Part shown: positions 1-36,670 of the stretch, piece by piece
Position numbering within the stretch: the stretch's first letter is position 1
Layout of the letters: every line of letters begins with the position of its first letter
Source: Gemmatimonadota bacterium
GTDB lineage: Bacteria > Gemmatimonadota > Gemmatimonadetes > Gemmatimonadales > Gemmatimonadaceae
Direction: 5' to 3'
Assembly: GCA_028287345.1 (NCBI GenBank)
Contig: JAQBPV010000113.1
Location: 1-36,670, forward strand
DNA length: 36,670 nt
Notes under the pieces: generated by a model
Database searches by the model: none
What the model was told of the DNA's origin: nothing
What the model saw: the letters and a program-made list of their open reading frames with translations, nothing else
Program-made: the position numbers and the translations under genes

Positions 1-296
1 TGCAGCCCGCCGAAGTAGTAGTGCGGCTTCGCGAACTTCACGTCGTCGCCGAGCCCTTCGCCATGGAGCACGAGGAAGTGCTTCTTGTCGGGACTCTGCT
101 GCGAGAGCGTCGAGTTGAGCTGCCGCGGTGCGGTGACCAGCTTCGCCACTTCGGCGGGCGGCTTGATGAACCGCTCCGTCGCCAGCAATGCCTTGTCGGC
201 TTCGAGTGACTGCTGCGCGCTGACGGTGTTGAACGCCAACACCGTGGCGAAGGAGAGGATGGACAGCCTTTGCGATACACGGAGGAAGCGCGTCAT
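1..296 (-). CDS. Secreted S9-type (prolyl oligopeptidase-like) peptidase, N-terminal fragment
   Basis: The minus strand is open from an ATG at 296 to the left edge, giving 98 codons of a longer protein. It begins with a basic, hydrophobic signal peptide ending near AFNTVSAQ. Next come the blocks FIKPPAEVAKLVTAPR and LSQQSPDKKHFLVLHGEG, then FAKPHYYFGGL. A 'PP-E-V-LV-AP' stretch followed by 'SPDKK-FL' and 'FAKPHY-GGL' is the pattern I associate with the start of exported S9-family peptidases, where these blocks precede the beta-propeller. The catalytic domain lies outside the window, so this rests on the N-terminus alone. A GGAG-like sequence precedes the ATG. The gene is divergent from the sugar dehydrogenase gene at 469. 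Confidence 0.6.
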   Translation of the reverse strand, partial: MTRFLRVSQRLSILSFATVLAFNTVSAQQSLEADKALLATERFIKPPAEVAKLVTAPRQLNSTLSQQSPDKKHFLVLHGEGLGDDVKFAKPHYYFGGL

Positions 297-468
297 GCTG
301 AGTGCTCCAATGGCCTGGAAGAGCGGGAGGGATCCTGCAATCTCATTCTATCTATATGCCCCGAGCCCGCGAGACGTTGTAGCCTACGCCCCATCATCGG
401 TCGCCGGAAGGTGACGTTCGGTGCATTTATTGCCGCATCGGTGGCGGTTCCTCGAACGGGAGATCCCA

Positions 469-1821
469 ATGCACGTGAAGACTCGATTCGCCGCACTCGC
501 GGTACTACTCTCCGTCGTCGCCGCCGGATGCTCCTCGTCCGACAAGGCGCCGGCCGCAGGAGCCGACAGCGCGACGGCTGCCGCAACCGCGGCACCCAGC
601 TGCCCTGGCAACAACGCTGGGCTCACACTGCCGGCTGGCTTCTGCGCCACCATCTTCGCCGACTCCGTCGCCGGTGCTCGGCACGTGGCCGTCGCGTCCA
701 ATGGCGACGTCTATGTCGCCATCCAGCCGCCGGGTGCGGAGCCGGGAAAGCCTGCGCCGCCTCCGTCTGCGGCATTCGCCGCCCTTCGCGACACCAACCA
801 TGACGGTCGCGCCGACATCATCTTGAAGGTCGGCACTGGTGGAAACACGGGCATCGGTCTGTCCAACGGTTTCGTGTACGTCGACCAGGGCGTGAAGCTC
901 ACGCGCTACGCACGGTCGGACACCACGCTCGCACCGGCCGGCGCCGCGGAGACCGTAATCGACGGCATCCCGATGAAGACCGGCCATATTGCGCGCAACT
1001 TCACCATCGGCAGCGATGGAAGCCTCTACCTCAACGTCGGATCGCCATCCAACAGCTGCCAGAAGAAGGACCGCGCCAACGAGTCGCCCGGCAATGATCC
1101 ATGCACGGAGCTGGCGACGCGCGCTGGCATCTGGAAGTTCGACGCCAACAAGACCAATCAGCACTTCTCTTCGGCCGCACGCTTTGCCACAGGGATCCGC
1201 AACGGCATGGGTCTCGATTTCGGCGCGGATGGAAAGCTGTACGCCACACAGCATGGTCGCGATCAGCTGCATGACAACTGGCCGAAGCTCTTCCCCACGA
1301 CCAAATACCAGGCCGAGAATCCAGCCGAAGAACTGCTGCAGGTCAACGCGAACGACGACTTCGGGTGGCCGTACTGCTACTACTCGGTGGACGAGAAGAA
1401 GCTGATCGATGCGCCGGAGTATGGCGGTGACGGAGAGAAGTCCGCGCGCTGCGACAGCAAGAAGGCGCCGGTCGCCACGTTCCCCGGCCATTGGGCGCCG
1501 ATGTCGCTGCTCTTCTACAAGGGCTCCGCCTTTCCGGCCAAGTACAAGGACGGCGCGTTCATCGCCTTCCACGGCTCATGGAACCGTGCACCCGAGCTGC
1601 AGGAAGGCTACCGCGTCGTCTTCCAGCCGTTGACGAATGGCGCCGCATCAGGCGCGTACGAGGACTTTGCGAACGGCTTCGCCGAAGTTTCCGGACCACA
1701 GCTGCAGCCTGGCACCGCGAAGCATCGTCCCACGGGTTTGGCCATGGGCCCAGACGGGTCGCTGTACATCACGGACGACACCGGTGGTCGCATCTATCGC
1801 GTTACACATGGCGCGAAATAG
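469..1821 (+). CDS. PQQ-dependent sugar dehydrogenase-like lipoprotein (GSDH/sorbosone dehydrogenase family)
   Basis: This is a 450-residue exported lipoprotein of the glucose/sorbosone dehydrogenase beta-propeller family, expected to oxidise sugars or aldoses with PQQ outside the cytoplasmic membrane. The chosen ATG at 469 has GGGAG about seven bases upstream and gives a lipoprotein signal with lipobox AAGC (Cys21). The reading frame extends 16 codons further upstream, but that start would hide the signal. Family landmarks are LTLPAGFCATIFAD near the N-terminus, HVAVASNGDVYVA, GHIARNFTIGSDGSLYLNVG, GIRNGMGLDFGADGKLY, HGRDQL, FGWPYCYY, FHGSWNR and a final GPDGSLYITDDTGGRIYRV blade. The exact substrate cannot be read from the sequence. 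It appears monocistronic and ends at a strong hairpin. Family assignment is secure; PQQ use is inferred from the family. Confidence 0.88.
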   Translation: MHVKTRFAALAVLLSVVAAGCSSSDKAPAAGADSATAAATAAPSCPGNNAGLTLPAGFCATIFADSVAGARHVAVASNGDVYVAIQPPGAEPGKPAPPPSAAFAALRDTNHDGRADIILKVGTGGNTGIGLSNGFVYVDQGVKLTRYARSDTTLAPAGAAETVIDGIPMKTGHIARNFTIGSDGSLYLNVGSPSNSCQKKDRANESPGNDPCTELATRAGIWKFDANKTNQHFSSAARFATGIRNGMGLDFGADGKLYATQHGRDQLHDNWPKLFPTTKYQAENPAEELLQVNANDDFGWPYCYYSVDEKKLIDAPEYGGDGEKSARCDSKKAPVATFPGHWAPMSLLFYKGSAFPAKYKDGAFIAFHGSWNRAPELQEGYRVVFQPLTNGAASGAYEDFANGFAEVSGPQLQPGTAKHRPTGLAMGPDGSLYITDDTGGRIYRVTHGAK

Positions 1822-1861
1822 CGTCGCGAGCGGCCGTTGGCCATAGCGAAGCGCCCCATGT

Positions 1862-1893
1862 ACGAAGGGCCGCGCATTCGCGCGGCCCTTCGT
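1862..1893. terminator. Bidirectional hairpin between convergent genes
   Basis: A perfect 14-bp inverted repeat (1862-1875 with 1880-1893) encloses a 4-base loop. It lies 41 bases after the sugar dehydrogenase stop and 10 bases beyond the end of atpH on the other strand. There is no long T-run on either side, but the stem is very stable and its position between converging transcripts fits shared termination. Confidence 0.8.
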
Positions 1894-1902
1894 GCATCTC
1901 GG

Positions 1903-2445
1903 TCAGCGACCGACCAGCATCCTTTGTCGCAGCGACATCAGCCGCTTCCGCACCGAGCCGTCGAGCACCGTGTCACCCACGTGCACGATCACGCCACCCA
2001 TGATGGCCGGATCCACCGACAGATGCGGCACCACGTCCTTGCCGAACATCCGGGACAGCTGCTGCGCGATCGCCGACTTCTCGTCGTCCGGCGTCTCACG
2101 CGCCACAGTCACCCGCGCATGCATGCGACCCTCGGCCGCATCCACGAGATCGAGATACTCGCGCGCGATCTCGGGGATCAACATCTGGCGACGGTGTGAC
2201 ACGAGCGACTGCAGGAAGCGCAGGAAGTTGCGCGGCATCGTGTTCGTAAATGCGGCGCCCAGCACCTTGTTCTTCTCGGCAGCGCCAACGCGCGGCGACT
2301 CCAGGAAAAGACGCAGCTTGGGATTGTTGTCCATCGCGTCGGCGAGATCGGTGATCATCGCGCCCCAGCCGCGCAGGTCGTTCGCCCTGCCCGCCAACAC
2401 GAGCAGGGTCTCCGCGTAGTTCTTCGCGATCGTCGTGTCGCGCAT
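1903..2445 (-). CDS. atpH: F1F0 ATP synthase subunit delta
   Basis: The 180-residue delta subunit (OSCP homologue) links the peripheral b stalk to the top of F1. Its start region (MRDTTIAKNYAETLLVLAG) fits the family pattern of an early A--YA-AL-. The C-terminal part also fits, with IVHVGDTVLDGSVRKRL, equivalent to the conserved G-V---G-- -DGS---L signature before the end. The ATG at 2445 follows the atpF stop by 3 bases, so translation is probably coupled. This is the last gene of the operon: a hairpin and a convergent gene follow, and no atpA, atpG, atpD or atpC is present downstream. Confidence 0.93.
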   Translation of the reverse strand: MRDTTIAKNYAETLLVLAGRANDLRGWGAMITDLADAMDNNPKLRLFLESPRVGAAEKNKVLGAAFTNTMPRNFLRFLQSLVSHRRQMLIPEIAREYLDLVDAAEGRMHARVTVARETPDDEKSAIAQQLSRMFGKDVVPHLSVDPAIMGGVIVHVGDTVLDGSVRKRLMSLRQRMLVGR

Positions 2446-2448
2446 GAC

Positions 2449-3033
2449 TTAGCGGCTCGCCGTGACGGCGGCCGTCGTGACGCTCGAGAGGAACTTCTCG
2501 ACGAGCTCGCGGTTGCTCTGCTGGTCGAGATTCTTCTCGATCACCTTGCTGGCGCCGGCAATCGCGAGGTCTACTGCTTCCTTGCGCAGCGCGGCGATGG
2601 CCTTGGTCTTCTCGTTCTCGATTTCCTGACGCGCGCGCGCCAGCATGCTCGCCTGCTCGGCGTGTGCCTGTTCGATCAGCTCGCTGCGCACACGTTCGGC
2701 GGCGGCGCGGGCGTCGACGATGATCTGCTGCGCTTCGCCGCGCGATGCGTCGAGTGCCGCCTTGTGCTCGGCGAGGATGCGAGCGGCGTCTTCACGATCA
2801 CGCTTGGCCGACTGGATCGTGTCCTCGAGCGCCTTCTCGCGCGCTTCGACGGCGGCGAGGATCTTCGGGAAGGCCAGCTTGCCGAGAACGGCGAACAGGA
2901 TGATGAAGACGATGAGCGTCCACGCCATCAATCCATAGTTCGGATCGAGCAGGCCCTTCACCTCCGGATCCTGGGCGAAGGCCGGAGCCGCGGTCAGGGC
3001 AACGAGGACGAACGAGCGAAGTAGAGTACGCAT
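2449..3033 (-). CDS. atpF: F1F0 ATP synthase subunit b
   Basis: The 194-residue b subunit forms the peripheral stalk. A membrane segment (LMAWTLIVFIILFAVLGKLA, residues about 35-54) is followed by FPKILAAVEAREKALEDTI and a long charged coiled coil rich in Ala, Glu, Lys and Arg, as usual for b. Ahead of the membrane segment is an unusual extra leader, MRTLLRSFVLVALTAAPAFA, that looks like a cleavable signal peptide ending AFA/QD. Most b subunits start directly with the membrane helix. The gene lies between atpE (74 bases upstream, separated by a hairpin) and atpH. The start has only a weak ribosome binding site. Confidence 0.93.
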   Translation of the reverse strand: MRTLLRSFVLVALTAAPAFAQDPEVKGLLDPNYGLMAWTLIVFIILFAVLGKLAFPKILAAVEAREKALEDTIQSAKRDREDAARILAEHKAALDASRGEAQQIIVDARAAAERVRSELIEQAHAEQASMLARARQEIENEKTKAIAALRKEAVDLAIAGASKVIEKNLDQQSNRELVEKFLSSVTTAAVTASR

Positions 3034-3067
3034 TATGGAATGCGGAAGAATTCGAAAAGGAGAAAGC

Positions 3068-3099
3068 GGTGCAGCGCCACCCCGGGGCGACGCTGCACC
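3068..3099 (-). terminator. Intercistronic hairpin after atpE (possible partial terminator)
   Basis: Nine-base arms (3068-3076 with 3091-3099) pair perfectly around a GC-rich loop that can itself fold (CCCCGGGG). On the minus strand the hairpin starts 9 bases after the atpE stop and is followed by a T-rich tract (gctttctcctttt). This could stop part of transcription or protect the atpE message, matching the need for many c subunits per enzyme. Function is inferred; the hairpin is visible. Confidence 0.6.
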
Positions 3100-3107
3100 A
3101 AACGGTT

Positions 3108-3380
3108 TTACAGCTTGCCCTGCATCTGGAACGCGATGACGACGCCGAACAGCGCGGCGCCCTCGATGAGAGCGGCGAAAATCAGGGCCGCCGTCTGGAT
3201 CTTGCCTGCGGCTTCCGGCTGACGCGCCATGCCCTCGACGGCCTGACCGCCGATGCGGCCGATGCCGATGCCCGCGCCGATGACGGCGAGGCCGGCGCCG
3301 AGACCGGCGCCAACGCCCACGAGGCCACGACCTTCCTGAACGGCGGCCTGGAGCATGGGGATGATAGTGTGAAGAACCAT
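3108..3380 (-). CDS. atpE: F1F0 ATP synthase subunit c
   Basis: The 90-residue proteolipid c forms the rotor ring. Two hydrophobic helices flank the polar loop ARQPEA. The first is Gly-rich (GVGAGLGAGLAVIGAGIGIG) and the second carries the ion-binding carboxylate in AALIEGAALFGVVIAF. Aligned by eye with the sodium c-ring of Ilyobacter, the sodium ligands are replaced (Gln32 by Ile, the Ser after Glu by Gly, Tyr by Phe), so proton coupling is expected. A GGAGAAA ribosome binding site lies upstream of the ATG. Its spacer from atpB (about 200 bases) is unusually long and contains a dispersed repeat. An intercistronic hairpin follows. Confidence 0.96.
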   Translation of the reverse strand: MVLHTIIPMLQAAVQEGRGLVGVGAGLGAGLAVIGAGIGIGRIGGQAVEGMARQPEAAGKIQTAALIFAALIEGAALFGVVIAFQMQGKL

Positions 3381-3536
3381 TGTGTTTCTCCGAATTGCGT
3401 ACGACGTGAATACATCAGCGCTCGCAGCTTTCGCCGCCGTCCATCAGCGAGACCCCGGGTCTCAATGGACTTTCCCGATCACTCGATCGGGTACGTCAAC
3501 GCATGGAGTAGCGACGTCCACGCGGTACAACAACAC

Positions 3537-3571
3537 TTGTCGTCCCGAGCGAAGTCGAGGGACCTGCTTTC
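3537..3571 (+). repeat. 35-bp dispersed repeat, copy 1 (inside the atp operon)
   Basis: This 35-base sequence, containing GTCCCGAGCGAAGTCGAGGG, recurs exactly in inverted orientation at 35177-35211, about 31.6 kb away. It is itself an imperfect palindrome (GTCCC at the left, GGGAC at the right, inner GA/TC pairs with one bulge). It sits 5 bases past the atpB stop, in the atpB-atpE spacer. The form resembles small REP/BIME-like intergenic elements. The repeat is seen; its class is inferred. Confidence 0.85.
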
Positions 3572-3576
3572 TCTCC

Positions 3577-4647
3577 CTAGTGGTGCCCTTCTCTCATCTG
3601 GCCGATGAAGACCGACGCCAGCAGCGAGAAGATGAACGCCTGGAGGAACGACACGAACAGCTCGAGCATCATAATGCCCACGGCCGCCAGAATGGGCACC
3701 GCGCCGAGGTAGTAGCTCTTGAACGCGAAGACGAGTCCGATGAGCGCGAGCACCACGATGTGACCCGCCGTCATGTTCGCGAGAAGTCGAATCGCCAGTG
3801 CGAACGGCTTCGTGAACTTTCCGGCGAGCTCGATGGGCGTCATCAGGATGAACATCGGGACCCGCATCACCATCGGCAGGTCCTTGTTCCGATAGAAAAT
3901 CGTATTCAGGTATCCGATCCCGTTCGCCTTGATGCCTGCCGTCTCCACCACGATGAACGTGACGAGCGCCAGCGTCGCCGTCACCGAGATGTTGCCGGTG
4001 GCCGTCGACCCGAACGGAATGAGGCCGAGCAGGTTGAGCGTCAGGATGAAGAAGAACAGCGTCAGGATGTAAGGTGCGTAGCCCTCACCATGCGGGCCGA
4101 GGTTCGGAAGTGCGACCTCGTTCCGGATGTACAGCACCAGGACCTCGATGACGGACGCGAACCCCTTCCGGCGGCCACCCTTCTGCACGTGACGTGTGTG
4201 CGCTGCAGCCGCGAAGATCATCACCAGCGCGACGATCGTGGCGCCGAGGAGCAGGAAGACGACGTGCTTCGTCGGCGACATGTCGAGCGTGAGACCACCA
4301 ATGTGAATCGGCGCCCACTTCGGCAGCACGACCTCGTGCACGACCCAGAACTTCGGGAAGCCCGGGACGTCGATGCAGTGCGAGTCGCTGATGTGCGGCG
4401 TGATGTAGTCGCCCGCCGCAAAATGCTCGCATCCAGCCACATGATGCTCGCCAGCTTCGGCAGGCTCGGCGCCCTGATGGAGCTCGCCGGCGACCACTTG
4501 GTTGGCGTGAGCGGCGGCGCTGTCCAATGCCTGACTCGGCGTGACAGTCGCGGATTCGGCCCGCTGAGCGGGGATCGTCGCGCGCTCCTGTGCGCCGAGC
4601 GTGGAGCCGGCGAACAAAAGGGCGAGGAATAGGGAACCGGTCTTCAT
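3577..4647 (-). CDS. atpB: F1F0 ATP synthase subunit a
   Basis: The 356-residue subunit a forms the proton half-channels against the c ring. The essential arginine is in the conserved helix block FALAIRLLANMTAGHIV, and the C-terminal helix pair with SFLQAFIFSLLASVFIG is typical. The protein begins with a signal-like leader (MKTGSLFLALLFAGSTLGAQ) and roughly 90 extra residues rich in His with two Cys (EHHVAGCEHF, HISDSHCIDV) before the first core helix. Bacteroidota AtpB proteins have a comparable exported leader. The ATG overlaps the stop of the preceding gene (ATGA at 4644-4647), so translation is coupled. The stop is TAG at 3577-3579. Confidence 0.95.
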   Translation of the reverse strand: MKTGSLFLALLFAGSTLGAQERATIPAQRAESATVTPSQALDSAAAHANQVVAGELHQGAEPAEAGEHHVAGCEHFAAGDYITPHISDSHCIDVPGFPKFWVVHEVVLPKWAPIHIGGLTLDMSPTKHVVFLLLGATIVALVMIFAAAAHTRHVQKGGRRKGFASVIEVLVLYIRNEVALPNLGPHGEGYAPYILTLFFFILTLNLLGLIPFGSTATGNISVTATLALVTFIVVETAGIKANGIGYLNTIFYRNKDLPMVMRVPMFILMTPIELAGKFTKPFALAIRLLANMTAGHIVVLALIGLVFAFKSYYLGAVPILAAVGIMMLELFVSFLQAFIFSLLASVFIGQMREGHH

Positions 4648-5012
4648 ACGTTGAGCAGCGGCGGTTCTATCAGTTCAGTCAGAAAGAAATATGTCGCAAG
4701 GCTCAGCAGCGCCGCGTTCGACGGCAGCCCGAGCGCCCGACTCACGAGTCCAAATACCACCAGCGCGATGACGCAGATCACCGCCCCCAGCCCCCAACCC
4801 GCTATACCATGACCGCCATCCCCGAGGACGCGGGCAATCGCGAAAGCCACCATCTGCACCACCAGGGCCACGAGCGCGCTGATCCACACGGTCGCCCGCT
4901 CCGGCCCCGAACTGTAGACGGCGGTGAAGACGCCGCCGGCGAGCCCTATCGCCACCACGCAGGCCAGGGCATACAGCGTCAGCCCCCGGCTCATGCTCTT
5001 CCCTGCACTCAT
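4644..5012 (-). CDS. AtpI-like four-helix membrane protein of the atp operon
   Basis: This 122-residue, very hydrophobic protein has four predicted membrane helices (about residues 9-31, 40-60, 68-90 and 95-115). It has no motif I can name. Its position between atpZ and atpB, the ATGA overlaps on both sides and the four-helix layout match the place held by AtpI/UncI, which helps assemble the c ring and may transport magnesium. The ATG at 5012 is preferred because it overlaps the atpZ stop; a longer frame runs upstream inside atpZ and is not plausible. The role is inferred mostly from context. Confidence 0.7.
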   Translation of the reverse strand: MSAGKSMSRGLTLYALACVVAIGLAGGVFTAVYSSGPERATVWISALVALVVQMVAFAIARVLGDGGHGIAGWGLGAVICVIALVVFGLVSRALGLPSNAALLSLATYFFLTELIEPPLLNV

Positions 5013-5290
5013 GGCTGGCCCTCCCGACGCGCCTTCCTCGCCGCATCTTCGCGCGCCTGTGCCTTCATGAGCTTGGTGTACATGCCGTAGAAGCTCAGCC
5101 CCGCGCCCAGAAACACCCCGATGATCAGAAACCACGGCGCCGATCCGAGCTTCCGGTCGAGCCACTGCCCTGCATAGAGACCGCCGAGAATCGCCACGAC
5201 GAACTGAATTCCCAGACCCGCGAACTCGCTCGGTGACGTGCTTCCGTCCGCGTGGGCGCCCGACTTTGGGTCCTTGTCAGTGCCAGTCAT
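5009..5290 (-). CDS. atpZ: AtpZ/AtpI family protein, first gene of the atp operon
   Basis: The 93-residue protein has two membrane helices. The block EFAGLGIQFVVAILGGLYAG, then WLDRKLGSAPWFLIIGVFLG and a basic tail, is typical of the F0F1-ATPase gene-1 family (AtpZ), which accompanies AtpI and assists F0 assembly. The ATG at 5290 starts a polar N-terminus (MTGTDKDPKSG). A longer frame starts at 5383 but adds an unlikely sequence. A possible minus-strand promoter (TTGCGA, 16 bases, TAGATT) ends only about 10 bases before this ATG, so the start of transcription is uncertain. Confidence 0.82.
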   Translation of the reverse strand: MTGTDKDPKSGAHADGSTSPSEFAGLGIQFVVAILGGLYAGQWLDRKLGSAPWFLIIGVFLGAGLSFYGMYTKLMKAQAREDAARKARREGQP

Positions 5291-5354
5291 TCGAGGGCGG
5301 AATCTAGCGCTTGTGAAATTTTTCGCAAGCGAATTGGAGGCGTAAACCGAAGGC

Positions 5355-5413
5355 CCGCCGAAGGGTCGGCGGACACATCGCAAGTGTAGTCCCCATCACA
5401 ACTTTCGTTGTGA
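5355..5413. promoter_or_regulatory. Two inverted repeats between divergent atp operon and lipoprotein gene
   Basis: Two perfect 7-base inverted repeats with 4-base loops lie in the divergent region: 5355-5361 with 5366-5372 (CCGCCGA/TCGGCGG), and 5396-5402 with 5407-5413 (TCACAAC/GTTGTGA). They could be operators or, for the first, a leader hairpin of the atp message. No regulator can be named. Confidence 0.4.
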
Positions 5414-5422
5414 CGGTTCATG

Positions 5423-5451
5423 TTGACTATTCGTCGTCATGTTGATAACTT
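5423..5451 (+). promoter_or_regulatory. Putative sigma-70-type promoter for the BsuPI lipoprotein gene
   Basis: TTGACT at 5423-5428 and TAACTT at 5446-5451 are separated by 17 bases. The sequence CATGTTGA occurs twice with a 19-base period (5419-5426 and 5438-5445), overlapping this promoter. The coding start follows at 5516. Confidence 0.5.
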
Positions 5452-5515
5452 CGCTTCCCGTCGGATGTGTGAGCGGAAGCCCGCCTGCACCGACGCTCTG
5501 CCAATCGGTCTTCGC

Positions 5516-6001
5516 ATGAATTCCCGTCTGCTCATCACATTGCTCTGCGCTGGCGCCGTCGCCCTGGCGTGCGGTTCCCTCACCCGGAACGACGCGACTA
5601 CCGCGAAGAAGGCCAGCACCGTTCGAACTGCGAGCAAGCGCGCCAAAGCCGACACAGTCGTCAAGGTGAACGGCAACTTCGCCGTGAAGATCGAGCCGCA
5701 CGCATTGCGCTTCGCGCTCAATCTCACCAACGAAAGCAAGAAGCATGTCGAGCTCTCGTTCCCCAACGGGCAGCAGTACGAGTTCTCCGTCATCGACTCT
5801 GCCGGTCGCGAAGTCTATCGCTGGGGTCAGGGGCGCATGTTCACGCAGTCCGTGCAGAACAAGTTGATCGACGGCGGCAAGACGATGAACATCGACGAAG
5901 TGGCCGAGACCACGTTGCCGCACGGCAGGTACATCGCCGTCGCGACGCTGCGCAGCTCGAACTTCCCGATGGAGCAGCGCTCCGCGTTCGAGCTGCGCTG
6001 A
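5516..6001 (+). CDS. BsuPI-domain lipoprotein
   Basis: This 161-residue predicted lipoprotein has the signal MNSRLLITLLCAGAVALAC, with lipobox ALAC (Cys19), then a Thr/Lys-rich linker. Next comes an immunoglobulin-like BsuPI domain (intracellular proteinase inhibitor family): LRFALNLTNESKKHVELSF, QYEFSVIDSAGREVYRW, and a C-terminal GRYIAVATL strand. The ATG at 5516 is chosen for the signal peptide; the frame is open 32 codons upstream. BsuPI domains occur in many secreted proteins where inhibition of proteases is unproven, so no target is claimed. A second BsuPI-like gene follows at 6082. Two hairpins lie just after the stop. Confidence 0.75.
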   Translation: MNSRLLITLLCAGAVALACGSLTRNDATTAKKASTVRTASKRAKADTVVKVNGNFAVKIEPHALRFALNLTNESKKHVELSFPNGQQYEFSVIDSAGREVYRWGQGRMFTQSVQNKLIDGGKTMNIDEVAETTLPHGRYIAVATLRSSNFPMEQRSAFELR

Positions 6002-6020
6002 ACGACGCACCATGCGTGTG

Positions 6021-6042
6021 ACCTCGGCAAATTCGCCGAGGT
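6021..6042 (+). terminator. Hairpin downstream of the BsuPI lipoprotein gene
   Basis: Perfect 8-base arms (ACCTCGGC at 6021-6028, GCCGAGGT at 6035-6042) enclose a 6-base loop. It lies 20 bases after the stop and lacks a T-run. It is the first of two tandem hairpins here. Confidence 0.5.
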
Positions 6043-6062
6043 TGAGCGGAATGAAGGATCAC

Positions 6063-6091
6063 ACGCCACTCGGGTCTCCGAGTGGCGTTTT
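6063..6091 (+). terminator. Rho-independent terminator
   Basis: An 11-base stem (A6063-G6073 pairing with C6078-T6088; core CGCCACTCGG/CCGAGTGGCG), a 4-base loop and a TTTT run at 6088-6091 form a canonical terminator for the lipoprotein gene. The earliest possible start of the next gene (GTG at 6082) lies inside its right arm. Confidence 0.85.
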
Positions 6092-6492
6092 GCATTCTGC
6101 GCTTGGCACTTCAATCGCCTCCCTCCCTTCCGCACATCGTCGTGACGCCCAGCGCTTCCTTGCCCGCGACGCTTGCCACCACCGTGGACAGCCTCGTCAC
6201 GCTCACGCTCACCGTGAGCAATCCGACCGCATCTCCGGTGCGAATCGACTACAGCAGCGGTCAGCACTTTGACTTCACGATCGCCGATGCAGCGACGGGC
6301 GCGGCGCTGTGGGTGTGGAGTGCGGACAAGCTCTTCTCGCAGGCGCTCACGAATGAAACCATTCCGGCGAATGGAAAGGTCGTGTACACCGCGCAGTGGA
6401 AGCCGACGAAGTCCGGCAGCTTCGTCGCTACGGGCTCGCTCGTGAGTCTCTCGCATCGCGCGGCAGCGAAGCTCGCCGTGTCCGTTCCCTGA
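6082..6492 (+). CDS. BsuPI-domain protein, paralogue of the preceding lipoprotein; start uncertain
   Basis: The frame encodes a BsuPI-like domain (DSLVTLTLTVSNPT, HFDFTIADAATGAALWVW, FSQALTNETIPANGKVVYTA, SGSFVATGSLVS) that aligns with the upstream protein over the same strands. The full open frame is 136 codons from GTG 6082, but that codon is in a terminator stem and there is no signal peptide. GTG at 6142 (MTPSASLPAT) gives a compact single domain and may be nearer the truth, though neither start has a clear ribosome binding site. The gene could be a decayed duplicate that has lost its lipoprotein signal, or a cytoplasmic version. The domain call is firmer than the gene boundaries. Confidence 0.6.
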   Translation: MAFCILRLALQSPPSLPHIVVTPSASLPATLATTVDSLVTLTLTVSNPTASPVRIDYSSGQHFDFTIADAATGAALWVWSADKLFSQALTNETIPANGKVVYTAQWKPTKSGSFVATGSLVSLSHRAAAKLAVSVP

Positions 6493-6555
6493 CGCCGCCA
6501 GGGTTCGAGGGTTGGGTTGCACGAAGGCACGGCTTCTGCCAGTGGTGTTCCCACT

Positions 6556-7422
6556 ATGGCCTCTATCTGGAAGGGTGCCCTCGCTTTCGGGCTCGTCAAC
6601 ATTCCCGTCGAACTGCGCTCCGCCGTACGTGCTGCGGAGACGCTTTCATTCCGCCAGCTCGACAAGAAGCATCACAAGCCGATCAAGATGGAGCGCGTCT
6701 CGAGCGTCGATGGCAAGACGGTCCCCTGGGACGACATCGTCAAGGGATTCGAGATCTCCAAGGACAAGTTCGTCATCGTCGAAGACGAGGACTTCGCGTC
6801 CGCATCGCCGCAGATGTCGCGCGTCATCGACCTGACGGATTTCGTCCCCGCTGACTCGATCGATCCACGCTACTTCGATTCGCCGTATTTTCTCGTTCCA
6901 CAGAAGGGGGGCGAAAAGGCCTACGCGTTGCTTCGCGATGCACTCGCCGAAACGAGCAAGGTGGGCATCGGTACCTTCGCGTTGCGGCAGAAGCAGCATC
7001 TCGCCGCCGTGAAGCCGCTCGGCGATGCCATCGTCCTCGAACTCATGCGCTTCGAGAACGAGCTCGTCGATCCCGATGAGCTCAAGCTGCCCAGCGCGGC
7101 CGAGGCGAAGGTGCGCCCCGCAGAGCACACCATGGCCGTGCAGCTCATCGAGAATCTCGCGGACGAGTTCGACCCGTCGAAGTACAAGGATGAGTACCAG
7201 GCGAAGCTCAAGGCGATCATCAAGGCCAAGGCGAAGGGCAAGCCACTTCCTGCCGAGGACTTCGAGGAGCCGGAGAACACGAAGGTGCTCGACCTCGTGA
7301 GTCGTCTCGAGCAGAGCCTCGCGCAGAGCGGCAAGCGTGGCGCGAAGAAGACCGCGGCAAAGAAGAGCACTGTCAGGAAGAGCACCGCGAAGAAGACAGC
7401 GCGCAAACGGAAGACGGCGTAG
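6556..7422 (+). CDS. ku: Ku protein of non-homologous end joining
   Basis: The 288-residue bacterial Ku homodimer subunit binds DNA double-strand ends and recruits LigD. The start MASIWKGALAFGLVNIPVEL is the family N-terminus. Further landmarks are FRQLDKKHHKPIK, VPWDDIVKGFEI, the block ending YFLVPQKGGEKAYALLRDAL, and TFALRQKQHLAAVKP. After the core there is a Lys/Ala/Thr-rich tail from about residue 259 with repeated KKTA/KKST/RKST units. Such basic tails in other bacterial Ku proteins help bind DNA and influence sliding. The ATG at 6556 is preferred over an upstream in-frame start at 6517 because it matches the family start. The ligase gene follows 6 bases after the stop. Confidence 0.95.
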   Translation: MASIWKGALAFGLVNIPVELRSAVRAAETLSFRQLDKKHHKPIKMERVSSVDGKTVPWDDIVKGFEISKDKFVIVEDEDFASASPQMSRVIDLTDFVPADSIDPRYFDSPYFLVPQKGGEKAYALLRDALAETSKVGIGTFALRQKQHLAAVKPLGDAIVLELMRFENELVDPDELKLPSAAEAKVRPAEHTMAVQLIENLADEFDPSKYKDEYQAKLKAIIKAKAKGKPLPAEDFEEPENTKVLDLVSRLEQSLAQSGKRGAKKTAAKKSTVRKSTAKKTARKRKTA

Positions 7423-7428
7423 GCGGGG

Positions 7429-8454
7429 ATGGCGCACGCCCCCGCCCCGATGCTCGCGTCGCCGGCGGGCGATCTCCCGGCGCTCGACGGATGGATGGTG
7501 GAGCCCAAGTGGGATGGCATTCGCGTCATCGCGGACGCGACGCCGCGAACCGTGCACCTGTGGAGCAGAAACGGTATCGACAAGGCGCACCAGTTCCCTG
7601 AGGTGTCGGAAGCGCTGGCCGAGTTGGCGCGTGCGGAAGGCTCGCTCACGCTCGACGGAGAGCTCGTCGCCGTCGACCGAATGGGCAAGCCGCTGCGCTT
7701 TCAGGCGCTTCAGAGCCGACACGCGTCCGGTCGAGGATCGAAGAACGTCGCCGCAGCAGCGACGCGCACGGCGTTCGTCGCCTTCGACATTCTGAGCGCG
7801 AGTGGCCGGGACGTTCGAAAGCTGCCGTGGACAGTTCGGAGGGAAGTGCTCGAGTCCGTGGTGGCGAAATCGGCGCGCGGCCTGATCCGTCGCGGGGACT
7901 CCTACCCGTGCGGTTCCGCGGGTGCAAAGCGGCTGATCGCCGCCGCGCAGAAGGAAGGATGGGAGGGACTCATCCTCAAGCAGAAGGACGCGCCCTATTC
8001 GCCGGGACAGCGCTCGCCGCTGTGGCGAAAGGTGAAGCTCGAACACGAGCAGGAGTTCGTCATCGGTGGCTACACGCTTCCCACTGAAGGCGCCGACCGA
8101 TCACACCTGGGCGCCCTGCTCGTGGGCTACTACGACGACGATGACGCACTTCGCTACGCCGGCAAGGTCGGCACCGGCTACACCCGGGCCACCCTCGAGC
8201 TCCTCGGCAAAAAGCTCGGAGCGCTCCATCGTGTGGCGTCACCCTTCGCCGACGCGCCCAAGCGGCGTGAGATCGTGAACTGGGTGAAGCCCAAACTGGT
8301 GGCACAGGTGCGGTACAATGAGATGACCGCGTCGGGCATCCTTCGGCAGCCGGCCTTTCAAGGACTGCGCGACGACAAGGACGCCAAGGACGTCCACCTC
8401 GAGGCAGATACGTCACGGAAATCGGTACTCGACGCGCTGAATTGCGGCTCGTAG
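7429..8454 (+). CDS. ligD: ATP-dependent DNA ligase, LigD ligase domain only
   Basis: The 341-residue enzyme seals breaks brought together by Ku. The nucleotidyl-accepting lysine is Lys27 in EPKWDGIR (motif I). LDGELVAVD, FDILSASGRDV, EGLILKQKDAPY (motif IV) and LWRKVKLE (motif V) follow in order. The C-terminal part is a complete OB-fold with FVIGGYTLP and VRYNEMTASGILRQPAFQGL. There is no polymerase/primase or 3'-phosphoesterase domain, so this is a ligase-only LigD; the other activities, if present, are elsewhere in the genome. It follows ku by 6 bases, with GGCGGGG as ribosome binding site, and clearly forms an operon with it. Confidence 0.93.
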   Translation: MAHAPAPMLASPAGDLPALDGWMVEPKWDGIRVIADATPRTVHLWSRNGIDKAHQFPEVSEALAELARAEGSLTLDGELVAVDRMGKPLRFQALQSRHASGRGSKNVAAAATRTAFVAFDILSASGRDVRKLPWTVRREVLESVVAKSARGLIRRGDSYPCGSAGAKRLIAAAQKEGWEGLILKQKDAPYSPGQRSPLWRKVKLEHEQEFVIGGYTLPTEGADRSHLGALLVGYYDDDDALRYAGKVGTGYTRATLELLGKKLGALHRVASPFADAPKRREIVNWVKPKLVAQVRYNEMTASGILRQPAFQGLRDDKDAKDVHLEADTSRKSVLDALNCGS

Positions 8455-8742
8455 GCGCTGGAGCAACACTCCCGCCGTGACGGCGACTCCGGAGCTGCTT
8501 CGATGGCGCTGCTCGCGACCGGGCTGGTTGGCATCGGCGGAATTGCAGCACGCCGTCGCGGGAACTCTTTCGTCTGCTCGACCACCGAATGTGCATCGAT
8601 TCGTTGTCCCAGCACGTATGATGGGAGTCGGGGGGTGCCACCATCGGCCCCCTGTCTTGTATCTGTGCCTTCTGATGACCGGCTCCCTCCGCTAACCTTC
8701 TCAGTTCAGCGGTTGTCTCATCTCCGTGCCTAACCCGACAAC
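8455..8742. other. Intergenic region between ligD and moxR
   Basis: No credible gene is seen in these 288 bases. An inverted repeat with 8-base arms and one bulge (8689-8696 with 8704-8712) lies 31 bases before the moxR start and could be an operator. A G-rich/C-rich imperfect hairpin near 8633-8652 may end the ku-ligD transcript. Confidence 0.4.
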
Positions 8743-9756
8743 GTGACCAGCTCTCTCAAAGTCAGCCATTCGCGCGACGACAGCCGCGACCTCGAGCTGC
8801 TTGACCAACTGGCGACGGCGCGTGCCGCGCTGAACGAGCAGATCGCCCGCCGGATCATCGGCCAGCGCGAGGTGGTGGACAATCTCGTGGCCGCGATGTT
8901 GTCGGGCGGACATGCGCTTCTCGTCGGCGTACCCGGCCTGGCGAAGACGCTGTTGGTGCAGACGGTCGCCCAGGCACTGGACCTCCAGTTCTCGCGCGTG
9001 CAGTTCACTCCGGACCTGATGCCGAGTGACATCACGGGCACCGAACTGCTGGAGGAAGATCACTCTTCTGGTCGCCGGTTCTTCAAGTTCGTGCACGGAC
9101 CAGTGTTCGCGAACATCGTCCTTGCCGACGAGATCAACCGCGCGCCACCGAAGACGCAGGCCGCGCTGCTGCAGGCGATGCAGGAGCATGCGGTGACGGC
9201 GGCGGGCAAGACGCACAAGCTGCCGGAGCCGTTCTTCGTCCTCGCCACGCAGAACCCCATCGAGCAGGAGGGCACATATCCGCTGCCCGAGGCGCAGCTC
9301 GATCGCTTCATGGTGCAGCTCACCGTCGGCTATCCGTCGCGTGAGGAGGAAGAGCGCATCGTGACGGAGACGACGTCCGACCGCGAGGTCGAGGTGAAGC
9401 CGGTACTCACGGGCGTCCAGCTCAGCGAGCTGCTGCACCTCGTTCGCCGCTTGCCGGCGGCGCCGAGCATCGTGAGTTATGCCGTGAAGCTGGCGCGGAG
9501 CACGCGCCCCGATTCACCCGAGGCGTCGCCGATGGTGAAGAAGTACGTCAGCTGGGGCGCCGGCCCGCGCGCGTCGCAGTACCTCATCCTCGGCGCAAAG
9601 GCGCGGGCGGCGATGGACGGTCGCGCAATGCCGGACCTCGAGGACGTTCAGGCGATGGCGGCGCCAGTACTCGGCCATCGCGTGGTGCTCAACTTTCAGG
9701 CAGAAGCGGAAGGCATCTCGAGCCTGTCGTTGATCGCGTCGCTCGACAAGCGGTAA
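8743..9756 (+). CDS. MoxR family AAA+ ATPase
   Basis: The 337-residue AAA+ ATPase has Walker A GVPGLAKT (residues 62-69), Walker [21 protein letters not shown] (from residue 127) and sensor-1 LATQNP, all in the form typical of the MoxR clade. These ATPases act as chaperones or maturases, usually with a VWA-domain or DUF58 partner. No such partner is adjacent here, so the client is unknown. GTG at 8743 is the only sensible start; it opens a polar N-terminus of about 25 residues before [20 protein letters not shown]. The 3' end overlaps the convergent histidine kinase gene by 61 bases. Confidence 0.93.
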
Positions 9757-11150
9757 GTACCCGACGAGCGCCGGCGAGCGGAACTGAGCTCGTCGTCGGC
9801 GCGGGGCGTAAAGATCACGCTGAAGGTTGATCCGACGCCCACCTTGCTCGAGACCTCGATCTGCCATCCCATGAGGTCGGCGAGCGAGCGGCTGATGCTG
9901 AGTCCCAACCCCGTGCCGCCGTACTGGCGGGTCGTCGTCGTATCGGCCTGCTGGAATGCCTCGAAGATGGCCTTGAGGCGATCCTCGCGGATGCCAATTC
10001 CGGTGTCGATGACGTCCATGCGCATCGGCTTGCCGGTGTAGGGATCCGAGGTGACGCGCAGCGTCACCTGCCCGCGCTCCGTGAACTTGAGCGCGTTGCC
10101 CACCAGGTTGATCATGATCTGCTGCAGGCGCGCGCGGTCGGCGACGATCACGGCCATCGGCGGCACGATGCCGATGAGACGTACGGAGCGCTCTTCCGCC
10201 TGCGGCTCGAGCTGGCTGAGCGTCTCGCGCGTCAGCACGGCGAGGTCGACCGGCACTCGCTCGACGTTCGTTTCACGCGCCTCGATCTTCGCGAGATCGA
10301 GCACGCCGTTGATGAGGTTGAGCAGATGCGCACCACTCGCACTCACGCGCGAGAGATAGACGACATCCTGCTTGGCCATGTTGCCGCCCTTGTTGCGCAA
10401 CACGATGTTGGTGAAGCCGATGATCGAGTTGAGCGGCGTGCGCAGCTCATGACTCATCGTCGCGAGGAAGTTGCTCTTCGCCGCGTTTGCCTCTTCGGCT
10501 TCGGTCAACGCGTGCTCGAGCTCGAGTGAACGCTCCTCGAGCTGCCGCGTCTTCTCCTCGATCAGTGCGTGCTGCTCACGAATCTGTGCGTTCGCGCGCG
10601 ACACCTTGCGCGCGTGCAGATACGACTGGTAGGCGAACGCCGTCGTGTAGGCGCCCACCACGCCGATGCTCATCAACTGCGTCAGGTGGGAGAACGAGAA
10701 AAGATTTGTGTGGAAGCCGGTGAACAGGCCGACGACGACGGTACCAGCGATTGTGGAGAGCAACCCGCGCAACGCGAAACGCGGCCCCGCCACGCTGACG
10801 TTGCCCGCGTTGATACCGAGTAGCGCAGCGCCATTCGGCCAGAGGCTGAACCCCGTGAAGGGGATATAGCAGCCGATGAGAAACGAATCGAAGAGGAGGT
10901 TGCGCTGTTCGGCGCGCTTGCTGTCACGACTGCGTGTCGAGATGCGCCGCGCGAGGTGCGGAAAGATGACTGTGTGCGCCACAAATACGGCGACGATCCA
11001 CAATGGCACAGCCTGTCGCCAGACATGCGTGCCATAGAGCAGCATGAACAGCGGATAGGTCCAGACGCGCAGCAGGAAGCTGAGCCGGACCGTAGGGTGC
11101 ACTGAGGGCGGCGAGGCCGCGAGCGACGTAGGCGCTATCGTCCTTGTCAT
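9696..11150 (-). CDS. MASE2-domain sensor histidine kinase
   Basis: This is a membrane sensor kinase of 484 residues from the ATG at 11150 (preceded by GAGGG); a TTG 11 codons upstream at 11183 is less likely. A MASE2-type membrane sensor comes first ([20 protein letters not shown], then several helices including [15 protein letters not shown]). A coiled coil ([20 protein letters not shown]) and HisKA follow, with the phosphorylated His at about residue 234 in [15 protein letters not shown]. The HATPase domain has [20 protein letters not shown] and [10 protein letters not shown]. There is no receiver domain in the protein and no response regulator gene beside it. Its last 20 or so codons overlap moxR on the opposite strand. 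Confidence 0.9.
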
Positions 11151-11218
11151 GGCGACCCTCAGTATCGGCACATCGGCGGACAAGGATTAACGCACGTCCT
11201 CGCCCTTTACGACGATGA

Positions 11219-11764
11219 TTACCTGGCGATGAGTCGGGCCCGGGCGTCGCCGACCTTGCGGGCGAATGCCCTTGCGTCTTCGGGCGAGAAGCTCTCCATC
11301 AGCCGCGTATTGTTGAGCTTGAGATCGCGGAAGATCTCCTCGCCATTGTTGCGCTTGAGCTGGAGCCGGTCATCGGCGTAGTTCGCTGAGGCGAGATCTC
11401 GGAGGTGGTATGCGATGCCGTGGTCGAACACCGGCTGCAGCGCCCCAAGTACCATGCGGGCCAGCATGCGCTCGGTGGCGCCCTTGATGGAATCCGTGGC
11501 CACCTTGCTCCGCAGTCGCTCGAGCCCTCGGTCCGTGAGCTGCGCCACGATCGTCGTATCCATGAGAACGAGCGCGCCCGTGCCGTCCTTGGTGACGATG
11601 GCATAGTTGGCATGCGCCGGATCGGTGCGCTCGACGATGTGCGCCACCGAATCCGGCACGTTCACGTTCACATTGAGGCCGCCCGACTTCTGCGCGGTCG
11701 CGGGTGCGGAGAGCGCGATGATGAGGGCAAGCGCTGACGCGGCGAGGTACCGGGTGTGGGACAT
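11219..11764 (-). CDS. Exported protein of unknown function
   Basis: This is a 181-residue protein with a clear signal peptide (MSHTRYLAASALALIIALS, cleavage near ATA/QK). The mature part contains LNVNVNVPDSVAHIVERTDP, then VLMDTTIVAQLTDRGLERLR and a charged C-terminal half with KRNNGEEIFRDLKLNN. I recognise no domain. The ATG at 11764 is supported by an AGGAGC ribosome binding site and the signal peptide; the frame extends 40 codons upstream without a signal. It lies downstream of, and divergent from, the alpha/beta hydrolase gene at 11904. It may be a periplasmic protein reporting on envelope state, but nothing in it shows this. Confidence 0.72.
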   Translation of the reverse strand: MSHTRYLAASALALIIALSAPATAQKSGGLNVNVNVPDSVAHIVERTDPAHANYAIVTKDGTGALVLMDTTIVAQLTDRGLERLRSKVATDSIKGATERMLARMVLGALQPVFDHGIAYHLRDLASANYADDRLQLKRNNGEEIFRDLKLNNTRLMESFSPEDARAFARKVGDARARLIAR

Positions 11765-11903
11765 ATGGTGCTCCTGGGGGGTGGGATGCGATGAAGTCCC
11801 TACGCGTGCCCGAATGAAAGGTTCCTCATTGTTGCGGCCGCCAGTTCCCGCGCCCAGCTGGAGGCGGTAGCTTCGCCGCACCACTCATCAGGCAGTCCGC
11901 ACC

Positions 11904-12872
11904 ATGGCAATCCAGCCTCCCCAGTCGTTGAAGTGGCCCGCTGATCGCGCGCTCCTCTTCGTCCACGGTATCGGCAGCTCCAAGGTCGGCGACTACGACC
12001 CAATCGTCGCGCAGTTGCGCGACATACTCGGCGCCGACTCCGCGAAGTTCGCGATCTACTTCCTCTATTACGACGCCGTCAACGAGTGGTTCGCGCAGAA
12101 ACTGCAGGCACAGCAGGTGTTCACGAAGCTCGTGCAGTTCATCTCGGGGCGTCTCGACGGCAGTGAGCTCGGCAACGCCGCGGCGGCGTTCGCGGGAGAC
12201 GTCGTTTGGCCGGTGCTCATACCCGACGCGCGCCTCGCAATCCGCGCTGCGATGCTACAACAGTTGCAGACCATCGTGCTCGATGGAATCGCCGCCGGTG
12301 TGCAGCCGCGCAATCAGCACATCTCGATCATCGCGCACAGCCTCGGCTGCTTCCATACATACGAGGCGCTGTCGCGCATGGCGACGGCTCCGGCGGAAGG
12401 TCTCGGGCCGGCGTCGGCAGGTGTGGTGCTCGACAACGTCATCTACATGGCGTCTCCTGTGCAGCTCATCCGGTCGAGCGGCCTCGCGCTCGGCAACGCG
12501 CTGCCGCAGCCGTCGTCGATCTTCTCGGTGTCGGACGCGGCGCTCGAGATTCCATCCGAGCCGGGCGACGACGGCGCGCCGGTCCGCTGCGCTCGGCGGA
12601 CTGTCTCGATCACCGGCAATCTCGATCCTGTCGGCGGCTTCGTCTTTCGCGCGAAGCAGCCATGGGGCTACATGAATCTTCCTGACCAGGAGTCGTTCAT
12701 CGACCAGGAGCAGGTCGCGACCGTGAATGGCTCGGAGCGATTCTCGCTCGCGTCGATCCTCGTGGAGGCGCTACAGACGGGAGGTCCGCCCACGATCGCG
12801 CCGGAGAATCCTCACGACTGGAGCGCATACGTCGCACGTCATGCGGCAGACCTGCGCACGTGGCTCACATGA
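11904..12872 (+). CDS. Alpha/beta hydrolase-like protein (putative esterase/lipase)
   Basis: This 322-residue cytoplasmic protein begins with the hydrolase pattern LLFVHGIGSSKVGDYDP (oxyanion-hole HG at residues 21-22). It carries the nucleophile elbow AHSLGC, with Ser146, after the strand HISIIAHSLG. A large insert between them includes FAGDVVWPVLIPDARLAIRA. Likely acid and histidine candidates lie in the C-terminal half (GNLDPVGG and later) but I cannot assign them with confidence. No signal peptide is seen. Its stop overlaps the start of the next gene (ATGA at 12869-12872), which suggests co-translation and a shared task. Substrate unknown. Confidence 0.75.
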   Translation: MAIQPPQSLKWPADRALLFVHGIGSSKVGDYDPIVAQLRDILGADSAKFAIYFLYYDAVNEWFAQKLQAQQVFTKLVQFISGRLDGSELGNAAAAFAGDVVWPVLIPDARLAIRAAMLQQLQTIVLDGIAAGVQPRNQHISIIAHSLGCFHTYEALSRMATAPAEGLGPASAGVVLDNVIYMASPVQLIRSSGLALGNALPQPSSIFSVSDAALEIPSEPGDDGAPVRCARRTVSITGNLDPVGGFVFRAKQPWGYMNLPDQESFIDQEQVATVNGSERFSLASILVEALQTGGPPTIAPENPHDWSAYVARHAADLRTWLT

Positions 12873-13822
12873 CGCGCTCACTCATGCGCGCATATGCAGC
12901 GCTCGCCCTCGCATTCGCGGGCCTAACGCCGGCGCATGCGCAGGCGCCCGAGACACTCGGCGACATCTTCGGCCGGTTGAAGGCAGGTGAGAGCATCGTC
13001 GCATTCTCCACGACGACACCGCTCGTCGCACGGCGGCTCGATGGCCTCGAGCACTATTTCCGTCATGCGGGTGCGATGAACCTGACGCTCGATGAGCTGA
13101 CCGACGTCTATACGCGTCGCCGAGCGGATCTCGAGACCGTGGCACGATGGAATCGCCACGTGCCCCAATTCGAGCCCGGGTTCGTCGATTCGCTCGTCGC
13201 GCTGAACACCGTGGCGCATGGAGGACTGCAGCGCGCGCTGATGGAGAAGCTGAGCAAGGAATCGCTCGATTCGCTGTACAAGCCGATCGACGACTTCGGC
13301 GCACAGGTGCTGGTGAAGGCGCGCGCGGCGAACCAGGACAAGCTGCGTCGCTTCTACATCAAGTACGGCCCCGACTCACCGCGCCTCAATCTCGCGGAGG
13401 TCGGTCTCAACTATCTCGGCCAGCTGTTCATTCCCGGACTGTTGCCGAGCGAGGACGGGATGCCGTCGCCGTACGAGCTGGTGGCGACGTATCGCACCAC
13501 CGACCTGACGGCCGCGAAGTCTGACGCGGGCGAGCTAACGGGTCGCGTCGTGACGACGGCGCAAATTGGGGTACGGATGTACGGCTTCTCGGAGACGTGT
13601 GGCGAGGGAGGCCGCTTCGTGCAGCTGATCGATCCGTGCCATTCGTCGGCGGGGGCTTTCTTCATGGGGCGGAGAGATGCGCCGCTGTCGAAGCTTTGGG
13701 GCTCTGGCCAGCGGGCGGGCCTTTACGTCGCTCGCGGCAAGTATCATGTCGGCTACGTCTTCGGGGCGGAGAAGCGGCTCGTGTTCGGCGTGGACCAACA
13801 GCTGGTGCCATACATCTTTTAG
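12869..13822 (+). CDS. Exported protein of unknown function, coupled to the hydrolase gene
   Basis: This 317-residue protein has a signal peptide (SLMRAYAALALAFAGLTPA, cleavage near AHA/QA). It has no domain I recognise. Visible features are ETLGDIFGRLKAGESIVAFS, a mostly helical middle region with KLRRFYIKYGPDSPRLN, and a beta-rich C-terminal third with TAQIGVRMYGFSETCGEGG and two cysteines (SETCGEGG, IDPCHSS) that could pair. It ends in hydrophobic LVPYIF, resembling the terminal aromatic residue of outer-membrane proteins, although the rest does not look like a barrel. The ATG at 12869 overlaps the previous stop. Confidence 0.72.
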   Translation: MTRSLMRAYAALALAFAGLTPAHAQAPETLGDIFGRLKAGESIVAFSTTTPLVARRLDGLEHYFRHAGAMNLTLDELTDVYTRRRADLETVARWNRHVPQFEPGFVDSLVALNTVAHGGLQRALMEKLSKESLDSLYKPIDDFGAQVLVKARAANQDKLRRFYIKYGPDSPRLNLAEVGLNYLGQLFIPGLLPSEDGMPSPYELVATYRTTDLTAAKSDAGELTGRVVTTAQIGVRMYGFSETCGEGGRFVQLIDPCHSSAGAFFMGRRDAPLSKLWGSGQRAGLYVARGKYHVGYVFGAEKRLVFGVDQQLVPYIF

Positions 13823-13829
13823 CGTTGCG

Positions 13830-13858
13830 ATGACGCCCAAATGACGCCATGCTATAAA
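13830..13858 (+). promoter_or_regulatory. Putative promoter with direct repeats upstream of the STAND regulator
   Basis: A -35-like ATGACG (13830-13835), a 17-base spacer and TATAAA (13853-13858) precede the gene at 13922. The octamer ATGACGCC occurs twice exactly 11 bases apart (13830-13837 and 13841-13848), about one helical turn, so both copies would face the same side of the DNA. This is a plausible activator or autoregulation site; the binding protein is not known. Confidence 0.5.
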
Positions 13859-13921
13859 CATTCGTCTTAGTAGCGCGCGACGCCGCTCGCTGTAAGCGAT
13901 CCCGAGACGGCCCCCACCGTC

Positions 13922-16900
13922 ATGATTCAGGTTCGTGTATCGATCGTCGGCAATAGCGTTATCGAGATCGGGCGCCACCGTGTGACGCCAGGGTCGTCGC
14001 ACGTGTTCGGCCTGCTCCTTCTCTTTACGTTGCGTGAAGGAAAGCCGATCAGCCGGCAGGAGCTTCAGACGCTCCTGGCAGACGCCAAGACTCCTCGACA
14101 CAACCTGCGGCAGCTGTTGTACAAGCTGCGGCAAATGGGACTCCTGTTCGAGGAGCAAGCCGCTGGCTTGACGCTGTCCAATGTGAAGGTCGCAGGTCCA
14201 GTCGACCTGCTTCGTGAGATGGACATTCGGGCCAGAAGTCGCCTGACCTCGACTGAGCTCGAGGTTCTGCCGTCCTATCTCCCGCGGCTGCCGAAGTCGT
14301 TCAGCACCTGGCTCGACGAGGTGAAGGGCGATCTCGAGGGGCAGATTCGGCATCAGCTGCTTTCCGATCTCGAGACATGCCGGATGTCGCATGCGTGGGA
14401 CGACGTTCTTCGCCTGTCGGAGACGCTCACGTCATTCGATGCGATGAACGAGGAGGTCGTGCGCTCGCGTGCCGAAGCGCTCGCGATGACCGGTCACCGG
14501 GAAGCAGCGCTGCAGGTGATCGACACTTTCACGCGCGAGACGTCGCCGAGCACCGATGCGATCGCGCTGCTGCAGTCGGCGCGGGCACGGATTGCGAAGA
14601 CAGCCATCACGCGTCGGGAAGGAACGCTGCGTGCGCGAACCGCGTGTCTCACTTTTCTCGACGCCGAGTGGGCGCAGATCACGTCCGAAGGCGCGCGGGT
14701 CTCGGCCGTCCTTGGCGTCGCGGGATTGGGCAAGACGAGAGTGGCTGAGGAGTTCGCGGCTCGCATTGCGTTTCGTGGTGGGCATGTGTTGCGCTTCAAC
14801 TGCGACGGCCAGGCACGTCAGCAACCGTTGTCACTGTTCTCGCATCTCCTTCCGGCATTGCGCGCGATGCGCGGAAGTCTCGGCGCAGCGCCGGAGTACA
14901 AGGCGGCGCTGGCGCTCGTGCGTCCGGCAAATGATGGCACGGACCCGGCGATTGCCGAAGGATTGTCACTCGAGGCCAGGCGAGCCGATATCCAGTCGGC
15001 GTTGATCGACCTGTTGGAAGCTGTGACGTCGGAGCGGCCGATGCTGCTCATCGTCGACGATGCGCACATGCTCGATGAGGCGTCGCGTGCCGTGCTGCGC
15101 GCGCTTACGACTACGCGCAACGCGGCGCAGCTGCAGGTGCTCGTGTGCGCGCGGCCGTCATCAGGAAATCCATCGCTGCTCGCGCCGGCTCGTCGGACCA
15201 GCATCTTCGAGTTGGCGCCGTTGTCATCGCAGGACAGCCTCGAGCTGCTGCTCGAGCTCGGCGCCGGCTCGGGACCCGATGACAAGCATTTGGCCTGGTG
15301 CCTCACGCAGGCAGCGGGGAATCCGTTCTACCTGCATCAGCTGGCGTCGCATGTGTCGAAGTCGGTGACGGCGCTGCCGTTCGACATCAGCTCGTTGGCT
15401 CTCAGCTCCTATTCGTCGTTGCGGCCGGAGAGTCGCTCGGTCCTGGAGACTTGCCTACTCCTCGGCCGGTTCTCGACGATGACGCGAGTGATGTTCGTCG
15501 CGGGGGTGGACGATCATACGATGCTGTCGGCGTTGCGAGAGCTCGAGGAGCAGGATCTCGTGCACTTTGCGGATGGGCTTTTGAGTGGTCCGCATGCGCT
15601 GTTGCACGATGCGCTGCGAGGGCTGATCCCTTCGTCCGTCAGTGCGCTACTGCATCGGAGGATCGCGGCGCGGCTTGAAGAGGAGTGTGTGGCGGAGCGG
15701 TTCACGCCGGAGTTGGCGTGGGCGTCGGCGCAGAGTTGGTTGGCGGCGGCGGATCCGACAGCCGCGATGGGTCTCCTTCGCCGTTGTGCGGCTCACGCGG
15801 CGGAAGTCGGAGAGCCAGCTGCTGCAGTGGACTTGTTGTCACAGGTACCGCACGCCGCGTTGCCGCCAAAGCTTCTGGCAGAGCTGCTCGATGGCTTGAG
15901 TCGGTATGCGAGTGCCGGTGGGCGCCTGAGCGTCGTGGTGGCGGCACTAGGCGACAGGCTTGCGCTGGCAAACGTGCTCGAAGAGGGAAACGATACGATC
16001 AAGGGCCTACAGTTACGGCTGATTGAAGCGAATCTGCTTGCGGGTGGCCTTCTGGCGCCCGCGATCGACGGACTTCAAACAACTTTGGCTGACTCCGATG
16101 TCGCGCCTTCGATTCGAGCGCGAGCGGCATCGCGCCTGCTCGTTTTGGCTGATTGTGAACTGGATGCCGCGTTGGCAAAACGTGCGCACGCATGGCTTGC
16201 CGAGATCCCGTCCGAGGACGCGGACACCGCCTCACTGATCGCTCGCGCCGAGCTGGTCTATCATACCAGCTTCGGGGACGTCGACTACGCGTATACCCTC
16301 GCCTCGCAATTCATCGAGTGGTGTCCGCAGCCCAGCGCCAACGAGAGCGATAACCGCCTCCGTGACTACGCGGCGTATTCGCTGTATCGAATCGGGTACT
16401 CGGCTGAAGCAGCGTCTATACTCGAGGCTTCGTACAACTTCATGCTCTCGCACCGATTGTATAGTGAAGCGCTGTATCAGGCATCCATGCGAACCGATGT
16501 CGCGATTTGCCAAGGTGACTTCGAAGTTGCTGAGAAGTGGTTCGCGCGTTCGGAGAAGGCTGTTCGCGGTACCGCTCCTCACCAACTGAATCCTAATTCT
16601 GGCTTCTATGCGAACGCAGGCATATTAGCCATGAGACAGGGACGCTACGACGAAGCAGAGAAACACATTCGCCTACCCCAGCAGCATTTTCCGCTGCTGA
16701 CTGGGGCTAGATACCGCGCAGTTGGTCTCGGAATACTTCTGCGCCTGCAACAGCTGCGTTCGGATGAAAACTTGGCCACGGAAGCCGTGGCTGAACTTCG
16801 TGCCTTGTATGCCAAAGGGCGTTCACTGGGCAGCCAGGACTCCAACGTTGAAGCACTCTGGTGCGCCCATGTGTTGGACGGCGAGGACGAGTTGGCCTCC

Positions 16901-17065
16901 CAGCTTCTTTCCGACTACCTCTTCCGCTATCGCCGAGAGAACACACTCCCCGAATGGTCACTTCGCCACACCACGGCGGCCGATGATGTCTGGGTCGAGT
17001 ACTACGCGCGCTTCGCTCGCCAAACACGTTCGCCGGTGGATTTCGGGAAGGGAAAGCAACGATGA
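13922..17065 (+). CDS. Large STAND-type ATPase transcriptional regulator (winged helix, AAA, helical repeats)
   Basis: This is a 1047-residue regulator of the AfsR/MalT-like architecture. Residues 1-100 form a winged-helix-type domain (HNLRQLLYKLRQMGLLFEEQ), and residues 110-240 a BTAD-like helical region. Next is a STAND/AAA ATPase with Walker A GVAGLGKT (residues 265-272) and Walker B MLLIVDDAHMLD (from residue 374), then LVCARPSS and AAGNPFYLHQLASH typical of the class. From about residue 630 there are TPR-like helices ending near residue 1040. Such proteins couple ligand or stress sensing to nucleotide-driven oligomerisation at promoters. Target genes are unknown. The next gene, a degraded paralogue, overlaps its stop (ATGA at 17062-17065). 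A promoter with direct repeats lies upstream. Confidence 0.85.
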   Translation: MIQVRVSIVGNSVIEIGRHRVTPGSSHVFGLLLLFTLREGKPISRQELQTLLADAKTPRHNLRQLLYKLRQMGLLFEEQAAGLTLSNVKVAGPVDLLREMDIRARSRLTSTELEVLPSYLPRLPKSFSTWLDEVKGDLEGQIRHQLLSDLETCRMSHAWDDVLRLSETLTSFDAMNEEVVRSRAEALAMTGHREAALQVIDTFTRETSPSTDAIALLQSARARIAKTAITRREGTLRARTACLTFLDAEWAQITSEGARVSAVLGVAGLGKTRVAEEFAARIAFRGGHVLRFNCDGQARQQPLSLFSHLLPALRAMRGSLGAAPEYKAALALVRPANDGTDPAIAEGLSLEARRADIQSALIDLLEAVTSERPMLLIVDDAHMLDEASRAVLRALTTTRNAAQLQVLVCARPSSGNPSLLAPARRTSIFELAPLSSQDSLELLLELGAGSGPDDKHLAWCLTQAAGNPFYLHQLASHVSKSVTALPFDISSLALSSYSSLRPESRSVLETCLLLGRFSTMTRVMFVAGVDDHTMLSALRELEEQDLVHFADGLLSGPHALLHDALRGLIPSSVSALLHRRIAARLEEECVAERFTPELAWASAQSWLAAADPTAAMGLLRRCAAHAAEVGEPAAAVDLLSQVPHAALPPKLLAELLDGLSRYASAGGRLSVVVAALGDRLALANVLEEGNDTIKGLQLRLIEANLLAGGLLAPAIDGLQTTLADSDVAPSIRARAASRLLVLADCELDAALAKRAHAWLAEIPSEDADTASLIARAELVYHTSFGDVDYAYTLASQFIEWCPQPSANESDNRLRDYAAYSLYRIGYSAEAASILEASYNFMLSHRLYSEALYQASMRTDVAICQGDFEVAEKWFARSEKAVRGTAPHQLNPNSGFYANAGILAMRQGRYDEAEKHIRLPQQHFPLLTGARYRAVGLGILLRLQQLRSDENLATEAVAELRALYAKGRSLGSQDSNVEALWCAHVLDGEDELASQLLSDYLFRYRRENTLPEWSLRHTTAADDVWVEYYARFARQTRSPVDFGKGKQR

Positions 17066-20000
17066 TCACGATACGTCTCGATATCGTCGGCACTTGTGTC
17101 ATAGAGGTTGGTCAGCACCGGATCACGCCGGGCATCATCCCACCTTTTCGGCTTACTGCTCTTCCTTTCGCTGCGCGAGGGAAGGCCAACTAGCCGAAAG
17201 GAGTTGCAGTCGCTGCTCGCCGACAGCGACTCCTCTGCGCCTGCTTCTCACAATCTCCGGCAGCTGCTCTATCGTTTGCGTGGGATGGGACTTCGTTTCC
17301 AGGAGCATCCGACAGGTCTGACGCTTCAGGGCGCTCACATCGTCGGACCCCTGCACCACCTTCGCGGGATGACGCTTCGAGACCGTTGTCATCTGACGTT
17401 CACTGAGCTCGAGGTTCTCCCCGTCTACGCTATGCCGCTTCCGCGGCTATTCCTCTCCTGGCTCGACGAGACGAGAAGCGAGATGTAGGCACAGATACGC
17501 GTTCTCCTCCTTGCGGATCTGGAGGCGGCGCGCGTCGCCCATGCATGGGCGGATGTGGATCATCTCTGCGTGACGCTCATGGCGCTCGATGCGGCGAACG
17601 AAGACGTGATTCGCAGGCGTGCCGAAGCACTTGCGATGACGGGTCGGCGCGAGCAAGCACTGCAGGTGATCGACACCTTCGTTGCAGAGGCCACACTCAG
17701 CGCGAGTTCACTTGCGTTCCTGCACGCGATGCGCAACCGCATTGGGAAATCGGCGGTCACTCGGCGAGAAGGTACGCTCCACGCTCGCGGATCATGCTTG
17801 GCATACCTCGAAGACGAGTGGGAGAGAGTGGGCTCCGAAGGAGCCCGTATGAGTGCTGTCCTTGGCGTCGCTGGCCTCGGCAAGACACGCGTAACGGACG
17901 AGTTTGCGACGCGCATCACGCTTCGCGGTGGGCACGTACTGCGGTTCGAGTGCGACAGCCAGGCGCGGCAGCAGCCGCTTTCGTTGTTCTCGCACATTTT
18001 GCCCGCGTTGCGCGCCATGCGCGGGAGTATTGGTGCGTCGCCAGAACACAGGGGATCGCTCGCGCTAGTGCGACCCGTCAACGACGGTACGGAGCCCCTG
18101 ATCCAGGAAGGTATGTCGCTCGAGGCGAGACGCGCAGACATCCAGTCGGCGCTTGTCGACCTTTTGGAAGCTGTGACCGCGGAGCGGCGGATGCTGATCG
18201 TCGTAGACGATGCTCATTTGCTCGACGACGCGTCACGTGCAGTGCTCCGCGCTCTCACGGCAACGGGCAAGGCAGCTCTCACGCAAGTGCTCGTTTGTGC
18301 CCGGCCGTCATCAAGCAATGCATCACTGCTTGCGCCGGCGAAGCGCTGCAGCGTATTCGAGTTGGCGCCGCTGTCGCGACGGGACAGCCGTGAGCTGCTC
18401 TTGGAGCTTGGTGCAGGATCGGAAGCCAATGAGACGCATGTGGAGTGGTGCCTGGCCCAAGCGGCAGGCAATCCCTTTTACCTGCATCAGTTAGCGACGC
18501 ATACCTCATCATCGGCGCTGCCGTTTGACATCAGCAGCTTAGCGTTAGCCTCATACTCGGCGCTACGGCCCGAGAGCCGGTTAGTACTGGACACGTGTCT
18601 ACTTCTCGGTCGATTCGCGACTATGCAGCGCGCAGTTCTCGTGACTGGTATCGACGACAACACGATGCTGTCTGCCCTGCGAGAGCTTGAGGAACAGGAT
18701 CTCGTGCATTTCGCGGAAGGCCATTTGAGCGGCCCACATGCGTTGTTGCACGATGCATTGCGCCTGTTAATTCCATCGGCTGTCAGCGCGTTGCTCCAGC
18801 GACGAATCGCGACGCGCTTGCAGGAGGAGTGCATTGCGGAGCTATTCACGCCCGAGTTGGCGTGGGCATCTGCGCAGAATTGGTTGGCGGCGGGCGATCC
18901 AACCGCGGCGACGCATTTATTGCGACGGTGTGCCACTCACGCGGCTGAGTTAGGGGAGCCTGCAGTAGCCGTGGACCTGTTGTCCCAGGTTCCCCATTCC
19001 TCGCTGCCGCCGAAACTCCTGGCCGAACTATTGGATGATCTGAGCGAGTTCGCACACGCCGGGGGCATTCGATCGGTAGGTGTAGCAGCGTTGCGCGACA
19101 GACTTGCACTAGCGTGGCAACTCGAAGAAGACCGCGATAGCATCAACTCCATAACTTTGCGCCTAATAGAAGCCGACCTGCTTAATGGAGGTCCAAAGGA
19201 CGCGGCCACTCATGCGCTCATGACGTTGCTACGCGAACCCGCGACGTCAGCCTCTGTTCGTGCAATGGCGGCAGCGAGGCTGTTTGCAATTGCTGACGGT
19301 GACTTGGACTCCGACTTGGCAAACGCAGCATACGCTTTCGTGCGCATCATAGAAGCACCAGATCCACAGTCCGCCTCCCTTCTCGATGGTGCGAAGCTCA
19401 TCTATCACACGGCTTTCGGTGACCTAGATACCGCACATGCTCTTGCGTCGCGGCTCGTAGCGTCTTACCCGGAATCGAGTCGCTCACCGGCCGCCTGCCG
19501 CGCCCGCATGCACGCAGCCTTTGCGTTCCATCGAATCGGACGTAGCGACATCGCCGAGTCAACTCTCGAACCCGACTTCGCGCTGTTGATGTCGTGTCGG
19601 ATGTACGGCATGGCACTCTACGCCGCATCGGTGCTCACAGGGGCGGCAATCGCCGCTGGTGATTTTGATACCGCAGAACGTTGGTTCATCAATTCTCAGC
19701 ATGCTTTGCGCGGCGACGCGCCACACCGACTCAATCCTAACGCGGGCTTCAGTTCCAATGCGGGTACCTTAGCGATGCGACAGGGTCGCTACGATGAGGC
19801 CAAGGAGTGTATTTTCTAGCCCCCCTTAGGCACTACACAATACTCGAAGGAGCCCGCTACCGAGGCATCATGCTTTCGCACATCCTTCGCATTCAGCAAC
19901 TCAGTTCGGGCACCAATATGAGTCGAGATGAGGTTGTTGCACTTCGTGGGCTGTACGACAAAGGGAAGCACCTTGGTGGCCAAGATACCTTGGTCGAAGC

Positions 20001-20188
20001 ACTCTGGTGTGCGCACGTTTTGGAGGGCGATACAACCGGAGCAAATCTCCTGCTACGCGATTTCCTAGCGCACAGGCGAGAGCGGTCGATCCCCGAGTTG
20101 GTCACTTCGGCATGCCAGCGCGGCTGATGACGCATGGGTGGAGTACTACGCGCGGGTTGGGCCAAAAAATAGAATTGCTGATGCTTGA
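17062..20188 (+). pseudogene. Degraded tandem paralogue of the STAND regulator
   Basis: This copy aligns with the preceding gene from its first residues to the last but is broken in four places. After 24 codons (MITIRLDIVGTCVIEVGQHR...) one extra base near 17134 shifts the frame. An in-frame TAG at 17486-17488 replaces a codon in the region equivalent to LEGQIRHQLL. A frame change occurs near 19805-19815 after RQGRYDEAKE. One extra base near 20098 shifts the frame again, after which the expected tail WVEYYARV resumes and ends at a TGA (20186-20188). The central 17555-19819 section stays open for 754 codons with intact Walker motifs (GVAGLGKT, MLIVVDDAH). TTA codons are far more common than in copy 1. 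Gene decay is the simplest reading; sequencing error would have to explain all four lesions. Confidence 0.88.
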
Positions 20189-20632
20189 CTCTGATAGCTT
20201 GCTGTCCGAGTCTCACGCCCACGTTTGAAGGAAGCGTCGCTACGCGGCGCACGGCGCCATGAGACTAATTTCGGTCGATTGCGCGGCGCTATCCGCTATG
20301 GGTCTCGCTCGGCTTTTGAGGCGGATCGCGATTCGGACAGCGATACGGGGCAGTGCTACGAGCTTCCACCGAAACGAACTATTAGCCGTCGGGATCCAAT
20401 CGTCGAACCATTGCGGATAGCCGAAAGTGGCGCATCAAGTGCCGGCTACTCAACGGGCCAACGACCCGAGCTCACAGCTCCACAATGGTGGCCTGGTCAT
20501 ACGATGGTGACGGGCGAGGCTAGGCTGGGTCGCGGGCCGTTGCGTCACACACACCCTCCGTAAAGCGCGCAATCGGTGACGAATAACTAGTAAGGGCGAC
20601 GTGCACTACAAACGGGCCGCGCCGATCTAGCC
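20189..20632. other. Gene-poor region after the pseudogene
   Basis: No credible gene is visible in these 444 bases. A 112-codon frame at 20225-20563 has no recognisable domain, no ribosome binding site and a composition like random sequence. Base composition is less GC-rich than in the flanking operons. No insertion-sequence ends or attachment sites were recognised. Confidence 0.5.
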
Positions 20633-22018
20633 TTAGCGCTCGCCACTGGCTGCACGTAGAAGCGATAAGCCTCTCGATTGCGAACTCCGATGAGCCGGTG
20701 TGAAAATCTGTCTCCACTCAGTACTTGCCAGCAAGGTGTCGACGATCGAAGGATCGAACTGCTCGCCACGGAGCTTCAGTAGTTCCGCTTTCACATCGGC
20801 TTCGGTCAGCGCACCGCGATACGGTCGGACAGTGGTCATTGCGTCGATCGTGTCGGCCACCATGATCACGCGTGAAGCAAGGGGAATTGAATCTCCGGAA
20901 ATACCGTCCGGATATCCGGCCCCGCCCCAGCGCTCGTGGTGATGTCGAATGGCCGGCACGAACTCGGTAAGCCGCGTCATCGTTGCGACCAACTCGGCGC
21001 CGTCGGCAGGATGCTCCTTCATGATGGCCCACTCTTCGAGATTGAGCTTCTCGGTCTTCCGAAGAATTGGTCCATACTTCTCGTGAATCTTGCCAACATC
21101 GTGCAGCAGAGCCGCCGTTCCGATTTTCTCGATTTCACGCTCGCTCAGTCGTAAGGCTCGAGCAATAATCGTCGCGTATTGACTCACGCGTCGCGAATGG
21201 CCAGATGTATAGGGATCACGCGCTTCGATCGACTTAATCATCAACTCTAGCAACTCGCGATTAGTCTGCGCGAGATCTACAGTAGTCTTGGCCCAGTGCC
21301 GAAAGCCAACGAGCGGGACCCAGAGCAACGCAGCGGCAATGGGGCCAAAATTCGTATAGCAGTAGGCAAATCCAAACGTTACAGGCGCTGCGATCAAATC
21401 GAGACCAAGGCTAGGTCCATGATTCTCACGCCACACGTCGGTGATCCGACGCCCACTCGAGAGCGCAATGACGACTGACGTCAAGGAATAGTTGAGCACC
21501 ACTGACAAGGCATATGCGCAAAGTGCCGCCAGCCCACATGCCCTCGTTAGTTCCGCAATGCCATTCGGCGCCTCAAGAAACGAAATGCCGCCCGCAAACC
21601 GATAGGCAAGAATCGTTACCGAAAAGACAAGCACGAACTGCGCGACGTTGAAGACTGTCTTGGTCGCGCTTATTCGTGCTCTGACACAGTCCGCAGCCTT
21701 CAGCATGCCGATTGCCGCGACCGTCGTCCAATGAGGCACGACTAGCGTCATCGCCATGTAGGGTATGAACGCGATTGAAGTGGTTGCTGATGATGGCAGC
21801 AGAAAGGCCCATGCCTCACCAATGATCGCAAGAAGGGTGAGAAGAGTGAGCGCCGTCCAAGCTCCGTCCGGAAGCACGCTGTACGTTGTCACGAGCAAGC
21901 TCGCGCCAACGACGGCTGCCACCGACGTCAAAGTCACAAAGAGGCGTACATTTTGCTCTTGTCTTTTTCCCAAAGCTCCACTCCGTTTCCGTCGCGCGCG
22001 ACCAGATACACGTCGCAT
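20633..22018 (-). CDS. HD-GYP domain membrane protein, putative cyclic-di-GMP phosphodiesterase
   Basis: This is a 461-residue protein. Residues about 25-240 hold several membrane helices of no named family. The C-terminal part is an HD-GYP domain: SIEARDPYTSGHSRRVSQYA (residues 263-282), AALLHDVGKIHEKYGPIL (metal-binding His306-Asp307), HPADGAELV, and HHHERWGGAGYPDGI with the GYP at 368-370. All the metal-ligand positions that I can recognise are kept, so hydrolysis of cyclic di-GMP is likely, driven or modulated by the membrane part. The ATG at 22018 has only a weak ribosome binding site. The gene is monocistronic between two gene-poor stretches, and its codon use is more AT-rich than the core genes. 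Confidence 0.9.
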   Translation of the reverse strand: MRRVSGRARRKRSGALGKRQEQNVRLFVTLTSVAAVVGASLLVTTYSVLPDGAWTALTLLTLLAIIGEAWAFLLPSSATTSIAFIPYMAMTLVVPHWTTVAAIGMLKAADCVRARISATKTVFNVAQFVLVFSVTILAYRFAGGISFLEAPNGIAELTRACGLAALCAYALSVVLNYSLTSVVIALSSGRRITDVWRENHGPSLGLDLIAAPVTFGFAYCYTNFGPIAAALLWVPLVGFRHWAKTTVDLAQTNRELLELMIKSIEARDPYTSGHSRRVSQYATIIARALRLSEREIEKIGTAALLHDVGKIHEKYGPILRKTEKLNLEEWAIMKEHPADGAELVATMTRLTEFVPAIRHHHERWGGAGYPDGISGDSIPLASRVIMVADTIDAMTTVRPYRGALTEADVKAELLKLRGEQFDPSIVDTLLASTEWRQIFTPAHRSSQSRGLSLLRAASGER

Positions 22019-22444
22019 CTATATCGGGACCAGCTCTGATGCTCGCATTGTGCGCGAGTCTTTACTTACTAGACGGAGATGTCCTCTACTTCAAACGCCC
22101 TACAGTTTCATGACCAGATCGCGCGAGCTAACGAGCGATCGTTACTGAGCTCAGGTCCAGGTTACGTATCCACACGAGCAAAAAGTAATCAGCCAGGTCA
22201 ACATTGAGCGTCACCCCCCTTTAGATGGTCGCATCACAGATCGGAATGATCGTGTGCGCCGGGTAGTACAAGGTTGGCTCCGCTCCGCTCAAATTCTTCG
22301 TTCAGTTTTTTTTCGCTATTCTCGCTCTGCGTTTGGTAGAGGTACATCTTCACGCCAGTTGTACTGCTATCACCTCGAAGTTGTGTCCTGCGTTCGAACA
22401 CCCAAATAATTGCGCAGCGTTGTCACAGTCGTTCGAAGAACGCG
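22019..22444. other. Gene-poor region upstream of the HD-GYP gene
   Basis: These 426 bases lie between the HD-GYP gene start (minus strand) and the end of the gene at 22445. They are AT-rich for this window, with an octamer T-run at 22307-22314. I see no coding sequence, RNA or mobile element signature. They must hold the HD-GYP promoter, but no clear hexamer pair was found. Confidence 0.45.
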
Positions 22445-23227
22445 CTACAACTCCACCCACCTGTTCGTCGCATCCAGAACCGCCAACACACTCGCGGTCT
22501 CGATCCCGTCCTTGATCTCCGCACTGCCCGTGAGCAGCGCCGAGTCGCGCCCGAAGCGCGTCGTCAACGCCACGAACACAAACTCACGCTCGAACGCCTC
22601 GATCAACCGCGCGCCCTCGAACAGCAGCGCACGTCCCTCGGCATCCGCCTGCTGTACCGCCTGGACCGCGGCCTTCGCCGCCGTCTCCGTCCGCAACCGA
22701 TCGGTCTCCAACCCCGTCGCCTCGCCGACGAACAGCTTGTCGCCCTGGCGAATCGTCACGCGGCAACTCATCCCGCTCGCGCGCGATCGTCGCACCTCGA
22801 CATCCTCGAAATACAGCCGCCGCTTCCTCGAGTTCTCGACGGGAATCTCCTCGACCGCAGGCGCGATCGTTCCGACTGGTGGGGTCATGCGCGCGGCCCG
22901 AAGGGCCTCGGCTGCCGGACCTTCACTGGTCGCCACAGAGATCTTCTTGTGGCTCACCCGCATCCCAAGCTGCGCCAGGAGCGCGCTCTCGACGTTGCGC
23001 ACGGTCTGCTTCGGCGACACTTCCGTCGTCGTCAGCACATGCACTTCGGAGACTTCGCCCGAATCGCCAGGGATGATCCGAACATTCAGTACCCCCGGCA
23101 ACGTGGCCAACAACTCCTCGGCTCGTGCAATCGGCAACACCGTCCCTGCAATGAGGGACGAGTCACCAATGGCACGCGCAGGAACTGAGGCGGGGGCGTT
23201 GGAGGGCTTCGCCGACACCGTCAACAA
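22445..23227 (-). CDS. Conserved-looking cytoplasmic protein of unknown function
   Basis: This is a 260-residue protein with no signal peptide or membrane segment. The N-terminal part (about residues 25-100) looks like a small alpha/beta domain (VLNVRIIPGDSGEVSEVHVL, then QTVRNVESALLAQLGMRVSH, then KKISVA). A Pro-rich linker leads to a second region with RRLYFEDVEVRRSR, CRVTIRQGDKLFVGEATG and a helical segment with ETAAKAAVQAVQQA. I do not recognise the family. The start is TTG at 23227; no better start codon lies in frame near it. It stands apart from the upstream regulator gene (138 bases) and has its own promoter, described separately. Confidence 0.7.
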   Translation of the reverse strand: MLTVSAKPSNAPASVPARAIGDSSLIAGTVLPIARAEELLATLPGVLNVRIIPGDSGEVSEVHVLTTTEVSPKQTVRNVESALLAQLGMRVSHKKISVATSEGPAAEALRAARMTPPVGTIAPAVEEIPVENSRKRRLYFEDVEVRRSRASGMSCRVTIRQGDKLFVGEATGLETDRLRTETAAKAAVQAVQQADAEGRALLFEGARLIEAFEREFVFVALTTRFGRDSALLTGSAEIKDGIETASVLAVLDATNRWVEL

Positions 23228-23292
23228 TCTTTTTTTAGGGGAAGTGCGATCGGTAGGACTGCCGAGATCTGCGGATCACTCGTGTGTCCGGC

Positions 23293-23321
23293 ATTATAGC
23301 GTGCCGACCTCGGCGCGCCAT
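23293..23321 (-). promoter_or_regulatory. Promoter with perfect TATAAT for the gene at 22445-23227
   Basis: On the minus strand a perfect TATAAT (23293-23298) is preceded, after 17 bases, by ATGGCG (23316-23321), a weak -35. Transcription would start near 23286, leaving about 58 bases of leader. A small inverted repeat (CTTAA/TTAAG arms, 23338-23353) lies just upstream. Confidence 0.6.
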
Positions 23322-23364
23322 ATGTCTCGATAGGATGCTTAAGAATATTTAAGTCTGTACACGC

Positions 23365-24936
23365 CTAGTCAAGTGAATACTCGTGTTCTGGTAGCCGGTA
23401 CTCCTTGATTTTCCGATACAACGTGCGCTCACCGATCCCAAGCAGGTCCGCCGCCCTTCGGCGGTTGCCGCGCGTCTCCTTTAGCGCGGCTTCGATCACC
23501 GCGCGCTCGACTTCCGTCATTTTCGTCCCTGGAACTACTGTAACGACGTTTGGAGCGGGTGTTTCGTCACGAGGGAGAATACCTGTGACGGCCGTCACAG
23601 AATTACTTGTCGGCGCCACCACTTCACCAATGAAGCCAGCCCGCGAAGCGCCAAACGAGCCCGACGACCGATCGTCATCCATCCGACGCCGAAGGCCCTC
23701 CATCTCCAGCTTCAGCTCGAGCAGACTCCGCAGGATGAATTCGAGCTCCCTCCCCTCGGCCTGACCGGCCGCGCGATTGATCGGTCCCACACGGACCGGC
23801 AGGAAGCGCGCGACGCCTCCCTCCCGAATCTGACGCGGCAGGTCCTCCGGACCGATCTGCCGACCGTGTGAGAGCACCACCATGCTCTCGACGAGGTTGC
23901 GCAGCTCTCGAACGTTCCCCGGCCATGGATACTGCATCAGCATCTCCATGGTCTCGGCCGAGATGCCCGGGAAGGGCCGGTCGTGCTGCGCGGTGAAGTC
24001 GCGAATGAACCGGCGAACGAGCAGCGGGATGTCCTCCGGCCGGGCGCGCAGCGGCGGCAGGTAGATGCTGAGGACGTTGAGCCGGTAGTAGAGGTCGGTG
24101 CGAAAGCTTCCCTCCTCCACGTGTTCGCGCAGCGGCCGGTTCGTCGCAGCGATGACCCGCACGTTCACCTTGATCGACTGCCCGCCTCCAACCCGGGTGA
24201 ACTCTCGCTCCTCGAGCACGCGCAGCAACTTTACCTGCGTGGACTGCGGGATTTCTCCAATCTCGTCGAGAAAGAGCGTTCCGATGTCCGCGAGCTCGAA
24301 GCGGCCGAGTCGTCGCTCGGCGGCGCCGGTGAAGGCGCCCTTTTCATGACCGAACAACTCGCTCTCGAGGAGTGTCTCCGGCAGCGCACCGACGTTCACT
24401 GCGATGAACGGCTTGTTCTTCCGAGGACCGAGCGCCGCCAGGGCGCGCGCGACGAGCTCCTTGCCGGTGCCGCTCTCACCCTCGATGAGGACGGTGCTGC
24501 TGACGGGCGCCATCTGCTCGACCTTTACCATCACTTCGCGCAGGGGCTCGCTCTCGCCGATGAGTCCCGTCATCTCCTGAAGCGCGTGGCGCTCCATGAT
24601 TCGACGGACGCTCAATGCCACTTCGTCGACGACTATGGGTTTCGAAAACAGGTCGACGTAGCCGAATGCGCGAAGACGGTCGCGCTGCGTGGCGTCGTCG
24701 CCGTCCATCAGGCCGACGACGGGCGTTCCATCCCACAGCATCTCGCGCAGCAGCGTGAGGTTGGCCGGATCGGTCAGCTCGTCGCTGAAGACGATGAGGT
24801 TGGGCTTGGCGTGCTTGATCTCGGCGCGCATGTCGTCGAGCGGACTGACGACGACAGTCTCGACGCCGTCAGCCTCCAGTCGCGCATTGAGCCGTACGGC
24901 CGGCTCGACGTCGTGTAGCGTGATGAGGACGCTCAT
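23365..24936 (-). CDS. Sigma-54-dependent activator, NtrC family, with degenerate receiver
   Basis: This is a 523-residue activator. The AAA+ domain is complete: LIGESEPLREVMVKVEQMAP, Walker A GESGTGKE (153-160), sigma-54 contact loop GAFTGA (200-205), Walker B LFLDEIGE (221-228), and YPWPGNVRELRNLVESMV. The C-terminal Fis-type helix-turn-helix contains RRRAADLLGIGERTLYRKIK. The N-terminal 115 residues have the fold of a receiver (LFSKPI keeps the conserved Lys99), but the usual phosphorylated Asp position reads Ser51 followed by Asp52, and the Thr/Ser site reads Met. Classical phosphorylation is therefore doubtful. A variable linker of about 90 residues precedes the HTH. The start overlaps the mogA stop by 4 bases. 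Confidence 0.92.
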   Translation of the reverse strand: MSVLITLHDVEPAVRLNARLEADGVETVVVSPLDDMRAEIKHAKPNLIVFSDELTDPANLTLLREMLWDGTPVVGLMDGDDATQRDRLRAFGYVDLFSKPIVVDEVALSVRRIMERHALQEMTGLIGESEPLREVMVKVEQMAPVSSTVLIEGESGTGKELVARALAALGPRKNKPFIAVNVGALPETLLESELFGHEKGAFTGAAERRLGRFELADIGTLFLDEIGEIPQSTQVKLLRVLEEREFTRVGGGQSIKVNVRVIAATNRPLREHVEEGSFRTDLYYRLNVLSIYLPPLRARPEDIPLLVRRFIRDFTAQHDRPFPGISAETMEMLMQYPWPGNVRELRNLVESMVVLSHGRQIGPEDLPRQIREGGVARFLPVRVGPINRAAGQAEGRELEFILRSLLELKLEMEGLRRRMDDDRSSGSFGASRAGFIGEVVAPTSNSVTAVTGILPRDETPAPNVVTVVPGTKMTEVERAVIEAALKETRGNRRRAADLLGIGERTLYRKIKEYRLPEHEYSLD

Positions 24937-25442
24937 GCGTGCGCATCGCCATGCGACGCGCCGCTGTGGTCAGTCGGTGAGCCGCGCAGGACGTCAACGG
25001 CATGCGCGACGATGGGCTCGATGGCGGCAAGGGACTCGAGCACGCCCGACGTGGAGCCGGGAAGGTTCACGATGAGCGTCTTCGCGCGCACGCCGGCGAT
25101 ACCGCGGCCGAGTGCCGCGCGGGGAAACGCGACGCCGGTGACAGCGCGGATTCGTTCGGCGATGCCGGGCGCCTCCCGCTCGATCACGGTTCGCGTGGCT
25201 TCGGGAGTGACGTCGCGCGCACTGAGGCCGGTGCCGCCTGTCGTGAGAACGAGGTCCGCGGCGTCGCCATCGCACCACGCGAGCAGTTGACGGACGATGG
25301 CCACGCTGTCGTCGGGCACGATCGCCCGGGCGACGACTGTCGCTGACTGCCACGTGGCCCACATGACGGCGGAGTCTCCGCTGGTGTCGGCGCGCTCACC
25401 GCGCGCGCCCGCATCGGAGATCGTGAGGACGGCTATGCGCAT
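24933..25442 (-). CDS. MogA/MoaB family molybdenum cofactor biosynthesis protein
   Basis: This is a 169-residue member of the MogA/MoaB fold that activates molybdopterin (adenylylation) for metal insertion. Landmarks are MRIAVLTISDAGARGERADT at the start, DLVLTTGGTGLSARDVTPEA, the PGIAER segment, and TLIVNLPGSTSGVLESL. Length and motifs agree with MogA/MoaB; which of the two activities it has cannot be settled here. The ATG at 25442 directly abuts the gcvT stop, and its stop overlaps the NtrC-like gene, so the three genes are likely co-transcribed. No other molybdenum cofactor gene is in the window. Confidence 0.88.
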   Translation of the reverse strand: MRIAVLTISDAGARGERADTSGDSAVMWATWQSATVVARAIVPDDSVAIVRQLLAWCDGDAADLVLTTGGTGLSARDVTPEATRTVIEREAPGIAERIRAVTGVAFPRAALGRGIAGVRAKTLIVNLPGSTSGVLESLAAIEPIVAHAVDVLRGSPTDHSGASHGDAHA

Positions 25443-26552
25443 TTACAGGTGCGAGGCGTTCTTGTAGAACGGCGGCTTCGTCACCGTGGCGGGAACGCGA
25501 TTGCCGCGGATCTCGATCTCGAACGTCGTGCCTTCCTTCGCGCCCTCGGCGGGCAGGTATGCGGTGCCGATGGGAATGCCGAGTGTGGGGCTCATCGTGC
25601 CGCTGCAGACGATGCCACTCGGCGCGCCATTGTAGAAAACGGGATAGCCGTGCCGAGGAAAGTTGCGATCCTGCATCGTGAAGCCGACGAGCTTTCGAGG
25701 CACGCCCTGCTCTTTCTGCTTCACGAGCGCATCGCGTCCGACGAACTCACCCTTCGGCAGCTTCACCAGCCATGCGAGATTCGCCTCGAGTGGCGTCGTG
25801 GTGTCATCGATGTCGTTGCCGTAGAGCGCCATGCCCATCTCGAGGCGCAGCGAATCACGCGCGCCGAGTCCCGCGGGGACGATCTTCCCGGTGGCCATGA
25901 GGGCCTTCCAGATCGGCACAGCCGATTCATTGGCGATGTACAACTCGAAGCCGTCTTCGCCAGTGTAGCCAGTGCGCGAGATGATCGCCTTTTCTCCAGC
26001 GACCTCGCCCTCGGCGAAGTGGTAGTACTTGATCACCGACAAATCGGTGTCGGTGAGCGCCTGGAGGATGCCGGCAGTCTTCGGCCCCTGCACCGCGAGC
26101 AGTGTCATCTCGTCGGTGGCGTCATGGATGTCGACGCCGAACTCCGCGGCGTGACGCACGATGTGCGCATAGTCCTTGGGCGCATTGCTGGCATTCACCA
26201 CCATCATGACCTTGTTCGGAAATCGATAGACGAGGCAGTCGTCCTCGATCGTTCCGCGATCGTTCAGGATGGTGGAGTAGTGCGCCTGCCCCACGGCCAG
26301 CGCCGCGACGTTGTTCGTCGTCACATGGTTGACGAAGTCGATCGCCTTGTCGCCGTTGATCCAGAACTCACCCATGTGCGACACGTCGAACACACCAGCT
26401 CCTTCGCGCACTGCCTTGTGCTCGGCGACGATACCACTCGGATACTGCACGGGCATCTCGTAGCCGGCGAACGGGACGATCTTGGCGCCGAGTGCGACGT
26501 GAATTTCGTGGAGGGGAGTGCGCTTGAGCGGTGCGGATGGAGCGTCGGCCAT
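25443..26552 (-). CDS. gcvT: Aminomethyltransferase (glycine cleavage T protein)
   Basis: This 369-residue T protein transfers the methylene group from the lipoyl-bound aminomethyl intermediate to tetrahydrofolate and releases ammonia. Key blocks are LHEIHVALGAKIVPFAGYEM, GVFDVSHMGEFWINGD, DDCLVYRF, ARDSLRLEMGMALYGND and GIVCSGTMSPTLGIPIGTAY. The chosen ATG at 26552 is followed by a short polar N-terminus (MADAPSAPLK). The frame is open 149 codons upstream only because of high GC. No gcvH, gcvP or glycine riboswitch is seen beside it, so the rest of the system must be elsewhere. It is the first gene of an operon with mogA and the NtrC-like activator. Confidence 0.95.
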   Translation of the reverse strand: MADAPSAPLKRTPLHEIHVALGAKIVPFAGYEMPVQYPSGIVAEHKAVREGAGVFDVSHMGEFWINGDKAIDFVNHVTTNNVAALAVGQAHYSTILNDRGTIEDDCLVYRFPNKVMMVVNASNAPKDYAHIVRHAAEFGVDIHDATDEMTLLAVQGPKTAGILQALTDTDLSVIKYYHFAEGEVAGEKAIISRTGYTGEDGFELYIANESAVPIWKALMATGKIVPAGLGARDSLRLEMGMALYGNDIDDTTTPLEANLAWLVKLPKGEFVGRDALVKQKEQGVPRKLVGFTMQDRNFPRHGYPVFYNGAPSGIVCSGTMSPTLGIPIGTAYLPAEGAKEGTTFEIEIRGNRVPATVTKPPFYKNASHL

Positions 26553-26685
26553 GTCATTGGGCTGGTTCGGGAGAAGGGGAAGAATAATGCGGGGATGGCA
26601 TCCCGGTGTGCCAGTGTGACAGGACGGCGACTGCGGGCACGGGCGTTGCTCAGCGTGACGTCGCTCACACCGGGATTGGTATTTC

Positions 26686-26994
26686 GTGCAACTCAGCAAG
26701 CGACAGCAGTGGGGACTCTTCGCCGCGGCGGCGAGCGCGGTTGCAGCCCCGCTCGCCGAACGAGCGGTCGTGGCTGGATGGCGGCGGATCTCGGGGGAAG
26801 ATCCGCCAGACGACCCGGCAGGTCCGGACGTGGCGTGGGGCCGAGCGATTGCGTGGACGGCAACGGCCGCGGTGATCGTGGCGGTTGCCCAAGTGGTGGC
26901 GCGGCGAGGTGCCGCGATCGCCTGGGAGCGGGCGACGGGTGAGCGTCCGCCGCGCGGGAACCGCAAGAGAACGCGAAAGCGCTCGAGGAACTGA
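26686..26994 (+). CDS. DUF4235 small membrane protein
   Basis: The 102-residue protein begins MQLSKRQQWGLFAAAASAVA at a GTG start. A first hydrophobic segment (about residues 9-22) is followed by a polar Pro/Asp-rich stretch (SGEDPPDDPAGPDVAWGRA), a second membrane helix (AWTATAAVIVAVAQVVA) and a strongly basic tail (RKRTRKRSRN). Layout and the 'GW-R-SG-DPP' pattern fit DUF4235. The function is unknown. It is divergent from gcvT and 133 bases away. Confidence 0.7.
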   Translation: MQLSKRQQWGLFAAAASAVAAPLAERAVVAGWRRISGEDPPDDPAGPDVAWGRAIAWTATAAVIVAVAQVVARRGAAIAWERATGERPPRGNRKRTRKRSRN

Positions 26995-27052
26995 CCCAAA
27001 AGTCAGATAGGCGGCCTCTTGCGTGAGCGGAGGCGTGGAGGCAGGCTGGCGC

Positions 27053-28180
27053 ATGCGCGACGAAGCGACGCGACACAGCACTACCCGATACACTGATGCC
27101 AGAATTGATTGGCGAATCGGGGTCGCGTGTGCGCTGGGCCTGAGCCTCATTTTCGCCGCCCAGAACTGGGTGAACGACCCGTCGACGACATCGATCGGAG
27201 TCCTGTTCGCGCGACAGCTCGTCACATGGCTGCTCTGGCTCGCGTTCGCGCCGATGATCTTCGACGTCGGGCGACTGATGCGCCGGCGTGGGGTGATGCG
27301 TTGGAGCTCGCTCGCAATCTTCGTCGCTGCGAGCGTGGTGGCGTCGGTCGTTCACGCCACGGTCAGCGTGATCGTGCAGTCGTTGCTCGGCATCGCACAG
27401 CCCGGCGAGCTCGGCACCGCGATCGCGATGACGATCTCCCGCTACCTCGCAGCGAATCTCGTTCGGTTCGCGTCGATCTCGGCGATCTATCACGCTTTCG
27501 CGTACCACGGCGAGGTGCGCGAACGTGAGGGTAGTGCGGCTGCGCTCGCGGCGAATCTCGCGCAGGCGCGTCTCGAGACGCTGGAAGGTCGGCTACAGCC
27601 GCACTTTCTGTTCAACACACTCAGCACGCTGAAGGCGTTGATCAGCCAGGATCCACGCGCCGCTGAGTCGATGGTCGGGCACTTGACTGAACTGCTCCGC
27701 GCTACACTCGACACCGGCACGGCGGAGGAAGTGACGCTGCAGCAGGAGCTCGATGTCCTCTCGCACTACGTCGCCATTCAGCAGACGCGGTTTCCGGACG
27801 GGCTCGAGGTGATGATCGAGTCGGAGCCCGATGCCCTCGAGGCATACATGCCGCACTGCATGCTGTTGCCGCTCGTCGAGAACGCGATTCGGCACGGCAT
27901 CGCTCCTCGTGAGGCCTCGGGAAAGGTCTGGATTCGTGGCAGCCGTCAGGGCGACGCGCTGCACCTTCATGTGCAGGACGACGGCGTCGGCATCGGACGC
28001 GCGCCAATGGCCACGAACAGCCGAGGGATCGGTATCGGGAACACGCGCGCACGCCTGACGCAATTGTACGGCAGTGCCGGCCGGTTCCACATCGGCCAGG
28101 CGCTGCCGACGGGCACACTCGTCACGATCGAGCTGCCTTTCCGCACGCGCGCGCAAGCAGCGGACCTTCCGCCGTCTTAG
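27053..28180 (+). CDS. LytS/YehU-type sensor histidine kinase
   Basis: This is a 375-residue kinase from the ATG at 27053 (GGAGG upstream); an in-frame GTG at 27023 is the alternative. Four membrane helices occupy roughly residues 20-150. The His_kinase domain carries the acceptor His in LEGRLQPHFLFNTLSTLKAL, followed by an HATPase with LLPLVENAIRHGI, VQDDGVGIG and GIGIGNTRARLTQLYG. This class normally pairs with a LytTR-type response regulator. None is adjacent (a convergent NTF2-like gene follows), so its partner lies elsewhere. Confidence 0.9.
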   Translation: MRDEATRHSTTRYTDARIDWRIGVACALGLSLIFAAQNWVNDPSTTSIGVLFARQLVTWLLWLAFAPMIFDVGRLMRRRGVMRWSSLAIFVAASVVASVVHATVSVIVQSLLGIAQPGELGTAIAMTISRYLAANLVRFASISAIYHAFAYHGEVREREGSAAALAANLAQARLETLEGRLQPHFLFNTLSTLKALISQDPRAAESMVGHLTELLRATLDTGTAEEVTLQQELDVLSHYVAIQQTRFPDGLEVMIESEPDALEAYMPHCMLLPLVENAIRHGIAPREASGKVWIRGSRQGDALHLHVQDDGVGIGRAPMATNSRGIGIGNTRARLTQLYGSAGRFHIGQALPTGTLVTIELPFRTRAQAADLPPS

Positions 28181-28210
28181 TGCGTCCATTCGCGGCCAGC
28201 GCCCGAGTGA

Positions 28211-28594
28211 TCAGCCGCCAGTACTCTGCGTGACGACGCTTCCAGCGATCACCTTCCATTCGCCGCCGAAGTTCTTCCAGACGCGGAGATAGCGAAAGCG
28301 TCCGTCGATCTCCTGGCCCATGTAGTTCCCCTCGAGCCGCACCGTCACCGCAACGACGGCTTCGTCGCCGATGATGCTCAGACGCCGATCGTTCGCCTCC
28401 ACGGTGCGCAGGTTGATGCCACCTGTGCGATAGTTGGCGAGATCCAACGCTTTCGTGGCGGTTTCGCCGGTGGGCCCGTTGAAGAGCAGGTCGTCATGGA
28501 GCAAGCTGTCGAGCAGCGTTACGTTGCTCGTCTTCATGGCCTCGAGCAGTCGTTCTTCAACGGCTATGATCTGCCGCTCAATGTCGATGGTCAT
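28211..28594 (-). CDS. NTF2-like (DUF4440/SnoaL-type) protein
   Basis: The 127-residue protein has the cone-shaped NTF2-like pattern: an N-terminal helix (IERQIIAVEERLLEAMKTSN), LLHDDLLFNGPTGE, then strands including VVAVTVRLEGNYMGQEIDG and FRYLRVWKNFGGEWKVIAGS. Members range from enzymes to binding proteins, so no substrate is given. No signal peptide is present. It starts 22 bases from the divergent cupin gene, so the two probably share a control region. Confidence 0.82.
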   Translation of the reverse strand: MTIDIERQIIAVEERLLEAMKTSNVTLLDSLLHDDLLFNGPTGETATKALDLANYRTGGINLRTVEANDRRLSIIGDEAVVAVTVRLEGNYMGQEIDGRFRYLRVWKNFGGEWKVIAGSVVTQSTGG

Positions 28595-28616
28595 TCTTCG
28601 TCACGAGAGGGTCGGA

Positions 28617-28952
28617 ATGCATCACGTTCGTCAGGAAGGGCTGCCGTTCAAGGGAAGCTCACATCAATTCGTCGGCGCCGACAACGGTGATGTGAGCGTC
28701 TCCGTCTATCTCTTGAGTGCAGTACCCGGCAAAGGTCCCGGTCCGCATCGCCATCCGTACGACGAAATCCAGTTCGTGCGATCCGGGCGGGGGCGGTGGA
28801 ACGTCAACGGCAAGGAATTCGAGGGCGGAGCCGGCGACATCTTCGTCGTGAAGGCGGGCGAGGTGCACAGCTTCACCTGCATCGGCGACGAACCGCTCGT
28901 GCAGGTCGACGTGCATGTCAGTCCGCGGTTCATCCAGGAAGACCTTGCGTGA
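28617..28952 (+). CDS. Small cupin-domain protein
   Basis: This is a 111-residue single-domain cupin. The metal-ligand motif 1 is GPGPHRHPYDEIQFVRSG (His44, His46, Glu50). Motif 2 is GDIFVVKAGEVHSFTCIGDE (His84). All four expected ligands are therefore present. The ATG at 28617 has a GAGAGGG ribosome binding site; the frame is open 61 codons further upstream, antisense to the NTF2-like gene. The last 23 bases overlap the convergent TIM-barrel gene. It may bind or isomerise a small polar compound, possibly a sugar, given its neighbours. Confidence 0.88.
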   Translation: MHHVRQEGLPFKGSSHQFVGADNGDVSVSVYLLSAVPGKGPGPHRHPYDEIQFVRSGRGRWNVNGKEFEGGAGDIFVVKAGEVHSFTCIGDEPLVQVDVHVSPRFIQEDLA

Positions 28953-29838
28953 CGCTGAAGCCGAGCGACTCGAGATAGGCCTTGCTGATGGCCGCAGACT
29001 GGCTGGCTGAGCGATCGGGTGCGGTGACGGCGTCGAGCTCGACGACGGCCCATCCCCCGAACATCGTATCACGCATGGCGTCGAACACGGCGCGAAGATT
29101 CGCGCGTCCCTTTCCCAGTTCGACGAAGCGATAGCCGAGTCCAGTATCGATCGTCTCGACGTCCGTGAGGTGCACGAAGCCGAGCTGCTGTCGATACCGA
29201 CGTATGGCATCGGCGGGATCGCCACCCCCCTGCAGGTAGTGCCCGACGTCGAGCAGCAGCTTCATCGTGCGCGGATCCGTCTCCTTGAGCACTCGCTCGA
29301 GATTCTCGGGTTTCTCGCCGATCGTCCCCATGTGCGGGTGATACGCGAGCACCACTCCCAACTCGTCGGTCTTGTGGCCGATCTCCGACAAAAGCTGCCC
29401 AAGCCGAGTGCATTGTTCGGGGGTCACCACCGCGGAGGGCTTCGTATCGGTGACCTGAAGGAACGAACCGCCCACGTCGGCAAGGAATTTCGCGCGGGCC
29501 ACGTGATCGGCGATCATGCGCGCCTCGAGAGCTGGATCCAGCGTGATGCTGCCACTCGAGAGCGCGACGATCTGGAGCCTCTTCTGCGCCAGGAGGTCCC
29601 GCAATACGGACGGCTGCCGCATGAAGTGTCCGACGATGCTCGGCCGGAACTGGATGCCGGGAAAGCCAAGCTTCGAGATTTCGTCGATCGCGATGAGCTC
29701 GAGGTTGCCCCACGTGCTCGCGGAGTAGCCGAACTTGAATCCGGGCGCGCTGGGTGCGATGGCCCCTGGAGCGGTGCGTCCGCAGGCCACTGCGGCAACG
29801 GCGAGCGAAGCAAGAAACTCACGACGACTGACTGACAT
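28930..29838 (-). CDS. Tat-exported sugar phosphate isomerase/epimerase-like TIM barrel
   Basis: The 302-residue protein starts with a twin-arginine signal (SRREFLASLAVAAVACG), with a Cys that could also be lipidated. The rest is an AP-endonuclease-2/xylose-isomerase-like TIM barrel: FGYSASTWGNLELIAIDEIS, GFPGIQFRP, VLAYHPHMGTIGEKPENL, MKLLLDVGHYLQGGGDPADA, GFVHLTDVETIDTG and WAVVELDAVTAPDRS. The metal-binding Glu, Asp and His positions are recognisable in these blocks. Tat export implies that it folds with its cofactor before leaving the cytoplasm. It is divergent from the DUF1080 hydrolase gene, with a 75-base shared promoter region. The substrate is unknown. Confidence 0.86.
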   Translation of the reverse strand: MSVSRREFLASLAVAAVACGRTAPGAIAPSAPGFKFGYSASTWGNLELIAIDEISKLGFPGIQFRPSIVGHFMRQPSVLRDLLAQKRLQIVALSSGSITLDPALEARMIADHVARAKFLADVGGSFLQVTDTKPSAVVTPEQCTRLGQLLSEIGHKTDELGVVLAYHPHMGTIGEKPENLERVLKETDPRTMKLLLDVGHYLQGGGDPADAIRRYRQQLGFVHLTDVETIDTGLGYRFVELGKGRANLRAVFDAMRDTMFGGWAVVELDAVTAPDRSASQSAAISKAYLESLGFSVTQGLPG

Positions 29839-29857
29839 GCACTCCGCTGGCGGATGG

Positions 29858-29886
29858 TTGAACGCGCATGAACGATATCGTATGAT
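29858..29886 (+). promoter_or_regulatory. Strong sigma-70-type promoter for the DUF1080 gene
   Basis: TTGAAC (29858-29863), a 17-base spacer and TATGAT (29881-29886) form one of the best hexamer pairs I saw in the window. The expected start is near 29893, about 20 bases before the GTG at 29914, with a GGGAA ribosome binding site between. Confidence 0.72.
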
Positions 29887-29913
29887 GGAGCAACCTCAAT
29901 CTGGGAAGCTCAC

Positions 29914-30678
29914 GTGATCAAAGCCAGAACTGCCGCGCTGTTGCTCGCGGCCTTCGCAGCGCCTTTCGTCGCAAGCGCACAGTCGAGTGCGCCGAACACA
30001 CTCACCGCCGCCGAGAAGGGCGCGGGTTGGCGGCTCCTGTTCGACGGATCGACGTTCAAGGGTTGGCGCGGACTCGGCTACGACAGCGTGCCGAGCGCGC
30101 ATTGGAAGGTCGTCAACGGGACGATCACGAAGATCGCGAAGAAAAACGTCGCGAAGATGCCGGACGGTCAGCCGGCGAACGGCGGCGACCTGATGACGAC
30201 TGACGCATGGCGCGACTTCGAGCTCACGTTCGAGTGGAAGGTGCCACCGGGCTCCAACAGCGGCTTGAAGTACAACGTCTCCGAGGAGATCTCGAAGAAG
30301 TCGTCCAATCATGCGGCGCTCGGCTTCGAGTATCAGGTGCTCGACGACTCGCTCAACAGCGACAACAAGATCCCGACGCATCGCGCTGGCTCGCTGTACG
30401 ATCTCATCACGCCCAACGGCGACAAGCACCTCATGCCCGTCGGCCAGTGGAACCAGTCGCGCGTGGTGCTGCGTGGCAACCACGGCGAGCATTGGCTGAA
30501 CGGCAAGATGATCGTCTCGTATGATCTCGGGTCACCGCGAATGGACTCGCTGCTCGCCAAGAGCAAGTACCACACGACACAAGGCTTCGCCGACCGGCGC
30601 GAAGGACACATCGTGCTGCAGGATCACAACGACGAAGCGTCGTTCCGCTCGATCAAGATTCGCGCGCTGAAGCCGTAA
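29914..30678 (+). CDS. Secreted DUF1080 (3-keto-disaccharide hydrolase) family protein
   Basis: This is a 254-residue secreted protein (signal TAALLLAAFAAPFVASAQ). The single concanavalin-like beta-sandwich domain shows GWRLLFDGSTFKGWRG, HWKVVNGTITK, GGDLMTTDAWRDFELTFEWK, GSNSGLKYNVSEE, GFEYQVLDD, WNQSRVVLRGNHGEHWLNG and a terminal strand HIVLQDHNDEASFRSIKI. This is the DUF1080/3KDH domain, reported to cleave 3-keto sugars and common in bacteria that degrade glycans. The start is GTG at 29914, set by the signal peptide and ribosome binding site. It is divergent from the Tat TIM-barrel gene. A role in sugar catabolism is inferred from the family. Confidence 0.9.
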   Translation: MIKARTAALLLAAFAAPFVASAQSSAPNTLTAAEKGAGWRLLFDGSTFKGWRGLGYDSVPSAHWKVVNGTITKIAKKNVAKMPDGQPANGGDLMTTDAWRDFELTFEWKVPPGSNSGLKYNVSEEISKKSSNHAALGFEYQVLDDSLNSDNKIPTHRAGSLYDLITPNGDKHLMPVGQWNQSRVVLRGNHGEHWLNGKMIVSYDLGSPRMDSLLAKSKYHTTQGFADRREGHIVLQDHNDEASFRSIKIRALKP

Positions 30679-30796
30679 TCCTCGAGCCGCGTCCGTGTTG
30701 GGCGCGATTCAGCAGCAGCAGCGGCGGAATGTGACGGATTCGAGTGCCGCGCGGTTGGGCGGGGAGAACGATCCCTACCCATAGCCGGAGTGTCCC

Positions 30797-31690
30797 ATGC
30801 GCCTCGAACGTCTGGTTCTCGCCGCTGCAATCGCTATCACGATCATCGCGGCAACGACGCAGCAAGCCACCGCGGCTCCCGGCGATGCCGCCGCCGCGGA
30901 GGTGACTCGCATCCGCGTGCACTTCGACAGCGTGCTGGCCTCGCTCGGCAGCCGTGATGTGGCGGGACTCGAGGTGGAGCAACGTGCGCGGCGGGCGGTG
31001 CTCCTCGAAACGCTTCGTGCGTACCAGGCGCGCGGGGTATTTCCGCACAACTACGATTTCCCTGGCCAAGCCGTGCCATACTTCGTCGACCGCAAGACGG
31101 GAACGTTGTGCGCCGTGGCGCATCTACTGGCGTCGACGGGGCGACGCGACATCGTCGATCGCGTCGCGCGGGCCGACAACAATGTGTTGGTTCCGCAGCT
31201 CGCCGGCGATTCGGTGTTCACGCGCTGGCTCGACGACAACGGCCTGACGCTGAACGAAGCGGCGTTCATCCAGATGCCCTATATGCAGCCGGTGTCGCAG
31301 GCCGAGGTCGCGCGCAACGTCGGCTTCGCCGTGGCGGCACCATTCGCCCTCGGCGGCGCGATGGCGACGTCACTGTGGAATGCGACGAGCAACGCAGACG
31401 GCCACAGCTCGCGCATCAGCAAGATCGGCATCATCTCGGGGCTCGCGACCGTCGGTCTGGGTGCGACCGTTCTCTCGAAGTCGGAGTTCAACCACGGCAT
31501 CGCCGCCTCGGGCGTCGTCATGGGCGTGACGAGCGTCGCGCTGTCGATGCGCTCCATGCACAACCATACCGGGATCATGGCGCAGCGTGAGGCCGAGAAG
31601 GCGCGCACCATGGCGCAGACCGCCGTTGTGCCGATGGTGGACATGAGCAACGGCGGCAGCGCCGGCATCGCGGTGTCCGTGCGGTTCTAG
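30797..31690 (+). CDS. Exported protein with an uncharacterised Cys-containing domain
   Basis: This is a 297-residue exported protein (signal LVLAAAIAITIIAATTQQ, cleavage near ATA/AP). Residues about 70-165 hold a recognisable but unnamed domain with the ordered blocks GVFPHNYDFPGQAVPYFVD, GTLCAVAHLLASTGR, RADNNVLVPQLAGD and WLDDNGLTLNEAAFIQMPY. I have met the same order of motifs (a 'P-N-F---R-P-F-D, G-LCA-AYLL' pattern) in other exported proteins without a function. After it come two hydrophobic segments (AAPFALGGAMATSLW, GIISGLATVGLGATVL) and a final beta-like tail ending VSVRF. CCGGAGTG precedes the ATG. A terminator follows. Confidence 0.75.
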   Translation: MRLERLVLAAAIAITIIAATTQQATAAPGDAAAAEVTRIRVHFDSVLASLGSRDVAGLEVEQRARRAVLLETLRAYQARGVFPHNYDFPGQAVPYFVDRKTGTLCAVAHLLASTGRRDIVDRVARADNNVLVPQLAGDSVFTRWLDDNGLTLNEAAFIQMPYMQPVSQAEVARNVGFAVAAPFALGGAMATSLWNATSNADGHSSRISKIGIISGLATVGLGATVLSKSEFNHGIAASGVVMGVTSVALSMRSMHNHTGIMAQREAEKARTMAQTAVVPMVDMSNGGSAGIAVSVRF

Positions 31691-31713
31691 GCGGGCCAGC
31701 GTGGTGCTTCTTC

Positions 31714-31752
31714 GCGTCGCTCCGTGACGGTACCGGAGCGACGCTCTTTTTT
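31714..31752 (+). terminator. Rho-independent terminator
   Basis: An 11-base perfect stem (31714-31724 with 31734-31744), a 9-base loop and a T6 run (31747-31752) end the exported protein gene. The T-run abuts the stop codon of the convergent DinB gene. Confidence 0.88.
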
Positions 31753-32306
31753 CACAACATCGCGATCAGGCGTTCGATCTGGCGCGAATGCCTGGTGACA
31801 TGAACCGTGTGGATCCGGAAGCCGTCGCCGAGGTTCATCTTCGGCGCCCATGTCGGCAGCGCGGGAGAACCGATGCGGAGCGCGCGCCAATCGAATGACG
31901 CGGCGGCATCCATCGCCTGAACGAAGCGCTGCTCGCGTGCGAGCAGCGCCTCGACGACGCCGCCGCGTGGCGTCGGACCTGGCCGGAAGACCTTCGGGCC
32001 CTTCACCGGCTTTGGATTGATCAGCGTCTTCGCAATGAGTCCGCCGATGAATGACGGCTTCCAGTAGCGCGCCGGAGCACCAGCGTCCTGGGGTGCGGTA
32101 CGCAACAGCGCGTTGAAGGGCTCCTCGTACAACTCGTCGGCGATGATGAGATGCTCGAGTACCTGCCCGACGCTCCAGCCCAACGGATCGGGGTGCTCGT
32201 TGATCTTCGACGGATCGAGCGGCCGGACCATCGCTGCGATTCGCTCGTGCGAGGCGATCGATTCGGCGCGCAGTTGCGCGTGCAGATCCTTCTGTATCTG
32301 ACGCAT
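31752..32306 (-). CDS. DinB family protein
   Basis: This is a 184-residue DinB/YfiT-like four-helix bundle. The blocks SVGQVLEHLIIADELYEEPF and FRIHTVHVTRHSRQIERLI carry the spaced His residues expected of the metal site (His in EHL and the HVTRH pair). The family includes thiol S-transferases and proteins of unknown role. The ATG at 32306 begins MRQIQKDLHAQLRAES, the usual start; the frame extends 28 codons upstream. The minus-strand gene is divergent from the VOC protein gene at 32412. Confidence 0.82.
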   Translation of the reverse strand: MRQIQKDLHAQLRAESIASHERIAAMVRPLDPSKINEHPDPLGWSVGQVLEHLIIADELYEEPFNALLRTAPQDAGAPARYWKPSFIGGLIAKTLINPKPVKGPKVFRPGPTPRGGVVEALLAREQRFVQAMDAAASFDWRALRIGSPALPTWAPKMNLGDGFRIHTVHVTRHSRQIERLIAML

Positions 32307-32411
32307 GAGGCACGTGGCGGAAGTGAAGCAGGACGGCAGAGGACAATACAAGCTTAACAGGCTACCTTTGCTGCCGAATCTGCACGCCATCCGACATCGA
32401 CGGGAGATATC

Positions 32412-32846
32412 ATGAGCGATAGTTCATCGAGTTCCAACGGCAGCACGCAGCGCAGCCAGCCCGAGTCGCTTCGCGCTCGGGACGTCATGGCCTCGTTCAC
32501 AGTGAAGGATGTGCCGACAAGCCTGGCGTGGTATCGGGACGTCGTGGGCTTCACGGTCGACGAGCGATACGAACGCGATGGAAGGCTTCTCGCGGCGTCG
32601 CTCAAGGCGGGCGCCTTCCGGCTCCTGCTCAGTCAGGACGATGGCGCCAAGGGATTCGATCGGGTCAAGGGCGAGGGCTTCTCGGTGCAGCTCACGACGA
32701 CGCAGGATGTGGACGCGTTCGCGGCGCGTATCAAGGAGCAGGGCGGCACGCTGGTGCTGAAACCCACCGACACGCCGTGGGGGCGCGTATTCCGGGTGAA
32801 GGATCCGGACGGATTCCAGATCGTGATCTCGTCTCCTCGAGCGTAG
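32412..32846 (+). CDS. VOC (glyoxalase/bleomycin-resistance-like) family protein
   Basis: This 144-residue protein contains one pair of beta-alpha-beta-beta-beta modules: DVMASFTVKDVPTSLAWYRD, VVGFTVDERYERDG, FRLLLSQDDGAKGFDRV, and WGRVFRVKDPDGFQIVISSP at the C-terminus. The 'D-PDG--I-I' ending and 'V-D---S--WY-D--G' start are typical of the VOC superfamily. It may isomerise or bind a small molecule; metal ligands cannot be assigned with certainty. The first 25 residues are polar and Ser-rich. The ATG at 32412 has a GGGAG ribosome binding site. Confidence 0.87.
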   Translation: MSDSSSSSNGSTQRSQPESLRARDVMASFTVKDVPTSLAWYRDVVGFTVDERYERDGRLLAASLKAGAFRLLLSQDDGAKGFDRVKGEGFSVQLTTTQDVDAFAARIKEQGGTLVLKPTDTPWGRVFRVKDPDGFQIVISSPRA

Positions 32847-32970
32847 GAGCATGTACGGTTACTGGAACGCGGTCACGCCGCCCTGAACAACCGGAATGAA
32901 AATCGGAATCCATTGGCGGTTCTCGTCCGAGCGGTTCACTTTCGCGTCTCACGATCTTAGGACGAACGAC

Positions 32971-33963
32971 ATGACCCACACACGCGACCGGGTGATGCGC
33001 GCCGCTCTCTGGGCGACGGTGCTGCTCAACCTCCTCGGCGTCTACATCGTCGCGCTACCCGCCCTGGCTGCGCCGCACGCGACTCATGCACAAGCGTCGG
33101 CGAGTGCGCGCGTTCAGCGTCAGGACATCGTCGCGGACGACGGCCATCGCCTCGCGCTCTGGGAGGCACGACCTGCAGGCACGCCAAAGGGTGAGATCGT
33201 GCTGCTGCACGGCCGCACGTGGAGCGCGCTGCCGAACTTCGATCTCCATGCACCGGGACAGCAGGTGTCGGTAATGGAGGCGCTCGTCGCCAAGGGATAC
33301 GCAGTCTATGCGCTCGATCAACGCGGCTATGGTTCCACGCCGCGCGACAAGACCGGCTGGCTCACACCTCTTCGCGCAGCTGCAGACGCCGAGGCGGCGA
33401 CCGATTGGGTAGCGGCACGCGCGCCTGGCAAGCGACGCCCTGCACTGCTGGGCTACTCACGCGGCTCGGCGACAGCCATGCTCGCGACGCAGCGTCATCC
33501 GGAGAAGATGTCGTCGCTCATCATGTATGCTCCGTACTACAACATCACGAAGCGCCCTGAGGTGCCGGCCGAGCCGACCACTCCACCACGCGTCGCGACG
33601 ACGAGGAAGGCTGCAGGTGAGGACTTCCTCACACCTGCCTCCACGCCGCCCGGCGTGAAGGACGCATACGTGCGCTCGGCGGTGAAGAGCGATACCGTGC
33701 GCGTTGACTGGCGGCACGAGGAACAGTTCAACGCGCTCAACCCGCTGAAGATTCACACGCCGACGCTCATCCTGCATGGCGAAGCTGATCCAATTGCGAA
33801 GGACGCTGGACTACCGACGTTCTTCTCCATGCTCGGGACGGTGGACCGCGAATGGGTGGTCCTCGCGAAATCGGATCACGTCGCGCATCTGGAGCGCACC
33901 ACGGCGTTCGTCTATGCCGTGACCAGCTTCCTCGAGCGACCAGCCGTGAGTCAGCTGCGCTGA
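32971..33963 (+). CDS. Exported alpha/beta hydrolase
   Basis: This is a 330-residue hydrolase from the ATG at 32971, which gives a good signal peptide (MRAALWATVLLNLLGVYIVA, processed near AHA/QA). An upstream in-frame ATG at 32896 adds 25 residues before it and is less likely. The fold is shown by EIVLLHGRTWSALPNF, GYAVYALDQRGYGSTPRDKT, the nucleophile elbow GYSRGS (Ser163), ILHGEADPIAKDAG (Asp273) and KSDHVAHLE (His303), so the catalytic triad is complete. Substrate unknown; esterase or haloalkane-like activities are possible. Its last 13 bases overlap the convergent prephenate dehydratase gene. Confidence 0.88.
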   Translation: MTHTRDRVMRAALWATVLLNLLGVYIVALPALAAPHATHAQASASARVQRQDIVADDGHRLALWEARPAGTPKGEIVLLHGRTWSALPNFDLHAPGQQVSVMEALVAKGYAVYALDQRGYGSTPRDKTGWLTPLRAAADAEAATDWVAARAPGKRRPALLGYSRGSATAMLATQRHPEKMSSLIMYAPYYNITKRPEVPAEPTTPPRVATTRKAAGEDFLTPASTPPGVKDAYVRSAVKSDTVRVDWRHEEQFNALNPLKIHTPTLILHGEADPIAKDAGLPTFFSMLGTVDREWVVLAKSDHVAHLERTTAFVYAVTSFLERPAVSQLR

Positions 33964-34547
33964 GGCGGACGCCTGACGAGCACGAATGTCGTGGCGTTGT
34001 CGGGGCGATCCTCGAGGCCTTCGGCGAGGATGGTCAGCCCATAGTGCTTGGCAGCCCACGGCGCCGCGATGGCGGCGACGGATGGATCGCGCCTGATGGC
34101 GACCATGCGCGCCGCGCCTGCCGTATCGGGAGCTTCGACCGCGCGAATCGCCGGATGCTCGGCGAGAAACCTGGTGACCTGCTTGAGCGCGACAGGATGG
34201 CTCAGCACTTCGCGCACGTCGTCGATCGTCGCGCCGGGCAATCCCATGAGGGTCATCCGGACGGGCAACGCAAGTTCGCGCACCCGATCGAGCGACGGAA
34301 ACTGCGCCAGCGCATCGATGGCCGCGCTGACGGGGCCCGCGATGAGATTTTCGATTGGAATGACAGCGTAGTCCGCATTTCCGTTCACGACGGCGCGGAC
34401 CGCGGCCTCGAACGTATCGCACGGCAGCAATGAGAGCTGTCCCTCGACGAGCAGTGCGGCAGCTCGCTCGCTGAATGCTCCGGTCTCTCCTTGAAACGCG
34501 ACGATTGGGCGCACGGCGGCAAGTTGGTCGCGGTGCGCAGCCCGCAC
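33951..34547 (-). CDS. Prephenate dehydratase-like protein, no ACT domain, divergent active site
   Basis: This is a 198-residue protein covering only the two-lobed catalytic unit of prephenate dehydratase, which makes phenylpyruvate for phenylalanine. Matching blocks are IVAFQGETGAFSERAA, YAVIPIENLIAGPVSAAIDAL, LSHPVALKQVTRFLAEHP and HYGLTILAEGLEDRPDNATTF. Two signatures are altered: the usual ENS reads ENL (residues 66-68), and the catalytic TRF motif reads TTF (186-188). The ACT regulatory domain is absent. The start is GTG at 34547; GTG at 34514 is an alternative closer to the family start. It follows the PNPOx-like gene by 9 bases. It may be a weak or repurposed enzyme. Confidence 0.82.
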   Translation of the reverse strand: MRAAHRDQLAAVRPIVAFQGETGAFSERAAALLVEGQLSLLPCDTFEAAVRAVVNGNADYAVIPIENLIAGPVSAAIDALAQFPSLDRVRELALPVRMTLMGLPGATIDDVREVLSHPVALKQVTRFLAEHPAIRAVEAPDTAGAARMVAIRRDPSVAAIAAPWAAKHYGLTILAEGLEDRPDNATTFVLVRRPPQRS

Positions 34548-34556
34548 AAGGAACAG

Positions 34557-35144
34557 TTATCGCGCCTCGTGCGCGGCTGGTGTCTTCAGCTCGCGGTCGC
34601 TCAGCGAGCGCTGGTCGCCGATTCTCGGCGGTGAGCCGGTGACCATTCCCTTGGCGAGCTCGAACAGGACGACTGGCTTTGGCTGCGTGACCACGAGGTA
34701 TTCGACCGACTGCGCTTCCACCATGATCAAGGCGAGACGTGGATCGGTCGCACTGCCATCACGTTGGCCGCCTTCGTCGCCGAACCACGCTTTCCAATCC
34801 GGTTTGTAGAGCTCCTCGATCATCGCGCGCTCCTGCGTCACCGTCGCGATGCCGGAGACCGACACCCACTCGCGCGACTTCACGTGATAGTAGGCGAGGT
34901 TCACGTGCGGATCGGTCGCAAGCTCGTCAAGCTTGTGCGACGAGATGTCGGTGACGAACCAGAGGTCGATGCCGGTGACGCGCTCCTGCGTCGCCATGGG
35001 GCGCGACACGAGATGACCATCGGGACGACGGGTGGTGAACATCGCGATCTCGATGCCGTCGATGAGCTTGTAGAGGTCGTCGAGCTTCTTACCCGCCGGG
35101 GTGTGCTCGTCACGATCCGGGTCTGAAGTTTTCCTGTCGGACAT
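34557..35144 (-). CDS. Pyridoxamine 5'-phosphate oxidase-like (general stress) protein
   Basis: This is a 195-residue protein of the FMN-binding split-barrel group, PNPOx-like stress branch. Landmarks are LYKLIDGIEIAMFTTRRPDG, VSRPMATQERVTGIDLWFVT, SHKLDELATDPHVNLAYYHV, WVSVSGIATVTQERAMIEEL and KPDWKAWFG. These blocks occur together in the general stress protein 26-like family; the pyridoxal product itself is not implied. Both ends are polar. The ATG at 35144 has a GAGAG ribosome binding site. It leads the prephenate dehydratase-like gene, so the two are likely co-transcribed. The 35-bp repeat copy lies 32 bases upstream of its start. Confidence 0.87.
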   Translation of the reverse strand: MSDRKTSDPDRDEHTPAGKKLDDLYKLIDGIEIAMFTTRRPDGHLVSRPMATQERVTGIDLWFVTDISSHKLDELATDPHVNLAYYHVKSREWVSVSGIATVTQERAMIEELYKPDWKAWFGDEGGQRDGSATDPRLALIMVEAQSVEYLVVTQPKPVVLFELAKGMVTGSPPRIGDQRSLSDRELKTPAAHEAR

Positions 35145-35176
35145 GAATCACTCTCGGAGTAGATGACTAACGAGGC

Positions 35177-35211
35177 GAAAGCAGGTCCCTCGACTTCGCT
35201 CGGGACGACAA
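35177..35211 (-). repeat. 35-bp dispersed repeat, copy 2
   Basis: Exact reverse-complement copy of 3537-3571. It sits 32 bases upstream of the start of the PNPOx-like gene and beside the FKBP remnant. Flanking bases differ from those at copy 1, so only the 35 bases are shared. Confidence 0.85.
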
Positions 35212-35288
35212 CCCCTGGGGCAGAAGGCGTGCCCGCGCTGTCGCCGACCATTCTTCCTCATCCCGGACCTCCGCCGTATCTTCGCGGC

Positions 35289-35557
35289 ATGACGAGATCG
35301 ATGACGACCGCTATCGCCGCGCTTCTCCTCAGCGGTTGCGCCACCACGCTTCCCCGCTCACGCGACACGATCCCGTCCGTTGCCGGAGCGACGCTGAGCA
35401 GGCGTGGCATCCGTATCAGCTAGCATACGGCACGGCGGGAAATCCTCCGCTCGTGCCCGCGCGCGCCGACATGATCTTCGACGTCGAGCTGATGGCGGTG
35501 ACGGATGCCACCAATCACCAGTGCCGCGCATGGAAGGACGTCAGCCGATCAGGTTGA
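35289..35557 (+). pseudogene. Remnant of an FKBP-type peptidyl-prolyl isomerase lipoprotein
   Basis: The left part (35289-35423) encodes a lipoprotein start, MTRSMTTAIAALLLSGCATT, ending in a TAG after 44 codons. In another frame, from about 35404 to 35557, lies the C-terminal FKBP pattern HPYQLAYGTAGNPPLVPARA followed by DMIFDVELMAVT, which corresponds to the family block 'IP--LAYG... IPP-A-L-FDVEL--V'. The central two thirds of the FKBP domain are missing. This looks like an internally deleted and frameshifted gene. Its last bases overlap the stop of the GH109-like gene. The match is by recognition of the C-terminal motif only. Confidence 0.65.
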
Positions 35558-36670
35558 CGCAACCTTCCACTTCCCACGGGTGAAGTCGGGGAACTTCATC
35601 GGCATGCTGCCCTTCGCCACCGACTTTTCCGACAGCGGACCGGGCGCGCTCCACGACGCGGCATCGTAGACGTTCATGTCCGGCGCGAGCCCTTCGCGCA
35701 TGCAGGTGACGAGACGCCACGCCATGATGAAGTCCATGCCGCCATGCCCACCGGTGCGTGCGCGCTCGCCCTGCTCTCTCCACCATGGATGCTCGAACTC
35801 GGCCTTGTAGTCGTCGATCGTCGTCCAGACGTCGTTCTTGCCACGCCCCTCGACATAAATGCGCGGCGGATAGTCCTCGAACAGCCCCTTCGTTCCCTCG
35901 ATGCTGTTGATGCGGCTGTACGGTCGCGGGCTCGACACGTTGTGCTCGAGCCGAATCGTGCGCCCCCTCGCGGTCTTGATCAGTGAGCTGTTGAGATCAC
36001 CGGTAACGTACTTTTCCTTCCACCGCGGATCGTCCTTCGAGAGGTGATCCTCGCGCCACTTGGTAAGGCCCATCTCCGGCGTGCTCATGGAGACCATGTA
36101 ATCGAAGCGATCACCGCGGTCGATGCCGAGATACCACGCGACCGGCCCGAGTCCATGCGTGCTATAGAGGTTGCCGTTGCGCTCCGTGTGGTTGGCGCGG
36201 CGCCACAGCCCTTCGTCGCGCGTTTCGAAGAGGATGGAGCGCAGGTCGTGATTGTACGCGGCGCCACCGTGCTTGAGCTCTCCGAACAATCCGCCCTTCA
36301 CCATCTGGAGCACCATCGTCTCATTGTAGCCGTAACAGCAGTTCTCCATCATGATGCAATGGCGTCGCGTCTTCTCCGACGTATCCACGAGCGTCCAGCA
36401 GTCTTCGATGGTGAGCGCAGCGGGCACCTCGGTTGCCGCGTGCTTGCCGTTCTTCATCGCTGCGACAGACACGGGCACGTGCCAGCGCCACGGCGTCGCC
36501 GTGTAGACGATGTCGATGTCGTCGCGCGCGCAGAGCTTCTCGAAGTCGCGCTCGCCGCCGGTGTAGACCGCGGGCTCGTAGTCGTGGCCGGCCTTCTTCA
36601 TCTCCGCCTTCGCCTTCTCGACCTTGTCCGGCACGATGTCGCACAACGCCGTGATCTTCACGTTGCCGAC
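35549..36670 (-). CDS. GH109-like Gfo/Idh/MocA oxidoreductase, C-terminal part (5' end outside window)
   Basis: 373 codons are visible; the N-terminus with the nucleotide-binding glycine motif lies beyond the right edge (the first codons in frame read VGNVKITALCDIVPDKV). Typical Gfo/Idh/MocA features follow: DIVYTATPWRWHVPVSVAAM, GKHAATEVPAALTIEDCWTL and MMENCCYGYNETMVLQMVKG. The segment FGELKHGGAAYNHDLRSILF, then LYSTHGLGPVAWYLGIDRGD and FDYMVSMST, is the signature of glycoside hydrolase family 109. GH109 enzymes (alpha-N-acetylgalactosaminidase-like) use bound NAD and a transient 3-keto sugar. The precise sugar is not proven. Codons near the left end overlap the FKBP remnant by 9 bases. Confidence 0.85.
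   Translation of the reverse strand, partial: VGNVKITALCDIVPDKVEKAKAEMKKAGHDYEPAVYTGGERDFEKLCARDDIDIVYTATPWRWHVPVSVAAMKNGKHAATEVPAALTIEDCWTLVDTSEKTRRHCIMMENCCYGYNETMVLQMVKGGLFGELKHGGAAYNHDLRSILFETRDEGLWRRANHTERNGNLYSTHGLGPVAWYLGIDRGDRFDYMVSMSTPEMGLTKWREDHLSKDDPRWKEKYVTGDLNSSLIKTARGRTIRLEHNVSSPRPYSRINSIEGTKGLFEDYPPRIYVEGRGKNDVWTTIDDYKAEFEHPWWREQGERARTGGHGGMDFIMAWRLVTCMREGLAPDMNVYDAASWSAPGPLSEKSVAKGSMPMKFPDFTRGKWKVAST

Follow-up and report, generated by a model that had tools for sequence, protein, structure and literature searches.

The window analysed here, 36,670 nucleotides in length, is the whole of one contig (C405) of a 6.08-Mb draft genome that comprises 543 contigs and is an estimated 91.8% complete. 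Two homologous regulator genes lie head to tail in this window, behind a putative promoter region and between two neighbours that mark a syntenic locus (Table 1). The first gene, copy 1, is a single open frame of 1047 codons at 13922–17065, and the ATG of the second, copy 2, at 17062 overlaps the TGA of copy 1 (17063–17065) as ATGA. The two could be aligned over their whole length, with 64% protein identity over 1029 aligned codons and an E-value of about 0 in the genome search. The original prediction, in which the two genes were tandem homologues once translated together and the first of them was intact, therefore holds for both of these points.

Table 1. Features of the regulator locus in the window, with strand and basis of assignment.
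Feature	Position	Strand	Basis or remark
MoxR-type AAA_3 ATPase, conserved upstream neighbour	8743–9756	+	marks syntenic locus
Putative SARP-type operator, two perfect ATGACGCC half-sites, period 11 bp	13830–13848	+	half-sites at 13830–13837 and 13841–13848
-10-like region	13853–13861	+	TATAAA 13853–13858; AAACAT 13856–13861, the latter at family-conserved distance
Copy 1, intact, predicted large SARP-type STAND transcription regulator, 1047 aa	13922–17065	+	one open frame
Predicted SARP domain of copy 1 (OmpR-type winged helix plus BTAD), residues 1–238	13922–14635	+	model and PDB fold matches
AAA_16 NTPase (STAND) core of copy 1	14633–15142	+	Pfam AAA_16, residues 238–407, E 1.3e-13
Predicted C-terminal TPR-like superhelix of copy 1, approx. 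residues 570–1036	15630–17030	+	model helices, PDB matches
Copy 2, broken paralogue (pseudogene)	17062–20188	+	ATGA overlap with copy 1; lacks an operator
Lesion 1, one extra base, about 17134 (codon 25), exact base ambiguous	17131–17137	+	frame-aware alignment
Lesion 2, in-frame TAG, at copy 1 codon 139 (Glu)	17486–17488	+	sequence, frame-aware alignment
Stretch of copy 2 free of lesions, 776 codons in its own frame	17489–19816	+	between lesions 2 and 3
Lesion 3, frame change (+2 or -1), about 19808, beside T4 and C6 runs	19806–19830	+	frame-aware alignment
Lesion 4, one extra base, about 20098	20096–20102	+	frame-aware alignment
HD_5-domain protein (HD-GYP-like), conserved convergent neighbour	20633–22018	-	marks syntenic locus

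Copy 1 is predicted to have the architecture of a large SARP of the AfsR type, for which the domain order of OmpR-type winged helix, BTAD, NTPase and TPR has been described (PMC10936776, PMC10972967). The chain of about 1000 residues would carry an N-terminal winged helix plus BTAD, with the recognition helix at residues 58–71, a central P-loop NTPase with Walker A (GVAGLGKT, residues 265–272) and Walker B (IVDD) motifs, and C-terminal TPRs as the repeat sensor domain expected of a STAND protein. The NTPase was the only domain of copy 1 above curated Pfam cut-offs. Pfam profiles found AAA_16 in 15 of 15 homologues, together with weak matches to BTAD in four, to Trans_reg_C in five, to TPR in some and to NB-ARC in two relatives, so that the winged-helix and BTAD assignment is a tentative one, drawn from these weak hits and from the fold match. 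For the latter, AlphaFold models were built from the alignments of the window and of related loci. Residues 1–238 were modelled with a pLDDT of 93.3, and in Foldseek their sole PDB matches below E 0.001 were the SARP proteins AfsR (8k60/8hvr) and EmbR (2ff4/2fez), spanning E 3.6e-6 to 5.9e-4, with AfsR 8k60 at E 3.6e-6 and a TM score of 0.66. The whole chain was modelled with a mean pLDDT of 85.7 and a pTM of 0.54, which leaves the relative placement of the domains unsure; its best PDB match was the STAND-TPR protein 6mfv, followed by MalT (8bob), with plant NLRs among the first ten, and the superhelix likewise matched 6mfv and TPR proteins. The label of STAND regulator in the original prediction was thus right, and it could be sharpened to large SARP by the fold matches and the domain order.

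Searches with other collections added little. Searching PDB sequences with the regulator gave nothing useful, NCBIfam returned just a weak, sub-threshold TOMM kinase/cyclase match through the NTPase, and a contig search with the window regulator recovered two distant Frankia-type loci only, again through the NTPase. An identity as an anti-phage STAND (Avs-like) defence protein was also considered and was dropped, since PADLOC gave no match to a known defence protein.

Frame-aware alignment of the copy 1 protein with the DNA of copy 2 revealed exactly four breaks, after each of which the homology resumes, so that the full copy 2 protein cannot be made. All four lesions had been anticipated, with the frame change near 19810 placed within two bases of the position found here. 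Between the second and the third lesion, the unbroken stretch spans the end of the BTAD, the NTPase with intact Walker A and B motifs, and most of the TPRs, and the recognition helix of copy 2 is nearly identical to that of copy 1.

The duplication is old, because identity between the copies at codon positions 1, 2 and 3 is 70, 80 and 44%, and identity at fourfold-degenerate sites is 0.387 against 0.283 expected at saturation, both of which place the synonymous sites near saturation. In a codon model with both copies and three same-genus outgroups, omega was 0.065 for the branch of copy 1 and 0.125 for that of copy 2, a difference that was not significant (2dlnL 1.6), and omega = 1 on the copy 2 branch was rejected (2dlnL 20). 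Neutral branch lengths were about 1.7 (copy 1) and 1.3 (copy 2) changes per site; with near-saturated synonymous sites, these ages and omegas are rough. An amino-acid relative-rate test counted 41 changes for copy 1 against 52 for copy 2 (p 0.25). Since 3.1% of random point changes create a stop codon, the single stop in copy 2 limits the neutral changes since its loss to 0.05 per site (95%), no more than a few percent of the age of the pair. Given one stop only and an omega of about 0.1 on the copy 2 branch, with omega = 1 rejected, purifying selection maintained both copies over most of their history, and the inactivation of copy 2 is recent; a significant rise of omega would not be expected after so recent a loss. 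The comparison of dN/dS that had been proposed for the two copies thus set copy 2 apart from neutral evolution and did not separate it from copy 1. The reading as duplication followed by loss stands in so far as the copies are sisters and copy 2 is broken, and it gives way to a long-maintained pair with a late loss where simple decay had been supposed. Gene conversion is not claimed, as the fourfold identity of 0.43 at residues 300–640, against 0.33–0.40 elsewhere, meets a saturation expectation that is higher there too. Regional rate differences (the N-terminus faster in copy 1 and the C-terminus in copy 2, p about 0.03–0.05) fail multiple testing.

The regulator gene lies upstream of, and convergent with, the HD_5 gene, often with the MoxR-type ATPase gene upstream and a sigma-54 activator beyond. 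This synteny recurs in the same-genus genome G004 and partly in G001 and G002, where the regulator is 38–42% identical, and also in many genomes of the family, in which BLAST alignments give 24–28% identity. Matches to the regulator at E <= 1e-60 were found in 123 of 179 genomes of the family, and at the locus it is usually single-copy in the relatives examined, so that the loss of copy 2 would restore the common state. Among the matches listed there were three tandem pairs, namely that of the window, one at another locus (L046, G136:C30; 61% identical) and one at the same syntenic locus (L047, G101:C59; 57% identical). A search for the pair in related genomes had been suggested, and it yielded these two other pairs with open second members, the usual state at the locus being a single copy. 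Because the members of each pair form sisters in the tree (support 100/100 for the window, 100/99 and 100/100 for the other two), the three pairs arose independently, and the window duplication is lineage-specific. Branch lengths within the pairs are 0.22/0.31 for copy 1 and copy 2 and 0.25/0.37 and 0.40/0.31 for the other two, so that the pace of copy 2 relative to its partner stays within what intact pairs show. Stops that seemed to interrupt other members of the family were set aside, as the eight that were checked were open frames with a stop at their natural end or were cut by the end of a contig.

Since both other tandem pairs are intact and copy 2 bears neither measurable relaxed selection nor a signature of long decay, sequencing or assembly errors, or a mixture of strains, might be suspected of having produced the lesions in what would be an intact second regulator. 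The draft state of the assembly, with its many contigs and an estimated contamination of 5.6%, and the T4 and C6 runs beside lesion 3 would agree with such errors. Nevertheless, four independent lesions, one of them a TAG substitution, fall within one gene of 3.1 kb, and three of the four lie outside homopolymers. Furthermore, a tblastn check of the other window genes with proteins of at least 150 aa from the loci of relatives revealed no clear frame break, the five rows with multiple frames reading as neighbouring genes spanned by spurious ORFs, and the lesions therefore do not reflect a general error rate of the contig. We regard an origin of the lesions in error or strain mixture as unlikely. 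It is very unlikely, in our judgement, that copy 2 is still used through its unbroken stretch, translated from GTG 17555 or ATG 17579 into an NTPase-TPR modulator of copy 1 that would lack the DNA-binding domain. All lesions are indeed confined to the outer quarter, an unbroken gap of this size having a chance of 0.022, and both Walker motifs are intact; however, this chance was calculated post hoc and is not enough to claim use of the fragment, and an unbroken middle is not very improbable after so recent a loss. No clear ribosome-binding site was seen just before either start codon, omega in the middle is indistinguishable from that elsewhere, and the C-terminal TPRs would be cut off at 19819. 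A recently inactivated second copy therefore continues to be our reading of the gene.

A direct repeat laid out as ATGACGCC-CAA-ATGACGCC, with the word TGACG in both half-sites and a period of exactly 11 bp, lies in front of copy 1. The binding sites of SARPs are direct repeats with a spacing of 11 or 22 bp, in which the upstream repeat overlaps the -35 and about 8 bp separate the 3' repeat from the -10 element (PMC10936776); the stretch at 13830–13861 has this geometry in its repeat spacing, -35 overlap and -10 distance, which makes it a candidate large SARP operator. A scan for sigma-70 promoters gave nothing; under its rule a -10 element must have T as its sixth base, and TATAAA was hence passed over. 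With up to 3 mismatches allowed, no second match to the operator was found in the window, and none in front of copy 2.

The spacing of the repeat is conserved across the family. In a first test of 25 homologous genes, repeats matching at least 7 of 8 positions occurred at spacing 11 in 16, against 0–6 at other spacings of 8–39. Upstream of 82 genes, such repeats numbered 43 at spacing 11 against 5–15 for any other spacing between 8 and 33, and perfect repeats 18 against 0–4, while the control stretches inside these 82 genes gave six and none, respectively, at spacing 11. A TGACG pair at spacing 11 precedes 52 of the 82 homologues (no other spacing between 5 and 59 had more than three) and is found in 17 of 22 genera, among them the window genus, where each of the four members that carry the gene has it; the word was picked after viewing the genes, and the spacing test is independent of it. 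The other 30 homologues had no TGACG pair in the searched stretch, some of them belonging to a clade with GTGAGC half-sites and some possibly having a misplaced start. When the upstream regions were aligned on the TGACG pair, an A at +26 (30 of 52, p 2e-9) and a T at +30 (37 of 52, p 2e-17) stood out, with positions counted from the T that opens the first TGACG. Given this fixed distance to a -10-like element, the upstream half-site would coincide with the -35, an arrangement shared with the afsS promoter.

Autoregulation is the simplest reading of a site that accompanies its gene in this way, and the conserved site in front of most homologues suggests that the regulator is most likely an activator of its own gene. 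The recognition helix also bears on this point. Homologues with an LRQ/LRE-type helix have TGACG pairs in 49 of 70 cases and GTGAGC-type pairs in one of 70, whereas those with an LRW-type helix, a paralogue clade of genus g14, have TGACG pairs in none of six and GTGAGC/GTTAGC pairs, likewise 11 bp apart, in four of six. This shift of the half-site with the helix fits a regulator that would recognise its own promoter, with the one clade counting as one event. The upstream regions with GTGAGC/GTTAGC half-sites are those of L041 (G022:C50), L036, L042 and L046, and the G022c upstream region contains TCGTGAGCGCG/A four times in succession. Copy 2, with none of these sites and no visible promoter of its own in front of it and with its nearly identical recognition helix, was probably driven by the same operator as copy 1. 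The pair of G136 has an operator before the first gene only, and that of G101 has a TGACG pair before the second gene in the stretch examined.

The operator could also belong to another SARP, with the regulator gene as a target that is not autoregulated, which would be compatible with the loss of copy 2 and which we hold to be possible but rather improbable. A first look at the genome listed 87 SARP/STAND candidates, and 33 TGACG-N6-TGACG sites were counted in it against 13 for a reversed control, so that there could be other regulators and other sites. Against another SARP speak the company that the site keeps with this gene from genus to genus and the change of the half-site together with the recognition helix, albeit in a single clade. 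The operator-like sites of the genome were listed, and some are intergenic and near gene starts, yet they form no coherent target set. The intergenic ones include L060/L153 (G000:C444:2882–2900), L136 (C164), L145 (C294) and L156 (C523); the C444 site differs from the window operator by one specified base, and the C523 site precedes a PDDEXK_3 (GxxExxY-type) gene. The gene itself is the only target that has support, and that the survivor had become the sole regulator of its target, as originally suggested, is a conjecture in a genome with so many candidates of this broad type.

Taken together, we consider it probable that the locus holds a large SARP-type activator with a putative autoregulatory operator, which was duplicated in tandem, long kept as a pair, and recently lost its second copy. 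In the lineage of the window, the gene was duplicated into one translationally coupled operon, of which both copies were kept by purifying selection for most of its existence until copy 2 was inactivated; the ages and the selection, like the architecture, the lesions, the synteny and the operator, were obtained by computation. By analogy with AfsR, two SARP domains of copy 1 may occupy the two adjacent half-sites, one domain on each, which overlap the -35, and recruit RNA polymerase, while the NTPase and TPR domains may hold this activity in check until ATP, probably together with a signal, releases it. Activation through the site before its own gene would most likely make the regulator an activator of its own transcription, and copy 2, as homodimers or in mixed dimers, probably used the operator of copy 1 until it was lost. 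It might even be speculated that co-translated SARP pairs act as mixed dimers on one operator, which would be why pairs persist, and that the central part of copy 2, devoid of the DNA-binding domain, is still produced and modulates copy 1, a combination that we consider extremely unlikely.

AfsR of Streptomyces coelicolor, a large SARP (PMC10936776), has the same order of OmpR-type DNA-binding domain, BTAD, NTPase/NOD and TPR and about the same length as copy 1, with matching N-terminal folds (8k60/8hvr) at about 18% identity in the matched fold, and the predicted promoter geometry is similar, with two 11-bp repeats overlapping the -35 and the -10 at the expected distance. The half-site differs, being (A)TGACGC here and CGTT(T/C)ATCGNN for AfsR (PMC10972967), and so does the setting, as the window regulator lies beside MoxR and HD-domain genes with the operator before its own gene, whereas AfsR lies beside afsS. 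MalT and other STAND activators likewise have a STAND NTPase followed by a helical superhelix, MalT being the second-best PDB match, and its ATP-dependent switch may serve as a model for the window regulator; the DNA-binding domain of MalT, however, is of LuxR type and C-terminal, whereas that of the window regulator is predicted to be of OmpR/SARP type and N-terminal. EmbR of Mycobacterium tuberculosis shares the SARP domain fold (2fez, 2ff4) but has an FHA domain at its end and lacks the NTPase and TPR parts. As in other bacterial tandem-duplicate pseudogenes, an adjacent paralogue has been broken by a few frameshifts and a stop, but the window pair is, unlike these in general, old and was maintained long before the loss.

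The broken copy is ordinary by itself, and it is the family-conserved operator that deserves further attention. Being readable from the sequence, and with a half-site that shifts with the recognition helix in one paralogue clade, it could provide a handle on the autoregulation and DNA specificity of large SARPs. Furthermore, three independent and long-lived tandem pairs pose the question of why two similar regulators should be kept side by side.

Some further observations concern the neighbourhood. In most of the genomes examined from the family, the HD_5 gene and the regulator converge, and a functional link between the two is possible. Directly before the regulator, at 11904–13822, there are two ORFs, one of them hydrolase-like, which were not found at this position in G001, G004 and G002. 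A GcvT-like ORF at 25443–26999 begins with TTG and encodes 518 aa, of which the aminomethyltransferase domain begins at residue 163; since the ORFs of several relatives are 370–450 aa long, its true start may be downstream or its N-terminus may be extended.
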